The notes beneath the pieces were generated by a model. It had not been told where the DNA came from and ran no database searches. It worked only from the letters and a program-made list of their open reading frames with translations. The position numbers and the translations under genes are program-made. From positions 1 to 64,000 of the forward strand of contig JALSIB010000060.1 in NCBI GenBank assembly GCA_026981855.1: 64,000 bases of DNA, in the 5' to 3' direction. Position 1 is the first letter of the stretch. Each line of letters starts with the position of its first letter. Below, one piece after another: positions 1 through 64,000 of the stretch. The stretch comes from Methylothermaceae bacterium. GTDB lineage: Bacteria; Pseudomonadota; Gammaproteobacteria; Methylococcales; Methylothermaceae.

Positions 1-156
1 TCTTTTACCACTGGTGGCGGCGACACCCCGCTCCTGGCATCACTGACCCTCCCATTGACGACCTTTTCAACGAATCCGGTGGCTTGTTGGCGGGAATCAG
101 GTGAAAAAATGGGGAGACGCCAGTTGCATCAGGTCTTGACGGGTTTGCAGGGTCAT
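1..156 (-). pseudogene. Frameshifted, partial third gene of the GTPase unit
   Basis: An ATG at 156, 9 nt after the stop of the membrane coiled-coil gene, opens a frame starting MTLQTRQDLMQLASP that hits TGA after 19 codons. From about codon 16 a different frame stays open to the window edge and reads IFSPDSRQQATGFVEKVV and onward. The switch coincides with a G4 run (111-114) next to an A6 run (104-109), so one inserted base in a homopolymer explains the break. That downstream frame has no start codon of its own. I do not recognise the family. It may be a real pseudogene or a sequencing error. Its 3' end lies outside the window. Confidence 0.4.
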
Positions 157-165
157 GTTTCTTGC

Positions 166-600
166 TCACTTCTCGTTGGGTTGATCGGGGCGGTTTTCGT
201 CGCGGAAGCGTTCCAACGCGGCGATTTCGTCCGCCAGTCTTTGAATCTTGCGGGCATCGGCGCACCACGCTTCCGAGTAGTCAACACCCAAAGCCGCATC
301 GGGCAGGCGGGGTTCCTTGACGAACCGTTTCAGGCCGGACAAATCCAGCTTGCAGGGTTGGCCATTGAGGATGGCGCCGTGATTCTGCACCAGTCCGGTG
401 AGCAGGACGTGGGCTTCCTGGATCAGCGCCTCCCGGGCCTGGGCGCGTTCCAGTTCCCGTTGTCGTTCCCGTGCTTCGTCTTCCCGCCGCCGCCGTTCCT
501 CCGCTTTCTCCTCGTTTTGCGTGTATGTATACCAGGCGGTGGCCGCGGCGCTGATGGCGGCCGCGGCGACCCAGGGCCAAATGAATACGAACATCGGCAT
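166..600 (-). CDS. Membrane-anchored coiled-coil protein, hypothetical
   Basis: A 144-residue protein beginning MPMFVFIWPWVAAAAISAAA, so residues 3-20 form one N-terminal transmembrane helix. A highly charged Glu/Arg-rich helix follows (about 27-60), very likely a coiled coil, then a short mixed C-terminal region with two cysteines. The start at 600 is chosen because GGAGGA lies just upstream; longer reading in this frame would run into the GTPase gene. It sits 32 bp downstream of the dynamin-like GTPase gene on the same strand and is probably co-transcribed with it. A membrane partner or adaptor for the GTPase is plausible but inferred. No family is recognised. Confidence 0.7.
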   Translation of the reverse strand: MPMFVFIWPWVAAAAISAAATAWYTYTQNEEKAEERRRREDEARERQRELERAQAREALIQEAHVLLTGLVQNHGAILNGQPCKLDLSGLKRFVKEPRLPDAALGVDYSEAWCADARKIQRLADEIAALERFRDENRPDQPNEK

Positions 601-632
601 GATAAGTTCCTCCTTCGTCGAGAGTGGCCGGG

Positions 633-1475
633 TCAACAATACTGGCGCTCGAAATATTCGATGCGCGCTTTCATCTGTTCGGAGAAATGATCGAGATCGT
701 CCCGCAAAGCCCTTTCCCGTTTCCACCGGCGTTGGGACAAGGCCTGGAATTCCCGGCGGCGTTCGGAGATCGCCTCCTGCGTGGCTTCGTCCAGCTTTTG
801 CCACAAGGCCCGAAGGCGTTGGACGCGGGTGTCGGTGGCGATTTGCGCGGCATGATCGATGATGCGGGCATGCAGATCGGGGATGCCGCTTTTTTCCACC
901 AGCAGGGGTTTGTTCTTGCGCCGGCCGGTCTGATGGCGCTTGGCGGAAACGACCGCCGGCGGCAGGGTCCGGCCGCCGAGCACTTTTTCCAGAGACCTCT
1001 GGAGGGCTGAGGCGATCCTTTCGGCTTCCCCGGAAACCTGATCCATCTGGCTCCAGACCGGCAGCAGGCGTTCGCGCACCGCCGGCAGGCGGCGGCGAAT
1101 ATCGTCGAGAAATTGCCTTTCCTGTTTTTCCAGGGCGCCGATTTCCAGGCTGTGGACGAACAGGAACAGGTCCGTATCCGCCAGTCCGCGCCAGGTTTCC
1201 AGGAGGTCGTTTTCCTCCCGAGTGTCGATGCCGGGGGTGTCGATCCAGTCAATGCCGCCGTGATGCTGTCGCTGGACGACCACGGTTTGCCGCACCGCGC
1301 CGACGGCGAAGGGTTCGTCCGGATGGCACAGGGCGTTCAGCAGCGAGCTTTTGCCGGCCTTGAGCATGCCGGCCACGGCCACCTGCGGCGGCGTGTCCGT
1401 TTGCCGGCGGGCTTTCCGGTAGGCTTCCAGGGTGGTTTTCAGATGGGGATGGATTTGCGTCAGGATATCGGTCAT
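633..1475 (-). CDS. Dynamin-like / GTP-binding GTPase
   Basis: A 280-residue P-loop GTPase. Visible motifs are the G1 loop GMLKAGKSS (36-44), a candidate switch-I Thr at 64, the G3 motif DTPGID (79-84), and a G4-like SQMD (142-145) in place of N/TKxD. The C-terminal 100 residues are Arg/Glu-rich helices, resembling the stalk of small bacterial dynamin-like proteins rather than an Era or Der GTPase. GGAGAA precedes the ATG at 1475. It is first in a leftward unit with the coiled-coil membrane protein and a broken third gene, and is divergent from cas6. The family call is confident; the role (membrane remodelling or defence) is not. Confidence 0.8.
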   Translation of the reverse strand: MTDILTQIHPHLKTTLEAYRKARRQTDTPPQVAVAGMLKAGKSSLLNALCHPDEPFAVGAVRQTVVVQRQHHGGIDWIDTPGIDTREENDLLETWRGLADTDLFLFVHSLEIGALEKQERQFLDDIRRRLPAVRERLLPVWSQMDQVSGEAERIASALQRSLEKVLGGRTLPPAVVSAKRHQTGRRKNKPLLVEKSGIPDLHARIIDHAAQIATDTRVQRLRALWQKLDEATQEAISERRREFQALSQRRWKRERALRDDLDHFSEQMKARIEYFERQYC

Positions 1476-1578
1476 CGGGTTCTCCGTTTCTCAAGCGTGC
1501 GATTTCGGCCTACACTGGTCATTAACGACACGACGGCGGAATCTTTCTCTTAAAAAATATAGATAAGGATTTGTGAAC

Positions 1579-2505
1579 ATGACGACTCCGCGTCTGCCCC
1601 TGGCCTTTTTGGAACATGTGTTCGTGGCGGAGGATCCGGTCGCCTTCCCCCGCTGGAGCGGGCCGCTCTGGCACGGGGTGTTGGGAAAGGCGCTGCGGGA
1701 TCTCCATTGCGTCATGACCGATACCTCGTGCCCGGCTTGTCCCTTGCTCCACGGGTGTGGGTATCCGTATCTGTTTCAGCGCATCGCCCCGCCCGGCAGC
1801 GAAATGATGGCGAACAAGCCGGTGCCCGTCCCGCACGTGCTTCGGCCCCTGTTTCAGGAGGAAGTGGCGTCTCCGGGTGACGTGGTGCCTTTGGGGCTGG
1901 TGCTGGTCGGGGATGCGGTCGCTCGTTGGCGGCACATGCTGGCCGCGCTGCTGCGGGCCGGACAGGCCGGAGTGGGACGGCGTCGGGGGCGGTTGCGTTT
2001 GCTGGAGGTCAATCAGGTGCGGCTGGACAGCGACATGAACATCGCCTTGTGGGCGGAGGGGGAAACGCCCGCCGCCGAAGCAGCAGCGGTGATGCCCATG
2101 CCGCCGCCTTGCCCTTCAAGGGTGCGCCTGACGTTGCTGACCCCGTACCGGCCCGGCACGGCGCGGGCGCCTTTCAATGCCGCCCGTTTCGCCATGGCTG
2201 TCGTCCGCCGGGTTTCCCTGTTGCAGTATTTCTACACCGGGAAGCGGCTGACGGTGGATTTCAAGGGGCTCAAGGCCCAGGCGGCGCGGATCGAAACCGA
2301 CGATCCCCGTTTCCGGTGGTGCCGGGACAAGCGTTTTTCAGCACGCCACGGCGATATCGCCAACACCAGCGGTTGGTTGGGGGAATGCCATCTCCGGCTG
2401 AGCGGCGCCGGGGCGTTGTGGCCGTATCTCTGGCTGGGGCAGTGGCTGGGTGTGGGCAAGAACGCCAGTATGGGCTTCGGCTGGTACGCCCTGGCGGGCG
2501 AATGA
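1579..2505 (+). CDS. cas6: Cas6-type CRISPR pre-crRNA endoribonuclease (RAMP), orphan
   Basis: A 308-residue RAMP-like protein matching the Cas6 family with a PF10040-type C-terminus. It has an N-terminal cysteine cluster (Cys44, CPAC at 51-54, Cys60) and a C-terminal glycine-rich RNA-binding loop, GVGKNASMGFG (about 291-301). Cas6 enzymes cleave CRISPR repeat RNA into crRNAs. AAGGA at 1565-1569 favours the ATG at 1579 (9-nt spacing) over the GTG at 1573. No other cas gene and no repeat array is visible anywhere in the window, so it either acts in trans on an array elsewhere or is a relic. It is divergent from the dynamin-like GTPase. I cannot assign the catalytic His with confidence. Confidence 0.8.
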   Translation: MTTPRLPLAFLEHVFVAEDPVAFPRWSGPLWHGVLGKALRDLHCVMTDTSCPACPLLHGCGYPYLFQRIAPPGSEMMANKPVPVPHVLRPLFQEEVASPGDVVPLGLVLVGDAVARWRHMLAALLRAGQAGVGRRRGRLRLLEVNQVRLDSDMNIALWAEGETPAAEAAAVMPMPPPCPSRVRLTLLTPYRPGTARAPFNAARFAMAVVRRVSLLQYFYTGKRLTVDFKGLKAQAARIETDDPRFRWCRDKRFSARHGDIANTSGWLGECHLRLSGAGALWPYLWLGQWLGVGKNASMGFGWYALAGE

Positions 2506-2518
2506 CCGCCGGTTGCAG

Positions 2519-2541
2519 GATCACCTTTTTTGAGGGTGATC
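2519..2541 (+). other. Hairpin just downstream of cas6
   Basis: A perfect 7-bp inverted repeat, GATCACC (2519-2525) and GGTGATC (2535-2541), separated by a T-rich 9-nt loop. It starts 14 bp after the cas6 stop. No T-tract follows on either strand, so it is not a textbook intrinsic terminator. Confidence 0.4.
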
Positions 2542-2550
2542 TGTTCCCAG

Positions 2551-2577
2551 GGGAAACCGGTTCGTGCGATTGCCCTG
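2551..2577 (+). repeat. End fragment of the dispersed MITE-like element
   Basis: 27 bp matching the right end of the elements at 24097-24206 and 30955-31062; the shared core is AACCGGTTC followed by a GCGATTGCCCTG-like end. Only this end is present, so it is a truncated or decayed copy. It lies between cas6 and dgkA. Confidence 0.6.
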
Positions 2578-2657
2578 TTTTTCCAACGCTTTGAAACGGG
2601 ACGGTGGGGACAATTACGTTACAATAGCGACCTTTCGCTTTATACCCAGGAGGCTGT

Positions 2658-2705
2658 ATGAGACAAGTGATGACAGGTCTTCCGGGCCGGTACCGGAGGT
2701 GCTAG
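2658..2705 (+). CDS. Possible 15-residue leader peptide upstream of dgkA
   Basis: ATG at 2658 has a near-ideal AGGAGG (2648-2653) five bases upstream. It encodes MRQVMTGLPGRYRRC, ending TAG at 2703-2705, two bases before the dgkA GTG. The reading frame spans the dgkA ribosome-binding site (GGAGGT, 2695-2700). Translation through it could control or couple dgkA initiation. No known leader family is recognised, and chance occurrence is possible for so short a frame. Confidence 0.35.
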   Translation: MRQVMTGLPGRYRRC

Positions 2706-2707
2706 CC

Positions 2708-3082
2708 GTGGGACAGAAAGGACTGACGGGCATTCCCAGGCTGATCGCGGCTTTCGGCAATTCTGTCGCAGGAATCAAGGTCTGTTGGCGGCAGGAAGAG
2801 GCTTTCCGTCAGGAAATCTACGTGTTGATGCTGGCCATCCCGATGGGGATCTGGCTGGGAGACGATGGGGTGGAGAGATCCATGCTGATCGGTTCGGTGT
2901 TGCTGATCGCCATCGTCGAGACGCTGAATTCCGCCGTGGAAGCGGTGGTCGACAGGATCGGCGATGAATATCACGAACTTTCCGGCTATGCCAAGGATAT
3001 CGCCTCCGCGGGGGTGCTGCTTTCGAATTTCCTCGCTCTGATGGTGTGGGGGCTGATCGCTTACGACAAACTTCCAGGATGA
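2708..3082 (+). CDS. dgkA: Diacylglycerol kinase (DgkA family)
   Basis: A 124-residue inner-membrane kinase that phosphorylates diacylglycerol released during membrane-derived oligosaccharide and lipid turnover, returning it as phosphatidic acid. The family core is plain: EEAFRQEIYV near residue 30, NSAVEAVVDRIG, and EYHELSGYAKD, with three hydrophobic helices. Length matches E. coli DgkA (122). The GTG start at 2708 is chosen because GGAGGT ends seven bases upstream and the N-terminus then aligns with the family. A 15-codon frame ends two bases before this start. The stop overlaps the next start (ATGA), so it is probably coupled to the PfkB kinase gene. Confidence 0.93.
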   Translation: MGQKGLTGIPRLIAAFGNSVAGIKVCWRQEEAFRQEIYVLMLAIPMGIWLGDDGVERSMLIGSVLLIAIVETLNSAVEAVVDRIGDEYHELSGYAKDIASAGVLLSNFLALMVWGLIAYDKLPG

Positions 3083-4020
3083 CCAAAATGACCGCATTGA
3101 TAACGGGCTCGATGGCCTACGACACCATCATGGTGTTTCCGGATTATTTCAAGAACCACATCCTTCCCGACCAGGTCCATATTTTGAACGTTTCCTTTCT
3201 GGTGCCGGAGATGCGCCGCGAATTCGGCGGGTGCGCGGGCAATATCGCCTACAATCTCAAACTCCTGGGCAAGCATCCCTTGCCCATGGCCACCGTCGGC
3301 AGGGATTTCGACAGCTACCGGGCCTGGCTTTCGGAGTGCGGGATCGATCAGCGGTATCTGAAGACCGTGGAAGACAGTTACACCGCCCAGGCTTACATCA
3401 CCACCGATCTGGCCGACAACCAGATCACCGCTTTTCATCCGGGCGCCATGTCCTTCTCCCATCTCAACCAGGTGCCCCGCCAGGCCGGGATAGAAATCGG
3501 CATTGTCGCCCCCGATGGCCGGGAGGGAATGATCCGGCACGCCGAACAGTTTCATGAGGCGGGGATTCCTTTCATCTTCGATCCGGGCCAGGGGACACCC
3601 ATGTTCGAGAAAGCCGAATTGATCCGCTTCATCGAATTGGCCACCTGGACCATCTTCAACGACTACGAGGCCAAGCTGGTGCAAGAGAAAACCGGCCTGA
3701 CGCCGGAACAGATTTCCGACGATGTGGATGCGGTGGTGGTGACCAGGGGGGCCGAAGGTTCGGTTGTTTATATCGACCGCAGAGCCATCCCGATTCCCGC
3801 GGCCAAACCCGATAAAGTGGTCGATCCCACGGGCTGCGGGGACGCTTATCGGGCCGGGGTGATTTTCGGTCTGCTGGAAAACTACGATTGGGAAACCATC
3901 GGCGCCATCGCCTCGCTGATGGGCGCCATCAAGGTGGAGCGCGCGGGTACCCAAAATCATGTGTTCCAGATGGAAGCGTTCCGCCAGAGGTTCTTCGACA
4001 ACTTCGGCTATCATTTCTGA
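3079..4020 (+). CDS. PfkB-family carbohydrate/adenosine kinase
   Basis: A 313-residue ribokinase-fold kinase. An N-terminal substrate-binding GG motif lies within EFGGCAGNIAYN. The C-terminal PfkB signature is DPTGCGDAYRAG; here PTGCGDAY replaces the usual TTGAGDxF, a variant seen in the bacterial adenosine-kinase-like branch. The Asp of GCGD is the expected catalytic base. The start ATG overlaps the dgkA stop. mazG begins 2 bp after the stop, so nucleoside or nucleotide metabolism is a reasonable context. Adenosine kinase is my preferred substrate guess, but sugar specificity cannot be read from sequence alone. Confidence 0.85.
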   Translation: MTKMTALITGSMAYDTIMVFPDYFKNHILPDQVHILNVSFLVPEMRREFGGCAGNIAYNLKLLGKHPLPMATVGRDFDSYRAWLSECGIDQRYLKTVEDSYTAQAYITTDLADNQITAFHPGAMSFSHLNQVPRQAGIEIGIVAPDGREGMIRHAEQFHEAGIPFIFDPGQGTPMFEKAELIRFIELATWTIFNDYEAKLVQEKTGLTPEQISDDVDAVVVTRGAEGSVVYIDRRAIPIPAAKPDKVVDPTGCGDAYRAGVIFGLLENYDWETIGAIASLMGAIKVERAGTQNHVFQMEAFRQRFFDNFGYHF

Positions 4021-4021
4021 T

Positions 4022-4813
4022 ATGCCCGCCATCGACCGCCTGCTCGAGATCATGGCGCGTTTGCGCGACCCGCGCGAAGGCTGTCCCTGGGACCGGGCAC
4101 AGACCTTCCACAGCCTGATCCCCTATACCCTGGAAGAGGCCTACGAAGTGGCCGATGCCATCGAACGGGAAGATTTCGACGACTTGTGCGATGAACTGGG
4201 CGACTTGTTGTTGCAGGTGGTGTTCCACTGCCGTATCGCCGAGGAGCAGGGACTGTTCGGCTTCGAACAAGTGGCCGGGCGTCTTGGAGACAAGCTGGTC
4301 CGGCGCCACCCTCATGTCTTTTCCGGCCTCGACTATCCCTCGGAAGCAGCACGCAAACGAGCGTGGGAGGCGATCAAGCGGGAAGAACGGCGTGACAAGG
4401 GCAAAAGCGGGGGGCACGGCATTCTCGACGATGTCCCGGCCACGTTGCCGGCCTTGCTGCAGGCGGAAAAAATTCAGGGCCGGGCTGCCCGCCACGGTTT
4501 CGATTGGCCCGAGGTGGCGCCCGTGTTCGACAAGGTGGAGGAAGAACTGGAAGAGCTCAGGGAAGCCTGGCGGTCGGGCGATCAGGATCATATCCGGGAA
4601 GAGGTGGGGGATTTGCTTTTCGTCGCGGTCAATTTGGCCCGCCATGTGGGGGTTCACCCGGAACTCGCCTTGCGCGAGAGCAATCGCAAGTTTTCCAGCC
4701 GCTTCCGCTATATCGAGGAAAACCTGGAAAGGCAGGGAAGAACCGTCACTGAAACCCCCCTGGCCGATCTGGACGCTTTATGGGATGAAGCCAAACGCCG
4801 TGGCAAGACTTGA
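4022..4813 (+). CDS. mazG: Nucleoside triphosphate pyrophosphohydrolase MazG
   Basis: 263 residues containing two tandem MazG all-alpha domains. The first contains [12 protein letters not shown] and a Mg-binding EEAYE plus DELGDLLLQ pattern (about 20-70). The second repeats EELEELREA and REEVGDLLF (about 175-215). MazG hydrolyses NTPs and dNTPs to NMPs plus pyrophosphate, cleaning non-canonical nucleotides. Length equals that of E. coli MazG (263). The ATG at 4022 follows the PfkB kinase stop by one base. The 3' end overlaps the next gene, nfi, another system for removing deaminated purines, so this is a coherent nucleotide-hygiene cluster. Confidence 0.95.
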
Positions 4814-5474
4814 TATCCATCATGCTCACCGGTGGGACGTGACGCCCGGGGAAGCGATCGGCATTCAGCAACGGCTGCGATCGTACGTCGTGCTTGAAGA
4901 CAGGCTGCCAGAGCGGGTCGGGACCGTCGCCGGTGTCGATGTGGGTTTCCAGGCTGGCGGGCGTCTGACCCGGGCCGCCGTGGCGGTGCTGGCGTTCCCT
5001 TCCCTGAAACGGGTGGAACGGGCGGTGGCTGAAGTCGAAACCCGCTTTCCCTATGTTCCCGGCCTCCTTTCTTTTCGGGAGATCCTCGCTGTACTGGAGG
5101 CATTGAAGCGATTACCGAAGCTTCCCGACCTTCTGCTTTGCGATGGCCAGGGGATCGCCCACCCCAGGCGGTTCGGCATCGCCAGTCACCTGGGGGTGTT
5201 GTTGGATCATCCCACCATCGGTGTGGCCAAAAGCCGCCTTGTCGGAAGCCACGGGCCCGTGCCGGAGGGAAAGGGTGAGTGGGTACCGCTGCGGGACGGG
5301 GACGAGATCATTGGCGCGGTGCTTCGTACCCGCAAGGGGGTGAAACCCATCTATGTTTCACCCGGTCACCGGCTGTGTCTGGAAACCGCCGTTTCCTGGG
5401 TCATGGCTTGTGTCACCCGCTACAAACTTCCAGAGACCACCCGCCAGGCCCATCGGTTGGCTTCGGACGAATAG
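4800..5474 (+). CDS. nfi: Endonuclease V (deoxyinosine 3'-endonuclease)
   Basis: A 224-residue Nfi that nicks DNA one base 3' of hypoxanthine. Family landmarks are VAGVDVGFQ (the first catalytic Asp), [11 protein letters not shown] (the PYIP wedge), [15 protein letters not shown] (second Asp), and TIGVAKSRL. The GTG at 4800 gives an N-terminus close to the family's; an ATG at 4785 in the same frame would add five residues. The gene overlaps the end of mazG by 14 bp. It converges with the truncated lipoprotein remnant at 5518-5682. Confidence 0.94.
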
Positions 5475-5517
5475 ATGCCGATATGCGGAAGAGGCAAACG
5501 GTATCTGGTCGTTGCGA

Positions 5518-5682
5518 TCATTTCCAATCCTGAAAATTCTTCACCCGGTTGCTGGCGGGGATAAAGGGATCGACCCGTCCAGCTTGCAATGGAAGCGGTG
5601 TTGGCATCAGCCTTATGTGGGTTTGACAGCCTGCTGGCAACAAGAGCGCAACCAGGCATGAAATTGGGAGCCTAGTTTTCAT
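5518..5682 (-). pseudogene. Truncated lipoprotein alpha/beta hydrolase (DUF900-like) remnant
   Basis: A 54-residue frame starting MKTRLPISCLVALLLPAGC: a lipoprotein signal with lipobox LPAGC (Cys19). Next come RLMPTPLPLQAGRVDPF, which resembles the N-terminal signature (LMPTP...DPF) of lipoprotein-type DUF900 hydrolases. Those proteins are several hundred residues long. Here the frame stops at 5518, and a shifted frame reading IATTRYRLPLP hints at a frameshift just before. The catalytic domain is missing; nfi lies directly downstream in the convergent orientation. The start overlaps the upstream hydrolase gene by 11 bp, so it was probably once the second gene of that operon. Confidence 0.6.
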
Positions 5683-7141
5683 GTTCTTCGATTTGCAGGG
5701 GTGTTTCGGCGACATTTGCGTTTTTCAGTGTGAATTCAACAATGCGGCGTTCCATGTACCCGTAGAATGGATTGTAACGAAGCCGCATGAGCTGAGCGGC
5801 GGGAACTTGTAGCAGTTTTTGTTCACCCCTCAACTCGACACGTCCCAGCGTCGGTTCATCGTCGGTTCCTGTTCCATATACCGGATCATTGGGGGGGATG
5901 GGTAGGGCGACGTGGGACAGAGAGTAGATTCCTTTTGGCCATTGGTATGCCAGGGGTGAGGATACGACCCGCTCATGGCCGGAGGGGCGGTGTCGGGCAC
6001 AGATGCGAGGGCTGTCGGGGTGACAGTTGGTGACCAGGGTTAGATCATAGTCGGCGGTTTCATTCATCAGGGATTCCAGCAGATGGTGGTCGCTTTTGGC
6101 GAACAGGGTGACGATTTCGGCGTCTCGGTTGACGTCGAAAAGAATGAGTTCATCCTTTCCGGAATGGAAATAGGTCATGAGCAGGTTTACCACCGCCTTG
6201 GAAGAAACCGTCGTATCCACTACCGATTGAATGGCCAGGACAGGGGGAAAGGTTTCCATCTTGCCGCTTCGGTGGAAGGATCTCAGCCCTTCCTGTACCC
6301 GTTCGGCAAGCAGGTAGACTTGATATCCAGCATTGACGGCGAAGGAATTGTATTTGTAGGGGTCATATTCCGGTTGCCGGGAGAGCCAGGCCAGTTTTTG
6401 TAGTCCCGGCAGGTAACTGGCGCCTATGATCAGTTTTGAAAAACGCGCCGCCGGGGTGACCGCCAACGCTGGGGATAGCAATACGATTGCCGATGGCCGT
6501 GGCAAATGCGTATTTTGCAGCGACTTCAGGGTATAGTCGAGCGCCAGAGCGGCACCATTGGAATAGCCCACGATATAGAAGGGTTCGTGCTGGCGCGGCG
6601 GTGACTGCAAATACCGGGTGGCCAGCCTGACCGCTTCAGCCATATCCCGCCAGGTGAAACGGGTCAGACTCGCAGGGACCGTTCCGTGTCCGGGCAGCCG
6701 GAGGGCCAGGACCCGCATTCCCATATGGTGAAACGCCGTGCTCAGAGAACGAAGGCTATAGGGCGAATCCGACATGCCGTGTAGCAGTAGCACGGTGCCC
6801 GCCCCAGTTCCGGCTTGCAGCTCGACGGTCCGATTCCAGTCGAACCCATCCACCGGATGGGCCAGCGGATTGGAAGGCGAGTAGCGGCTGATGCGGGATG
6901 TTTTCAGAGTGTGACGAAAGGCGCTCAAATCGTTGAGCAGATCTGTTTCCAGCCTCAAGTAAGCTGGAAAATCGGAAATCGTATCTGCTTGGCTGTGAAA
7001 TTCAGCGGGCGATTTCCATAGGTGCCAAGGATCCAGGGGCGGGCCGGAAAGCGTCTTGAACAAATAGAGTCCCAAGACAGCCATCGACGCTCCCAAAAAC
7101 AGGCACACCAGTTTTCCCACCAAGGTCTTCAAAAGATTCAT
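5672..7141 (-). CDS. Membrane-anchored alpha/beta hydrolase (serine esterase-like)
   Basis: 489 residues. The N-terminus has one hydrophobic helix (about residues 7-28), so the catalytic domain is likely periplasmic. VLLLHGMSDSPYS forms the oxyanion-hole HG region, VGYSNGAAL is the nucleophile elbow (GxSxG), and a late SDHHLL His region completes a plausible triad. The substrate is unknown. The start at 7141 follows a GAGAGGGAGAG purine tract; an upstream in-frame extension lacks coding character. The next gene downstream is a truncated lipoprotein hydrolase overlapping this one. The upstream gap of 522 bp is AT-rich. Confidence 0.82.
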   Translation of the reverse strand: MNLLKTLVGKLVCLFLGASMAVLGLYLFKTLSGPPLDPWHLWKSPAEFHSQADTISDFPAYLRLETDLLNDLSAFRHTLKTSRISRYSPSNPLAHPVDGFDWNRTVELQAGTGAGTVLLLHGMSDSPYSLRSLSTAFHHMGMRVLALRLPGHGTVPASLTRFTWRDMAEAVRLATRYLQSPPRQHEPFYIVGYSNGAALALDYTLKSLQNTHLPRPSAIVLLSPALAVTPAARFSKLIIGASYLPGLQKLAWLSRQPEYDPYKYNSFAVNAGYQVYLLAERVQEGLRSFHRSGKMETFPPVLAIQSVVDTTVSSKAVVNLLMTYFHSGKDELILFDVNRDAEIVTLFAKSDHHLLESLMNETADYDLTLVTNCHPDSPRICARHRPSGHERVVSSPLAYQWPKGIYSLSHVALPIPPNDPVYGTGTDDEPTLGRVELRGEQKLLQVPAAQLMRLRYNPFYGYMERRIVEFTLKNANVAETPLQIEEHEN

Positions 7142-7663
7142 CTCTCCCTCTCTGTCACCGGCCGAATTTGAGTTTGATCCGGTGAAACTTCTATGATCTG
7201 GCCAGACTGGCAAAAGTCAGCCTTACAACAAGGCGATGAGGATAAAGCTTTTTCCTTTCTGGCGTCATGACACTTGATCGCAATAAATTTATTGAAAATC
7301 ATTGAATGGCTGGGGGAATGATTTTTTCCGCATTCTCGGGTGCAGGGAAATAGACATGGATTTTTGCGTTTTATGCACAAAATGGGTGCAAAGCATTCGG
7401 TCCGGTCATTGGTCATCAAATCGAAGAGAGATTAGGGCGTGGTGTTTATAATGCCGTTGTTTTGCATAGTATGATTTCTTTTCTGACTGATTTGGGGGGA
7501 TTTATTGGTTTGCGCTCATGTAATCAGAGAAATTCTATTTGGGCTTTAGGTTTGGGAAAAAACGATATTTTAATTTGGCAATGTTTGGATTAGAATTCCC
7601 GTGCTTGAAATCGATTCAAGATCGATATAGACGATTACAGAAATTCAATATGGGGGATAAACC
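7142..7663. other. AT-rich 522-bp non-coding gap
   Basis: No convincing gene: frames here are short and Cys/Lys-rich without a good start site. The stretch is visibly AT-richer than its flanks. It must hold the divergent promoters for the hydrolase gene (leftward) and the OmpA-family lipoprotein gene (rightward). A TATAAT occurs at 7447-7452, and an inverted repeat at 7604-7620 is listed separately. Confidence 0.6.
7604..7620 (+). promoter_or_regulatory. Inverted repeat upstream of the OmpA-family lipoprotein gene
   Basis: CTTGAA (7604-7609) and TTCAAG (7615-7620) form perfect 6-bp arms around ATCGA. A TTGAAA at 7605-7610 and TATAGA at 7626-7631 are 15 bp apart, slightly short for a sigma-70 promoter. 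An operator or a weak promoter overlapping one is possible; neither is proven. Confidence 0.3.
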
Positions 7664-8938
7664 ATGGAATCAGCGCTGAAAAACGGAAATTGGGTGCGAT
7701 TGCTGGGGTTGGTGTTACTGGCGGTTGTTCTGTCGGGTTGTGTCAGCACGCCGGGAACCTCGTTCGAGCCGGTCTCGTCGGTGAACCTGGACGATCAGCT
7801 GGCAAGCGGGCAATTGCAGCAAAAGGCCAAGACTTTGTACGTATTGTTGGATGCGTCTTCTTCCGTCGCCGACAAATACCAGGGGGCGGGTTTTTCGGGT
7901 TCGCCGGCACCGACGGAATTTGCGGTTGAAAAGGAGATTCTCCGGCAGCTGAATCAGAATCTGCCTGCGGGTCTGGAATTGACCGCGGCGCTGAGATCTT
8001 TTGGTTCTTTGAGTTGTAACGACTGGCAATATACCCGATTGCTGTATGGGCCGGCTGCTTACAGAAAATCGGGGTTCGAGGAAGGATTGGCCAGGGCCGA
8101 ATGTGCCAGTGGCGTGACGCCGATCGCCAGGGCGATTCGTGCCGCCGCCGGGGATTTGCAGTCCACCCCGGCGCCGATCGCATTGTTGATTCTCAGTGAT
8201 GGCGAAGATCCTTTGGGTGATCCTGTGGCCGCGATGAAGGATCTGGTCGCGCAATATGGCGACAAGCTTTGCGTCTATACGGTTGCGGTGAGCGGGGATG
8301 CGACCGACGCGGCGACCTTGGCCCAGATTGCGGAAGCCGCAAAGTGTGGCGCTTCTTTCACTGCCGCCGACATCGCTTCCGGTGCGTCGATGGCCAATTT
8401 CGTGAAAGCCATGCTTTTGACCGAGGTGGGGGACAGCGATGGAGACGGGGTTCCCAACAGCCAGGATTTGTGTCCGGATACGCCGGCTGGCGTTCCCGTG
8501 GATGAAAAGGGGTGCCCCAGGGACTCGGACGGCGACGGGGTGACCGACGACAAGGACAAATGTCCGCAGACGCCCGAAGGAATCAGGGTGAACGAGTATG
8601 GATGCTGGGTCGGGGGGTCGGTGCTGTTCGACTTCGACAAGACCGATATCCGTCCAGACGCCCTCCCACTCCTGAATGAAGTGGTGGATATACTCAAGGA
8701 GCACGAATCCACCCGGCTCGAGATTCAGGGACATACCGACAGCGTGGGGCCGCAGGGCTATAACCTGAAGCTGTCCCAGCGCCGTGCCGAGGTGGTCAGG
8801 GAGTATCTGATCGCCCATGGAATCTCCCCCGATCGCCTGATCGCCAAGGGATACGGTGAAAGCGATCCGATCGCCTCGAACGATACGCCTGAGGGACGCG
8901 CCAGGAACAGGCGTGTCATTTTCGTGCCGGTCGAGTGA
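7664..8938 (+). CDS. OmpA-family lipoprotein with VWA-like and thrombospondin type-3 domains
   Basis: 424 residues. A lipoprotein signal ends at LSGC (Cys26). Residues about 57-250 look like a von Willebrand A domain: LYVLLDASSSV supplies DxSxS (63-67) and LLILSDGED a later metal-site Asp. Two calcium-binding thrombospondin type-3 repeats (DSDGDGVPNSQDLC and DSDGDGVTDDKDKC) follow, then a complete OmpA peptidoglycan-binding domain (about 318-424: LFDFDKTDIRP, GHTDSVG, LSQRRAEVV, ARNRRV). It is probably anchored in the outer membrane and clamped to peptidoglycan. GGGGGA precedes the ATG. The gene is monocistronic, with a terminator at 8968-8991. Confidence 0.9.
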   Translation: MESALKNGNWVRLLGLVLLAVVLSGCVSTPGTSFEPVSSVNLDDQLASGQLQQKAKTLYVLLDASSSVADKYQGAGFSGSPAPTEFAVEKEILRQLNQNLPAGLELTAALRSFGSLSCNDWQYTRLLYGPAAYRKSGFEEGLARAECASGVTPIARAIRAAAGDLQSTPAPIALLILSDGEDPLGDPVAAMKDLVAQYGDKLCVYTVAVSGDATDAATLAQIAEAAKCGASFTAADIASGASMANFVKAMLLTEVGDSDGDGVPNSQDLCPDTPAGVPVDEKGCPRDSDGDGVTDDKDKCPQTPEGIRVNEYGCWVGGSVLFDFDKTDIRPDALPLLNEVVDILKEHESTRLEIQGHTDSVGPQGYNLKLSQRRAEVVREYLIAHGISPDRLIAKGYGESDPIASNDTPEGRARNRRVIFVPVE

Positions 8939-8967
8939 TCCGTTTGTCTCGATAGCCGACAAAAATA

Positions 8968-8995
8968 AGGGCGGGTAAGGAACCCCGCCCTTTTT
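8968..8995 (+). terminator. Intrinsic terminator, probably bidirectional
   Basis: AGGGCGGG (8968-8975) pairs with CCCGCCCT (8984-8991) and is followed by a T-run. On the minus strand the same stem is followed by TTATTTTTG, so it can also stop hsp20 transcription, which converges here. Confidence 0.85.
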
Positions 8996-9031
8996 GCTTC
9001 TTTCCGGATTTTGCCGCGCAGTGGCCGCTGA

Positions 9032-9487
9032 TCAGGCCGCCTGTACCGTGATTTTTTTGGGCTGGTGTTGAGGTTTCTTGGGTATGGTGATGGTCAGGAC
9101 GCCATGATCGTATTTGGCCTCGATCTTTTCCTCGTCCACCGATTCCGGCAAGGCGAAGCGGCGATAGAAGCTGCCATAGATCCTTTCTATCCGCTTGTAG
9201 TTTTCCTTTTCTTCCCTGGCTTCGGTTTCCCGGTGTCCCTTGATGGTCAAGATGCCGTTTTGCAGGTCCACCTCGATGTCTTCCGGTTTCACCCCTGGAA
9301 GATCGGCATGGACCACATACTGGCCTTTTTCCTCCTTGATATCGACCGCGGGTGCCCACTCGGCCGCCGCGGCAGTTTCTCCTTCGCCGCGTTCCAAATC
9401 GGTACGCAAACTTTCAAACGAGCGTTCCAGATCCCGTTGCAGTTGGTTCAACAGTGTCCAGGGTTCATAACGGGTAATGAGTGCCAT
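9032..9487 (-). CDS. Hsp20/alpha-crystallin small heat shock protein
   Basis: A 151-residue small heat shock protein, an ATP-independent holdase. The N-terminal arm holds RYEPWTLLNQLQRDLE. The alpha-crystallin domain spans about 45-140, with ADLPGVKPEDIEV, LTIKGHRE, FYRRFALPESVD and the closing GVLTITIPK. The C-terminal tail contains KKITVQ, an IxV-like motif used for oligomer contacts. TTAAGGAGGAATC precedes the ATG. A close match to a sigma-32 promoter lies 46 bp upstream (9533-9559). It is monocistronic, converging on the OmpA-family gene. Confidence 0.95.
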   Translation of the reverse strand: MALITRYEPWTLLNQLQRDLERSFESLRTDLERGEGETAAAAEWAPAVDIKEEKGQYVVHADLPGVKPEDIEVDLQNGILTIKGHRETEAREEKENYKRIERIYGSFYRRFALPESVDEEKIEAKYDHGVLTITIPKKPQHQPKKITVQAA

Positions 9488-9532
9488 GATGATTCCTCCT
9501 TAACCTATCGGGTTGTTTCAATTTCATGATGT

Positions 9533-9559
9533 ATATGGGGGAGGAAGGGAAAAATTCAA
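9533..9559 (-). promoter_or_regulatory. Sigma-32-type heat-shock promoter of hsp20
   Basis: On the minus strand TTGAAT (9559-9554), a 13-bp spacer and CCCCATAT (9540-9533) match the sigma-32 pattern TTGAAA-N13-CCCCATnT with a single mismatch in the -35. It lies directly upstream of hsp20, where such a promoter is expected. Confidence 0.75.
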
Positions 9560-9566
9560 CCCTTGC

Positions 9567-9604
9567 AAAAAAGCCCCCGGACGGACGGGTCGCCGGTCGG
9601 GGGC
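9567..9604 (-). terminator. Intrinsic terminator of gloA
   Basis: Read on the minus strand, GCCCCC (9604-9599) pairs with GGGGGC (9578-9573) around a GC-rich inner region and is followed by TTTTTT (9572-9567). It ends the gloA transcript just before the hsp20 promoter. Confidence 0.8.
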
Positions 9605-9643
9605 TTTGTCAGGAGAAAAACAAGGTGTGGAAGGGGGTGCCCG

Positions 9644-10036
9644 TCAATCCTCTCTTTGCGGGCTCAGAAGCTCGATTTTGTACCCGTCCGGATCCTCGAC
9701 GAAGGCGAGAACGGTTTTCCCATGCATCATGGGGCCCGCCTCGCGAATGATTTTGCCCCCCTTGGTGCGAATCCGCTCGACCGCCGCGTAGACATCCTCG
9801 ACTTCGATGGCAATATGGCCAAATCCGTTTCCCAGGTCGTAGCGGTCGGTATCCCAGTTGTGGGTCAATTCGATCACGGTGTCGTGTTTTTCATCGCCAT
9901 AGCCGACAAACGCCAGGGTGAACTTCCCTTCCGGATAGTCCCGGCGCCGAAGCAGTTTCATGCCCAGTACCTCGGTATAGAAATACAGGGACTTGTCGAG
10001 ATCACCGACTCGCAGCATGGTATGAAGAATGCGCAT
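9644..10036 (-). CDS. gloA: Lactoylglutathione lyase (glyoxalase I)
   Basis: 130 residues, the length of the bacterial Ni-dependent GloA. It converts the hemithioacetal of methylglyoxal and glutathione to S-lactoylglutathione. The start [17 protein letters not shown] carries metal ligand His5; [16 protein letters not shown] and [11 protein letters not shown] hold the remaining metal ligands (Glu, His, Glu). GAGGACGGA precedes the ATG at 10036. The lipoprotein gene lies 10 bp upstream on the same strand, so the two are probably co-transcribed. Confidence 0.95.
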
Positions 10037-10046
10037 GATTCCGTCC

Positions 10047-10457
10047 TCAATTATCGGGTTTGGTGACGGGGTGGGCGGTCTCGATGAGCTGTCCCATGCA
10101 ATACATGATGTATTGGGTGACTTCCATTGCGGCGGCACTGGCCTTTTGCTCCGATCCGAAGACATCCTTGTACTTCTTGACCGTGCTCAAAGCCTCGTCG
10201 GTATTACGCGCGCTTTCGAAGGCGGCGTAGGCTTCCCAATAAGGTTTGCGGGCGGGCGTTCCGCGGAAACCGGGCAGGGTCTTGGCGATTTCGCTGACCA
10301 CGCAGCCCGCCACTTCGTTGGGATCCAGATTGTAATCCTTGAGATCCGGATCCAGGGCCAACCTTGCGGCCAGCTTTTCCTCGAATTCGTTGCGTTCCTT
10401 GCTGGCGCAGCCTGCCAGCAAAGCGGCGGTCATGATCAATATCAGCAGTTGTTTCAT
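10047..10457 (-). CDS. Small lipoprotein of unknown function
   Basis: 136 residues beginning [17 protein letters not shown]: a lipoprotein signal peptide with lipobox LAGC (Cys17). The mature part is soluble, mainly helical, with two further cysteines (GCVVSE and YCMGQL) that could pair. No family is recognised. It is followed after 10 bp by gloA. The +2 residue of the mature protein is Ala, so outer-membrane sorting would be expected. Confidence 0.75.
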
Positions 10458-10628
10458 GGGATGGGTGCCTGGTGAAATCGTTAAAACGGTTATTATCGCT
10501 TACCTGATCAGAGGCTGTACAGTCTCCATCGGTGGCGTCTCAACACCTGTCGGTTTGCTTTTTCGGGGGCCGGAATACGTGAAAGGTGGTGGTAGCGTAC
10601 CGGGCGCTTTGGGCAGCCGTCTGCCCGC

Positions 10629-11423
10629 TTAATCGATGTGGCGCTCGCTCAAAGCGCGGCCCAGGCGGGCGAACGCTTCGAGGGGCAGGGTTTCGGGCCG
10701 GGTGGAAGGATCGATGCCGCAGCCTCGGATGTGCGATTCCGAAAGCAGGGATTTGAGGGCGTTGCGAACCGTCTTGCGGCGCTGGTTGAAGGCGGTGAAA
10801 ACCACTTGTTCGAAACAGGCGGGGTTGCCTGTGTCTGCGGGAGGGCTTGGATGAGGGGAGAGGCGGACCACGGCCGACATGACTTTGGGGGGCGGGTGGA
10901 AACTGGCCGGTTTGACGTTGAAGCATTTTTCGATCCGGCAGTGATACTGGGACATCACGCTCAAGCGCCCGTATTGTTTGCTTCCGGGGGAGGCCGCGAG
11001 TCGTTCCACCACTTCCTTTTGCAACATGAACAGCATTTCCCGGATACAGGCCTTCTGCCGGAACAAGTGAAACAACAGGGGCGTGGAAATGTTGTAGGGA
11101 AGGTTTCCCACGATCAATAGCTTTTCCCCGGCGGAGGCCAGGGTGGAAAAATCGAATTGAAGGGCGTCGGCCTGATGGATGTGCAAATTGGGCTTGTCGG
11201 CGAACTTCTCCTTCAGCAAGGCGATCAGATCCCGGTCTATTTCGACGCTATCGAGGCGTCGGCAATGGGGCAGCAGAAACCGGGTCAGGGCGCCGCGTCC
11301 CGGTCCGATTTCAACCACGTGGGCATCGGAGGGCGGGGACAGGTGGGAGACGATCCGTTTCAGAACCCCTTGATCATGGAGAAAATTCTGTCCGAAGCGT
11401 TTTCTGGGTCTATGGGCGGGCAT
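10629..11423 (-). CDS. rsmA: 16S rRNA dimethyladenosine transferase RsmA (KsgA)
   Basis: 264 residues. It dimethylates A1518 and A1519 of 16S rRNA late in 30S assembly. The SAM site is RKRFGQNFLHD then VVEIGPGRGALT (motif I), and the catalytic motif IV is NLPYNIS. The C-terminal four-helix domain includes FNQRRKTVRN. The start overlaps the end of pdxA by 14 bp, completing the conserved lptD-surA-pdxA-ksgA order. apaG and apaH, which follow ksgA in E. coli, are absent here. Confidence 0.97.
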   Translation of the reverse strand: MPAHRPRKRFGQNFLHDQGVLKRIVSHLSPPSDAHVVEIGPGRGALTRFLLPHCRRLDSVEIDRDLIALLKEKFADKPNLHIHQADALQFDFSTLASAGEKLLIVGNLPYNISTPLLFHLFRQKACIREMLFMLQKEVVERLAASPGSKQYGRLSVMSQYHCRIEKCFNVKPASFHPPPKVMSAVVRLSPHPSPPADTGNPACFEQVVFTAFNQRRKTVRNALKSLLSESHIRGCGIDPSTRPETLPLEAFARLGRALSERHID

Positions 11424-12450
11424 GATTGGCCAATTCGATGGCGGTACGGATGGCTTCCAGCAGGCTGCCGTGGTCGATCCTTCCGCTGCCGGCCAGTTCC
11501 AGCGCGGTGCCGTGGTCCACGGAGGTGCGGAGGACAGGCAGCCCCAGGGTGATGTTGACCGCCTTGCCGAATCCGGCGAATTTCAACACCGGCAGCCCTT
11601 GGTCGTGGTACATGGCGAGATAGGCGTCGGTGTGCGACAGGACTTCCGGCAGGAAGGCGGTATCGGCGGGCAGTGGCCCCTGGAGACGCATTCCCCGTCG
11701 GCGCAGATGCGCCAATACGGGCTGGAGGGTGTCGATTTCTTCCCTTCCCAGATGTCCCCCCTCGCCGGCGTGGGGGTTGAGGCCGAGCACGGTGATGCGG
11801 GGGTGGGAGATGCCGAAGCGGGCCGTGAGGTCGCGGCTTAGAATCTCGAGCGTGGTTTGCAGCGTTTCCCGGGTGATGGCGGCGGGAACCTGTCGCAGAG
11901 GCAGATGAGTGGTGGCCAGGGCGACCCTGAGGCTGGGAGCCGTTTGGGGCTTTCGGTCACCGGCGCCGCGCTGGGCGATCTTCTCCCCGGGCAGACGGGT
12001 GGTCAGCATCATGACCGGTCGCCCACCCGTCAGCCCGGCGATGAATTCCGTATGCCCACTGAAGGGAAAGCCGGCATCGTTGAGGATCCCCTTGTGAACC
12101 GGTGCCGTGACCAGGGCGTCGAAGCGGCCGCTCAGGCAGCCCGAGACGGCGTGTTCGATGAGGGCGAGCACATGCCGGGCATTGGCGCGGTCCAGGCGGC
12201 CGGGCGTGACCGCCTGCCCGACGGGGTGGTGCAGCACGTGCAAGTGACCGCTTCGTTGGGGGCTTGCCGTTTCTCCTTCATGGAGCGTGAAAGGCATGCC
12301 CAGGATGGCGGCTCTTTCGGCGATGAGCCCGGCGTCGCCGAGGACGGTCAGGTGGCAGGGAAAGGAATGCCGCGCCAGCATGGCGCACAGGTCGGGGCCG
12401 ATGCCGGCCGGTTCGCCGGCGGTGACGGCAAGATGCGGCAGATCACTCAT
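11410..12450 (-). CDS. pdxA: 4-hydroxythreonine-4-phosphate dehydrogenase PdxA
   Basis: 346 residues, a metal- and NAD-dependent oxidase in the DXP-dependent pyridoxal 5'-phosphate pathway. Signatures: [10 protein letters not shown] at the N-terminus, [37 protein letters not shown] (metal and substrate residues), and [11 protein letters not shown] near the C-terminus. Its product is condensed by PdxJ, whose gene is at 40264-41019. It overlaps surA by 8 bp upstream and rsmA by 14 bp downstream. Confidence 0.97.
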
Positions 12451-13759
12451 CGAGATGGATTTCCACGTAGGATTCCTGGCGCAGCTTGCGCAGCCACAAC
12501 TCCGTTTCCTCCTCGGTCTTGCGGCGGATGATCGCCTCTCTGGCCTGCTTTTTGCGGTACTCCAGGGTGTCGTCGCGGTTCTTGCGCGCCAGTACCTGGA
12601 TGATATGCCAGCCGAACGGTGTCTGGACCGGTTCCGATATTTCCCCGGGGCGGAGGCTTTCCATGGCTTCGGCGAAGGGGGGGACCACGACTTCGGGGGT
12701 GATCCAGCCCAGATCGCCGCCCTTGACCGCGGAAACGGTATCGTCGGAATAGGCCTCGGCCAGTGCGGCGAAGTCCTCGCCCTGTTCGATTTTCTGCCTG
12801 ATCAACAGAAGGCGCCTTTTGGCCTCGGCATCGTCGATGAGTTCGTTGGTCTTGACGAGAATGTGGCGTACATGGCTTTCGGTGACCATATGTTTTTCCG
12901 CACCCTTCTTGTCGAGCAACTTGAGAATGTGAAAGCCACTGGGGCTGCGAAGGGGGCCTTCCACATCGCCCTTTTTCATGTGCGGCACCACCTCGACGAA
13001 CAATGTGGGAACGGCGTCGAGGGTGCGCCATCCGAGATCGCCGCCCTTGAGGGCCTGGGCGCCGTCCGACATGGCGATGGCGGTCTGGTGGAAATCCAGC
13101 CCCTGTCTCAGTTCCTCGGCGATTTGCTCGGCCTTGCGTTGAGCCCGCTGCACGGTTTCGGGAGAAGCGGCCTCGGGGGTTGCGATCAAAATGTGTCCCA
13201 GATGATATTCGACCGCCTGGGAAGGATCGAGCTGGGACTCGGTTTCGAGGAAGTGCAGGATCTCCCGCTCGCTGACCTCGATCCGGGACTGGACCATATT
13301 GGCCCGCAGACGGTTGAGCATGATCTCCTCGCGCAGGTTCTCCACGAACCGGTCGTATCGCATTCCCTGTTTCTCGATTGCCAAGCGAAAGGACTCCAGA
13401 TCCATGTTGTTGCGTGCCGCCAGTTCCTGCAACGCCTGGCGCAGGGTTTCATCGTCGACCTGAATGCCGTTTTTTTGTGCCAGTTGCAGCTGCAGGCTGT
13501 GCAGGATCATCCGTTCCAGGATCTGGCGCTGAAGAATGTACAGCGGCGGCAGCGGGGACCCCCTGGCCTGGAGCTGGCCGGCGAGGGCATCGACCTGATC
13601 GCGAAGTTCGCTGGCGAGGATCACATCGTCTTCGACCACCGCGACGATACGGTCCAGGGGTTGGATCTGGGCCGGTGACAGTAGGGGCCAGAGCAGAAGG
13701 AGCAGTGAAGAGAGGAAAGAAAATTGTCGGTTCATGAATCGCCATCGAATTTGGTTCAT
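12443..13759 (-). CDS. surA: Periplasmic peptidyl-prolyl isomerase and OMP chaperone SurA
   Basis: 438 residues. A signal peptide (hydrophobic stretch ending LLSPA) is followed by the SurA N-terminal chaperone domain ([20 protein letters not shown]) and two parvulin domains. The first holds [11 protein letters not shown] through GGDLGWRT and SGFHILKL; the second holds [10 protein letters not shown] through GGDLGW and FGWHIIQVL. It escorts outer-membrane proteins, including LptD, to BAM. The ATG at 13759 shares a TAATG junction with the lptD stop; a second ATG at 13735 gives a shorter signal peptide and is possible. Confidence 0.96.
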
Positions 13760-16368
13760 TATTCCAGACCATAGCCGCGTATGTTTCGTTCCAGGAACCT
13801 GTCCACATGGCGGCCAAGGCTGGCCAGGCCCTTGAGTTCGAGCTGGGCGAAAATGGAGGTGTCCGCCTGGCTGTTGACATCACGGATGTAACGCCTTCCG
13901 ATCAGGCGGACCCGCCAACAGCAGGATTCGGCTTCGACGCCGAGAAAACTTTCCAGGGTGATGTCGTCGCGGATCGAATATTGCCACCGTCCCACCGCGT
14001 GAAATCCGGGCAGCACCAGCCACCTGAAGGATCCATCGATGATCTGCAGCCGGTCGCGGCGGAAGCGGTAACCCAGATTCAGGATATAGTCCTGGGTGTC
14101 TTTGTATTGAACCAGCGCTTCGCCGCGGTCGAGGCGGTTGCCGTGGGGATCCCATTGCATGCCGGAACGCCAGGAAAGGGTGCTGAGCGGCTGAAAATCC
14201 AGTTCGGCGATGATGTTGGAACTGCGGGTCGTTTCCCTGGGTTGACCGGGAAGGGTGACCCGCCGGTCCCTGAAGTAGTAGATTTGTCCCACGCTGGCCC
14301 GCAAGCGCTCATCGGCCGTCTCCGAATCGAGCAACCTCGAAGTGAGGGCGACGGTGATCTGGTTGGCATCCCCCAGCCGGTCGGCGCCGTTGAAGCGGTT
14401 GACCCGGAACATCTGGGAGAAATTGAAATCGTTGAGGCCGGTATCGAAGATGGGGAGATCCTTCTGGTCGTCGTAGGGAATGTACAAATAGAAAAGCCTG
14501 GGCTCCAGGGTTTGAAGCAGCCGCTTGCCCCAGGTTTTTTCCAGAAACAGACCGCTGTCGACCGAGGCGATGGGCAAGGCCCGCGATTCCTGTCCGCCGG
14601 CGGCGGCAAACCAGTATCGAGTGTAGTCGAAGCTGATTTTCGGCAGGACATAGGCGCCCGCGGTGCGCCAGGGGAAGCTGACCGCCGGGCGGAGGGCGAG
14701 CCTTTGCGCATCGAGGCGCTGCTTGTGCTGAAAGAAGACGAACTCGCTGTTCCAGCCCGTAAACAGCCACGGTTTGAGCGAACGGTTGTAATTGAGCAGT
14801 ATCTGGGGCAGGCGCCGGTAGGGTTTGTCGGCGGCGTCGATGTTGGGATCTATGGTCTGCCAGTTTTCCGCCAGGGTGCGGAAGTACAGGCCGCCCCGGC
14901 GATATTCGACCCGGGCCTCGCTGCGCATGTGCCGGTTCGAGGCGATGGACAACGAATTCCCCAGTTCGTTGATGTAATGCTTGTCGGAGACGAAGCGGAT
15001 GTCCGCCAGCCCTTTCCAGTAGCGGTTGAAGCGGGTCTGGTTGAAAAAGGCGACCTGGCCGCGCAAGCGTTTGTCTTCCAGATCGTAGGACAGTACCTCG
15101 ACGGCCAGATGCCCCCGGGTGCGGGGGAACAGGTAACGGAAGTCGCCTCCGATCATGAAACCCCGCCGGGTCATGTAGCGGGGGGTGACCGTGAGGTCGT
15201 AGTTGGGCGCGATGTTCCAATAGTAGGGAATCGAGAAATCGAATCCGCGGGTGTCGGAACTGCCGAAGGAGGGGGTCAGAAAACCCGTGATGCGGCGTTT
15301 GTCGATCGGATAGGCGAAATAAGGCGAGTACAGGATGGGTACCCGCATGAATTTCAACCAGACGTGGTGGCCGGCCGCCTTGCCGGTTTTCCGGTTGATC
15401 CTGAGATCCTTGGCGTGCAGCGTCCAGTCTTCGTTGCCGACCGGGCAGGTGGTGTAGGTCACCCGGTGATGGCGCGAGAGCTGCTCGCTTTCGAAACGGC
15501 TGCGCCGGGTGGTGCCGCGGGCCGGCGCCGAATCGAGAATGAAGCGGGTGCGGGTGAGCCGGGCGCGTTCGTTGTCGAGGTCGAGCCAGGCACTCTCGCT
15601 CGACATCACGAAGCCGGATTCTTCATAGATGACGTTTCCCCAGGCGTTGAAGATCCGGTTTTGACTGTCGTAGGAGAGGACGTCGGACCAGAGCTTCTGA
15701 TCGCCTCGTGTGGCCTTGACGTTACCATAGAAAAACACCAGTTCCTCGTCCAGCGACTGGCTGTAGTCCGCCTCCAGCTGCATCGGGAGGTCGTTCTGTG
15801 ACTTGATGGAAACCGGTTCCGGGAGCGCGGCGCGCCCATAGTCACAGAAACCCGCCCAGGGATCCTGGGGCAGGACTTGCAGCAAGCTGGCGAAGACCTG
15901 GTCGTCTTCCGGCTTGAAGGTGCGGGGCAGCGAGAAGGAGGATTCCGCTTGCCTGGCCACAAGGCGGGGTTTTCCTTCCGGATCGATGCCGACCAGCTTG
16001 CAGCGCCAGCCGGGGGTGCCCGCCTCCCCCTGGCAGGTCCACCCTTTGTTGACGCCCGCAGGCAGGGGATGGGGCGGGGCCTTTGGCTTGCCAGGCACCT
16101 TTCCGATTCGTATTTCGGGAGGTGGAACGGGCTGGGCCGGGGCTTTTGCCGGTTTCACTTCCCGGGGGCTGTCTTTGGTATCCTGCCACGAGGCGGGGGC
16201 GGGTTCGGGATTGGTTTCCGCGGGGCTGGAGGTGCACGACCATGCTTCACCGATCTGTTGGCATCGCCATGCATCGGGCGGGGCTTCGGCGGCCGAAGGC
16301 TGGGAAAAGATGCCCGCTATCAGGGAAAATGAGGAGAGGAGCGTTTTTCCCTTGTGTCGCAGCGGCAT
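13759..16368 (-). CDS. lptD: LPS-assembly outer-membrane protein LptD
   Basis: 869 residues. With LptE, LptD forms the outer-membrane plug-and-barrel that inserts lipopolysaccharide. A signal peptide is followed by a Pro-rich linker (about 60-110), an OstA-like periplasmic beta-jellyroll (about 190-330: [19 protein letters not shown]), and a long C-terminal beta-barrel with alternating aromatic strands. Paired cysteines (CDYG near 178, ESCCWRVRL near 835) fit the disulfides needed for maturation by Dsb proteins; dsbB lies at 23.5 kb. It is divergent from amgK, separated by 96 bp. Confidence 0.96.
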
Positions 16369-16464
16369 CTTGTTATTGTTTTGAGAAAATAACCAAGAGG
16401 GATGAATGTTGGATGGGATACTGTTTGATGGCGATCAATCCGGGCATTTTATCATGAGGTTGCC

Positions 16465-17448
16465 ATGTCGCTAACATCAAATCCCCGGGATTTGCGGCTG
16501 AAGGCATTGTTGCGATGGCTGCCGGTGCCGGTGAAGGGGGTCGAACCTGTGGCGGGCGATGCCAGCATGCGAAGGTATTTCCGCGTCCATACCGCCGATG
16601 GCCCCATGATCGCGATGGATGCGCCACCGCCGGAAGATGTCGTCCGTTTCGCGGACGTGGCCGGGATGATGCGGCGGATGGGTGTGAGGGTGCCCGAGAT
16701 TTACGCCCTGGAAGCATCGTCGGGCTTCGCACTGCTGGAGGATTTCGGAAACCGCAGTTACCTCTCTTGTCTGGATGACGACTCTGCCGGCCGCCTGTAT
16801 GACCTGGCCCGGGAGACGATCGTGCTGTTGCAGACAGGCGAGGACCGGGGGGGGCTTCCCTGTTATTCCCGGGCGCTTTTGCAGCGGGAACTGGAGATTT
16901 TCCGCCAGTGGTTTTTGGACCGGTGGTTGGGGATTCGTGTCGATGAGGCGTTGTGGCGGCGGACCGTCCGGATTCTGCTGGCAAACGCCCTGGAACAACC
17001 GCGGGTGTGTGTCCATCGGGACTTCCATTCGCGCAATCTCATGGTTCTCGAAGAAGGCCTCCCCGGCGTGCTGGATTTCCAGGATGCCGTCAAGGGCCCT
17101 GTGACCTATGATCCAGTCTCTTTGCTGAAAGATTGTTATATTGCCTGGCCCCAGGAACGGATCGACGGCTGGAGTGAACGTTACCGGCAAAGGTTGGAGT
17201 GGGCCGGGATGAAAGTCGATCCCGGCCAGTGGCGGCTCTGGTTCGATTTGATGGGCGCGCAAAGGCATCTCAAGGCGGCCGGGATTTTTGCCAGGTTGTG
17301 GGTGCGCGATGGGCGCCGGGGGTATCTTGCCGATATTCCCCGGACGCTGGGATATGTCGTGTCCGTGAGTGAACGGCATGCGCCGCTTCAGGCGCTTGGA
17401 GACTTTCTGAAAGAACAGGTGATCCCCAGGATGGATTCGCGTTTATGA
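16465..17448 (+). CDS. amgK: N-acetylmuramate/N-acetylglucosamine kinase AmgK
   Basis: 327 residues of the aminoglycoside phosphotransferase fold. VHRDFHSRNLMV is the catalytic loop (HxDxxxxN) and GVLDFQDAVKGP the metal-binding DFG-like motif. In Pseudomonas, AmgK phosphorylates anomeric N-acetylmuramic acid so that MurU can make UDP-MurNAc, a recycling route that bypasses fosfomycin-sensitive MurA. The next gene, overlapping by 4 bp, is murU, and the pair sits divergently beside lptD as in pseudomonads. This context makes the AmgK assignment strong. Confidence 0.92.
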   Translation: MSLTSNPRDLRLKALLRWLPVPVKGVEPVAGDASMRRYFRVHTADGPMIAMDAPPPEDVVRFADVAGMMRRMGVRVPEIYALEASSGFALLEDFGNRSYLSCLDDDSAGRLYDLARETIVLLQTGEDRGGLPCYSRALLQRELEIFRQWFLDRWLGIRVDEALWRRTVRILLANALEQPRVCVHRDFHSRNLMVLEEGLPGVLDFQDAVKGPVTYDPVSLLKDCYIAWPQERIDGWSERYRQRLEWAGMKVDPGQWRLWFDLMGAQRHLKAAGIFARLWVRDGRRGYLADIPRTLGYVVSVSERHAPLQALGDFLKEQVIPRMDSRL

Positions 17449-18164
17449 AAGTGATGATTCTGGCCGCAGGGCGCGGCGAGCGGCTTCGGCCCTTGACGGA
17501 CGAGACCCCCAAGCCCCTGCTGGAGGCTGGGGGAAAGCCCCTGATCGTTCACTTGATCGAAAGCTTGGCACGCTCCGGTATGACGGAGCTGGTGATCAAC
17601 CTGGGATATCGCGGGCGGCAGATAGAAGCGGCGTTGGGGGATGGCGATGCCTATGGGGTGAATATCGTCTATTCACGGGAGCCGGAGAGGCCGCTGGAAA
17701 CCGGTGGTGGAATCCATCGGGCCCTGTCGCTTTTGAGCGATCCCTTCGTGGTCGTGAACGGTGATATCGCGACCGATTTCCCCTTTTCACGCTTGCCTCG
17801 AAGGTTGCCGGGAAAAGCGCATCTGGTCCTGGTGCCCAATCCCCCTCACCATCGGCGGGGTGACTTTTCCCTGGTGGCGGGCCGGGTTCGGGAAGAGGGG
17901 GCGCAAAAACGGACCTTCAGTGGCATCGGTGTTTACAGTCACCGCCTTTTCTGGCAGTGTCGGCCTGGGCGCTTTCCCTTGGCGCCGGTATTGCGCCGGG
18001 CGATGTCCGAAGGACAGGTCACGGGAGAACTTTACTCAGGGCTTTGGAGCGATATCGGAACCGTCGAGAGATTGCGGCAATGGCGGGATAAAATCAGGAC
18101 GGAGTCCTGGAAAAACACGAGTGAAGAGAAAGAGGAGGAGAACGATGAACCAGATCATCGATGA
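17445..18164 (+). CDS. murU: N-acetylmuramate alpha-1-phosphate uridylyltransferase MurU
   Basis: 239 residues, a nucleotidyltransferase beginning MKVMILAAGRGERLRPLTD (the GxGxRxxPLT phosphate-binding loop). PKPLLEAGGKPLI follows, and VVNGDIATD carries the metal-binding Asp. It makes UDP-MurNAc from MurNAc-1-phosphate for cell-wall recycling. Start and stop overlap AmgK and the small membrane protein, indicating one transcript. The C-terminal tail is Glu/Lys-rich and, because of the overlap, its last residues also encode the ribosome-binding site of the next gene. Confidence 0.92.
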   Translation: MKVMILAAGRGERLRPLTDETPKPLLEAGGKPLIVHLIESLARSGMTELVINLGYRGRQIEAALGDGDAYGVNIVYSREPERPLETGGGIHRALSLLSDPFVVVNGDIATDFPFSRLPRRLPGKAHLVLVPNPPHHRRGDFSLVAGRVREEGAQKRTFSGIGVYSHRLFWQCRPGRFPLAPVLRRAMSEGQVTGELYSGLWSDIGTVERLRQWRDKIRTESWKNTSEEKEEENDEPDHR

Positions 18165-18519
18165 AAAAGATCCACAAAAGATTCAGGAAGCCCGCAAGTG
18201 GGCCATGATCGTCTATGCCCTTCAGGCGTTGGGATTCGTCATTGGAATCAGTTATGTCGCGGCATTGATCCTCGCCTATCTCAAACAGGCCGAAGCCCGG
18301 GGCACCTGGGTCGAATCCCATTACGTCTGGCAGATCCGCACATTCTGGTTCAGCGTTCTGTGGGGCGTGCTGGCCGCGGCGTCCATGGTCTGGATGGTGG
18401 GATGGGTGGTCCTGGTGGCCGATCTGTTGTGGATGGTGTATCGAATCGTGGTCGGCTGGGTCCGTTTGAGCGACAACAAGCCCGCTTATACGGAGCAGCA
18501 GCGGCCGGATTTTTTCTAG
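18145..18519 (+). CDS. Small multi-pass membrane protein, DUF4870-like
   Basis: 124 residues with three hydrophobic helices (about 22-45, 72-100, 101-112). The layout is typical of DUF4870/Tic20-like proteins: YALQALGFVIGISYVAALIL, then TFWFSVLWGVL, then a Trp-rich third helix. GAGGAGGAGAACG provides a strong ribosome-binding site for the ATG at 18145, inside the last codons of murU. Function is unknown. It ends the amgK-murU transcript; bamD follows after 112 bp with its own -10-like element. Confidence 0.8.
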   Translation: MNQIIDEKDPQKIQEARKWAMIVYALQALGFVIGISYVAALILAYLKQAEARGTWVESHYVWQIRTFWFSVLWGVLAAASMVWMVGWVVLVADLLWMVYRIVVGWVRLSDNKPAYTEQQRPDFF

Positions 18520-18589
18520 GCGGCAATGCATCCTCAAGCGTGCGTCACCCCGGTGGCCCGAATTCTCACCCCGATCCCCCGTGTGACTT

Positions 18590-18595
18590 ATAATC
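18590..18595 (+). promoter_or_regulatory. Candidate -10 element upstream of bamD
   Basis: A perfect TATAAT in the sequence TGACTTATAATCATTCC, about 40 bp before bamD. No good -35 is visible at 16-18 bp, so this is only a candidate. Confidence 0.35.
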
Positions 18596-18631
18596 ATTCC
18601 TTTTCGCAAGTGTCGGAGGTTACCGCGGGCC

Positions 18632-19471
18632 GTGATCATGGATAGAAAAAACAGTTTGGGCCGGGTATTGATCATGATGGGCCTTGTCTTCCTGCTGGGC
18701 GGCTGTTCGACCATTCAGGGCTGGTTCGAGCACAAACCCCGGCCTGTGGAAGTGATGCCGGAAGAGGATCTGTACCGGAAAGCCAAGGAAAAGCTGGACT
18801 CGGGCAGCTACACCCGTGCCATAGAACTGTATCAGGCGCTGGAAACCCGGTATCCCTTTGGAAAGTATGGCCCCCAGGTGCTTCTGGATCTGGCCTATGC
18901 CTACTATAAGCAAGGGGATGCCGAATCCGCTCTGGCGACCCTCGATCGTTTCGTCAAGATCTATCCCAACCATCAGCGGCTCGACTATGCCTATTATCTG
19001 CGTGGCCTGGTTCATACCCGCCAGTCCCTGGGGTTCGTGGAGCGCTATTTTCCTCTGGATCTGAGCAAGCGCGACCCGACCCCTCTGGCCCAGGGCTACC
19101 AGGACTTCGTCACTTTGCTGGAAACGTTTCCTGAAAGCGAATATGCGCCCGAGGCGGAACGCCGGCGTTTCGCCTTGTTCAATCTGATGGCCCTGCACGA
19201 GCTGAATGTGGCCGATTATTATTTTCGCCGGGGCGCCTATATCGCGGCTGCGAACCGCTCTCAGCAGATCATCCGTGATTTTCCCCGCACCCAGGCGATT
19301 CCCTTCGCCTTGAAAATCATGGCCAAATCCTATTGGCTGCTGGAAATGGATGAATTGGCCGCCAAGACCGAGGAAGTCTATGCCCTCAATTTCGGCGGCA
19401 CCGAACCAAGGTTGAAAAAGACACCGGACAATCTGCTGAGTTGGATTTTCTGGCTTTTCAGGTGGGATTGA
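18632..19471 (+). CDS. bamD: Outer-membrane assembly lipoprotein BamD
   Basis: 279 residues. Lipobox LLGGC (Cys25) is followed by five TPR-like repeats: DLYRKAKEKLDSGSYTRAIE, PFGKYGPQVLLDLAYAYYK, RLDYAYYLRGL, FPESEYAPEAERR and LNVADYYFRRGAYIAAANR. BamD is the essential lipoprotein partner of BamA in inserting outer-membrane proteins. GGAGGT at 18615-18620 suits a GTG start at 18632 (11-nt spacing) better than the ATG at 18638. Chaperone surA and client lptD lie nearby. Confidence 0.95.
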   Translation: MIMDRKNSLGRVLIMMGLVFLLGGCSTIQGWFEHKPRPVEVMPEEDLYRKAKEKLDSGSYTRAIELYQALETRYPFGKYGPQVLLDLAYAYYKQGDAESALATLDRFVKIYPNHQRLDYAYYLRGLVHTRQSLGFVERYFPLDLSKRDPTPLAQGYQDFVTLLETFPESEYAPEAERRRFALFNLMALHELNVADYYFRRGAYIAAANRSQQIIRDFPRTQAIPFALKIMAKSYWLLEMDELAAKTEEVYALNFGGTEPRLKKTPDNLLSWIFWLFRWD

Positions 19472-19475
19472 GGCC

Positions 19476-20363
19476 ATGCGGGTGGATGTGATTTGCATCG
19501 GGCATGCTTCCTATGATCTGGTTTTTGCGGTGCCCCATCATCCCGGGGAAGACGAAAAATGCGTCGCCACCGCTTTCGTTTCCTGTGGGGGCGGGCCGGC
19601 CGCCAACGCCTCGGTGACGGTGGCCAGGCTGGAACGAAGCGCCGCGTTTTGCGGTTATCTGGGCGCCGACATTCATGGAGAGGCCCATTTCAGCGAACTC
19701 GAAAAGGAAGGTGTGAAGACGGCTTTCATTCGCCGTGGTGATGCGCCCACGCCCTTGTCGGCGGTATTGGTCAAACCCGACGGGAAAAGGGCGCTGATCA
19801 ATTACCGGGGGGAGACGCGCCCGCTCGCCGGGGATGAAATCGCGCTGGACCGGCTGGATGCCGGGGCCGTCCTGTTCGACGGCCACGAGCCGCATCTGTC
19901 CCTCCGCTGGTTGGAGCGGTTCCGGCGCCGGGGCGCGGCGACCGTTCTCGATGCCGGATCCCTCCATACGGGTACCCGGGAACTGATGTTCGCCGTGGAT
20001 TATCTCGTGGCTTCGCGCAAGTTCGCTTCTCAATGGCTGGGCAGGGACGATCCGTGGGTGGCGCTCGACCGCTTGGCGGAGAAATCCCCGGCCGTGGTGA
20101 TCACCCTGGGGGAGACGGGATTGATCTGGCGGCGGGGCGGTGATCGGGGCCGGCTGCCTGCCTGGGCGGTGGAGGCTGTCGATACCACAGGGGCGGGAGA
20201 TACCTTTCATGGCGCGTTCGCCGCCTGTGTCGCCGACGGTGTGGGTTGGGAGGATTCGTTGCGTTTTGCCAGTGCGGCGGCGGCCTTGTGTTGCACCAGG
20301 ATGGGCGGGCGGCCGGGCATTCCGACGCGGGCGGAAGTGGAAACGTTGCTTGGCGGCGGGTAA
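19476..20363 (+). CDS. PfkB-family sugar kinase
   Basis: 295 residues, ribokinase fold. The N-terminus is GHASYDLVFAVPHHPGEDEK, with CGGGPAANASVTVARLE as the substrate-binding motif, and DTTGAGDTFHGAF is the canonical C-terminal PfkB signature with catalytic Asp. The overall pattern resembles the sulfofructose-kinase/ribokinase branch, but the substrate cannot be read off. It starts 4 bp after bamD, so it may be transcribed with it, and converges on priA with a 6-bp gap. Confidence 0.85.
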   Translation: MRVDVICIGHASYDLVFAVPHHPGEDEKCVATAFVSCGGGPAANASVTVARLERSAAFCGYLGADIHGEAHFSELEKEGVKTAFIRRGDAPTPLSAVLVKPDGKRALINYRGETRPLAGDEIALDRLDAGAVLFDGHEPHLSLRWLERFRRRGAATVLDAGSLHTGTRELMFAVDYLVASRKFASQWLGRDDPWVALDRLAEKSPAVVITLGETGLIWRRGGDRGRLPAWAVEAVDTTGAGDTFHGAFAACVADGVGWEDSLRFASAAAALCCTRMGGRPGIPTRAEVETLLGGG

Positions 20364-20369
20364 CGCGTT

Positions 20370-22583
20370 TCAATACAGGTCCGCCGGATCGACGTCCAGC
20401 GACCAGCGAATTTTCCGCTGCCGGGGAAGTCGCCGCAGGTCGGGCAGCAAGCGCGCCAGCAGGCGGTGCAACGACGCCCGTTCGCGGGATTGTAGCAGTA
20501 ACTGGTAACGGTAACGTCCGGCCCGTTTTGGCATGGGGGCCGGAACCGGTCCCAGAACCGCAACGGTTTCCAGGCCGAGGGCCTGCGCCGAATGGGCGAC
20601 CTCCTGTAAAAAGGCGCAGGGGGGCTCGGGTTTCAAGGCTTCCGCCCGCAACAGGGCCTGAAAGCTGAAAGGGGGCAATTCCGCCTGGCGCCTTTCCTCC
20701 AGCGCCTGTTCCGCGAAGGCGCGATATCCCCGATCGAGCAGTGCGGACAGCAGGGGATGGTCCGGGTGCCGGGTCTGGATGAGCACCCGTCCCGGCTTGA
20801 CGCCTCTTCCCGCTCTGCCCGCCACCTGGGTGATCAATTGCGCCATGCGCTCGGGCGCCCTGAAATCGGTGCTGTAGAGCCCGGCGTCGGCATCGAGAAT
20901 CACCACCAGGGTGACATTGGGGAAGTCATGTCCCTTGGCGAGCATCTGGGTGCCCAGAAGAATGTCCGTGTCGCCGCTTCGCACCTGATCGAGAATCCGT
21001 TGCAGGCTTCCCTTGCGGCGGGTGGTGTCGCGATCGATGCGGGCCACCCGGGCCTGGGGAAACGCCTGGGCCAACTCGTTTTCTATCCTTTCGGTCCCTT
21101 GCCCCAGCGGGATCAATGCCTTGCTTTCGCCACAGCCCGGGCAAAGGGATGGCGGCAATGTCTCGTGACCACAGTGATGGCAGCGTAATCTGCCATCGAA
21201 ATGGTGAAGAACCAGCCGGGCGTCACAGCGCGGACAATCCGCGGTCCAGCCGCAACCGTGGCAAATGAGGACCGGCGCGAAACCACGCCGGTTGAGGAAG
21301 ATCAGGATCTGTTCCTGTCGCGCCAAAGCCTGTTCGATTTCGCTCCGCGCCCGGGGGGAAAGTCCGGCCAGGAGCTTCTGGTTGCGGAGATCCAGCCGTT
21401 GGACGGTGGGCGGGTTGGCAGGTCCCGCCCTTTCGGGCAGGGGCAGCCGCAGGTAGCGGTTTCTGCGGGCATTGTGCAGCGATTCCAGCGACGGCGTCGC
21501 CGATCCCAGGATGACGGGGATTCCCGTCATCCTGGCGCGGACCACGGCGAGATCGCGGGCGGAAAATCGAAGCCCTTCTTGTTGTTTGAAAGAGGGGTCG
21601 TGCTCTTCATCGACCACGATCAGACCGGGCCGGGCCATCGGTACGAAGACGGCCGAGCGGGTGCCCAGCAGAATGGGAAGTTTTCCTTCCTTGAAGCCGA
21701 TCCAGGCATTCAGTCTTTCAGTGTCGCCCAAACCGGAGTGATAGATTCCGATCGGGCAACCCAGCCGTTTGTGAAAACGGGCCTGCAATTGCGGCGTCAA
21801 GGCGATTTCCGGCAACAGCACCAACAGCTGGCGCCGCCGGCGCAATACCGCTTCGGCGGCGCCCAGATAGACTTCCGTCTTGCCACTGCCGGTCACCCCT
21901 TCCAGGAGGAAAGCGGAGAAATCGTCAAGGCCGGCTTCGATCGCCCCGATCGCCGAACGTTGCGCCGCATTCGGCTTGAAGTCCCCCGGGCTGGGCCGGG
22001 CAGGTGACGGCGAGAGCGTTTCCACCGTCAACAGTCCTTTTTTCTCCAGTGATCTGGCCGCGGCTCTCCAATCCCAGTCGAGGGTGGACAAGGCCGCGGT
22101 TGTCATCACCCCGTCATTTTCCCGCAGTAGTTTGAGCAGGGCGAGTTGCCGCTTCGCCCTGGAGGAGAGGGCGTCTTCCCCGGCGAGCGGGGTCAGCCGC
22201 AATTGTTCGAGGCCGCGGACCTTCGCGGCCTTGCCCTGGCGCAACATGGCAGGCAGGGCGGTGGCCAACACCTCTCCGAGTGGATGGTGGTAGTAATGGG
22301 CGGTCCAACGAAGAAAATCCAGATCGTTCCGGGAGAACAGAGGTTCGTGATCGAGGATCTCCATGACAGGTTTCAGCCTCTCCGGCGCCACCTCGCTGGC
22401 CTGTTCCAGGCCCATCACGACGCCGATCCGGCCGCCTCGTCCAAAGGGGACTTTCACCCGCACGCCCACTTGAAGTTTGGCGTCCTTTTTGGGGGGGGGC
22501 GGCAGGTAGTCGAACAACGTGGGGATGGGGGCTGGAACGGCCACCTTGACGATGGGTGTCATCGACGCCCCGGAACTACCCAT
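20370..22583 (-). CDS. priA: Primosomal replication restart helicase PriA
   Basis: 737 residues. An N-terminal 3'-DNA-binding domain (PIPTLFDYLPP, VGVRVKVPFG) is followed by a helicase core with Walker A GVTGSGKTEVY and Walker B DEEHD. Zinc-binding cysteines lie in CHGCGWTADCPRC and CHHCGHETLPPSLCPGC, and QVAGRAGRG is motif VI. PriA reloads the replisome at collapsed forks. AAAGGA just before the ATG at 22583 supports this start; an ATG at 22562 is an alternative. Its upstream region carries a cluster of DnaA-box-like sites (22656-22690). Confidence 0.96.
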   Translation of the reverse strand: MGSSGASMTPIVKVAVPAPIPTLFDYLPPPPKKDAKLQVGVRVKVPFGRGGRIGVVMGLEQASEVAPERLKPVMEILDHEPLFSRNDLDFLRWTAHYYHHPLGEVLATALPAMLRQGKAAKVRGLEQLRLTPLAGEDALSSRAKRQLALLKLLRENDGVMTTAALSTLDWDWRAAARSLEKKGLLTVETLSPSPARPSPGDFKPNAAQRSAIGAIEAGLDDFSAFLLEGVTGSGKTEVYLGAAEAVLRRRRQLLVLLPEIALTPQLQARFHKRLGCPIGIYHSGLGDTERLNAWIGFKEGKLPILLGTRSAVFVPMARPGLIVVDEEHDPSFKQQEGLRFSARDLAVVRARMTGIPVILGSATPSLESLHNARRNRYLRLPLPERAGPANPPTVQRLDLRNQKLLAGLSPRARSEIEQALARQEQILIFLNRRGFAPVLICHGCGWTADCPRCDARLVLHHFDGRLRCHHCGHETLPPSLCPGCGESKALIPLGQGTERIENELAQAFPQARVARIDRDTTRRKGSLQRILDQVRSGDTDILLGTQMLAKGHDFPNVTLVVILDADAGLYSTDFRAPERMAQLITQVAGRAGRGVKPGRVLIQTRHPDHPLLSALLDRGYRAFAEQALEERRQAELPPFSFQALLRAEALKPEPPCAFLQEVAHSAQALGLETVAVLGPVPAPMPKRAGRYRYQLLLQSRERASLHRLLARLLPDLRRLPRQRKIRWSLDVDPADLY

Positions 22584-22655
22584 TGAGTCCTTTTTTGAAG
22601 TATTATCATGGGCGAAAAATTGTTTTTATCCCGAAAGGAAACAATTCCCCGGGGC

Positions 22656-22690
22656 TTTTGCACAGATTTTGTGGACAGGGCTGTGGACAA
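22656..22690. promoter_or_regulatory. Cluster of three DnaA-box-like 9-mers
   Basis: TTTTGCACA (22656-22664) fits TTWTNCACA exactly. TGTGGACAG (22670-22678) and TGTGGACAA (22682-22690) are reverse-strand sites (CTGTCCACA, TTGTCCACA) with two and one mismatches respectively. All lie within 35 bp between priA and the HNH gene, beside a T/A-rich stretch. Confidence 0.45.
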
Positions 22691-22759
22691 GATGCCGATA
22701 ACGGCATGGATGGCGCATGGTTCCCGGGGTGCATTCGTTTTGTAGAAATATTGGTCAGC

Positions 22760-22900
22760 ATGGAAAGACATTGTAAACAGGAACGGGTAACCCCCGATGG
22801 CCATCGTAGCGCCGCTGTGGGAACAGGATATGCGGAAGAAACGGTCGCAGGTGAACCGATAAAGGGTGAGATGAACGAAGCGGGAGTGGAGGCTCTATGA
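22760..22900 (+). CDS. Possible 46-residue protein upstream of the HNH gene
   Basis: A frame beginning MERHCKQERVTPDGHR and ending at a TGA that overlaps the ATG of the HNH endonuclease gene (CTATGA). The stop-start overlap suggests translational coupling. The ribosome-binding site is weak, and I recognise no family. The remaining gap (22584-22759) holds the DnaA-box cluster and presumably the priA promoter. Confidence 0.3.
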   Translation: MERHCKQERVTPDGHRSAAVGTGYAEETVAGEPIKGEMNEAGVEAL

Positions 22901-23499
22901 ATTCCCTTTCTTTGCAAGTGTTGCGCACGGATGCTTCGGGAATGCCGCTGGAGTGGATCGGCTATCAGGAAGCGGTGAAACTGTATTACCTGAAGCAGGT
23001 GGCTTACACCTGCGGCACGCTTCTCTACAGGGTTCATGGAGGGGTCAATGCGCGCACCGGCAAACGCAGTGTCATCGAGGTGAACTCAATCATCGCCACC
23101 CACGGCCACGAGAAAAAGATTCGCACCCGCGGCGGTCATTATGCGCCGCCACTCAATAACCATGCCTTGTTTCGCCGGGACAATCATTTGTGTCTGTATT
23201 GCGGGCAGAAATTCCTTCACCGGGATCTCTCCCGTGATCATGTGACGCCATTGAGTCAGGGTGGCCAGGACCATTGGACCAATGTCGTGGCCGCCTGCAA
23301 ACGTTGCAACAATCACAAGGCCAATCGAACCCCCGAGCAGGCCGGAATGGAGTTGCTGGCCATTCCGTTCGTGCCGACCCACGCGGAATATATCTATCTT
23401 CAGGGGCGCAGGATATTGAGCGATCAGATGGAATTTTTGCGCGCCCACTTTCCCAGAAAAAGCCCCCTGCATGACAGGTTGGCGATGGCCCGCGTCTGA
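22897..23499 (+). CDS. HNH endonuclease
   Basis: 200 residues. The C-terminal half is a zinc-supported HNH nuclease: LCLYCGQKF and ACKRCNNHKANRTP provide two CxxC pairs, and SRDHVTPLSQGGQDHWTNVV provides the HNH core. The N-terminal ~80 residues are a conserved extension found in the chromosomal HNH proteins of many gammaproteobacteria. Cellular role is unknown; it does not sit near a restriction methylase. It is probably followed by the terminator at 23501-23520. Confidence 0.88.
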   Translation: MNSLSLQVLRTDASGMPLEWIGYQEAVKLYYLKQVAYTCGTLLYRVHGGVNARTGKRSVIEVNSIIATHGHEKKIRTRGGHYAPPLNNHALFRRDNHLCLYCGQKFLHRDLSRDHVTPLSQGGQDHWTNVVAACKRCNNHKANRTPEQAGMELLAIPFVPTHAEYIYLQGRRILSDQMEFLRAHFPRKSPLHDRLAMARV

Positions 23500-23500
23500 G

Positions 23501-23520
23501 CCGTCCGGAAGGGCGGTTTT
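23501..23520 (+). terminator. Intrinsic terminator after the HNH gene
   Basis: CCGTCC (23501-23506), a GGAA tetraloop and GGGCGG (23511-23516), with one G-U pair, followed by TTTT. It lies immediately after the HNH stop, between convergent genes. Confidence 0.6.
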
Positions 23521-23534
23521 CACCTGGCTGTTTT

Positions 23535-24014
23535 TCAGGCGTTACACCACGTGTTCCAGAAGGCCCACAGGGCCAGTCCCAGAAAAGCGATCAGAGTCCA
23601 GGCGGGGATGCTCAGCCCCAGAAAAGTCCAAAGCACCTCACTGCATTCGCCGGTGCCGCTGAAAAGCAGGCGAACCGTTTCGCCCAGGGGAAAGTGCTCG
23701 AAAACATAACCGAGCCCCGGCCCGCAGGCGGGCACTTCCTCTTCCGGAAGATTCTGTAACCAGACGTGGCGGGCGGAGACCGCGGCGCCTCCCAGCGCCA
23801 GAACGCCCGCAAGGGTGCCGTAAACGCGCGAGAATCGCTGGTGGAGGGCGGCCGCCAACAGGAACAATCCCACCGCCAGCACGAATATTCTTTGGGTGAT
23901 GCACAGAGGGCAGGGTGCCAGCTTTTCCACGAATTGAAACCAGGCGGCGACAGCCAGCAACGAGGCGCAAAAAGCAAAGCCGAGAAAGAAACCGAGTCGG
24001 GGCGATAAGGACAT
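23535..24014 (-). CDS. dsbB: Disulfide bond formation protein DsbB
   Basis: 159 residues with four transmembrane helices. The first periplasmic loop carries the CPLC redox pair (APCPLCITQR); the second carries a further pair (VPACGPG and GECSEV). DsbB reoxidises DsbA and passes electrons to quinones. The ATG at 24014 gives a normal-length protein; upstream in-frame starts would add a hydrophilic extension untypical of the family. LptD and the L,D-transpeptidase encoded here are likely users of the Dsb system. It is converged on by the HNH gene. Confidence 0.93.
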   Translation of the reverse strand: MSLSPRLGFFLGFAFCASLLAVAAWFQFVEKLAPCPLCITQRIFVLAVGLFLLAAALHQRFSRVYGTLAGVLALGGAAVSARHVWLQNLPEEEVPACGPGLGYVFEHFPLGETVRLLFSGTGECSEVLWTFLGLSIPAWTLIAFLGLALWAFWNTWCNA

Positions 24015-24482
24015 AAGCGTTGTTGTGTTCGGGTTGTCGATCAGTGTGACTTTTACCATAACAGATTTGTCGCCGTTCCCAAACGGGCGCGCTTGGCAGG
24101 GCAATTGCCCGAACCGGTTTCTCCCCTCTCCCTTTGGGAGAGGGGCTTTTCAAGGCCGTGCAAAATCGGGTTTGAACGGGAAAGCGGCGGTCATACGATT
24201 GTCCTGTCCCGCCTCTTACCACCTTCACTTCTGCGGGGAAGAAAGCCGTTGGTTTCCGGCGACAAGGATAAGTTTTTGAATGACAAGTCAAATGCCGGAT
24301 AAAGGACTGTCCCGCCCTCTCGGCAGTCATCGTGCGGCGACAGGGTGGCGGGTGCCGATCCGCCTTCATTTTTGAAAACCTGATATAAATCAATTGTATA
24401 AATTTGTGGCATGAAATGTGCATTAGTGAAGAGTGCAATGCATTGCATCATTGTGAAACACTTTTCCAAGGAGAAAACAGAA
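24015..24482. other. 468-bp intergenic region containing a MITE-like element
   Basis: No gene is visible. It contains the dispersed element at 24097-24206. The AT-rich segment 24370-24470, just before the EF-hand gene, presumably holds that gene's promoter. The dsbB promoter should lie at the left edge. Confidence 0.6.
24097..24206 (-). repeat. MITE-like dispersed element, copy A (about 110 bp)
   Basis: By eye about 85% identical to copy B (30955-31062) in inverted orientation. The centre is a near-palindrome, CCCCTCTCCC/GGGAGAGGGG. The ends are imperfect inverted repeats (CAGGGCAAT... at 24097; its counterpart ...ATTGTCCTG ending at 24206). No flanking direct repeat is visible, suggesting an older copy. 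No coding capacity. Confidence 0.75.
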
Positions 24483-24749
24483 ATGAGAAAGATCATGATT
24501 GCCGGCCTGTCCGCCATTTTTTCCGGGGTACTGATGGCAGGTTCCGCCCTGGGTGACCTGGATGCCGACAAAGACGGCGTGATCAGTGCCGAAGAGGCGC
24601 AGGCCAAACCGGAACTGGCCAAGGATTTCCAGGCGCTGGACAAGAATCAGGATGGCCGCCTGGATGCCGCCGAGTTTGCCCAGTTCGAAATGGCACCGGC
24701 CGCGGAGCAGTTGATGCAGCCGGATGTTTCCGCCTCGGGCGCGAAATGA
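24483..24749 (+). CDS. Small secreted EF-hand protein
   Basis: 88 residues. A signal peptide (MRKIMIAGLSAIFSGVLMAG, cleavage near SALG) precedes two EF-hand calcium-binding loops: DADKDGVISAEE and DKNQDGRLDAAE, each with Asp/Asn at loop positions 1, 3 and 5 and Glu at 12. Probably a periplasmic calcium-binding protein. AAGGAG precedes the ATG. It converges with the retropepsin gene, 17 bp away. Confidence 0.85.
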   Translation: MRKIMIAGLSAIFSGVLMAGSALGDLDADKDGVISAEEAQAKPELAKDFQALDKNQDGRLDAAEFAQFEMAPAAEQLMQPDVSASGAK

Positions 24750-24766
24750 AATAACCGGCCCAGGGG

Positions 24767-25285
24767 CTACCGCGCTTTTTGAGGGAGAATTGCCAGGGAT
24801 GGCTCCAACCGCCGCGTGCTGGAAGCGGCCAGTACCTCGCAACCGGTCATGCTCAGCCGGGGAGGGTCGACGGAGATTTCGAAGGGGCTGATGCGGCTCA
24901 AAACATTGAGACCCAGAATCACCCGTTTGTTATGAGGGAAAACCGCGACCTCGATATCGGGGACGGTGCAGCGTTTTCCTATTTGCAGATGGCGGACCCG
25001 GTACAGGGGCACTTCGATCCGGGCGCCGTTCGCCAACATCCCGACCTGGGTTCTCAGGTATTTGACCTCGCCTTGTCGTTGCAGCCGTTCGAGCATGGCC
25101 TGGTCGATGGTGGAGAAGCTCGATCCCGTATCCAGCAGGAAGCTGACAGGCCCCTGGCTGCCGATTTTTCCTTCCACATACAAGGTGCCCGTGCCTCGAT
25201 CGATCAGGGGAACCGACAGCGCCATCCCGCCGGCAAAAGCCGGGACGGAGATCGCCAGAGTCCAGAAAAACACCCATCGTTTCAT
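24767..25285 (-). CDS. Periplasmic retropepsin-like aspartic protease
   Basis: 172 residues with a signal peptide (hydrophobic segment ending PAFAGG). FLLDTGSSFSTID is the active-site DTGSS of single-domain clan-AA proteases. VILGLNVLSRI is the family's hydrophobic-hydrophobic-Gly flap-support motif (ILG). Such proteins act as dimers, each contributing one Asp. Substrate unknown. It is monocistronic. Confidence 0.82.
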   Translation of the reverse strand: MKRWVFFWTLAISVPAFAGGMALSVPLIDRGTGTLYVEGKIGSQGPVSFLLDTGSSFSTIDQAMLERLQRQGEVKYLRTQVGMLANGARIEVPLYRVRHLQIGKRCTVPDIEVAVFPHNKRVILGLNVLSRISPFEISVDPPRLSMTGCEVLAASSTRRLEPSLAILPQKAR

Positions 25286-25361
25286 GTTCCGATCCGCTTG
25301 GATTGACGACGCGGGGAAACAGGATCCCGCCTCCTGCGTTCAAGTGTAGTTCAAGTCGGGG

Positions 25362-25790
25362 TCAGAAAGGTTTCACCGTCGCCAGGATGACGATGGCGAA
25401 AAGAAAAAGCACGGGAATTTCATTGATCCAGCGATAAAAGACATGTCCGTGGCGGTTCCGGTCGTGCTTGAAATCCAGCAGCCATTTGCCGCATGCCAGA
25501 TGATAGATCACCAGGCCGGCGAGCAGAGCCAGTTTGGCGTGCAGCCACCCTTGACGGGCATAAATGTCCCAGGCGTAAGACGCCAGCATCCACACGCCAA
25601 AGACGAAGGTCAGAATCATCCCCGGCGTCATGATTCCATAGAAAAGCTTGCGTTCCATGATCTTGAAACGCTCCTTTCCGGTTTCGTCTTCCGCCATGGC
25701 GTGATAGACGAATAGACGGGGCAGATAAAACAGGCCGGCGAACCAGGTCACCATGAAAACAAGATGAAAGGCCTTGAGCCACATGTTCAT
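25362..25790 (-). CDS. hemJ: Protoporphyrinogen IX oxidase HemJ
   Basis: 142 residues with four transmembrane helices. The N-terminus MNMWLKAFHLVFMVTWFAGL contains the conserved heme-ligand-region His, and the hallmark LFYLPRLFVYH follows. A later WLHAKLALL supplies another family His/Lys pair. HemJ oxidises protoporphyrinogen IX in bacteria lacking HemG and HemY. The start overlaps the upstream TlpA-like gene by 4 bp. Confidence 0.93.
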   Translation of the reverse strand: MNMWLKAFHLVFMVTWFAGLFYLPRLFVYHAMAEDETGKERFKIMERKLFYGIMTPGMILTFVFGVWMLASYAWDIYARQGWLHAKLALLAGLVIYHLACGKWLLDFKHDRNRHGHVFYRWINEIPVLFLFAIVILATVKPF

Positions 25791-26290
25791 TCTCCTCTGG
25801 AAAGCAAGGTTTCAATCATTGATTGCAAACGCCCGGCATCGGGGACGCCCGTGTGCCGCCAGGTCACGACCCCGTCTGCGGCGATCAAAAGGGTCGTTGG
25901 AACCAGTGTCACCTGGAAGGCCCGGCTGACGGCTCCGGCAGGATCGAGCGCCGTCTCGTAGGGAGCGGGGTGGGTTTTGACGAAGCGGACGAGCCGGTTG
26001 GGCGGATCGTAAGGCATGGCGACCGCGATCACCGCCAGGCCACGGGAGGCATAGCGCCGATGGAGATCCGCCAGCAGCGGTCTTTCCCGCAGGCACGATG
26101 GACAGTCGGTGGACCAGAAGTTGAGCAGCACCACATGGCCGCGCAGCTGACCGAGGCGGATCTTTTGGCCGCTCAGAGTGGTCAGGGGGAGATCCGGAGC
26201 CGTGGGCGGCCTGGCCATCCACCACAATCCCGACACGATCAAGGCCGGAAGCAACAAGGTCTTAAGCGTTTTCCTGAAGGCGCTTGGCAT
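25787..26290 (-). CDS. TlpA-like membrane-anchored thiol:disulfide protein
   Basis: 167 residues. An N-terminal signal-anchor helix (about 10-25) precedes a thioredoxin fold. The active site is NFWSTDCPSCLRERP (CPSC), and the cis-proline region is VTLVPTTLL. Such proteins reduce periplasmic thiols, for example in cytochrome c or metallocentre maturation. Here it lies between clcA (29-bp overlap) and hemJ (4-bp overlap), so a link to heme protein assembly is plausible but inferred. Confidence 0.88.
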   Translation of the reverse strand: MPSAFRKTLKTLLLPALIVSGLWWMARPPTAPDLPLTTLSGQKIRLGQLRGHVVLLNFWSTDCPSCLRERPLLADLHRRYASRGLAVIAVAMPYDPPNRLVRFVKTHPAPYETALDPAGAVSRAFQVTLVPTTLLIAADGVVTWRHTGVPDAGRLQSMIETLLSRGE

Positions 26291-27548
26291 AGGCGGCGGT
26301 CATGGTTTCGTACAAGGGTTGGGGGCTTAGCAGGCGGGAGGTTCCGCTGGCGATGAAGGCGGTCGCCATGAGGGGCAGCAAGAGTTCGTGGGTGTCCGTC
26401 ATTTCCATGACCAGCACGAAGGAAGTCATCGGGTTTTGAAACATTCCGGCGAAATAGCCGCACATGGTCAGCAGCACGACCGCCAGGGGAGGCGCGAAAG
26501 GCAGCCAGGTCAGCAGATCCGCGCCGAGCCCGGCGCCGGCCGAGAGGGTGGGGACGAACAACCCGGCGGGCATGCCGCTGAGGGCGGTGAAAAAGGTCGC
26601 GGTCGCTTTCAGCACCGCGAATGCCGGATCGGTCGTCTGCGGGTCGCTGAGGATGTTTTTCAGCATGGGGTAACCCGTACCCAGTGTCGTGCCGTGGGAG
26701 ATGAAATGCACCCCGGCGAGAACGAGGCCGGAAAAGAACAGCGTGGCGACCCTGGATTTCCAGGCGCGTTGCGACATCCATCTGCCGCTTCGGATCATCA
26801 ACGCGCTGAAGAGGCCGCCGGCCAGTCCGCCGATGATGCCGCAAACGGGAATCGCCAGCCAGCTTCCGCCCCGTGGCAGGGGGGCTTCTCCGGCTTCCAG
26901 AAAGACGTAATGGTTGAGCAGGATGAAGGCTGTCATGCCGGCGAGGATGATGGCGGTGAGCACCAGGCTGCCGATTTTTTCCTCGAAGGAGCGCCCCAGT
27001 TCCTCGATGGCGAAGATGATCCCGGCGAGGGGGGCGCTGAACAGGGCGGCGAAACCGGCGGCGCTGCCTGCCAGAATGAGACCCCGTTCCAGATAATGAG
27101 GGGGAAATCGCGCCGCTTTCCCCAAGGCGGTCATGAGGGAGGCGCCGATCTGGATGGCCGGCCCCCCGAGTCCGGCGGAGCTTCCGGTCAACAGCCCCAG
27201 ATTGGTGAGCAGCACCTTGCCCACGGCGATGCGGAAAGAGACGAAGCGGTTGCGCAATTGCAGGTCGTGGTGAATGGCCAGGGCGACCCGGACCTGGGGA
27301 ACACCGCTGCGCTCGGCTCCGGGGAAAAAATGATCGGTCAATCCAGTCACCAGGATCATTCCCAGGGGGCAGATCACGAACAGAGCCCAGGGGAACCGCT
27401 GGAGGAAATCGCGCAGCCAGGTGACCGTATGCTCGCTGAGGACGGTCAAGGCACTGATGAACACACCCACCAGAATCGCACCGCACCAGAACACCAGCCT
27501 TTGCTTCCATGCGGTGGCGGAGAAAAACGGCGAGGGGGCTTGCGTCAT
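26262..27548 (-). CDS. CLC-family chloride transporter/channel lacking the external gating glutamate
   Basis: 428 residues, a full CLC membrane domain without CBS domains. The anion-site motifs are present: RSGVPQ (Ser81, equivalent to E. coli ClcA Ser107), GLGGPAIQIG (126-135) and GMPAGLFVP. In ClcA the second motif reads GREGP and its Glu148 is the proton and gating residue; here that position is Gly128. The inner proton-pathway Glu (AIEEL, 180-181) remains. Loss of the external Glu predicts uncoupled, channel-like conduction or a different coupling mode. Divergent from argC. Confidence 0.88.
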   Translation of the reverse strand: MTQAPSPFFSATAWKQRLVFWCGAILVGVFISALTVLSEHTVTWLRDFLQRFPWALFVICPLGMILVTGLTDHFFPGAERSGVPQVRVALAIHHDLQLRNRFVSFRIAVGKVLLTNLGLLTGSSAGLGGPAIQIGASLMTALGKAARFPPHYLERGLILAGSAAGFAALFSAPLAGIIFAIEELGRSFEEKIGSLVLTAIILAGMTAFILLNHYVFLEAGEAPLPRGGSWLAIPVCGIIGGLAGGLFSALMIRSGRWMSQRAWKSRVATLFFSGLVLAGVHFISHGTTLGTGYPMLKNILSDPQTTDPAFAVLKATATFFTALSGMPAGLFVPTLSAGAGLGADLLTWLPFAPPLAVVLLTMCGYFAGMFQNPMTSFVLVMEMTDTHELLLPLMATAFIASGTSRLLSPQPLYETMTAAYAKRLQENA

Positions 27549-27600
27549 GGGGTTCCGTAGGTTAGATCGGGGACCACAGCGAGTATAACAAATGACGCCC

Positions 27601-27609
27601 TGATATAAT
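27601..27609 (+). promoter_or_regulatory. Extended -10 promoter element for argC
   Basis: TGATATAAT matches the extended -10 consensus TGnTATAAT exactly. It lies about 50 bp upstream of the argC start in the divergent clcA-argC gap. No strong -35 is seen, as is usual for extended -10 promoters. Confidence 0.55.
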
Positions 27610-27659
27610 CGTCCGCCAGACCGGCATCATCGAACAATCGTGACGACAAGGGGGAATCC

Positions 27660-28688
27660 ATGATCAAGGCGGCCGTGGTGGGGGGCACAGGTTATACCGG
27701 CGTCGAGCTGATGCGTCTGCTGGCCCGGCATCCCGAAATCGAGTTGACCCTGGCGACCTCGCGCAGCGACGCCGGAAGGGCGGTAGGCGAGGTCTATCCC
27801 AGTCTGCGGGGTGTCGTGGATCTGGACTTTTGTCCGCCGCAGGTCGATCTTCTGGCCGGAAGCGACGTGGTTTTTTTCGCCACCCCCAATGGCACGGCGA
27901 TGAAATTCGCCGAAATACTGCTGGAGAAGGGAAGGGTGGTGATCGATCTGGCCGCGGACTTCCGGTTGCGCGATGCCGGGTTGTGGGAGAAATGGTATGG
28001 CCAGCCCCATGCCTGCCCGCATCTGTTGGAGGAGGCGGTCTACGGCTTGCCGGAATACAACCGTGAGCGGATCCGCAAAGCGAGGTTGATCGCCTGTCCC
28101 GGCTGTTATCCAACGGCGGTGCAACTGGGGTTTTTGCCTTTGCTTGCGGAAGAGCCGCTGGTCGAGGTGGGCGACCTGATCGCCGATTGCAAGTCGGGGG
28201 TGTCGGGTGCGGGGCGCAAGGCCCAACTGAACGCCTTGATGGCCGAATGTGGAGAAAGCTTCAAGGCCTATGCGGCATCCGGGCATCGCCATCATCCGGA
28301 AATCCGCCAGGGGCTTCAGTCCATCTGCGGGCGCTCTGTCGGATTGACCTTCGTTCCCCATCTGGTGCCGATGATACGCGGGATTCATGCGACGCTCTAC
28401 GCGTTGCCGAAAAACGATCTGGATTTCCAGCAGCTGTTCGAATCCTTCTATGCCTCCGAGCCTTTCGTGGACGTGTTGCCTCCAGGCAGTCATCCCGATA
28501 CCGGCGACGTGCGGGGGGCGAATCGCTGTCAGATCGCCGTGCATCGCGCCGGGGGGGGGCGTTTGATCGTGCTGTCGGTGATCGACAACCTGGTCAAGGG
28601 GGCGGCCGGACAGGCGGTTCAGAACATGAATCTGGCCTTCGGCCTGCCCGAGACCATGGGGTTGGAATCGGTCGCCTTGTATCCGTGA
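27660..28688 (+). CDS. argC: N-acetyl-gamma-glutamyl-phosphate reductase ArgC
   Basis: 342 residues, the third step of arginine biosynthesis. The NADP-binding start is [17 protein letters not shown]. The active-site Cys lies in [13 protein letters not shown], and the downstream GHRHHPEI His region and [16 protein letters not shown] are typical of the family. GGGGGA precedes the ATG. It is a single gene, followed convergently by mobA after 6 bp; no other arg gene is adjacent. Confidence 0.97.
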
Positions 28689-28694
28689 GGCGGT

Positions 28695-29288
28695 TCATCG
28701 GCCTTCGTATTCCGCCAGATCCCGGGGCGTGTTGATATTGACGAACTGGTTTGCGGCATCGCTGAGGTCGAGGCCGATCCAGCGGTGTCTCCGGGCCCAG
28801 GCATCGATCCTGCGCTTGCCGGAAGCCAGCCATCCGGCCAGGTCGCCCGCCACATGCGTCCGCAGCGCCATCACCACGGGATGAAGGCGTTCGCCGTCGG
28901 AGGCGAGGACGATGTCCATCCGCTGCGCCTCCAGTGGGCCCAGCAGTCTTGCTAGGGTGGCCGTTTCGAGCCGGGGGCAGTCGCACGGCGACACCAGCAG
29001 GTAGGGCGTGGTGGCCGTTTCCAGGCCGCTGAGGATGCCGGCCAGGGGGCCCTGGAAACCGGCGATGGAATCCTGGATCAGTGGCAGCCCGAACCTTTCA
29101 TATTCCTGGAGGGAGCGATTGGCGTTGATGAAAAGATGTCCGCACAGAGGGCGCAGGGCCTCGATGGCATAGCTGATCAGCGGACGGCCGCCGCAAGGGA
29201 TCAGGCCTTTGTCCGTTCCCCCCATCCGCCGCGCCTTGCCACCGGCGAGAACGATGCCCGATACGCGCTCGGGCGGTGGAACCGTCAT
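28695..29288 (-). CDS. mobA: Molybdenum cofactor guanylyltransferase MobA
   Basis: 197 residues. It transfers GMP from GTP to molybdopterin to form the MGD cofactor. [22 protein letters not shown] is the nucleotide-binding loop; [19 protein letters not shown] and [10 protein letters not shown] are typical MobA motifs. The metal-binding Asp lies in SPCDCP. The ATG at 29288 overlaps the nadB stop (ATGA), so the two are one transcript. This implies the organism uses molybdoenzymes. Confidence 0.93.
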
Positions 29289-30910
29289 GGACGTTCCCCG
29301 CCGGCGGGCGATGGATTCATCAGCACGGTGTTTTGAGCCGGCTCGCTGTCGTTTCTGGAAGGATAGTCGAGGGTGTAGTGGAGTCCGCGGCTTTCCTTGC
29401 GCCGCATCGCGCATTGGACGATCAGTTCGGCGACGATGATCAGGTTGCGCAGTTCCAGAAGGTCACTGGTCACCCGGAAATGGCCATAATACTCGGCGAT
29501 CTCCTGCTTCAGCATTTCCACCCGCCGCAAGGCCCGCTGGAGGCGCTTGTCTGTGCGCACGATGCCCACGTAATCCCACATGAAACGCCGGATCTCGTCC
29601 CAGTTGTGGCTGACGACGACTTCCTCGTCGGAGTCGGTGACCTGGGATTCGTCCCAGCGGGGCAATGGCACGGGAGGGGGGAATTCATGCAATCGCCGTT
29701 TCAGGTCCATGGCGGCCTGGCGGGCGAATACCAAGCATTCCAGCAGGGAATTGCTGGCCATCCGGTTGGCGCCGTGGAGACCGGTGCAGGCGGTTTCTCC
29801 CACGGCGTACAGGCCGGGGATGTCCGTCCTTCCCCAGGCATCGGTGAGTACACCGCCGCAGGTGTAATGAGCGGCGGGAACCACGGGAATGGGCTCGCGG
29901 GTCATGTCGATGCCGAAGTCCAGGCAGCGGGCATGAATGGTGGGGAAATGGGCGCGGATGAAATCCGGGCTTTTGTGCGAGATGTCCAGATAGACGCAGT
30001 CCACCCCCAGCCGTTTGATCTCGTGGTCGATGGCGCGGGCGACGATATCTCTGGGGGCCAGTTCCCCCCGCGGGTCGAAACGTTGCATGAAAGGGGTGCC
30101 GTCCGGCAGCAGCAGCCTGGCGCCTTCCCCCCGCAACGCCTCTGAAATCAGGAACGAGCGGGCCTGGGGGTGATACAGGCAGGTGGGATGGAATTGCATG
30201 AATTCCATGTTGGCGATCCGGCAGCCGGCGCGCCAGGCCATGGCGATCCCGTCGCCTGTGGCGGTATCGGGGTTGCTGGTGTAGAGATACACCTTAGCGG
30301 CGCCACCGGTTGCCAGCACCACGCTTTTGGCCCGGAAGGTTTTTACCCGTTGGGCTTTGCGGTCCAGAACGTAAGCCCCCATCACCCGCTGGGGGGTCAT
30401 TTTCAGCTTGCTGGCGGTGATCAGGTCGATGGCGTTGTGATATTCGTACAGATCGATGTTGGGGTGGGTTCTGGCATGGTTCAGGAGGGAAGTTTCGACC
30501 TCCTTTCCAGTGGCGTCGGCGGCATGGACGATCCGGCGGTGGCTGTGTCCGCCTTCCCGGGTCAGATGGAGGTGCCTTTCACCGTCTTCCGATTCCACTT
30601 CGGTGAAGGTGGTGCCCTGGTCGAGCAGCCAGCCGATGCATTCCTTGCCTTGGGCGACCACCAGCCGGACGATCTGTGGATCGCACAGGCCCGCGCCGGC
30701 CTTCAAGGTATCCTGAATATGGGATTCGATGGAATCCTGGGCGTCGAGGACTGCGGAAATCCCGCCCTGGGCGTAGAAGGTGCTGCATTCCTGTAATCGG
30801 GTCTTTGCGACGATCGCCACCCTGGCGCTGTCGGCGATCCTCAGGGCGACCCCCAGGCCGGCGGCCCCGCTGCCGATAATCAGGACATCATAGTCGAATA
30901 TTTCTGACAT
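29285..30910 (-). CDS. nadB: L-aspartate oxidase NadB
   Basis: 541 residues. This FAD enzyme oxidises aspartate to iminoaspartate for de novo NAD synthesis. [15 protein letters not shown] is the dinucleotide-binding fold; [11 protein letters not shown], the [10 protein letters not shown] substrate-binding region, MEFMQFHPT and [11 protein letters not shown] are all conserved. The C-terminal helical region ends in a Ser/Pro tail. It is divergent from rpoE, exactly as in E. coli, but here a MITE-like element lies in between. Confidence 0.97.
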
Positions 30911-30944
30911 CTTTGCTTTATAACAGAATCTTCGGCTTCATTTC

Positions 30945-31072
30945 CACTTGAGACTAGGCCGGTTGCATGACCGCGGCTTTCCCGTTCAAACTCGATTTTG
31001 CAAGACCTTGAAAGCCCCTCTCCCTCTGGGAGAGGGGGAAAGCGGTTCATGCGATTGCCCTGCACTTGAGAC
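30945..31072 (+). mobile_element. MITE-like element copy B with 10-bp flanking direct repeat
   Basis: The direct repeat CACTTGAGAC occurs at 30945-30954 and again at 31063-31072. It precisely brackets a 108-bp element (30955-31062) beginning TAGGCCGG and ending GATTGCCCTG. The element shares about 85% of positions with copy A and has imperfect inverted ends (TGCATGACCGC near the left end; GCGGTTCATGC near the right end). This is the structure expected of a non-autonomous transposon with target-site duplication. Confidence 0.75.
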
Positions 31073-31130
31073 CGGATTGCTGACGAAATATTTCCCGGGA
31101 CGAACGAAAAGTCCGCAAAACACAGGTTCG

Positions 31131-31159
31131 TTGAATGGTACCGGGTAAAAAGAGATAAT
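31131..31159 (+). promoter_or_regulatory. Sigma-70 promoter of the rpoE operon
   Basis: TTGAAT (31131-31136), a 17-bp spacer and GATAAT (31154-31159) form a near-consensus housekeeping promoter, 100 bp upstream of rpoE and 59 bp downstream of the MITE-like copy. I did not find a convincing sigma-E autoregulatory promoter. Confidence 0.65.
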
Positions 31160-31258
31160 GAGCGGATCAATAGGACAATCCGGTCGTAGGGATTGTGTTG
31201 CCGGATTGTTTTCCTTGATGGCAGCGGCGGATGTCATTCCATATACGGGGAAACGGTT

Positions 31259-31900
31259 TTGAAAGGAGAAAACCAGTCGGCGGCGGAAGTCGATAGGGCG
31301 TTGGTGCAACGGGTACAGCAGGGGGACAAGAAGGCCTTCGACCTGTTGGTGCTCAAATACCAGCCGAAAATAGTGCAATTGGTCAGCCGCTATATCCGTG
31401 ATCCTTCCGAAGCGTTGGACGTGGCCCAGGAGACTTTCATCAAAGCCTACCGGGCACTGCCCAGGTTCCGTGGTGACAGTGCTTTCTATACCTGGTTGTA
31501 CCGGATTGCCATCAATACGGCCAAGAATCACATTGTGGCACGTTCCAGAAGACCCTCGGATTCTGAAATCGAGGTGGATACCGCGGAACAATTCGAAACC
31601 GCGGTCCGTCTAAGGGATCAGGAGACGCCCGAGGGCATTCTTTTGAGCGAGGAAGTGGCGGAGGCCGTTCGTCATGCCATCGAGGCGTTGCCGGACGAGC
31701 TGCGTACCGCCATTACCTTGCGGGAGTTCGAGGGAATGAGTTACGAGGAGATCGCTCAGGCCATGAATTGTCCCGTCGGTACCGTTCGTTCGCGTATCTT
31801 CAGGGCCCGGGAAGCGATAGACAAGAAATTGAGAACCTTGCACACAGGCATGCGCAAGGGGAAAAAACAAAAGCAAATGGAACCATCGGTGGAAAAATGA
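31259..31900 (+). CDS. rpoE: Envelope-stress sigma factor RpoE (AlgU)
   Basis: 213 residues, an ECF sigma factor. Region 2 holds LVSRYIRDPSEALDVAQETF, then AFYTWLYRIAINTAKNH. Region 4 holds LREFEGMSYEEIAQAM with CPVGTVRSRIFRAREAID. The match to E. coli RpoE is close along its length. The start is most likely TTG at 31259, giving the normal N-terminus; no ATG or GTG fits this frame nearby. It directs transcription of envelope-repair genes when RseA is cleaved. rseA, rseB and mucD follow. Confidence 0.96.
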   Translation: MKGENQSAAEVDRALVQRVQQGDKKAFDLLVLKYQPKIVQLVSRYIRDPSEALDVAQETFIKAYRALPRFRGDSAFYTWLYRIAINTAKNHIVARSRRPSDSEIEVDTAEQFETAVRLRDQETPEGILLSEEVAEAVRHAIEALPDELRTAITLREFEGMSYEEIAQAMNCPVGTVRSRIFRAREAIDKKLRTLHTGMRKGKKQKQMEPSVEK

Positions 31901-31916
31901 TGCGAGGCACCAGCTC

Positions 31917-32507
31917 ATGCAGGATGAACTAACCTGGAAATTGTCCCTGTTGGTCGATGATGAACTGCCTCCTGACGAGGCAATCGTATTGTTGGAGCAA
32001 ATCGACCGGGATCCTGACCTGAGGTTCAAGTGGTATCGATATCAGACCATACGGCATGCGATCAGAAGCAACGGAGAGTCCTTCGCGCTTGGAGAGGATT
32101 TTCTCGAGCGTGTCCAAAGCGCCCTGGATAATGAATCGCCCCCCCCGCAGGATGTGGTCCGACTGCCTTCCGCCGATCCTGGCAGATTCAACCTCAATAC
32201 CTGGGTCGTCATCCCTCTGGCACTGGCGGCGATGGTGGTGATCGTCGTCCTGTTGCGTGGCCGGATTCCCGGGGATGGGGCCTCCCAGACGGTTCCCCTG
32301 GTGGCCGCCGCCCCGTCCCGGAACGCCCCCGTGCCGGTCATGCAGGTCGCCGCAGGTCGTTCGGGACAAAATCCCGTTTCAATCGCCGCTTCTCCTGCGC
32401 CTTCCCTTGAAGACTATCTGCTCGTGCACAGCGAGGACAGCCTCTATCAACAAGGTCCCCAACACATGTTGAGTTATGCCCGCATCATCAGCCATGACAA
32501 ACACTGA
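31917..32507 (+). CDS. rseA: Anti-sigma-E factor RseA (MucA)
   Basis: 196 residues. The N-terminal cytoplasmic domain (LSLLVDDELPPDEAIVLLEQ, then WYRYQTIRHAIR) binds RpoE. One transmembrane helix (about 97-117, VVIPLALAAMVVIVVLL) precedes a periplasmic part that RseB protects from DegS. The C-terminal stretch SLEDYLLVHSE and LSYARII is the conserved MucA/RseA periplasmic motif. It starts 16 bp after rpoE, and its 3' end overlaps rseB. Confidence 0.92.
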   Translation: MQDELTWKLSLLVDDELPPDEAIVLLEQIDRDPDLRFKWYRYQTIRHAIRSNGESFALGEDFLERVQSALDNESPPPQDVVRLPSADPGRFNLNTWVVIPLALAAMVVIVVLLRGRIPGDGASQTVPLVAAAPSRNAPVPVMQVAAGRSGQNPVSIAASPAPSLEDYLLVHSEDSLYQQGPQHMLSYARIISHDKH

Positions 32508-33468
32508 GCGGCACCATGGCTGGAAATGGCCGGGGTTCGGGTGGTTGTTGTGGTTTGCCTGCAGTTTTGTCACCGCGGCCGAGACGGGTTCGCCGCAGAC
32601 CGCGAGACAATGGCTCGACGCCATGGTCGATGCGATGCGGAGTCGCGGTTATCAGGCGACGGTGGTCTATAGCCGGGAAAACGACCTGAAACTGTTCAAG
32701 CTCACCCATCAGGTTCGTGACGGCGTGGTTTACGAGCACTTTCAGGCACTCGGCGATCCCTTGCGTCAAGTGGTGCGCGAAGCCGACAAGGTGACCTGTT
32801 ATTTTCCCGACAGGCGCATCCGGGTCGAATACCATAATCGCCCGAACGCTTTGTTCGCTTCCCTGTCTTCGCACTGGGACGAGCAGGAACGGCACTACCG
32901 TCTTCAATCCGGCAGGCGGGGTCATACGATCGGCCGTCCCAGCCAGGAAATCGTCATCACCCCTTTGGATGAATACAGGTACGGGCGCCGGATCTGGATC
33001 GACGTGGCTACCCGCCTGCCCCTCAAATTTGAATTGCTGGACCGGCAGGGGAACATTCTGGAGGCCTTGGCCGTGACCGACCTCGGATTGGATCCGGAAG
33101 TGGGACCGGAACGTGGCGGGATGAGGGGGCATGAAGACTGGAAACTCATCCGGCGCAAGGAGACGGAGCCGGTCGAACGGTGGCGATTGACGAAGTTGCC
33201 GCCGGGCTTCAGGGAGGTCCGCCGCAGCCAGCGCGTGGTGGCGGGAACCGATGCGACCGTGGATCACTTGCTCCTTTCCGATGGCCTGGCGACGGTATCG
33301 GTGTATATCAGCAGGAACGAAGGAAAGGATTTCGACTCCGGAATTTTTAAACGTGGCGGTGTCAGTGTTTTCCGCCGCCCAGTTCAAGGACACGTCATCA
33401 CCGTGGTGGGGGATGTGCCCATGATCACGGTGCGCACCATCGGCGAAGGGATACGGATGGAGGAATGA
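32476..33468 (+). CDS. rseB: Sigma-E regulatory periplasmic protein RseB (MucB)
   Basis: 330 residues. A signal peptide (WLLWFACSFVTAAE) precedes the LolA-like N-terminal domain (RGYQATVVYSREN, VRDGVVYEHFQAL) and the smaller C-terminal domain (LPPGFREV, SDGLATVSVYI, RTIGEGI). RseB caps RseA and releases it on sensing mislocalised lipopolysaccharide. Two starts are possible, ATG 32476 and ATG 32494, both inside rseA; the signal peptide is present either way. Confidence 0.92.
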   Translation: MPASSAMTNTERHHGWKWPGFGWLLWFACSFVTAAETGSPQTARQWLDAMVDAMRSRGYQATVVYSRENDLKLFKLTHQVRDGVVYEHFQALGDPLRQVVREADKVTCYFPDRRIRVEYHNRPNALFASLSSHWDEQERHYRLQSGRRGHTIGRPSQEIVITPLDEYRYGRRIWIDVATRLPLKFELLDRQGNILEALAVTDLGLDPEVGPERGGMRGHEDWKLIRRKETEPVERWRLTKLPPGFREVRRSQRVVAGTDATVDHLLLSDGLATVSVYISRNEGKDFDSGIFKRGGVSVFRRPVQGHVITVVGDVPMITVRTIGEGIRMEE

Positions 33469-33510
33469 AGCCGCTCCGCTGGAGCTGGATCCGACTCTGT
33501 GATTTTTGTG

Positions 33511-33535
33511 CTTGGCGGGCTAAAGGCCCGCCAAG
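33511..33535 (+). terminator. Strong hairpin between rseB and mucD
   Basis: A perfect 10-bp stem, CTTGGCGGGC (33511-33520) and GCCCGCCAAG (33526-33535), with a 5-nt loop, followed by only ATTTG. The weak T-tract suggests partial termination or an RNA-processing/stability element that lowers expression of the downstream genes relative to rpoE-rseA-rseB. Confidence 0.5.
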
Positions 33536-33586
33536 ATTTGTCAAGGCGTGTTTTTGGTAAAAACAAATCAATTGGAACTGACATCC

Positions 33587-35005
33587 ATGAAACGGAAATT
33601 TATCACGAGCTTTTTCTTCCTCTGGCTGCTTGGGCTATTCGCAGGGCAGGTGGAAGCGGGGCGGCTGCCGGATTTTACCGATCTGGTCGAGGACACCAGC
33701 GCCGCAGTGGTCAATATCAGCACCACGAAGAAAATCGAGCCGGAAGAAGAACCGCGCCTGCCGGAAGGGTTGGACATTCCGGAAGGCTCCCCACTGGAGG
33801 ACTTGTTCAAACACTTCTTTGGCCAACGGGGCTGGCCTCAGGAAACCCGTTCACTTGGTTCGGGTTTCATCATTTCTCCCGATGGCTATATCGTCACCAA
33901 TCATCATGTGGTCAAAGATGCGGATGAAATCATTGTCCGCCTTCAGGACCGGCGTGAATTGACCGCCGGATTGATCGGGTCGGACAAGCGCAGCGATCTG
34001 GCTTTGCTGAAGGTGAAAGCCGATCACCTGCCGGTGGTCGAGATGGGGTCTTCCAAAAATCTCAAGGTGGGGGAATGGGTGGTTGCCATCGGCTCTCCCT
34101 TTGGCTTCGATCATTCGGTCACCGCCGGTATCGTCAGCGCCAAAGGCAGGAGCCTGCCGGGTGACAGTTACGTCCCTTTCATTCAGACGGATGTGGCGAT
34201 CAATCCGGGCAATTCCGGCGGGCCTTTGTTCAACATGGACGGCAAAGTAGTGGGGGTCAATTCCCAAATCTACAGCCGCACCGGTGGATTCATGGGGTTG
34301 TCGTTCGCCATTCCCATCGATATCGCCCTGGAGGTGGTCGAACAACTGAAGCAACATGGGAAGGTCATTCGTGGCTGGCTGGGTGTCCAGATCCAAGATG
34401 TGACCCGGGAATTGGCCGAGTCCTTCGGTATGAAACGACCCCATGGCGCCCTCGTGGCCCAGGTGATGGCCGGAAGTCCTGCGGCCACCGCAGGCTTGAA
34501 GGTAGGGGACGTGATCGTGGAATACGACGGTCATGTGATCGAGACGTCGTCCGCGTTGCCGCCCCTGGTCGGGGTGACTCCGGTGGGCAAGGTGGTTCCG
34601 GTCAAAGTGCTCCGGGAAGGGAAATTGAAGATGCTCAAGGTCAAGATCGGCCAGCTTCCGGAAGAAGAAGTCGCCCGGATGGGCGGGATGATGGAGCCTG
34701 GAACCGTCAAGATTCCCTCCCTGGGGCTGCTGGTGGCTGATCTGAATGACGAGGAACGCGAACGCTATGGTGTTCGTGAGGGTGTTCTGATCCGCCGGGT
34801 CTTGCCGGGGCCTGGGCGCGAGGCAGGCCTGCGGGCCGGTGATATCCTGTTGCGGTTGGGAACCAGGCCTCTCAAGAATGTTGCCGACTTGCAGAAAAGG
34901 CTTGCCCGAATTCGGCCGGGCAAACCCGTGGCCATCTTGGTGAAGCGCGGTGACGGTTCATTGTTCATGGCGATCAAGCCGCACAAGGATTCAGGAAAAA
35001 AGTGA
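33587..35005 (+). CDS. mucD: Periplasmic serine protease DegP/DegQ family (MucD)
   Basis: 472 residues. A signal peptide is followed by a trypsin-like domain with the triad His (TNHHVV), Asp (SDLALLKV) and Ser ([10 protein letters not shown]), and two PDZ domains (about 255-345 and 375-465; [10 protein letters not shown] and [10 protein letters not shown]). It degrades misfolded envelope proteins and dampens sigma-E activation. The ATG at 33587 gives a proper signal peptide. The stop overlaps the lepA GTG. Confidence 0.95.
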
Positions 35006-36807
35006 CAGATCTCAAGCATATTCGGAATTTTTCCATCATCGCCCATATCGATCATGGCAAATCGACCCTTGCCGATCGTTTCATCCAGATCTGCGGCGGG
35101 TTGACACAACGGGAAATGGCCGCCCAGGTGCTCGATTCCATGGATCTGGAGCGCGAGCGGGGGATCACCATCAAGGCCCAGAGTGTGACGTTGAACTATA
35201 CCGCCGATGACGGGCAGACCTATCAGCTCAATTTCATCGATACGCCCGGCCATGTGGATTTTTCCTACGAGGTTTCCCGCTCGCTGGCCGCCTGTGAAGG
35301 GGCTTTGTTGGTGGTGGATGCGGCCCAGGGCGTGGAGGCGCAGACGGTGGCCAATTGTTATACCGCCATCGACCAGGGTCTGGAAGTGGTGCCGGTACTC
35401 AACAAGGTGGATCTTCCTTCCGCCGAACCCGGGCGGGTCAAGCATGAAATCGAGGAGATCATCGGTATTCCGGCCGACGAAGCGTTGGAGATCAGCGCCA
35501 AAACCGGCCAGGGGGTCAAGGAAGTGCTGGAGCAAATCGTGGCCAAGATCCCGCCGCCGCAAGGTGATCCGGACGCGCCTTTGCAAGCCTCCATCATCGA
35601 CTCCTGGTTCGACAATTATCTTGGTGTCGTGTCTTTGGTGCGAGTGGTCAACGGAACCTTGTCCAAACGGCAGAAGATCACCGTGATGTCGACGGGAAAG
35701 AGCTATCAGGTGGACCAAGTAGGCGTCTTCACCCCCAAGCGGCAGCAACAGGAGGCGCTGCATGCCGGGGAGGTGGGCTTCGTGGTGGCCGGGATCAAGG
35801 ATATCTTCGGCGCTCCGGTCGGAGACACCATCACTGCCACCGACCGGCCCTGCGATCAGCCTTTGTCCGGTTTTCAGACGGTACGGCCCAGGGTGTTCGC
35901 AGGACTTTATCCGGTCAGCTCCGACGATTATGAAAACCTGCGCGAGGCATTGCAAAAGCTGCGCCTGAACGATGCGGCGCTGCAATTCGAGCCCGAGACC
36001 TCCCAAGCGCTGGGATTCGGTTTCCGCTGCGGTTTCCTCGGCATGTTGCACATGGAGATCGTGCAGGAAAGGCTCGAGCGCGAGTACGATCTGGAGCTGA
36101 TCACCACGGCACCGACGGTGATTTACGAAGTATTGACCACCAAGGGGGAGGTGGTCACCATCGACAATCCCGCCGAGTTGCCTCCGGTCAACCAGATTGA
36201 AGAGATCAGAGAGCCGATCATCGAGGCGACGATCCTGGTTCCCCAGGATTATTTGGGAGGGGTGATCGGCCTGTGTATCGAAAAGCGGGGGGTGCAAAAG
36301 AATCTTCAGTATCTGGGCAACCAAGTGTCGTTGAACTTCGAACTGCCCTTGAGCGAAGTGGTGCTCGATTTTTTCGACCGGCTCAAGTCGGTGAGCCGGG
36401 GCTATGCCTCCTTCGATTACGAATTCAAGCGTTTCCAGGCCGCTTCCATGGTCAAACTGGACATACTCATCAATGGTGAACGGGTGGACGCATTGTCTTT
36501 GATCGTGCATCAGGACATGGCGCAGAGTCGTGGGAGAGAGTTGGTGGAGAAGATGAAAGAACTCATTCCGCGGCAGATGTTCGATGTGGCGATCCAGGCG
36601 GCCATCGGTTCCAAGATCATCGCCCGCTCCAACGTCAAGGCGCTGCGCAAGAATGTCACGGCCAAATGTTATGGCGGTGACATCACCCGCAAAAAGAAGT
36701 TGCTCGAGAAACAGAAAGCGGGCAAGAAACGGATGAAGCAGGTGGGGAAGGTGGAGATTCCCCAGGAAGCATTCCTGGCGGTCTTGAAGGTCAAAAACGA
36801 ATCCTAA
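35002..36807 (+). CDS. lepA: Elongation factor 4 (LepA)
   Basis: 601 residues, a translational GTPase that acts on the ribosome, with proposed roles in initiation or back-translocation. G1 is [10 protein letters not shown]3 is DTPGHVDF and G4 is NKVD. The unique C-terminal domain is intact ([19 protein letters not shown], then [16 protein letters not shown]). The GTG start at 35002 overlaps the mucD stop (GTGA). lepB follows after 13 bp, the usual lepA-lepB pairing. Confidence 0.97.
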
Positions 36808-36820
36808 GGACAATAAAAAG

Positions 36821-37591
36821 ATGGATTTCGATTTCGAGTTTTTTCTTCTGTTCGGCACCGTGGTATCGGGAGCGATCTGGGGGGGATGGTTGCTTTGGGT
36901 TCGCTGCCGGGGGAGTGGCGGAGAGGCGGAACCCTTGCTGGTGGAATATGCCCATTCGTTCTTTCCGGTTCTGCTGATCGTCTTGTTGTTGCGCTCTTTC
37001 CTGGTCGAGCCTTTCCGCATTCCTTCCGGCTCGATGATGCCCACCTTGCTGGTGGGCGATTTCATCCTGGTCAACAAATACGCTTATGGTATTCGTTTGC
37101 CGGTTTCTCATACCAAAATCATCGAAGTGTCCGAGCCGCAACGCGGCGATATCGTGGTGTTTCGTTTTCCCAACGATCCGTCGGTGGATTACATCAAGCG
37201 GGTGGTCGGCCTGCCGGGGGACCGGATTGCCTACTATAATAAGAAACTGTACGTCAATGGCGAACCGGTCAGCCTGAAGCCGCTCGGACGCTATGTGGGG
37301 GCGGGGGACAACAAGCGATACAACGGCGCGTTGGTGTACGAAGAGACGTTGGGCGAAGTCAGGCATCAGATCCTGATCATGCCGGGACGCGGGTCGGTGG
37401 AAGGTGAATACGTCGTTCCCCAGGGGCATTATTTCGTCATGGGCGACAACCGCGACAACAGCAACGACAGCCGTTACTGGGGACCGGTGCCGGAAGCCAA
37501 TCTGGTCGGCAGGGCCTTCTTCATCTGGATGCACTGGGAGCCTGGTAATCTCGGCGTGGTTTTCGATCGCATAGGAACGGTATTACACTGA
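36821..37591 (+). CDS. lepB: Signal peptidase I (LepB)
   Basis: 256 residues. Two N-terminal membrane helices (about 7-26 and 44-61) are followed by the catalytic periplasmic domain. The nucleophile Ser71 lies in PSGSMMPTLL and the general base Lys126 in YIKRVVGLPGD; GDNRDNSNDSRYWG is box E. It removes signal peptides from secreted proteins. It lies between lepA and a DUF4845 gene (2-bp gap) in a continuous operon. Confidence 0.97.
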   Translation: MDFDFEFFLLFGTVVSGAIWGGWLLWVRCRGSGGEAEPLLVEYAHSFFPVLLIVLLLRSFLVEPFRIPSGSMMPTLLVGDFILVNKYAYGIRLPVSHTKIIEVSEPQRGDIVVFRFPNDPSVDYIKRVVGLPGDRIAYYNKKLYVNGEPVSLKPLGRYVGAGDNKRYNGALVYEETLGEVRHQILIMPGRGSVEGEYVVPQGHYFVMGDNRDNSNDSRYWGPVPEANLVGRAFFIWMHWEPGNLGVVFDRIGTVLH

Positions 37592-37592
37592 A

Positions 37593-37967
37593 ATGTCTCG
37601 TCCAAACCCTCAATCCGGCATGACCTTGATCGGGATCTTGTTCCTTTTGATTCTGATCGGATTTTTCACGCTTCTGACCTTGAAGATTCTGCCCATCTAT
37701 CTTGAACACTTCAAAGTCGTCAGTTCCCTCCAATCGCTGGAAGAAACGCCCGATCTCGCCAAGATGAGCCGGCGTCAGATCGCCAACCTGATGGACAAGC
37801 GCCTGGATATCAACATGGTGGAGAATGTGACGTCCCAGGATGTCGAAGTTTCGAAACAGGATGGTACGGTGACGGTGTCGGTGGTGTATTCGGTGGAAAA
37901 GCCTTTGTTCGGCAATCTCAGCGTCATCGTGGATTTCGACGACCAGATCGAGGTCGGAGGGAATTGA
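37593..37967 (+). CDS. DUF4845 membrane protein
   Basis: 124 residues. A short cytoplasmic N-terminus with QSGMTLIGILFLLILIGFF forms a type-IV-pilin-like N-terminal hydrophobic helix. A small periplasmic domain of about 85 residues follows. DUF4845 proteins occupy this slot between lepB and rnc in many gamma- and betaproteobacteria; their function is not established. Its stop overlaps the rnc start (TTGA). Confidence 0.88.
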   Translation: MSRPNPQSGMTLIGILFLLILIGFFTLLTLKILPIYLEHFKVVSSLQSLEETPDLAKMSRRQIANLMDKRLDINMVENVTSQDVEVSKQDGTVTVSVVYSVEKPLFGNLSVIVDFDDQIEVGGN

Positions 37968-38656
37968 AGGCGGATCTGACGAAGTTGATGCGGCTGTTGG
38001 GACTGAACTTTAATTGCTCCCGGCTGCTGCAGGAGGCGCTGACGCATCGCAGTGTCGGTTCCCGGAACAATGAACGTCTTGAGTTCCTGGGGGATGCCGC
38101 TTTGGGGTTGATCATCGCCCAAGAACTGTTTCATCGTTTTCCCAAAGCCCGGGAAGGGGAGCTCAGCCGGATGCGTGCCAGTTTGGTCAATCAGAAAACG
38201 CTGGCGGACCTGGCGCGCAAACTGGAACTTGGCGATTGGCTCGTTCTGGGCGCCGGGGAGCTGAAGAGTGGCGGATTTCGCCGTGATTCCATCTTGTCCG
38301 ATGCCCTCGAAGCGATCATTGGCGCCATCCTGGAAGACCAGGGGATGGAAATTTGTCGGCGATGGGTGGTGAGACTTTTCGCCGATCACCTGGCTTCCCT
38401 CGAGGCGGGTAACTGGGAGAAGGACCCCAAGACGCGCCTGCAGGAATTTCTCCAGTCCAGGGGATTGTCGTTGCCGCGCTATGAACTGATCTCGCAACGG
38501 GGCTCGCCCCATGATCAGGTGTTCACCGTGGCCTGTCGGGTGGAACTGCTGGATCTTCCCCTCGAAGGCCGTGGCGGTTCGCGCAAACAGGCCGAGCAGC
38601 AAGCTGCCGCCGCTGTTTTGAAAAGGTTGTCCGAACGGTTTGGCAAGCAATTATGA
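37964..38656 (+). CDS. rnc: Ribonuclease III
   Basis: 230 residues. The catalytic domain carries the RNase III signature RNNERLEFLGDAALGL and the second metal site DALEAIIGAI. The C-terminal double-stranded-RNA-binding domain holds DPKTRLQEFLQSRG and GSRKQAEQQAAAAVL. It processes rRNA and other structured RNAs. The start is taken as TTG 37964, overlapping the upstream stop; GGAGG is only 3 nt away, so ATG 37988 cannot be ruled out, though it would trim conserved residues. Confidence 0.95.
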   Translation: MKADLTKLMRLLGLNFNCSRLLQEALTHRSVGSRNNERLEFLGDAALGLIIAQELFHRFPKAREGELSRMRASLVNQKTLADLARKLELGDWLVLGAGELKSGGFRRDSILSDALEAIIGAILEDQGMEICRRWVVRLFADHLASLEAGNWEKDPKTRLQEFLQSRGLSLPRYELISQRGSPHDQVFTVACRVELLDLPLEGRGGSRKQAEQQAAAAVLKRLSERFGKQL

Positions 38657-39534
38657 AAAGTGGCTATGTGGCATTGATCGGGCGTCCCAACGTAGGCAAG
38701 TCCACGTTGCTCAATCGCATGCTGGGGCAGAAGATCAGCATCGTCTCCTCCAAGCCGCAGACGACCCGCCACCGCATTCTTGGAATCAAAACCACGGATC
38801 AGGCGCAGATACTCTATGTGGATACGCCGGGTATTCACCGGGCGGCATCACGGGCGTTGAATCGATACCTGAACAAAGCCGCCACCGCCGCCTTGACAGG
38901 AGTGGATGTTGTCGTGTGGCTGATAGACGGCAAGGGTATCCGTGGTGACGACCGTCTGGTTCTGGAAAAATTGAAGCGGTTGAACGTTCCGGTGATTCTG
39001 GCCATCAACAAGGTGGACAGGGTCAAGGACAAAAAGCAATTGCTCCCTTTGATCGCCGAAGCCAGTGCGCAGTACCCCTTTTCCGAGGTGGTGCCTGTTT
39101 CCGCCCTCAAGGGCACGCATTTGGAAGTGTTGGAGCAAGCCATCGTTCGGCACTTGCCCGAGGGGCCCTGCATCTATCCCGAGGACCAGTTGACCGACAA
39201 ACCCGAACGATTCTTCGCCGCCGAGATCATTCGCGAAAAATTGTTGAATCTGCTGGGGGAGGAAGTCCCGCATCGTCTGACCGTAGAGATCGAGCAATTC
39301 AAGGAGGAGGGGAATCTGGTCCATCTCTATGCCATCATCTGGGTGGAACGGGAAGGGCAGAAACGCATCGTCATTGGCAGCAAGGGGGTGTTGCTCAAAA
39401 AGGTTGGACAACAGGCGAGAATGGAGCTGGAAGATCTGCTGGGACGGCGCGTCTATCTCAACCTCTGGGTCAAGATCAAAAAAGGATGGTCCGACGATGA
39501 ACGGCTGTTGCAACAGCTGGGGTATGTCGATTAG
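38653..39534 (+). CDS. era: Ribosome-assembly GTPase Era
   Basis: 293 residues. G1 is GRPNVGKST, G2 TTRHRI, G3 DTPGIH and G4 NKVD. The C-terminal KH domain holds RLTVEIEQFKEEG and RIVIGSKGVLLKKVGQQAR. It binds the 3' end of 16S rRNA near the anti-Shine-Dalgarno, the same region where RsmA acts. ATGA overlap with rnc. Confidence 0.97.
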   Translation: MKSGYVALIGRPNVGKSTLLNRMLGQKISIVSSKPQTTRHRILGIKTTDQAQILYVDTPGIHRAASRALNRYLNKAATAALTGVDVVVWLIDGKGIRGDDRLVLEKLKRLNVPVILAINKVDRVKDKKQLLPLIAEASAQYPFSEVVPVSALKGTHLEVLEQAIVRHLPEGPCIYPEDQLTDKPERFFAAEIIREKLLNLLGEEVPHRLTVEIEQFKEEGNLVHLYAIIWVEREGQKRIVIGSKGVLLKKVGQQARMELEDLLGRRVYLNLWVKIKKGWSDDERLLQQLGYVD

Positions 39535-39577
39535 CGCCGGCAAGGCCGGGATTCAGGTGGCGCGGGTGGTCAAATAG

Positions 39578-40267
39578 TTGTTGCAGTGGCGTCAGGGCTA
39601 TGTGCTCCATCGCCGCCGCTGGCGGGAAACCAGCCTTTGGCTGGAAGTCTTCAGCCGGGAAGAGGGCAAGGTCGCGCTGATCGCGAAAGGCGCTTGTCGG
39701 CGCGGCAAACAACCCCCCCTGCAACCTTTTCAGCCCTTGTTGCTGCGCTGGCGCAAGAAAGGGGATTTGGGCACCCTGGTCGATTCCGATCTCCTGGGCG
39801 CTTCGCCGTCTCTGCAGGGCAGGGCGCTTTATTGCGGTTTCTACCTCAACGAGTTGCTCTCTCTTCTGCTGGTGCGGGACGATCCCCATCCCTCGCTCTT
39901 CGACTACTATCGCCAGGCCTTGGCGTGTCTGTCTTCGAATGCCGATCTGGAGCCCTGCTTGCGTTTTTATGAACTTCGGCTTCTGGAGGAAATCGGATAC
40001 GCCCCGGTGCTTGATCGTGAGGTAGAATATGGGGCCGGTATCGTAAGCGATCGATGTTATCGCTATGATCCTGAAATGGGCCCGTTGTTGGATGAAAACG
40101 GTTGGCTGCATGGCGCCACCTTGATCGCGTTGCAGCAGGGAATACTGGAAGATAAACGGGTCAGACACGAGGCCAAGCGACTGTTGCGGTTGTTGATCGA
40201 TCATCAATTGCAAGGGCGGGTTTTGCGCAGTCGTCAGCTTTTTCTCCATCACGCAGGGAAATCATGA
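39578..40267 (+). CDS. recO: DNA repair protein RecO
   Basis: 229 residues. The N-terminal OB-fold begins [20 protein letters not shown] and continues with [10 protein letters not shown] and [15 protein letters not shown]. The helical middle has [20 protein letters not shown]. RecO loads RecA with RecR at gaps. The likely start is TTG 39578, directly after an in-frame stop, with a second TTG next to it; no ATG or GTG suits. Sequence is divergent, as usual for RecO, but the era-recO-pdxJ context is decisive. Confidence 0.92.
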
Positions 40268-41019
40268 AGTCATTACCGATTCTTTTGGGTGTCAATATCG
40301 ATCATATCGCCACCTTGCGGCAAGTGCGGGGTGCCCCCTATCCGGAGCCTGTGGAAGCGGCGTTACTGGCGGAAAAGGCGGGGGCCGACGGGATCACGGC
40401 CCATCTCCGGGAAGACCGCCGCCATATTCAGGACAGGGATCTTCGCCTGCTTCGGGAGATGATTCACACCCGCCTCAACATGGAAATGGCGGTCACCGAC
40501 GAAATGATCACGATCGCCAGCCAGATCAGGCCGGACGCCTGTTGCCTGGTGCCGGAGAAAAGGGAGGAGTTGACCACGGAAGGGGGGCTTGATGTCCGTG
40601 GGCAGTTCGACCGGGTGAAGACCGCTTGTGCGGCCCTGGCGGGAGTGGGGATCGAGGTGTCGTTGTTCATCGATCCCGACCCGGCGCAAGTCGAGGCGGC
40701 ACACAAGGCAGGCGCGCCGGTGATCGAACTTCATACCGGAAGTTATGCGGAGGCGAGGGCGGAGAGCCGGGAGCGGGAACTGCGGCAAATCAAACACGCG
40801 GCACAGCTGGCAAGTGACTTGGGAATGCAGGTCAATGCCGGTCACGGCATTCACTACCACAATGTCGAGGCCATTGCCAGAATTCCCCAAATAGTCGAAT
40901 TGAACATAGGCCATGCCATCGTCGCAAGAGCCGTCCTGACCGGCTGGGTCGAAGCGGTCAGGGAAATGAAGCGGTTGATGCGGGAAGCCCGAAGAGAAAT
41001 ATTGACCTGCAAGGGTTGA
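40264..41019 (+). CDS. pdxJ: Pyridoxine 5'-phosphate synthase PdxJ
   Basis: 251 residues, a TIM barrel that condenses DXP with the PdxA product to pyridoxine 5'-phosphate. [15 protein letters not shown] opens the barrel. [51 protein letters not shown] and [11 protein letters not shown] are signature segments. ATGA overlap with recO. In E. coli acpS follows; here an unrelated membrane protein gene does. Confidence 0.97.
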
Positions 41020-41043
41020 TTTGCCATATTGGGCAATCCCATA

Positions 41044-41057
41044 GGGGATCGATCCCC
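41044..41057. promoter_or_regulatory. Perfect 14-bp palindrome between pdxJ and the next gene
   Basis: GGGGATCGATCCCC lies in the 57-bp gap, 20 bp before the ATG at 41077. It could be an operator or an RNA hairpin near the ribosome-binding site. No T-tract follows, so it is not a terminator. Confidence 0.3.
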
Positions 41058-41076
41058 AGGGCGAAAAGGGGTGAGT

Positions 41077-41784
41077 ATGGAGAAAAAAATGAAACGAATT
41101 CCTGAAGAATCCATGGAGCAAAGCGATGCGCTTTTCCTGGCGCGCGTCGCGGCTGAAGAGCAAAACCGCTTCATTCGTCGCCTGATTGCCGGATTGAGCG
41201 CTTTTTTCCTGATCTGGCTGGCTGCCCTGTTGTATTTCAAACAGCCTGTTCTGAGATCCTGGCTGCCCACCCTGCAACCAGAAGGAAAGCAGTCCTTGCC
41301 CAGTCCGGAAGCGACTTTGCATATGGAACAGGTGGATCAGCTCAATCGTGAACTGGTGAGGTTGCAGCAACAGCTTGGCAGCGCCCTGACCCAGAATCTC
41401 AGTGTCAAGCTGGGAGAATTGGAGCAACGCATCCGGCTTGGGCGTGCCGGCTTGCAGGATTTGGAACTGATCGAGTCCATTCGTGATGACATCCGAACCC
41501 TGGCCGGTCAAAGCAAACCCCGTTTTCCTGGAACGGTCGCCTCATCCGGATTGAGACAGGGTGTTTTGGCTTCGCCAGTGAGTCCACAGGCGGGGGCAGC
41601 TGCAAATTCCGACTTGCTTGGAAAAATCAGCAGGCTGGAAAATCTGCTCTATTTCAGCTTGGCTTCGATGCTGTTGGTGACGGTGGCGGCGGCCGGGTTC
41701 TGGCTGCGGAGCGGTTCGCGGATGCGGCGGCTGGATGCCGAGATGGCGAGGCTGCGTTATCAGCTTCAACATCAAAAGGATTGA
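41077..41784 (+). CDS. Two-helix membrane protein with coiled coil, hypothetical
   Basis: 235 residues. One transmembrane helix at about 38-58 (LIAGLSAFFLIWLAALLYF) is followed by a ~130-residue segment with a coiled coil (MEQVDQLNRELVRLQQQLG). A second helix lies at about 195-213 (LENLLYFSLASMLLVTVAAA), before a short basic tail. I do not recognise the family. The start at 41077 is chosen for the GGGG tract a few bases before it; GTG 41071 is also in frame. It converges with the diguanylate cyclase gene with one base between stops. Confidence 0.7.
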   Translation: MEKKMKRIPEESMEQSDALFLARVAAEEQNRFIRRLIAGLSAFFLIWLAALLYFKQPVLRSWLPTLQPEGKQSLPSPEATLHMEQVDQLNRELVRLQQQLGSALTQNLSVKLGELEQRIRLGRAGLQDLELIESIRDDIRTLAGQSKPRFPGTVASSGLRQGVLASPVSPQAGAAANSDLLGKISRLENLLYFSLASMLLVTVAAAGFWLRSGSRMRRLDAEMARLRYQLQHQKD

Positions 41785-41785
41785 A

Positions 41786-42934
41786 TCAGTCGGCCGATTC
41801 GATTTTGTTTCTGCCGCCCTTCTTGGCGCGATAGAGCGCCTGATCGGCGCGTTCCATGAATGCCTGTGGGGACTCATTCTCGCGATAACCAGCGACCCCG
41901 GCCGAAAAAGTGGGTAGGGGGATCTCTTGCCGATCAACCTTGAATCGGCACCGGGATATCTGCTGGCGAATCTTGGTCAGTGCTATCACCGCACCGCAGG
42001 TATCGGTATGGGGTAGCAGCAATATGAATTCCTCGCCGCCAAAACGGGCGAGCTGGTCATGGCCCCTGAACGATCCCAGAATTTTTTTGGCATAAGCTTG
42101 TAGTACCCTGTCGCCGGCAGCATGGCCGAAATCATCGTTGATCTTTTTGAAGCGGTCGATGTCGATGATGGCCAGGCTCAAGGGAGTGGGATGGCGGCGC
42201 ACCCTTCCCATTTCTTCTTCCAGCCGCTGCAAGAAAGCGCGGCGGTTCGGCAAACCGGTCAATTCATCCGTCAGGCTGAGCGTGCGGGCGGTCTGGAGTT
42301 CCCTGTCCAGGCGTTTGAGTTTGTCTTCCATATCCAATAGTCGCCGCCTGGCCTGTTTCAATTGTTCACTCAGATATCTCTGTTTGTGTAACAGCAATCG
42401 GGCCTGGTCCTGCAAATACCTGTGAGCTTCCGCCGTTTGCGCGCCATTTGCCAGCTGCTCGATTTGTTGCAGCACATTGTGGAGAACCTGGGCGAAGCGA
42501 TCATTATTGCTCTCGATAGCCGATATCTGGTCACTTACCGGGATCGCGGCGAACGATCGCTCGCTGGAGGGGAGGGGGTCACCGATGATCTTGTCGTTTG
42601 GGGACAAAAGCCCGGATGATTCATCGCCGCGATCGAAATCGCAGATTCCCCGATGCAAGGTCTCCAGATCGGTCAGGGAGGGCTTGTGCAGCAGCTTTTC
42701 CAGGAACAGCAGCCTTTGCCTGACGATCTCCTGTTGTTCCGAAGTGATCTGGGTCAACTGTTTCAACAGGGTTTCAATGATTCCCAGGTAATGGCGATGA
42801 TAACTTTGTTGCAGTTCGTCCAAAGCGTTGAGGTGTTTCTGTAAATGCTCGATGACCAGTCGCTCTACTTCATAATCGTCGAGGATTTCGATTTTCTGCA
42901 ACAGATGTTGGATGTCGGATGAAAGTTTATTCAT
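41786..42934 (-). CDS. Diguanylate cyclase (GGDEF) with helical N-terminal region
   Basis: 382 residues. The C-terminal GGDEF domain (about 218-380) has the active A-site GGEEF (299-303) preceded at the right distance by an I-site RGHD (290-293). It should therefore make c-di-GMP and be product-inhibited. SLTDELTGLPNRRAF and DIDRFKKINDDFGH are conserved. Residues 1-210 are helical with a coiled coil (about 175-215), contain no recognised sensor fold and no membrane helix, so the protein is likely cytoplasmic. It is monocistronic and divergent from dusA. Confidence 0.93.
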   Translation of the reverse strand: MNKLSSDIQHLLQKIEILDDYEVERLVIEHLQKHLNALDELQQSYHRHYLGIIETLLKQLTQITSEQQEIVRQRLLFLEKLLHKPSLTDLETLHRGICDFDRGDESSGLLSPNDKIIGDPLPSSERSFAAIPVSDQISAIESNNDRFAQVLHNVLQQIEQLANGAQTAEAHRYLQDQARLLLHKQRYLSEQLKQARRRLLDMEDKLKRLDRELQTARTLSLTDELTGLPNRRAFLQRLEEEMGRVRRHPTPLSLAIIDIDRFKKINDDFGHAAGDRVLQAYAKKILGSFRGHDQLARFGGEEFILLLPHTDTCGAVIALTKIRQQISRCRFKVDRQEIPLPTFSAGVAGYRENESPQAFMERADQALYRAKKGGRNKIESAD

Positions 42935-43026
42935 AGAGTTACATCGTCAGGAGAGCGCTACAATTGACCGTTCCATTCTATCGTATCTTGTCACCTTTGC
43001 TGGGATACTGATCAAGGAATTCTTAC

Positions 43027-43974
43027 ATGATTTCAGTGGCACCGATGTTGGACTGGACAGATCGCCATTTTCGTTATTTTCTGCGACTATTGTCACGCAG
43101 GGTGACCCTTTATACGGAAATGGTGACCTGTGGAGCGATCATTCATGGGGAGCGAGGGCGGTTGTTGGGGTATGATCCGTCGGAACAGCCGTTGATTCTG
43201 CAGCTGGGTGGCAGTGATCCGGATCAATTGGCGGTTTGTGTGAAAATCGCCGAGACGTTGGATTACCAGGGGATCAATCTCAACGTGGGGTGTCCCAGCG
43301 ATCGGGTCCGCCAGGGTCGGTTTGGTGCCTGCCTGATGAAACACCCTCGCCTTGTGGCCGAGTGCGTTTCCGCCATGCGTGAAAACACCCGTTTGCCGGT
43401 GTCGGTGAAGTGCCGGACAGGGGTGGACGATCATGACAGTTACGATCACTTGAACGATTTCGTCGCCACCGTTGCAGCCGCGGGTTGCCGGACATTCATC
43501 GTGCATGCCCGCAAGGCCTGGCTGAAAGGGTTGTCGCCAAAGGAAAACCGTAGCGTTCCGCCGTTGCGCTACGATACGGTGGAAAGGTTGAAGCGGGATC
43601 ACCCCGGGTTGAACATTGTGCTCAATGGCGGCATCTTGGATCTGGATCAGGCAGAGCGTCACCTCCAGTGGGCGGATGGCGTGATGATTGGAAGGGCGGT
43701 TTATCATAATCCTTATATGCTGGCCCAGGTGGATCGTCGCTTTTACGGTGATCCTTATTTCATAGGTTCCCGGGAACAATTACTGGAAGCTTATTTGCCC
43801 TATGTGGAGCGCCAGCTGGCGCTCGGTGTGCGTTTACATTCCATGACCCGCCATTTGCTCGGGCTCTATCACGGCCAACCCGGCGCCAAACGTTGGCGGC
43901 GCCATCTCAGTACCCGCGGATGCAGAACCGGCGCCGGAATCGAGGTGTTGCGCAGCTGGTTGGAGGCGGTATGA
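43027..43974 (+). CDS. dusA: tRNA-dihydrouridine synthase DusA
   Basis: 315 residues, an FMN enzyme reducing U20 and U20a in tRNA. SVAPMLDWTDRHFRYFLR is the N-terminal FMN region. NLNVGCPSDRVRQGRFGACLM carries the catalytic Cys, and VSVKCRTGVDD, FIVHARKAWLKGLSPKENR and LNGGI are DusA-specific landmarks. ATGA overlap with the next gene, a PAS-phosphatase, couples the two although their functions look unrelated. Confidence 0.96.
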   Translation: MISVAPMLDWTDRHFRYFLRLLSRRVTLYTEMVTCGAIIHGERGRLLGYDPSEQPLILQLGGSDPDQLAVCVKIAETLDYQGINLNVGCPSDRVRQGRFGACLMKHPRLVAECVSAMRENTRLPVSVKCRTGVDDHDSYDHLNDFVATVAAAGCRTFIVHARKAWLKGLSPKENRSVPPLRYDTVERLKRDHPGLNIVLNGGILDLDQAERHLQWADGVMIGRAVYHNPYMLAQVDRRFYGDPYFIGSREQLLEAYLPYVERQLALGVRLHSMTRHLLGLYHGQPGAKRWRRHLSTRGCRTGAGIEVLRSWLEAV

Positions 43975-46295
43975 ATCCGGGGGAAGCCGGCATTGACTGG
44001 AAGCAGTTCTGGGATCATACGCCCGAGGGCATGGCAATGGTCGATGCCTCGGGACGGATCCGGTCGGCCAATCCCGCTTTCGAGCAATTGAGTGGCTACG
44101 GAAATGAAGTGCTTTGTTCGTTGACGCTGGACCACTTGTTCGAGCGGGGGGATTGGCTGACCGCTTTCGAAAAGGGTGATCGGTGGCGTGATGGGCACGC
44201 CCGGTTGCGGGTAAAGAATGGCTCAACCATTCCGGTGATTGTTTCTTTGACCCCCCTGCGGAAACAGGGAAGTCTGCAAGGTGTGCTGCTGTGGGTGAGT
44301 GATCACTCCGCCTGCCAGGCGCAAATGGAAAGCTTGAAGATCCTTTGCGCGGCGGTGGAGCAGAGTCCCAACGCGGTGATGATCACCGATCTCGATGGCA
44401 AAATCATTTATGTCAATCCGAATTTTACCCGCCTGACCGGATACACGGCCGAGGAACTCATTGGCAAGAACCCAAGTATTCTCAAGTCAGGTAAAACTTC
44501 CCCGGAAACCTATCGAAGGTTGCGGGAAACCATCCGCCAGGGAGGTGAGTGGCGTGAAGTGATCCAAGACAAACGCAAGGACGGGCGTCTCTATTGGACC
44601 TTGGAAACGATTTCCCCGATCCGTGATGCCAACGGCAGGGTGACCCATTATCTGGCCATACAGAAAGACATCACCGAACAAAAGAAAGCTGAAGAGGCGC
44701 TGCGGGAAAGTGAGGCGCGTTTCAGGCAAATAGCCGACATGACAGGCGAGTGGATTTGGGAGCAGGATCCCCAGGGTCACTACATTTACAGCAGTTCGGC
44801 GGTGAAAAAGATTCTTGGCTACGAACCCGAGGAGATTCTGGGGAGGCATTATCTCGAGCTGTTCACGCCCCAGGACCGAAAGCGGTGGGAATCGAAGTCA
44901 GCGCAATCGGTCCCTTTTCGTCATCGGTTCAAAAAAATCATCAACCGTTACCGGCATAAGAATGGTCATGAGGTTTATACCGAATCGACGGGACTCCCCA
45001 TTTTCGACGAGCAGGGGAAATTGCTCAAATGGCGTGGTGTGGACCACGATATCACTTTGCGCAAACGCTATGAAGATCAGTTGAGAGTCAGAGACAGGGC
45101 GATCGAAGCGGCCAGTGTCGGAATCGACATCGCCGACGCCACTCGAAGCGCATGGCCGGCAATCTATGTCAATCCGGCGCTGTGCGAAATGACCGGCTTC
45201 CCCCGCCAGAAGCTGATTGGGCGGAATGTCCTGGAGCTTGTGTGCGACCCGGAATGCGCCTCGTCGGTGTTGAAACGGCTGCAGGCCGTTGTCTCACAGG
45301 GAGGGGAAGCCCGGGAAGTCTTGCAATGCTTCAACCGGGCAGGTGAGCCTTTCTGGGACGAGGTGACGATCTCTCCGGTCAAGGATGAAGAGGGTAGGAT
45401 CGTTCACGTGATCGAGATTCACAACGACATTACCGAAAGGAGACAGGCCGAGGCCGAAAGGCATGCTTTGGAAATCGCCCGTCATATTCAGCAGTCACTG
45501 TTACCGGCCCGGCCTTTGAAAATCCATGGTGTGGAAGTGGCAGGGGCGTGTGTTCCCGCAACCCAGGTGGGGGGGGATTATTTCGATTATTTCACCACTC
45601 CGAACGGTCTCGATATCGTGATCGCCGATGTTTCGGGGCACAGTGTCGGTGCGGCCATCATCATGGCCGAAGCCCGCAGTATCCTCAAAGTCGAAGTATG
45701 CGGACCGGTGTTTTTGGGGGTGGCGGAGCTGTTGACAGTGATGAACGACGTGCTGTACGAGGATCTGGATCGGGCGGAACTGTTCATCACTTTGTTCTAT
45801 GTCCGCTACGATATCGAAACAGGCCGCCTGTCTTACGCCAATGCCGGTCACAACCGTCCACTGCTGATCCGGGAAAAGGCGGATGGATGCACCCAGCTGG
45901 ATGCGGAAGGCTTGATTCTCGGGGTGCGAAAAGGGGTGGTATTCGAGGAAAAATCCGTGTCATTGGCCCCGGGGGATCGTCTTCTTTTGTATACTGATGG
46001 GATTGTCGAGGCCCGGAACCCGGCCGGCCGGTTTTATGGTCTCAGCCGCCTGTGCGAACAGTTCACGAAACTGAGGGGAGAAAGTCCGCAGGATGTGGTG
46101 GAGGCGTTGCTGAAAGATGTCAGACGGTTCTGTGAAAGCAGTGTCTTTGACGATGACATCAGCCTCGTGGTCTTGCAGGTGCAAGAGAGGGGCGGGAAAG
46201 GCCCGGACTCCGGCCTTGATCTGAAGATAACACAAAATAACAGAGGAGAAACACATGGCCAAGGTGATTTTACCCGTAACGGGAATGAAATGTGA
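43971..46295 (+). CDS. Multi-PAS SpoIIE/PP2C-type serine phosphatase
   Basis: 774 residues, with no membrane helix. Four PAS domains follow in tandem (about 12-118, 125-245, 255-372, 380-500; for example AVMITDLDGKIIYVNPNFTR, and HYLAIQKDITEQKKAEEAL). A PP2C/SpoIIE phosphatase domain spans about 520-740: QVGGDYFDYF and IADVSGHSVGAA bring metal-binding Asp residues, with LYTDGIVEARN and FDDDISLVVL further on. Such proteins dephosphorylate anti-anti-sigma partners. It overlaps dusA by 4 bp and the HMA protein gene by 41 bp. Confidence 0.92.
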   Translation: MNPGEAGIDWKQFWDHTPEGMAMVDASGRIRSANPAFEQLSGYGNEVLCSLTLDHLFERGDWLTAFEKGDRWRDGHARLRVKNGSTIPVIVSLTPLRKQGSLQGVLLWVSDHSACQAQMESLKILCAAVEQSPNAVMITDLDGKIIYVNPNFTRLTGYTAEELIGKNPSILKSGKTSPETYRRLRETIRQGGEWREVIQDKRKDGRLYWTLETISPIRDANGRVTHYLAIQKDITEQKKAEEALRESEARFRQIADMTGEWIWEQDPQGHYIYSSSAVKKILGYEPEEILGRHYLELFTPQDRKRWESKSAQSVPFRHRFKKIINRYRHKNGHEVYTESTGLPIFDEQGKLLKWRGVDHDITLRKRYEDQLRVRDRAIEAASVGIDIADATRSAWPAIYVNPALCEMTGFPRQKLIGRNVLELVCDPECASSVLKRLQAVVSQGGEAREVLQCFNRAGEPFWDEVTISPVKDEEGRIVHVIEIHNDITERRQAEAERHALEIARHIQQSLLPARPLKIHGVEVAGACVPATQVGGDYFDYFTTPNGLDIVIADVSGHSVGAAIIMAEARSILKVEVCGPVFLGVAELLTVMNDVLYEDLDRAELFITLFYVRYDIETGRLSYANAGHNRPLLIREKADGCTQLDAEGLILGVRKGVVFEEKSVSLAPGDRLLLYTDGIVEARNPAGRFYGLSRLCEQFTKLRGESPQDVVEALLKDVRRFCESSVFDDDISLVVLQVQERGGKGPDSGLDLKITQNNRGETHGQGDFTRNGNEM

Positions 46296-46533
46296 TGCCT
46301 GCGAGAATCTGATCCATGATGCCCTGATGGAAAAAGAGGGCGTCGTTTCGGTCAAGGCGGACCATCAGGCAAAAAAGGTCGAAATCGAATATGAGGAAGA
46401 GAAGGTATCCCTCGACACGTTGAAACAAATCATCGTGGATCAGGGCTTCAAGGTGGAAGGGTTTGGCCAGCAGTCTTTGTTTGACAAGATCAAGGCGTTT
46501 GTCGACACGTTGATGCAGTTCTTCAAGAGCTGA
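46255..46533 (+). CDS. Heavy-metal-associated (HMA) domain protein, CopZ-like
   Basis: 92 residues. The first 68 form a ferredoxin-like HMA fold with the metal site GMKCDAC, which binds Cu(I) or another soft metal. The extra C-terminal helix (SLFDKIKAFVDTLMQFFKS) is amphipathic and unusual for CopZ-type chaperones; it may bind membrane or partner. GGAGAAAC precedes the ATG. It overlaps the phosphatase gene by 41 bp and is followed by a terminator, so it lies outside the SafE-CopA transcript although it probably serves the same metal. Confidence 0.88.
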   Translation: MAKVILPVTGMKCDACENLIHDALMEKEGVVSVKADHQAKKVEIEYEEEKVSLDTLKQIIVDQGFKVEGFGQQSLFDKIKAFVDTLMQFFKS

Positions 46534-46557
46534 GTTTTCCAGCAGGCGTTTTACCAG

Positions 46558-46594
46558 CCGCCCGATGCGACAAAATGCCGCATCGGGCGGTTTC
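46558..46594 (+). terminator. Intrinsic terminator after the HMA gene
   Basis: A perfect 12-bp stem, CCGCCCGATGCG (46558-46569) and CGCATCGGGCGG (46579-46590), followed by TTTCTT. It ends the dusA-phosphatase-HMA transcript. A TATAAT at about 46604 downstream could be the -10 of the SafE-fusion gene. Confidence 0.85.
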
Positions 46595-46692
46595 TTGTGG
46601 TCCTTATAATTAAGACCCATGGTGCCGGTTGAAGGCACTTTATGAGTGAAGTGTCCGTCCAATAAATATTCACGATAAACAACCCGTATCTT

Positions 46693-48141
46693 ATGGCAAA
46701 GCGTCAGGTGACATTCCGTGCCCAGGGTATGCACTGCTCGAGCTGTGAAAAGGTGATCGAACTGGCACTCGGCAAACTGCCCGGGGTATTGAAAGTCCGT
46801 TCCAATTTTGCTTCCCAGGTGGTTCAGATCACTTTCGATCCGAAGGTCGTGCCCCTTGCCAGGATTTTCGAGGTGGTGGAGTCGAAGGGATATCACTGCG
46901 CCCTGATAGACCGTTCCACCCAGCGCAAGCAGATGTTCAACCGGCTGTTGGGCGTGCTCCTCGGGGTGGGGGGGATTTTGCTGATCCTGTATGGCGGCAG
47001 TCATCTCATCGACCGCTTCCAGTTGCCCGACCTCCATGTGCATATGGGTTATTGGGCGGTTTTGATCGTTGGTCTGTTGACCGGCTTCCATTGTGTGGGC
47101 ATGTGTGGTGGTTTCGTGGTCAGTTATACCGCCCGCGAGGCCCAGGTGACCGCCAATACCTACTGGCTGCACTTTCAGTACGGAATAGGCAAACTCCTCT
47201 CCTATACGGTGATCGGCGCAGGTTTCGGCCTGCTGGGTGCCATCGTCAGTTTCACCCCCACCATGCGCGGTATCGCCGCCATACTCGCCGGCGGATTTCT
47301 GGTTCTCTACGGTTTCAATATGTTGCATGTCTTCTCCGCGGTGAGAATCGGTTTCACCATGCCCAGGTTTCTCTCCCGTTTCGTTCGCGAGGAGACCCAT
47401 CGGACCACCCAGCCCTTTATCATTGGCTTGTTAAACGGCCTGATGATCGCCTGTGGTCCCTTGCAGGCCATGTACGTCATGGCGGCGGGCACGGGCGATG
47501 CCCTGGAAGGGGCGAAGTTGTTGTTCATCTTCGGCGTTGGAACCCTTCCTCTGATGTTCGGTTTCGGTCTTCTGGCCAGCCTGATCTCTCACCGCATGAC
47601 CCACAAGATACTCAACGCCTCCGGAATCCTGGTGATCAGTCTGGGGCTGGTGATGCTGAACCGCGGGCTGGCGATGACGGGGACCGGCTATGACATCCAT
47701 ACCTTGCTGCAACGAGGCCAGGGCGCGGGGGAAAGGATCGAGGCAAAACAAGGCCGGTCATCGCGCGCTCCGGTACAGGAAATTCATATGGAGGTGAAGG
47801 CCGGAGGCTATGAGCCGAATCGTTTTGTGCTCAAAAAAGGCGTTCCCGTCCGTTGGATCATCGAAGGCAAGGAATTGACCGGCTGCAACCGGGTGATTCT
47901 GGTGCCGCGCTTGAATCTCGAAATCGAGTTGAAGCCTGGAAACCAAGTGATCGAGTTCACTCCCGAAGAAACTGGACAGATATCCTGGAGTTGCTGGATG
48001 GGCATGCTTCACGGCGAATTCATCGTTGTCGATGCCGCGATGGAGGCCGGCTCTGAGCCGTTACCTTTCCGGCCATGGATACGCAGAGGCCGGATCAGGA
48101 GTTCGGCCGCCTCGCTCGCACGATGCCGGGAATGCCGATGA
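46693..48141 (+). CDS. HMA - sulfite exporter (SafE/DsbD-like) - cupredoxin fusion membrane protein
   Basis: 482 residues in three parts. An N-terminal HMA domain has GMHCSSC (about 12-18). A six-helix SafE/UreH-like membrane domain (about 85-335) has GFHCVGMCGGFV and LLNGLMIACGPLQAMY, conserved Cys positions at which DsbD/CcdA-type relatives or copper ligands sit. A C-terminal cupredoxin-like domain (about 360-455) ends SWSCWMGMLHGEF, with Cys and Met/His ligand candidates. Likely a copper-handling or oxidase-maturation factor in the inner membrane. copA follows after 286 bp. Confidence 0.85.
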   Translation: MAKRQVTFRAQGMHCSSCEKVIELALGKLPGVLKVRSNFASQVVQITFDPKVVPLARIFEVVESKGYHCALIDRSTQRKQMFNRLLGVLLGVGGILLILYGGSHLIDRFQLPDLHVHMGYWAVLIVGLLTGFHCVGMCGGFVVSYTAREAQVTANTYWLHFQYGIGKLLSYTVIGAGFGLLGAIVSFTPTMRGIAAILAGGFLVLYGFNMLHVFSAVRIGFTMPRFLSRFVREETHRTTQPFIIGLLNGLMIACGPLQAMYVMAAGTGDALEGAKLLFIFGVGTLPLMFGFGLLASLISHRMTHKILNASGILVISLGLVMLNRGLAMTGTGYDIHTLLQRGQGAGERIEAKQGRSSRAPVQEIHMEVKAGGYEPNRFVLKKGVPVRWIIEGKELTGCNRVILVPRLNLEIELKPGNQVIEFTPEETGQISWSCWMGMLHGEFIVVDAAMEAGSEPLPFRPWIRRGRIRSSAASLARCRECR

Positions 48142-48427
48142 AGCGGTCCGGGTAGGATATCCCCCTCTTCCGTTTGGATTTCCGGCGTTTTCCGAAGCCG
48201 GTTGTCTCATAATTCAAATGACGGGCTTCCCGGGGCATGGAAGTGTGTGTTTGATTTGCACAGGCATTTGCGTGAAAATTGCCGACTACGTTGCAACTTG
48301 CGCCTTTGATTTTCATGGGCGGAATTCTTGTCACCTCAAAGGGCCCTGCGTTGGGCGGCGTTGGCTGAGATGAAGGAATGAGCAAATCAAACGAATTCGA
48401 GCAAATACAGAGCAAGAGGTCAGGAAC
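48142..48427. other. 286-bp gap between the SafE fusion and copA
   Basis: No gene, hairpin terminator or clear promoter is recognised. Presumably it contains the copA promoter; I see no clear CueR-type operator (ACCTTCC-spacer-GGAAGGT). Confidence 0.4.
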
Positions 48428-50680
48428 ATGGCAGTAGCGGTGGATCAGTCGGCACAGGGCGAAAGCGGGCAAAGCATCCGTTTGTCCATCATCGGGATGC
48501 GTTGCGCCGGTTGCGTCAAGACCGTGGAAAACGCAATCCGGAACGTTCCCGGCGTGAAGGCGGTCAGCGTCAATTTTGCCGATCATTCCGCCGTGGTCGA
48601 GGGAGAGGTGGATCCTGAAGCATTGCGGGACGCATTGCAGGAAGTCGGTTATGACGCGGCGGTCATGGAGAGCTTCGAGGATCTCGAGGCCCAGGAGCGA
48701 ATGGAAGAAGAACGCTACCAGACGCTGCTGCGTAAATCCGCTGCGGCAGGCGCTTGGGGAATCCCCCTCATGGTGGGGGGGTGGCTGGATCTGTGGCCGC
48801 CCATCGGTACCTCGCAAGGGAGTGATTTCTGGTCCATCGTATCCTTGATTACCTTCGGGGTGATGTACTATGCCGGCGGGCATTTCTTCAGTGGGGCGGT
48901 GAAATCCCTGCGCGGCGGTGCCGCCAACATGGATGCCCTGATCGCCATGGGGACAGGGGCCGCCTGGCTGTATTCCACCATCGTGATCGATTTTGCCGAA
49001 GTATTGCCGCCCGAGGCGACCCATCCTTATTTCGAGGCCGCCGTCATCATCATCGCCTTCGTGACCCTGGGCAACGCGCTGGAGACCCGGGCCCGGGGAA
49101 GGGCCTCTTCGGCCATTCGCAAGCTGATCGGATTGCAACCACGGACGGCCCGGGTGGTGCGTAACGGCAAGGAAACGGATGTCCCCATTGAAGAGGTGGG
49201 GGTGGAGGAAGTCATTCGGGTCCGTCCCGGGGAAAAGATTCCGGTCGATGGCGTGATCCTCGAGGGGCATTCCAGTGTCGACGAGTCGATGTTGACGGGT
49301 GAATCCATTCCGATAGAGAAGAGCGAGGGCGATGAAGTCATCGGTGGCACGGTGAACCTGAGGGGGACTTTCCTGATGAAGGCCACCCGTATCGGCAAGG
49401 ATACGGTGCTTTCCCACATCATCGAGTCGGTGCGTCAGGCCCAAAGCAGCAAACCTGCGATAGGCCGGATGGTGGATCAGATCGCCGCTGTCTTCGTTCC
49501 CGTGGTGGTGGGGATCGCCGCCTTGACTTTCCTCGCCTGGTGGACTTTCGGTCCCGAGCCCGCCCTGGGGTATGCCTTCGTGACCTCGATGACGGTTTTG
49601 GTCATCGCCTGTCCCTGCGCGCTGGGACTGGCCACACCCATCTCGATCATGGTGGCGGTCGGCAGGGCGGCCCAAAGTGGTATCCTGATCCGCAATGGCG
49701 ATGCGCTCCAGACTGCCGGGCGAATCACCACGATTGTTCTGGACAAGACCGGCACCGTGACCGAGGGCAAGCCGAAGGTTACCGAGATCCTGCCGCAAGC
49801 GCGGTGGAGCGAGGAGCTTGTGCTGCAAATGGCGGCCAGTATCGAGGCCGGGTCGGAGCATCCACTGGCGGGCGCCATCGTTGCCGAAGCCCAGGAACGC
49901 GGGCAGGCGTTGATGTCGGTCACGCAGTTCGAAGCGGTCACCGGCAAGGGCGTCAAGGCCGTCGTGGATGGCAAAAAACTCTTGTTCGGAAACGCCGCCC
50001 TGATGGCGACAGAGGGGGTGGACATCGGCAGTGTGTCCGATCAGTTGGATGCGTTGGCCGATCAGGGGCAGACCCCCATGATTCTGGCGGTGGACAATGA
50101 GGTGGCCGGTATCATTTCGGTGGCAGACACCATCAAGGACGATTCCAAGGAAGCGATCCGCCAGCTCAGGCAGATGGGGGTCAAGGTTTGGATGGTCACC
50201 GGGGACAACGAGAAGACGGCCCTGGCGATCGCGCGGGAGGCAGGGATCGACCAGGTTCGCGCCCAGGTTCTGCCGGATGACAAGGCCAAGGTCGTGCGGG
50301 ATCTTCAAGGGCGTGGTGAAGTCGTCGGTATGGTCGGTGACGGTATCAACGATGCCCCGGCGTTGGCCCAGGCCAACGTGGGATTCGCCATCGGGACGGG
50401 TACCGATATCGCGATCGAAAGCGGTGATGTGGTGATCATGCAGGGGTCGCTGTTGAAAGTGCCGGCGTCCATGAAGCTGTCCCGGGCGACGGTGCGCAAT
50501 ATCAAACAGAATCTTCTGGGCGCATTCATTTACAACGTTTCGGCGATTCCGGTGGCGGCAGGGATGTTGTACCCCTTCTTCGGTATTTTGCTCAACCCCA
50601 TGATCGCGGGGGCGGCGATGGCCATGTCCTCCGTTACGGTGGTCACCAATGCAAATCGTTTGCGTTATATAAAGTTGTAG
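48428..50680 (+). CDS. copA: Copper-translocating P1B-type ATPase CopA
   Basis: 750 residues. One N-terminal HMA domain (GMRCAGC, about 24-30), eight membrane helices, and the transport site CPCALG in helix 6. Catalytic elements are TGES (actuator), DKTGT (phosphorylated Asp), SEHPLA (the P1B-specific HP) and [10 protein letters not shown]. The C-terminal [10 protein letters not shown] is typical of the Cu(I) group. Exports Cu(I) to the periplasm for detoxification or oxidase assembly. It is followed by a strong terminator. Confidence 0.95.
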
Positions 50681-50710
50681 CCGGGATTATCGGGCAAGGA
50701 TGCTTGAAAA

Positions 50711-50733
50711 AACCCGCCCAAAGGCGGGTTTTT
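50711..50733 (+). terminator. Intrinsic terminator of copA
   Basis: AACCCGCC (50711-50718), a CAAA loop and GGCGGGTT (50723-50730), followed by TTT; preceded by an A-run, so also plausible in reverse. Confidence 0.9.
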
Positions 50734-50823
50734 GTTGGATGTAGGCGCTTGTCATATCGTCGTGCGAGATAAGGAGGCAGGACAGGGACTGGCAATGGTG
50801 AATTCAGAAAGCTGAGAGGAGTT

Positions 50824-51447
50824 ATGGAAAAATTGTATGTCTCGAACAAAAATGAATCCGCCAGGATTTTCAAGAGTGATTTTCTTGAGGCTTTCACCAA
50901 AGTGCATTGGTCGGTTCCTTTATGGATCTATGTTCCCCTCATTTTGTATTTCATCTATCGCTCCTGCTTCGTTTTGAACGTCAGTGTGTCCATGATCGGC
51001 GTGCTGGCGGTTGCCGGCATGATTTTCTGGACCCTCACTGAATACCTCCTCCACCGGTTCGTGTTTCACTTCAAACCAAAGAGCGGACTGGGGAAGAGGA
51101 TCATTTTCATGTTCCATGGGGTGCATCACGATTACCCCAATGACGCTTTGAGGTTGGTCATGCCTCCGAGCGTCAGTATTCCGCTCGCGGTGCTTTTTTA
51201 TCTTCTTTTCCGGATGGTTTTCGGGGTTACGTATGTTGCCCCCTTCTATTTCGGATTCCTGACGGGCTATCTTTGTTACGACATCACACACTATGCCCTG
51301 CATCATGTTCACTTGAGGAAGAAATTCCTGGTCGGGCTCATGAAACATCATGCCAGGCATCATTACCAAAACCCCAATCTGGGATACGGCGTGAGCCAGA
51401 CGCTGTGGGATCATGTTTTCGGGACGGCGTTCGATTATGAGAAATAG
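50824..51447 (+). CDS. Fatty acid hydroxylase family membrane protein
   Basis: 207 residues of the FA_hydroxylase/sterol desaturase superfamily, four to five membrane helices. The diiron His motifs are all present: HRFVFH, HGVHHDYPND, HYALHHVH and HHARHH. The closest type appears to be fatty acid 2-hydroxylase-like enzymes (HGxHH then HHxxHH), hydroxylating acyl chains of membrane lipids. GAGAGG precedes the ATG. The gene is noticeably lower in GC than its neighbours, suggesting acquisition. A broken BON gene follows. Confidence 0.88.
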   Translation: MEKLYVSNKNESARIFKSDFLEAFTKVHWSVPLWIYVPLILYFIYRSCFVLNVSVSMIGVLAVAGMIFWTLTEYLLHRFVFHFKPKSGLGKRIIFMFHGVHHDYPNDALRLVMPPSVSIPLAVLFYLLFRMVFGVTYVAPFYFGFLTGYLCYDITHYALHHVHLRKKFLVGLMKHHARHHYQNPNLGYGVSQTLWDHVFGTAFDYEK

Positions 51448-51487
51448 ACAACTTCAATTTCACCTGTTCACATAGGGAGTATTCGTT

Positions 51488-51731
51488 ATGGGGCGAAACG
51501 AGATCGCGAAACCTGAATGAAGACAATGACGACCAACTGAAAGAGGCGATTGTTCTGGCGCTGGATGCCGACCCTTTCGTGGATTCTCAGCAGGTGACAG
51601 TTGTATGCCGGGAAGGTGAAGTGACTTTGATGGGACGCGTCGCCGTGGCTGAACAGGTCAGGCTGGTTGAGCACGATTGCTGGTATGTGGAAGGGGTCAA
51701 GAAAGTCGAAAACAGTCTGGAATTGCCTTGA
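51488..51731 (+). pseudogene. BON-domain protein gene with a frameshift at its start
   Basis: ATG at 51488 with GGGAG upstream is read into a G4 run (51490-51493) and stops after ten codons. If one G is removed, the frame continues without interruption to TGA 51729-51731 and encodes a single BON domain (PFVDSQQVTVVCREGEVTLM, then EGVKKVENSLEL) of about 80 residues. That frame has no usable start of its own. BON domains bind phospholipid and occur in periplasmic or cytoplasmic stress proteins. No signal peptide is seen. It may be a sequencing error, phase variation or a real pseudogene. Confidence 0.6.
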
Positions 51732-51808
51732 GTGATCCAAAATCTGTCATAGCGGACATAAACAAAGCCCGCGCCACCAGCCTTTAGGATGTCATCGGGC
51801 CTCTTATT

Positions 51809-51884
51809 TGGAGCTGGCGAAGGGATTCGAACCCCCGACCGGCTGATTACAAATCAGCTGCTCTACCAACTGAGCTACGCCAGC
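51809..51884 (-). tRNA. tRNA-Thr (anticodon TGT)
   Basis: 76 nt read on the minus strand from 51884. The acceptor stem is GCTGGCG/CGCCAGC. The D-arm sequence is AGCTCAGTTGGTAGAGC, and the anticodon loop TTTGTAA sits on stem GCTGA/TCAGC, giving TGT. The T-arm is GGGGGTTCGAATCCC-like. The 3' CCA is encoded (51811-51809). A solitary tRNA gene. Confidence 0.95.
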
Positions 51885-51982
51885 CTCAGCCGCTTATTCT
51901 AACCAGTTTCAATTTGTGCTGGCAAATCATTTCAACCTTCGGCATTATTCAGACCAATCAATCGGATGGAGAAACCTGGTCC

Positions 51983-52546
51983 ATGAGGAACTGTATCGAG
52001 TATTGGTTCGAACGGGGGTTGTGGAGTAGCCGCTTGGTGGTGCTGGTGGCGGTACTGGCAAGTTTGGCGACCGCTTTTGCAGTATTTTATCTTGCGACGG
52101 TGGATGCGTGGTTTTTGGTGGTTGAATTGACGGAATACGCCGATCCTGATTTGAACGATGGGGCTCGCCGGGCGATTCGTTCCCAGGTGATCGCGCATGT
52201 GGTCGAGGTGATCGATGGTTATCTGTTGGCGACGGTTTTGTTGATTTTTGCGCTGGGGTTGTATGAGTTGTTCATCAGTGCGTTGGATGAAGCGAGAAAG
52301 TCGGATGCTTTTTCCAAGGTTTTGGTGATCAGCAATCTGGATGATCTCAAAAGCCGGTTGGGCAAGGTGATTCTGATGATTCTGATCGTCAAGTTCTTCG
52401 AGCATGGCATCAAAATGAAGTTCGAGCATCCCCTGGATTTGTTGGCTTTCGCCGGAGGGATCGCCTTGGTGGGATTCGCGTTGTTTCTCTCCCATTCGGC
52501 GATTTACCATTTTGGTCACAGACATAAAGACATCTCTGGCAATTGA
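51983..52546 (+). CDS. YqhA family (UPF0114) membrane protein
   Basis: 187 residues, about three to four membrane helices: SSRLVVLVAVLASLATAFAV, then IDGYLLATVLLIFALGLYELF, a central hydrophilic segment (LVISNLDDLKSRLGKVILMI), and a last helix near 150-172. The DGYLLAT and DLKSRLGKVI segments are characteristic of UPF0114. Function unknown. Start ATG 51983 follows GGAGA. The 3' end overlaps the convergent L,D-transpeptidase gene by 31 bp. Confidence 0.87.
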   Translation: MRNCIEYWFERGLWSSRLVVLVAVLASLATAFAVFYLATVDAWFLVVELTEYADPDLNDGARRAIRSQVIAHVVEVIDGYLLATVLLIFALGLYELFISALDEARKSDAFSKVLVISNLDDLKSRLGKVILMILIVKFFEHGIKMKFEHPLDLLAFAGGIALVGFALFLSHSAIYHFGHRHKDISGN

Positions 52547-53040
52547 TCCCCGTTTTCCCGCTCGCAGATGAGTACTTTCGTTCCCGCCTGGATCAGGTCG
52601 AACAACTCGATTATCTCCGCATTGCGCATCCGGATGCAGCCGCAGGAAGCCGGGGTGCCGTCGATCAAATGATCCGGACTGCCGTGGATATAGATGTATC
52701 TGCGGAAAGTGTCCACTTTTCCCAAGCGGTTGAAACCCATTTCCAGGCCGCACAGCCAAAGAATCCGGCTCAGGATCCAGTCCCGTTCGGGGTATTCCAG
52801 CGCCAGCCGGGCGCTGTAAATCTCCCCCGTGGGACGGCGGCCGACGAGCACTGACCCGGGGGGCAGTCCCGATCCTATTTTGGCACGGACATAGTGCCAG
52901 CCACGAGGTGTGCAACCACTGTTCTCTTTCTCTCCCGGCCCGTTTCGTGCGGTCGAAATGGAATAGGATTTCAGTATTATACCGTTATCTATTAAATTTA
53001 ATCGTTGATCCGGGATATGAATGTGCAGGACAGGTTTCAT
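52516..53040 (-). CDS. L,D-transpeptidase (YkuD domain)
   Basis: 174 residues, essentially one YkuD catalytic domain. The active site combines YIHGSPDH (His119) with ASCGCIRM (catalytic Cys135), matching the family HG...SxGCIR pattern. Such enzymes make 3-3 cross-links or attach lipoproteins to peptidoglycan. Unusually, no signal peptide is visible with the start at 53040, which is fixed by ATGA overlap with rlmD. Either export is by another route or an alternative start is used. Confidence 0.87.
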   Translation of the reverse strand: MKPVLHIHIPDQRLNLIDNGIILKSYSISTARNGPGEKENSGCTPRGWHYVRAKIGSGLPPGSVLVGRRPTGEIYSARLALEYPERDWILSRILWLCGLEMGFNRLGKVDTFRRYIYIHGSPDHLIDGTPASCGCIRMRNAEIIELFDLIQAGTKVLICERENGDQLPEMSLCL

Positions 53041-54359
53041 CGTTCCAACAGTGCGATGGATTCCACGTGAGCGGTATGGGGGAACATATCCATGATACCT
53101 GCCTTGATCAGCCGGTAGCCGTGTTCGTGAACCAATATCCCGAGATCCCGTGCCAGGGTGGCGGGGTTGCAGGAGACGTAGACCACCCGGCGGGGATTCC
53201 AGCGGGGAATCCATTCCATGACCTCCTGCGCCCCTGGGCGGGCAGGATCGAGCAGTACCTTGTCATAAGGTTGCCGGGCCCAGGGGTGATCGTCCAGCTT
53301 TCCGCTCAGATCGGCGCAATGAAATGAAACGTTATCCAGGGCATTGGCCCTGGCGTTGAGGATTCCACGTTCCACTGCCTGGGGATTGCCTTCGACACCC
53401 GTGACCCTTCCCGTCCTCCTGGCCAGGGGCAGGGTGAAATTTCCCAGGCCACAGAACAAATCGAGGATGGATTCTTCCGCGCCAGGCTCCAGTGCCGTGA
53501 GGACCCGCTCGATCATTTTACGGTTGATGCCGGGATTGACCTGGGTGAAATCCAGAGGGGAAAACCACAGGGTCACGTTCTCCGGCAATTCATAGCACAG
53601 GAGGGAAGGCGCGTCGGGATGGATGCACTGCAGGCTGTCGGGGCCCTTGGGTTGGAGGTGGATATCGAAGCCGTGATTCCGCCCGAACGCGATCAGCGCA
53701 TCTTTATCGTCCTCGGTAGGGGGTGTCAGGGTTCTGAACACCAATGCGTGCCGGTTGTCCCCCAAGGCGATTTCGATCTGCGGAATCTGCTCGCGAATGC
53801 TCAGCCCGTCGATGAGTCCGGACAAGTCTTGAATCCTGTCTCCCACCGCTGGATGCAGGGTCAGGCAACGATCGATCTCCGCCACTTTGCCGCTGGCTCT
53901 TTCCCGGAACCCGACCAACACCCTTCCCTTGTTGCGGACGAACCGGACCCCCAGCCGGGCTTTGTGCCGATAGCCCCATTGAGGGCCGGTCAGGGGCGGC
54001 CAAAGTTCTAAATGCTCGATCTTTCCGATTCGGCGTAATTGCTCGAGCAAAAGGTCCTGTTTGATCCGTATCTGTGCCTCGGGGGCTACATGCTGGAAAC
54101 TGCAACCTCCGCATCTCCCGAAGGCGGTACATGGGGGGTCGACCCTGTCGGCAGCCGGCCGAATGACCTCCAGCGTTTTGCCACAGGCATAATCACGTCG
54201 CATCTGGGTGTAACGGAACAGAACGGTTTCACCCGGCAGTGCCCCTTCGACGAAAATCGCCTTGCCTTCCAGGTGGCCGATTCCCCGGCCATCATGGGTG
54301 AGTTTTTCGATGGTGATTTCCGCCGGCTGTTGGGGCAGGCGTTTTTTCCTTCTGCCCAT
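53037..54359 (-). CDS. rlmD: 23S rRNA (uracil-1939-C5)-methyltransferase RlmD
   Basis: 440 residues. An N-terminal TRAM domain (ITIEKLTHDGRGIGHLEGK) is followed by a 4Fe-4S cluster motif (FGRCGGCSFQH). The SAM-dependent domain has DLFCGLGNFTLPLA and LDPARPGA, and the catalytic Cys lies in VYVSCNPATLARD. The ATG at 54359 begins with a basic MGRRKKR. It overlaps the L,D-transpeptidase gene by 4 bp and starts 4 bp after ydbL. Confidence 0.96.
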   Translation of the reverse strand: MGRRKKRLPQQPAEITIEKLTHDGRGIGHLEGKAIFVEGALPGETVLFRYTQMRRDYACGKTLEVIRPAADRVDPPCTAFGRCGGCSFQHVAPEAQIRIKQDLLLEQLRRIGKIEHLELWPPLTGPQWGYRHKARLGVRFVRNKGRVLVGFRERASGKVAEIDRCLTLHPAVGDRIQDLSGLIDGLSIREQIPQIEIALGDNRHALVFRTLTPPTEDDKDALIAFGRNHGFDIHLQPKGPDSLQCIHPDAPSLLCYELPENVTLWFSPLDFTQVNPGINRKMIERVLTALEPGAEESILDLFCGLGNFTLPLARRTGRVTGVEGNPQAVERGILNARANALDNVSFHCADLSGKLDDHPWARQPYDKVLLDPARPGAQEVMEWIPRWNPRRVVYVSCNPATLARDLGILVHEHGYRLIKAGIMDMFPHTAHVESIALLER

Positions 54360-54363
54360 GAAA

Positions 54364-54939
54364 TTATTTTTGCCGCCAACGGCCATTCGTCTCCTGGATC
54401 CACCAGCCGGATTGGGCGTTGGCGATCCAGCGTTTGGCAAACGTTTCCCGGATGTCGTCTTCCCACTCCGGGTGGCCGTTGGCAAGGGCAATGGCTTTGT
54501 AGAGGGCTTTGCGGTCCCGGTTTTCCGCCGCCACCAGGCGTTCCACCGCGGCACGTTGTTTGAGGGGGATTTCATTCTTGTGGATGACCGCCACCAGGCC
54601 GTTGTTGGCGTATCCTACCCAGCCTTTGGCCAGATATTGCCGCAGTTTCGGGAAGCGTTTTTGCATCGAAGCCTTGAGGGTGCGAATTTCCGGACTGTCG
54701 ATATTGAGGTTGGCCGGGGCGGCGGCATGGGCACTGCTGATCCCGAGCAGATCGAGCAGGCTGATACGGATGCGTGCCGGTTCCGATCCAGTCTGGGGTT
54801 CTCCGCTTTTTTGAATGTCCTGGATGATTTTGTCAGCGGCCTTTTCCGCGGCCGCCGCGGGGAAATAGATGTTGATGGTGACGCACGAGGCGATCCCCAG
54901 GAGCATGAGAAAAGGAAAGGCGAAAAGTTTATTCTTCAT
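54364..54939 (-). CDS. YdbL family (DUF1318) lipoprotein/periplasmic protein
   Basis: 191 residues. An N-terminal signal with a possible lipobox (LGIASC, Cys19) is followed by VTINIYFPAAAAEKAADKII. The DUF1318 core (about 90-185) has KRFPKLRQYLAKGWVGYANNGLV, then QSGWWIQ at the end. In E. coli ydbL accompanies ydbH and ynbE, which act in lipid transport between the membranes. Here ydbH overlaps it by 4 bp. No separate ynbE lies between them; this protein's N-terminus looks partly YnbE-like. Confidence 0.82.
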   Translation of the reverse strand: MKNKLFAFPFLMLLGIASCVTINIYFPAAAAEKAADKIIQDIQKSGEPQTGSEPARIRISLLDLLGISSAHAAAPANLNIDSPEIRTLKASMQKRFPKLRQYLAKGWVGYANNGLVAVIHKNEIPLKQRAAVERLVAAENRDRKALYKAIALANGHPEWEDDIRETFAKRWIANAQSGWWIQETNGRWRQK

Positions 54940-57053
54940 TGGACCACCGGTGTTTGAATTTGGGTAATGCGTTTCAGGCGCGCCAACAAGGTCGGCCAGT
55001 CGATGCGGCGATTATAGCCGATCACGTCGATGCGAGGCAGCCCGCCGCCCGTGACGATGTAGTAACCATGAGGGGCGGGGGCGACACCGCGTAACTGGCA
55101 GACTTGGTTGGAGAGCTTCAATCCCAGGCCAAGGCGGTCGTAACCGAAGTCCTCGAACACCTTCAGAAACGTTCTGGATATCAGTCCCGCGGCGCTTCCG
55201 CCTCCAAGGTCGGTCAGATTGTCGATGGCTTGCTGGCTGATACGGTGCCTGCCCGTATCGTCAGGCGGTGTTTCGATCCAGGCATCGAAGGCGACAGGTC
55301 GCCAATTCTCCAGGTACAGGGATTTGATGTGTCCTTCCACTTTCCCGGTGATCCTGCCAAAGGAAAAGTGGCGGGTGATCAGCTCCAGGTCCAGATTCTT
55401 GAAATGGATGTCCGCTCTGAGACGAGGAAGGGGACCGAACAGGTTGGTCACGACCAGATTTTCGACAGTGACCGTTCCATCGAACACTTCAATGGTTAGT
55501 TTACCCTCCAGTTCGAGGGTGTGGCTTTCATGATCGTATTTGACCCCCGGTACATTGCCCGACAAAGTGCCGGAAAGTGGCGGGATTCTCAGAACCCTGG
55601 TCAGAAGTTCCAGGGAAATCGTCTCGATATCTCCGGCAAAGCGTATTTGCGGCGTGGTGGTCAGGTTCAGGAAATCCAGGCGCTGAATACGCAATCTGCC
55701 ATCCAGCACAGGGAGGATGGCGGTGTGGATCAGGCGCAAGTCATCGTCGGTCAGGCGCAGGAAGACATTTGCTTCTCCAACAGGGATGGCGTAGAGGTGG
55801 GCGGCGTGCCAGCTGATCCAGGAAGTGGGGAAAAGTTTTCCATGATTGTGGAAGTTCTTCTGCCAGTACAAGCGGGCGTTCAGCCCGTTGACGCCGATCC
55901 GGTGTTCGGTATCGCTGAGGGTGACGTCATCGAGGACGATCCGGCCCTTTTCCGGCCTGCCTGAGACGATGAGGAATCTTCCATTGGCGCTTCCCTGGTT
56001 GATCTCGAGGGTTTGCCAGGTGCCTCCCTGCAGAAAAGGCATCACGTACAACCGGTAAAAGGAAGACAGGCGGGCTTGGAAACCTCCGGTCAACCCGGAT
56101 ATTATACCGTTATCTATTATTCCTGCGCCAACCACAGATCCCACACCCGTTTGCCGTACACTCAAATCCTGCAATTCAAGCCTTCGGGTGGATGGATTCC
56201 AGAGGAACGAAGATCGAAGTTTGATGGGATTGTCGGTCAACGGCAGGTAGATCGGGAGAAAGAGCGCTTCTCCCCGGTCAGCCCTGACATCCAGGTTTCC
56301 CGACCATGCTTGGCCGCCATGCGTGGCATCCAGCTTCAGCCCCAGCCTCAGCCTTTCCAGCACTTTGCTGTAGTTTTCATCATTCAGGGAAATCTTGTGG
56401 CCATCCACCCGCATATCGAAGTGGGTGGCGTGGGCCTTTCCTCTGGCGTGCAGCGTCAAGGCGAGCCATCCCGAGATTTGTTTTATCCAGTGCAGGGACC
56501 GGGGAAGGAGGGGCTTTATCCATCTTTTCGCCAGGGTTTGGCGCTGGCTTGTGAGATCGAAGCGCCATCTGTCGCCATGTTGGTTGTAGTGTATTTTCCA
56601 GCTTGAATCGCCAATCTCCAAGGGGGCGACCTCGACCGACTTTTTGTCGCCGCCGGCAAAGTCGAAACGGTATCGTCCCGCGAGGGGGAGGTGAAGGCGT
56701 GAAAGGTTTCCCGCCAATCGTCCCTGGCGGCAGCGTAAGGGGAGGAGGGTTTTATCCGTGTGCCCAAGGCAGGAAAGGGAGAGGGGTTCCACCTTCCAGG
56801 GGGGGAAAGGAAAAGTCAGCGAAGCGATGGTCAGTTTCCATTTTTCAGGGTCCACCCAACCCCTGAGTGCTTTGATGGAAATGGATTGATAATCGAGCCG
56901 GTCGAGCTGAATCCGAAAAGTTGCCGAAGATGCCGGGGCGGCGTGGAAAGCTAGGCAGATCCAAAGCACGAGGTGACGCTTGTGACTGGCCTGGCGGGGT
57001 TGGCCGTTACGCAGGAAAGACACCCGTGGAAAGATATCTGTCCCCACGGTCAC
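54936..57053 (-). CDS. YdbH family AsmA-like intermembrane lipid transport protein
   Basis: About 705 residues, rich in beta-strand repeats as in AsmA-like bridge proteins. A hydrophobic segment near residues 28-43 (LVLWICLAFHAAPASSA) is a signal or anchor sequence. The C-terminal segment (SAAGLISRTFLKVFEDFGYDRLGLGLKL, in two pieces, then YYIVTGGGLPRIDVIGYNR) matches the conserved YdbH tail. It is shorter than E. coli YdbH (879). The start is uncertain: GTG 57053 overlaps cysM by 47 bp, while GTG 57023 or 56969 are alternatives. ydbL follows. Confidence 0.82.
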   Translation of the reverse strand: MTVGTDIFPRVSFLRNGQPRQASHKRHLVLWICLAFHAAPASSATFRIQLDRLDYQSISIKALRGWVDPEKWKLTIASLTFPFPPWKVEPLSLSCLGHTDKTLLPLRCRQGRLAGNLSRLHLPLAGRYRFDFAGGDKKSVEVAPLEIGDSSWKIHYNQHGDRWRFDLTSQRQTLAKRWIKPLLPRSLHWIKQISGWLALTLHARGKAHATHFDMRVDGHKISLNDENYSKVLERLRLGLKLDATHGGQAWSGNLDVRADRGEALFLPIYLPLTDNPIKLRSSFLWNPSTRRLELQDLSVRQTGVGSVVGAGIIDNGIISGLTGGFQARLSSFYRLYVMPFLQGGTWQTLEINQGSANGRFLIVSGRPEKGRIVLDDVTLSDTEHRIGVNGLNARLYWQKNFHNHGKLFPTSWISWHAAHLYAIPVGEANVFLRLTDDDLRLIHTAILPVLDGRLRIQRLDFLNLTTTPQIRFAGDIETISLELLTRVLRIPPLSGTLSGNVPGVKYDHESHTLELEGKLTIEVFDGTVTVENLVVTNLFGPLPRLRADIHFKNLDLELITRHFSFGRITGKVEGHIKSLYLENWRPVAFDAWIETPPDDTGRHRISQQAIDNLTDLGGGSAAGLISRTFLKVFEDFGYDRLGLGLKLSNQVCQLRGVAPAPHGYYIVTGGGLPRIDVIGYNRRIDWPTLLARLKRITQIQTPVVQ

Positions 57054-57915
57054 AGATGATGGTGACGATCACGGCATCTTCGACCTGGGCGGACAGACGC
57101 AAGGCCGCGGCGACAGCGCCTCCGGAGGAGATGCCGCAGAAGATCCCCTCCCGCGCCGCCAGTTGGCGGGTGGTTTCCTCCGCTTCTTCCTGGGTGACAT
57201 CCAAAATTCTGTCCACCCTGGACGGATCGTATATCTTGGGAAGATATTCCTTGGGCCAGCGGCGGATGCCAGGAATTTTGGCGCCTTCTCCGGGTTGAAC
57301 GCCGACGATTTCTATTCCTGGTTTTTTTTCCTTGAGAAACAGGGAAGTCCCCATGATCGTACCGGTAGTGCCCATGGAACTGACAAAATGGGTGATGGTG
57401 CCTGAAGTGTCGCGCCAGATTTCAGGTCCCGTGCCTTCGTAATGGGCTCTGGGATTGTCCGGGTTGGAGAACTGGTTGAGAACTTTTCCCTCTCCCCGCC
57501 CCGCCATTTCATCGGCCAGATCCCGGGCCTCTTCCATTCCACCCGTGGCTGACACCAGAATGATTTCGGCGCCGAAGGCCTTCATCACCGCACGCCGTTC
57601 GACACTCATGTTTTCGGGCATGATCAGGGTCATGCGATAGCCCTTGATTGCCGCCACCATGGCCAGAGCGATACCGGTGTTGCCGCTGGTGGCCTCGATC
57701 AACCGCTCCCCCGGCCGAATCTCGCCGCGCTGTTCGGCGTGTTTGATCATGCTCAATGCGGGGCGGTCCTTGACCGATCCTGCCGGATTGTTTCCTTCCA
57801 GCTTTGCCAGGATCACATTGCCGGTATCGCCGGGCAGGCGCTGCAAGCGCACCAGAGGGGTGTTGCCCACACAGGATTCGAGGGTGGGGTAGAGGGAAAG
57901 ATCGGGCTTTGACAT
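57007..57915 (-). CDS. cysM: Cysteine synthase B (CysM)
   Basis: 302 residues, PLP-dependent O-acetylserine sulfhydrylase. The PLP lysine lies in NPAGSVKDRPAL; EATSGNTGIALA is the substrate-binding loop; GTTGTIMG binds the PLP phosphate; FCGISSGGAV is typical at the C-terminal half. The B isoform is indicated by NPAGSVKDRPA and the length (E. coli CysM has 303). It is divergent from trhP, with ydbH downstream. Confidence 0.95.
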   Translation of the reverse strand: MSKPDLSLYPTLESCVGNTPLVRLQRLPGDTGNVILAKLEGNNPAGSVKDRPALSMIKHAEQRGEIRPGERLIEATSGNTGIALAMVAAIKGYRMTLIMPENMSVERRAVMKAFGAEIILVSATGGMEEARDLADEMAGRGEGKVLNQFSNPDNPRAHYEGTGPEIWRDTSGTITHFVSSMGTTGTIMGTSLFLKEKKPGIEIVGVQPGEGAKIPGIRRWPKEYLPKIYDPSRVDRILDVTQEEAEETTRQLAAREGIFCGISSGGAVAAALRLSAQVEDAVIVTIICDRGDRYLSTGVFPA

Positions 57916-58020
57916 GTTTTGCTTGGTGTTTCGGCTGGCGCCTTCTTGTTCGGGATTGTCTGCTGATCGCGGAAATTATACCATCACTCACCCTTCATAC
58001 TTCGACCGGTCGATCACACG

Positions 58021-59289
58021 ATGTCTGCTACAGAACTCCTGTCCCCCGCTGGAACCCTCAAACACATGCACTATGCCTTTGCCTATGGGGCGGACGCGGT
58101 TTACGCCGGACTGCCCCGCTACAGTCTCAGGGTGCGCAACAATGAATTCAATCTGGAGACCTTGCGGGCCGGAATCGAAAAAGCCCATGAAATGGGAAAG
58201 AAGTTCTATCTGGCCGCCAATGTCCTGCCCCACAACAGTAAGGTTCAGACGTTCATCCGGGATTTCGAACCGATCGTTGCCGCAGGACCGGACGCCTTGA
58301 TCATGGCCGATCCCGGGCTCATTCTCCTGGTTCGGGAGACTTGGCCCGAGATGCCGGTGCATCTTTCCGTCCAGGCCAATACGATGAATCACGCCGCGGT
58401 CAGATTCTGGCAGGGAATCGGGGTCGAACGGGTGATCCTGTCGCGCGAATTGTCACTGGATGAGATCGGCGAGATCCGGCAGCGATGTCCGGATGTGGAA
58501 CTGGAAGTGTTCGTTCATGGCGCGCTGTGCATCGCCTATTCCGGGCGTTGCCTGTTGTCGGGGTATTTCAACCGCCGCGATCCCAATCAGGGAACCTGCA
58601 CCAACGCCTGTCGCTGGAAGTATTCGGTCCGGACGGCCGCCGCGGGCGGGGTGGCGCGCCATCCCGCCGCCGACCGGCCCTATGTGCTCGAAGACCCGGG
58701 CCGTCCCGGGGAATATATGCCGGTTCTCGAGGACGAGCACGGTACTTATATCCTCAATTCCAAGGATCTGAGAGCGGTGGAACACATCGGGCGGTTGCTC
58801 GAAATCGGCGTGGACTGCCTGAAGATCGAGGGCCGGACCAAGTCCCATTATTACGTCGCGCGTACCGCCCAGGTGTACCGTCAGGCCATCGACGACGCGG
58901 TGGCGGGGAAGAAATTCGATCCTGAATTGTTGGGGGTGCTGGAAAATCTGGCAAACCGGGGGTATACCGATGGTTTCTACCAGCGCCACCACAGCCACGA
59001 ATATCAGAATTATCTTCATGAGGCATCCCGCAGTCATCGTCAGCAATTCGTGGGGGAGGTGGAGGACTTCGACGCCGCCAGGGGTATGGCGAGCGTCCTG
59101 GTGAAAAACAAGTTACGGCTTGGGGACAGAATCGAATGGATTTCTCCCGCCGGCAATTCGGATCAGCTGGTGACATATATGGAAGATCTGGATGGCAGCC
59201 CTCTCGAAGAGGCACCCGGGGGAGGTTGGAAAATAAGGCTGCCCGTGGCGGAGGCCGGCCGGTACGATCTGGTGGCCAGATATTTATGA
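58021..59289 (+). CDS. trhP: Prephenate-dependent tRNA uridine 5-hydroxylase TrhP (U32 family)
   Basis: 422 residues of the former peptidase U32 group (YegQ). TELLSPAGTLKHMHYAFAYGADAVYAG opens the barrel (given here in family register). EVFVHGALCIAYSGRCLLS contains the U32 signature with two Cys, and NQGTCTNACRWKY two more, the expected Fe-S ligands. KIEGRTKSHYYVA is also conserved. TrhP makes ho5U34 in tRNA, the precursor of cmo5U. Divergent from cysM. Confidence 0.92.
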   Translation: MSATELLSPAGTLKHMHYAFAYGADAVYAGLPRYSLRVRNNEFNLETLRAGIEKAHEMGKKFYLAANVLPHNSKVQTFIRDFEPIVAAGPDALIMADPGLILLVRETWPEMPVHLSVQANTMNHAAVRFWQGIGVERVILSRELSLDEIGEIRQRCPDVELEVFVHGALCIAYSGRCLLSGYFNRRDPNQGTCTNACRWKYSVRTAAAGGVARHPAADRPYVLEDPGRPGEYMPVLEDEHGTYILNSKDLRAVEHIGRLLEIGVDCLKIEGRTKSHYYVARTAQVYRQAIDDAVAGKKFDPELLGVLENLANRGYTDGFYQRHHSHEYQNYLHEASRSHRQQFVGEVEDFDAARGMASVLVKNKLRLGDRIEWISPAGNSDQLVTYMEDLDGSPLEEAPGGGWKIRLPVAEAGRYDLVARYL

Positions 59290-59393
59290 CGCTTTTCTCC
59301 ATCCCTTTTATCAGCTGTTTCTGATGTTTTCGGTGTTCCTGGTCATGGTGCCGACAGCTGCTATGCTTAATCACAAGCGAACAGTAATAAGCA

Positions 59394-60098
59394 GTGGCTG
59401 TTGTGATGGATACCGAAGCTTGGCTGCCGGAGCCTGAATTTCATCGTGACGATTTCTTGTCACTGCGGCCGCCTTCCTTTCTGCGGGAGCAGGCTTACGA
59501 CTATCTGAGCAGACAGGTCAGTCACCATCCTGAAATCCTTTCGTACCATGTAGGCCGCATTCAGGCGGCTGTGACGCAAGGCGAGGAGGCCGTTTACGCT
59601 TCCTTGATCGATCTGCTCTGGGTTCTGGGAAACAGAGGACGATCTTTGCAAAAAAGACTGATCCATGCCGCCAGGAAATGGTTGTCCCAAGAGAAATATG
59701 ACGTGTTGACAAGGCATCTTTCGCGCCGGTCGCCTTCGCTTCCCCTTCCTTTTTCCTGCCGATGCGTCGTCCACGATGGAAGCTGGGGCAAGGTCGACTG
59801 GGCCATCGAAGGCCCGTCCGAGGAAGCGGAGAGCGTGGATTGGGTTCAGGCGGCCCAGGATTGTCTGGGCATGGGGCAAATCGATCAGGCCAGGGAAATT
59901 CTGGAGGGCTTGGTTGCCGAAACACCGGAAAATTCCCGGGCGCGCCAGGCCCTGCTGGAAATCTTTCGGGCGACCAACGAGACGGAGCGGTTTTTTCAAT
60001 TTTACGAGATGCTGAAAGACAAGGCGTGTCTGGACTCCGCGTGGCAGACAGCATTCGACCAGATAAAGGGAGTGGGAGCCTTGACATCCGATGAGTGA
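59394..60098 (+). CDS. FimV-C/TPR-like protein, first gene of the GTPase cassette
   Basis: 234 residues, cytoplasmic (no signal or membrane helix). The C-terminal third contains DWVQAAQDCLGMGQIDQARE and LEGLVAETPENSRARQALLE, closely resembling the helical FimV C-terminal/TPR module (LAxAYxxMGDxxxAREILEEV). The N-terminal 120 residues are helical and unrecognised. It begins 105 bp after trhP and overlaps the next gene by 8 bp. FimV-type modules bind polar and pilus regulators, so localisation of the downstream GTPase is a reasonable guess. Confidence 0.7.
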   Translation: MAVVMDTEAWLPEPEFHRDDFLSLRPPSFLREQAYDYLSRQVSHHPEILSYHVGRIQAAVTQGEEAVYASLIDLLWVLGNRGRSLQKRLIHAARKWLSQEKYDVLTRHLSRRSPSLPLPFSCRCVVHDGSWGKVDWAIEGPSEEAESVDWVQAAQDCLGMGQIDQAREILEGLVAETPENSRARQALLEIFRATNETERFFQFYEMLKDKACLDSAWQTAFDQIKGVGALTSDE

Positions 60099-61227
60099 TA
60101 CGCCGCTGAAAATCGCCATCCTGGGGCCGCGGACCCCTTGCTATGATCTGCTGACCCATTTCATCGAACACAATTGTCAGTTTGGTTTGCTGGTGGAACC
60201 TGAGCAGGCCGATGTGTGCATCCTCAATCTCGATGGATTCGATGCCGAAAGACTGTTGCATGATCATCGGCAACGAAATTCCGGTCAGCCAATGATCGTA
60301 TTGGCGCTCAACAAGCCCGCGCAAGAGGGGTGTATCTGGGTCAAGAAACCGCTTCAATCCAGGCAGTTGATGGACGCTTTGGAAACAGTCAGGCACCTCA
60401 ATGGAAAGAACGATTCCGCCGCCCTCAAGGTCGTCCGCAACACGGATGAAACCACCGCTTTGAATCAGGCGGCGCGGCAGCTGGCCTCGAAGCATAGAGC
60501 CAATCACAAAGCGGTCCACACGGTTTCCGTTTCCAAGACCAAATATTACGAGCCGGTGGAATATCTGCAGGGAATCTTGATCAAGGCCTATCGGCAGGCG
60601 GTCACCACGGGCATCTCTCTCAGGATCGACACCGGTTGGGAACCCATATTCATCTATCCTCACAAGCGGCTGGTTTGGGTGGATGCCGATGACAAGAAAT
60701 TGCAGGCGTTCTGTCATCTTTCCATTCGTAAATTTTCCCATCTGACAGGGGAGCTGGCGTCGGGGCCGACCATCACGCCGGAGCCCGGGGGCGACATCGA
60801 TAAGCCGCCTGACGGCTGTCAGAGCATGGAGGCCTTTTTGTGGAAGGTCAGCTGGTGGAATTCGGCCGGCCGGCTTCCAAGAGGTGTGAAGTCATCCCAG
60901 CTTGTTCGTCTCAAGCGCTGGCCGAATCTGACCCGTCTCTGGTGTCCGGCTTCGGCGCTGCAGGTCGCATCGCTCCTCTATCAGACCGCGAAGTCGCCTG
61001 AAGACGCCGTCACCGCGCTGGCGTTGCCGCCTGCGGACGTGTACAGCTTTATCAGCGCCGCCCGCGCCACCGGGCTGATTGAGCGGGTGGAGGAAAAAAG
61101 GTCCGGCCCGCCTTCGAACCTGCCTGCAGAAAAGGAGCGGCGTTTCGACAGACGGCCCAGGCCCGAACCGGCGAGGTCTTCGGGGGGCTTTTTGCGCAAG
61201 ATTTTACGAAGTTTGAGGGGAGAGTGA
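60091..61227 (+). CDS. Degenerate receiver-like protein with C-terminal helical domain
   Basis: 378 residues. Residues about 7-110 look like a receiver fold: IAILGPR as strand 1, ADVCILNLDGFD where the phospho-acceptor Asp would be, and WVKKPLQSRQLMDAL as the conserved Lys-Pro and last helix. The acidic pair near the N-terminus is missing, so phosphorylation is doubtful. A linker is followed by an unrecognised middle domain (about 150-225) and a helical C-terminal region (LYQTAKSPEDAVTALALPPA, possibly winged-helix). The basic tail is Arg/Pro-rich. The gene overlaps its predecessor; the GTPase gene starts 7 bp later. Confidence 0.6.
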   Translation: MSDTPLKIAILGPRTPCYDLLTHFIEHNCQFGLLVEPEQADVCILNLDGFDAERLLHDHRQRNSGQPMIVLALNKPAQEGCIWVKKPLQSRQLMDALETVRHLNGKNDSAALKVVRNTDETTALNQAARQLASKHRANHKAVHTVSVSKTKYYEPVEYLQGILIKAYRQAVTTGISLRIDTGWEPIFIYPHKRLVWVDADDKKLQAFCHLSIRKFSHLTGELASGPTITPEPGGDIDKPPDGCQSMEAFLWKVSWWNSAGRLPRGVKSSQLVRLKRWPNLTRLWCPASALQVASLLYQTAKSPEDAVTALALPPADVYSFISAARATGLIERVEEKRSGPPSNLPAEKERRFDRRPRPEPARSSGGFLRKILRSLRGE

Positions 61228-61234
61228 AAAATCC

Positions 61235-61804
61235 ATGGCGCTATACAACAAGTTGATCTTCACCGGCCCCGTGGGAGCCGGGAAAACCACGGCGATCGCG
61301 AGCCTGAGCGACGAGCCGCCGGTACGGACCGATGCCCTGGCCAGCGACATGACACGGAAGTTCAAGCAGGATACGACGGTGGCCCTGGATTATGGCGTCA
61401 TGACCCTGGAGGGGGGCGGAAAGCTCCATCTCTATGGCACGCCGGGACAGGAGCGGTTCGATTTTATGTGGGAGATCCTGACCGAAGGGGGGATCGGTCT
61501 GGCCTTGCTGATAGACAACAGCAGTCCGGATCCGTTTCGCGACCTTCGTTTTTTTCTCGGCCGTTTCCGGCCGTTCATAGACCAGTCCGGATTGGCGATC
61601 GGTATCACCCGGATGGATCTCAAATCCGATCCGACGCTGGAGGCCTATAACAGGGAAATAGAAAAGCTGGGATTGAAGGCGCCGGTCCTGGAAGTGGATG
61701 CGCGTAGCCGCCGGGATGTGTCATTGTTGGTACAAGCCTTGTTGTTTCATCTGGATCCCGGTTTGGTGGTGGAGGATGACGATGGCCAATTCGCAGTTTC
61801 CTGA
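61235..61804 (+). CDS. Ras-like (MglA/COG2229-type) small GTPase
   Basis: 189 residues. G1 is GPVGAGKTT (11-19), switch I contains TTVALDYG, G3 is GTPGQERF (68-75), G4 is TRMD (125-128) instead of NKxD, and G5 is probably VDARSR. This is the compact bacterial Ras-like family found with roadblock proteins, whose best-studied member is MglA. It carries no membrane anchor. The following gene overlaps by 23 bp, and two roadblock-like proteins are encoded next, the expected GAP/partner arrangement. Confidence 0.85.
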   Translation: MALYNKLIFTGPVGAGKTTAIASLSDEPPVRTDALASDMTRKFKQDTTVALDYGVMTLEGGGKLHLYGTPGQERFDFMWEILTEGGIGLALLIDNSSPDPFRDLRFFLGRFRPFIDQSGLAIGITRMDLKSDPTLEAYNREIEKLGLKAPVLEVDARSRRDVSLLVQALLFHLDPGLVVEDDDGQFAVS

Positions 61805-62432
61805 GAACCCATATCTGCTGCCTACTCCCGGTGGGGCTTTTTATTCCGTCGCCGATACGGCGGTCAATCCGCCCAGGAGGTTTCTCCGCCATTTGCTCAG
61901 TCATTCCCGGACCCCGGCGCTGAACGCCGAATCGTTGGCCAGGGGGTGTGGCGAGGACGATCTGGATGCTTTTCTGGCAATGCTCCGCCGTATCCAGTCC
62001 ATGCGCTGGGTCCAGGCGCTGGATGAACCCATGCAGGTACTGGATGAGCCGCTGGAAGACATTCTCCCTGGCTTGCTCTCGGGTCTGGCCGAGAACGGCA
62101 AGGCGTTGCTGGCCGACCAACAGGGATTCTATCTGGGAACCAGCGGCTTTCCCCATGAAACGGTGGAAGAACTGGCGGCTTTGAGTGCCGATCTCATGAA
62201 TCTCCAGCAGCGCCACCGGGGGCTGTTGCAGGGCAACCTGAATCTGGGCAGCCAGGCGTGGGGTGTGGTGGATGCGGGGGGCCATACCCGCCTGGGAATC
62301 TGGCCGCTGCATGTTGGGAAACATTGTTTCGCCCTGGTGATGACCGGCACCCCTCATTTCAACCACCCGAGCTTTGTTCATCTGGTTTGGACTTTGATGA
62401 CCCGGTATACGCCGACGCCGGTAACAGAATGA
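61782..62432 (+). CDS. Roadblock-like protein with N-terminal helical domain
   Basis: 216 residues. Residues about 30-90 are helical (LARGCGEDDLDAFLAMLRRI), resembling a small winged helix. Residues about 100-210 have a roadblock/LC7-like pattern: ALLADQQGFYLGTSGFPHET, then VEELAALSADLMNL, WGVVDAGGHTRLGI and CFALVMTG. GGAGG at 61771-61775 with 6-nt spacing selects ATG 61782 (another ATG at 61776 abuts it). It overlaps the GTPase gene. The roadblock call is moderate; the helical part may adapt it to a partner other than the GTPase. Confidence 0.6.
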   Translation: MANSQFPENPYLLPTPGGAFYSVADTAVNPPRRFLRHLLSHSRTPALNAESLARGCGEDDLDAFLAMLRRIQSMRWVQALDEPMQVLDEPLEDILPGLLSGLAENGKALLADQQGFYLGTSGFPHETVEELAALSADLMNLQQRHRGLLQGNLNLGSQAWGVVDAGGHTRLGIWPLHVGKHCFALVMTGTPHFNHPSFVHLVWTLMTRYTPTPVTE

Positions 62433-62463
62433 TTTCATGATGCCATTCAGGAGGTAAAAAAAC

Positions 62464-62826
62464 ATGCGTGCGGAAATGTTGACATCGATATTGACGGAAT
62501 TGAACGGCACTTCAGCCGATATCGAAGCGTCGGGGGTGATCTCCACCGATGGGCTGATGATGGCGGCGGTGCTTCCGGCCATGATGGACGAGGACAGGGT
62601 GGGAGCGATGAGCGCCGCGATGTTGTCTCTGGGGGACAGGACATCCCGGGAACTGGCGCGGGGCGAACTGGAGCAGGTGTTGATCAAGGGCAATCAGGGG
62701 TATGTGTTGATGACCCACGCCGGTAAGGAAGCGGTATTGACGGTCTTGGCGAAACCCCAGGCGAAGCTGGGATTGATCTTCCTGGATGTCAAACGCGCGG
62801 CGGAGAACATTTCCAAACTGATATAG
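62464..62826 (+). CDS. Roadblock/LC7 domain protein (MglB-like)
   Basis: 120 residues, a single roadblock/LC7 domain: LTELNGTSADIEASGVISTD (opening helix and strand), GLMMAAVLP, a central helix with ALSLGDRTSRELARGELEQV-like residues, GYVLMTHAGKEAVLTVLA, and the final helix. Such proteins dimerise and act as GAPs or partners for Ras-like GTPases (MglB). GGAGGT sits 8 bases before the ATG. The spacing to the previous gene is 31 bp. Confidence 0.85.
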   Translation: MRAEMLTSILTELNGTSADIEASGVISTDGLMMAAVLPAMMDEDRVGAMSAAMLSLGDRTSRELARGELEQVLIKGNQGYVLMTHAGKEAVLTVLAKPQAKLGLIFLDVKRAAENISKLI

Positions 62827-62835
62827 GGGGCTGTC

Positions 62836-63339
62836 ATGATCGGCGATATGCATCCCGGCGATATCCTCGGGGAATACCATGAAGAGGTCATTCAACTTTA
62901 TGGCCTGGGGCCTCGCAAGGTTCTGGTGACAGAGCGGGAGGCGCCCTATCCGGATGGCCGTCTGATCGTCTCGAGAACCGATACCGACGGGATCATCACC
63001 CACGTCAATCGATCTTTCGTGGAAATGTCCGGCTACACCGAAGCCGAGCTGGTGGGTGCCCCCCATTCGATTCTCCGCCACCCCGACATGCCCAGGGCGG
63101 CGTTCAAGGATCTTTGGGAAACCATCGAGGCGGGAAAGATATGGCAGGGGTACGTCAAGAATTTGCGCAAGGACGGGGGTTTTTACTGGGTCAAGGCCAC
63201 GGTGATACCGAATGTCAGAAATGGAGAGATCGTGGGATATACCTCGGTGCGGCGCAAGCCTGACCGCCGCAAGGTGGAGGAATGCATCCCCCTTTATGCT
63301 TCCATGAAGGCGAAGGAAGAAGAGGAGGTGGCCCAGTGA
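62836..63339 (+). CDS. PAS-domain protein of the Aer type
   Basis: 167 residues, one PAS domain (about 48-150). LIVSRTDTDGIITHVNRSFV, SGYTEAELVGAPHSILRHPDMP and NLRKDGGFYWVKATVIP closely follow the N-terminal PAS of the aerotaxis receptor Aer, which binds FAD; RHPDMP is its hallmark. There is no membrane helix, HAMP or methyl-accepting domain, so it is a free soluble sensor. It begins 9 bp after the roadblock gene and overlaps the next gene (GTGA). Confidence 0.85.
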   Translation: MIGDMHPGDILGEYHEEVIQLYGLGPRKVLVTEREAPYPDGRLIVSRTDTDGIITHVNRSFVEMSGYTEAELVGAPHSILRHPDMPRAAFKDLWETIEAGKIWQGYVKNLRKDGGFYWVKATVIPNVRNGEIVGYTSVRRKPDRRKVEECIPLYASMKAKEEEEVAQ

Positions 63340-64000
63340 CCTATCAATTTACCGTGAGCCCGGATTTCAGCCCCGATTATATTTCCGGGTGGTTCATTTT
63401 CAACACCTGGCTGCAGCGCGCCCTCGGTCAATCCATTCATCTGGAAATGATGGACGATTTCCAGCAACTGCATCAGGCTATCGAAGAAGACCGGGTGGAC
63501 CTGATCTACGCCAATCCCTACGATGCCTCGATGTTGGTGCGGGAGAAGGGTTTCACCCCTTTGGTGAAGCCCAGGGGGGGATCGGACGAAGCGGTCATCG
63601 CGGTCCGGGCCGACAGCGGCATAGACAAGGTGGAATCGCTACCGCCGGGAACCCGGGTCGCGACTACCGACGATCCGGATGTCCACCTCATGGGGATGAT
63701 CATGCTCGAGCCTGCCGGACTCGACCAAGGCAGTGTCGAACTCAAGCAATGTGGCAGTTATGTTCTGGTGGCAAAAGCCTTGTTGCAGGGGGCGTGTGAG
63801 GTTGGAATCTTTCTGGACAAGGCTTTCGACGAACTCAGTCGGCCGATCCAAAGCCAGCTGCGTCCTTTGGTCCGCAGTGAGATCCAGGTGATCCATCATT
63901 CTCTCATGGCCGGTCCCCGCCTGGATTCTGAGGTGGAGGAATTACAGCGTGTGTTGCTCGCGATGGACCAGGATCCCAGGGGCCGGAACGTATTGCAGGG
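63336..64000 (+). CDS. PhnD-like substrate-binding protein without signal peptide (partial)
   Basis: The first 221 residues are in the window. The periplasmic-binding-protein type-2 pattern of the PhnD family is seen: FTVSPDFSPDYISGWFIFNTW, EDRVDLIYANPYDASMLVRE, EAVIAVRADSGI, and LLQGACEVGIFLDKAFDEL. PhnD proteins are normally exported, yet the GTG start (with GAGGAGG and stop-start overlap) leaves no signal peptide, so this copy is predicted cytoplasmic. It may be a ligand-sensing module or the front part of a larger fusion; the C-terminus lies outside the window. Confidence 0.75.
   Translation, partial: MTYQFTVSPDFSPDYISGWFIFNTWLQRALGQSIHLEMMDDFQQLHQAIEEDRVDLIYANPYDASMLVREKGFTPLVKPRGGSDEAVIAVRADSGIDKVESLPPGTRVATTDDPDVHLMGMIMLEPAGLDQGSVELKQCGSYVLVAKALLQGACEVGIFLDKAFDELSRPIQSQLRPLVRSEIQVIHHSLMAGPRLDSEVEELQRVLLAMDQDPRGRNVLQ

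Follow-up and report, generated by a model that had tools for sequence, protein, structure and literature searches.

The MITE copy and its target-site duplication

The 108-bp element at positions 30955–31062 (+ strand) of the window, by which we mean the whole 64-kb stretch of DNA analysed here, is very probably a MITE copy with ISAs1-type ends that was mobilised in trans by an ISAs1-family DDE transposase into the spacer between nadB and rpoE. A non-autonomous transposon insertion had been claimed for this place in the first-pass annotation, and the claim is upheld by the presence of multiple copies, their shared inverted ends, a 10-bp duplication at most of them, the lack of coding capacity and a nadB-rpoE gap without the element in nine congeners. 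The 10-bp direct repeat CACTTGAGAC, located by sequence match and flank comparison at 30945–30954 and 31063–31072, exactly bounds the 108-bp element as had been described, and these two sites are its only exact occurrences in the 64-kb window. When the element was aligned with 17 other copies, it lay flush between the two duplication copies, which match at 10 of 10 positions. The right terminal inverted repeat (31047–31062, − strand) was recovered by pattern match and alignment as a perfect CAGGGCAATCGCATGA, whereas the left one (30955–30970, + strand; TAGGCCGGTTGCATGA in the alignment of copies) differs from the family CAGGGCAATCGCATGA at five positions and now reads TAGGC, so that the imperfect inverted ends seen earlier are explained by decay of the left end.

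The duplication length was assessed in the 17 copies for which both ends were available, with assumed lengths of 4 to 15 bp. The identity between left and right flanks reached 0.81 at 10 bp and stayed between 0.19 and 0.33 at lengths 4–9 and 11–15. At least seven of the ten flanking bases matched in 14 of the 17 true pairs, compared with a single pair among 272 in the cross-pair control. The repeat of CACTTGAGAC is not a product of chance, and the duplication length is 10 bp only. The duplicated sequence differs between copies and is therefore host DNA rather than part of the element.

The MITE family in the genome of the window

A search of the 2.75-Mb, 60-contig draft assembly for further copies of the 108-bp element, proposed as a check in the first-pass annotation, gave 64 BLAST pieces. 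About 20 are near-full-length elements of roughly 104–128 bp, and the rest are many fragments and solo ends. The copies are non-coding and, at this length, too short for a transposase. In the alignment they start and finish with CAGGGCAATCGCATGA-type inverted repeats, and the CAGGGCAATCGCATGA 16-mer, with up to three mismatches allowed, had 104 matches in the genome against 3 for a reversed control pattern. Most copies are about 86–95% identical to the family consensus (the query being an approximate consensus) and at least two interior subfamilies were observed in the alignment, indicating that the family is not very young.

Two related copies had been named within the window. The one at 24097–24206 (− strand) is a real second MITE copy of 110 bp, inverted with respect to the copy between nadB and rpoE and about 87–90% identical to it, with a flanking duplication that is no longer recognisable (5/10). 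The match at 2551–2577 also proved real, but as a fragment only, namely a 28-bp solo right end (2550–2577, + strand; BLAST and end-pattern match).

Several features of MITEs were observed in the family, which is dispersed and multicopy, carries terminal inverted repeats, generates a duplication of constant length and is short without a transposase gene. With bacterial MITEs in general it has in common the short length, the non-coding and multicopy nature, the inverted ends and the target duplication. Among MITEs the family is new and has ends of the ISAs1 type, but as a mobile element it is of an ordinary kind. No paper on this MITE was found by a few full-text searches of the open-access literature. 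A 21-base core pattern gave four scattered matches to named genome contigs of unrelated taxa, which may be due to chance; records near the genome of the window may be missing from that set. The flanks of one MITE copy (L005) match stretches of two different contigs (C199 and C168) of the genome G008 at 98% and 91% identity. Most of the other flank matches are much more distant (mostly 72–92%), and recent transfer or contamination is possible for this locus.

Probable source of the transposase

The ISAs1 family is characterised by ends of 14–22 bp starting with CAGGG and by a 10-bp duplication (PMC11946415), and the MITE family matches both of these published traits. A search for the 16-mer across the order detected inverted pairs separated by about 1.25 kb in the congener G003 and by 1,228 bp in G066, a member of another genus and another family. 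In both genomes these insertion sequences (ISs) carry a transposase gene of the ISAs1 family (NF033564 with E about 1e-117 to 1e-123; Pfam PF13808 and PF01609). The G003 IS is 1,253–1,262 bp long, its 16-bp ends are identical to the CAGGGCAATCGCATGA ends of the MITE, and its full-length copies mostly show 10-bp duplications with 9–10 of 10 positions matching; the G066 IS has one mismatch to CAGGGCAATCGCATGA at each end and a 10/10 duplication. The MITE and the ISAs1-family ISs therefore have in common the CAGGGCAATCGCATGA ends, with all 16 bp identical in G003, and the 10-bp duplication, but the ISs measure 1.23–1.26 kb and carry a transposase gene, whereas the MITE is a non-coding element of about 107 bp with an unrelated interior.

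The transposase with matching ends that was looked for is accordingly present in a congener, as the ISAs1-family IS of G003, and was not detected in the MITE's own genome. Active MITEs usually have such a partner beside them in the genome, but past mobilisation does not strictly depend on one. In the own 60-contig draft, searches with the ISAs1-associated Pfam domain, with the G003 transposase as query and with the ISAs1 NCBIfam model gave no ISAs1 transposase; the same model search yielded 19 matches in G003. The MITEs therefore look orphaned. Conversely, no significant match to the MITE was obtained in the IS-rich G003. Two DDE_Tnp_1 transposases, the better ones among those of the own genome, were considered as partners and rejected, as their ends (GGCGTTGTTGCATAAA and TTCTACTTTGTCA) differ from those of the MITE; a third DDE_Tnp_1 match falls below the family cut-off. 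These two own-genome IS elements, both of the DDE_Tnp_1 type, are located at L061 (G000:C48) and L062 (G000:C2).

If the MITE had instead been moved by a transposase from a different family whose ends are similar, both the own genome without an ISAs1 transposase and the unrelated interiors of MITE and IS would be accommodated. We give this reading very little probability, as the G003 IS has 16 identical end bases together with the same unusual duplication length of 10 bp, and the ends of the two other DDE_Tnp_1 transposases in the genome are different. The most economical reading appears to be that an ISAs1 transposase, now absent or hidden in an assembly gap, mobilised the MITE in trans. Four points stand against it, namely that no ISAs1 transposase was found in the own draft, that only the ends are common to the MITE and the G003 IS, that the left end of the window copy has decayed, and that divergence of the empty site in the nearest relative, G005, prevents a single CACTTGAGAC from being seen there. 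By this mechanism the MITE ends would have been recognised by an ISAs1-family DDE transposase acting in trans, and the MITE would have moved into the nadB-rpoE spacer, where 10-bp staggered cuts and their repair would have produced the two copies of CACTTGAGAC. The lineage would since have lost its ISAs1 transposase, or a transposase copy may lie in an assembly gap; if the loss is real, the MITE family would consequently now be immobile.

Short elements with the same ends are also found elsewhere in the order, such as a 167-bp element in G007, a 225-bp element in G098 and a 446-bp element in G092, all with exact 16-bp ends like the MITE. The G098 and G092 elements, which belong to another genus, are flanked by 10-bp duplications matching at nine of ten positions. 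All three elements differ from the MITE in length. Same-ended repeats are abundant in the genome of the window and in G007, both of which are without a detected ISAs1 transposase. With the distinction between type I and type II MITEs as used in PMC3542288, the present family falls into type II, since no end-sharing IS was found in its own genome, yet an IS in a congener shares its ends, which points to a type I origin. A likely source of the family can thus be named from a congener IS with identical ends, and the genome offers a small example of MITEs that appear to have outlived their transposase.

Inner hairpin and folding

The element contains an inner perfect hairpin, CCCCTCTCCC-TCT-GGGAGAGGGG, at 31015–31037, the core of which also lies outside the MITE in related genomes. 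In the form CCCCTCTCCC-nnn-GGGAGAGGGG this hairpin occurs independently of the MITE in many genomes of the order, often beside TTGGGGTGAGGG, and in one MITE copy (L021) an additional stretch of 20-odd bases includes CCCTCACCCCCGGCCCCTCTCCC. This wider hairpin repeat may have been captured by the MITE. The hairpin as found at 31015–31037 (CCCCTCTCCCnnnGGGAGAGGGG; L067–L076 elsewhere), often adjoining TTGGGGTGAGGG, is in itself a widespread, MITE-independent intergenic repeat of the order.

The in silico fold of the element is strong on the two strands (z about −4.7 and −4.0), as would be expected of a structured RNA or regulatory hairpin, either a terminator or a small RNA, that is kept for its function and whose repeats did not arise by transposition. 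Such a reading is hardly credible here, since the fold is explained by the long inverted ends and the inner palindrome, the 10-bp duplication has a different sequence at each copy, and nine congeners lack the element at this place. Moreover, no Rfam match was obtained, a T-run of the terminator type is not present, and a conserved position with compensatory changes was not seen at the nadB-rpoE locus. A role as structured RNA or terminator was rejected on the Rfam, T-run and folding checks.

The nadB-rpoE locus and its promoters

The insertion lies between nadB (L-aspartate oxidase, 29285–30910, − strand; NF006567, TIGR00551) and rpoE (sigma-E factor, 31259–31900, + strand, with a probable TTG start; TIGR02939), which is followed downstream by rseA-like and then rseB-like genes (PF03872, PF03888). 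The apparent TTG start of rpoE (31259–31261) occupies the same position in 10 of 10 congeneric genomes. A promoter-like motif of rpoE, TTGAAT-N17-GATAAT, is located undisrupted at 31131–31159 (+ strand) and recurs in 10 of 10 congeneric genomes, with TTGAAY-N17-GATAAT as its general form in the ten genomes; it starts 58 bases past the right repeat, which agrees with the distance to the rpoE promoter reported previously. On the opposite strand, an extended −10-like motif of nadB, TTCTGTTATAAA, is found at 30917–30928 (−), 16 bp from the left duplication and in 10 of 10 congeneric genomes, and in the form TTnTGnTATAAA (TGnTATAAA) it is present in the ten genomes. This motif ends six bases before the ATG (30908–30928), which would suggest that the nadB mRNA is leaderless.

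The MITE is situated between both motifs and disrupts neither, being nearer to the nadB motif (16 bp) than to the rpoE motif (58 bp). Judged from the sequence, the insertion is most likely near-neutral for rpoE, and a regulatory effect on nadB or rpoE is a possibility. An adaptive insertion, which would alter the expression of nadB or rpoE or insulate the divergent promoters, could draw on the closeness of the conserved nadB extended −10 motif (16 bp) and of the rpoE motif (58 bp), and on the unrelated repeats that occupy the same spacer in two of nine congeners. It is nevertheless unlikely, as both promoter-like motifs are intact, the motif-to-motif spacer is freely variable across the genus (26 to 447 bp among congeners), and purifying selection alone would leave insertions between promoters.

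Comparison with relatives

The nadB-rpoE gap is without the MITE in all nine of the congeners compared, and in the nearest relative, G005, it is too diverged for the exact junction or a single CACTTGAGAC to be read. A joined-flank query for 16 other copies gave one clean case of presence and absence, L003 against G005, in which the site aligns cleanly in G005 without the element, while the duplication of L003 itself is unrecognisable.

The spacer length in G003 and G002 derives partly from unrelated dispersed repeats. That unrelated small mobile repeats have landed again and again in this spacer within the genus, and that they alter or insulate both promoters in a selected way, seems distinctly improbable; if insertions between the two promoters are simply tolerated, the spacer repeats are explained without any special function. 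The repeat in the G003 gap (L099; G003:C1:1086575-1086720) is palindromic and dispersed but distinct from the MITE, measures about 108–146 bp and has the form GGCAGGTGGCCTGCTGCG...CGCAGCAGGCCACCTGCC; it is matched about 40 times in G005, about 40 times in G002 and 7 times in the genome of the window. That in the G002 gap (L101) is a dispersed repeat of about 230 bp, 83–86% identical to other G002 loci.
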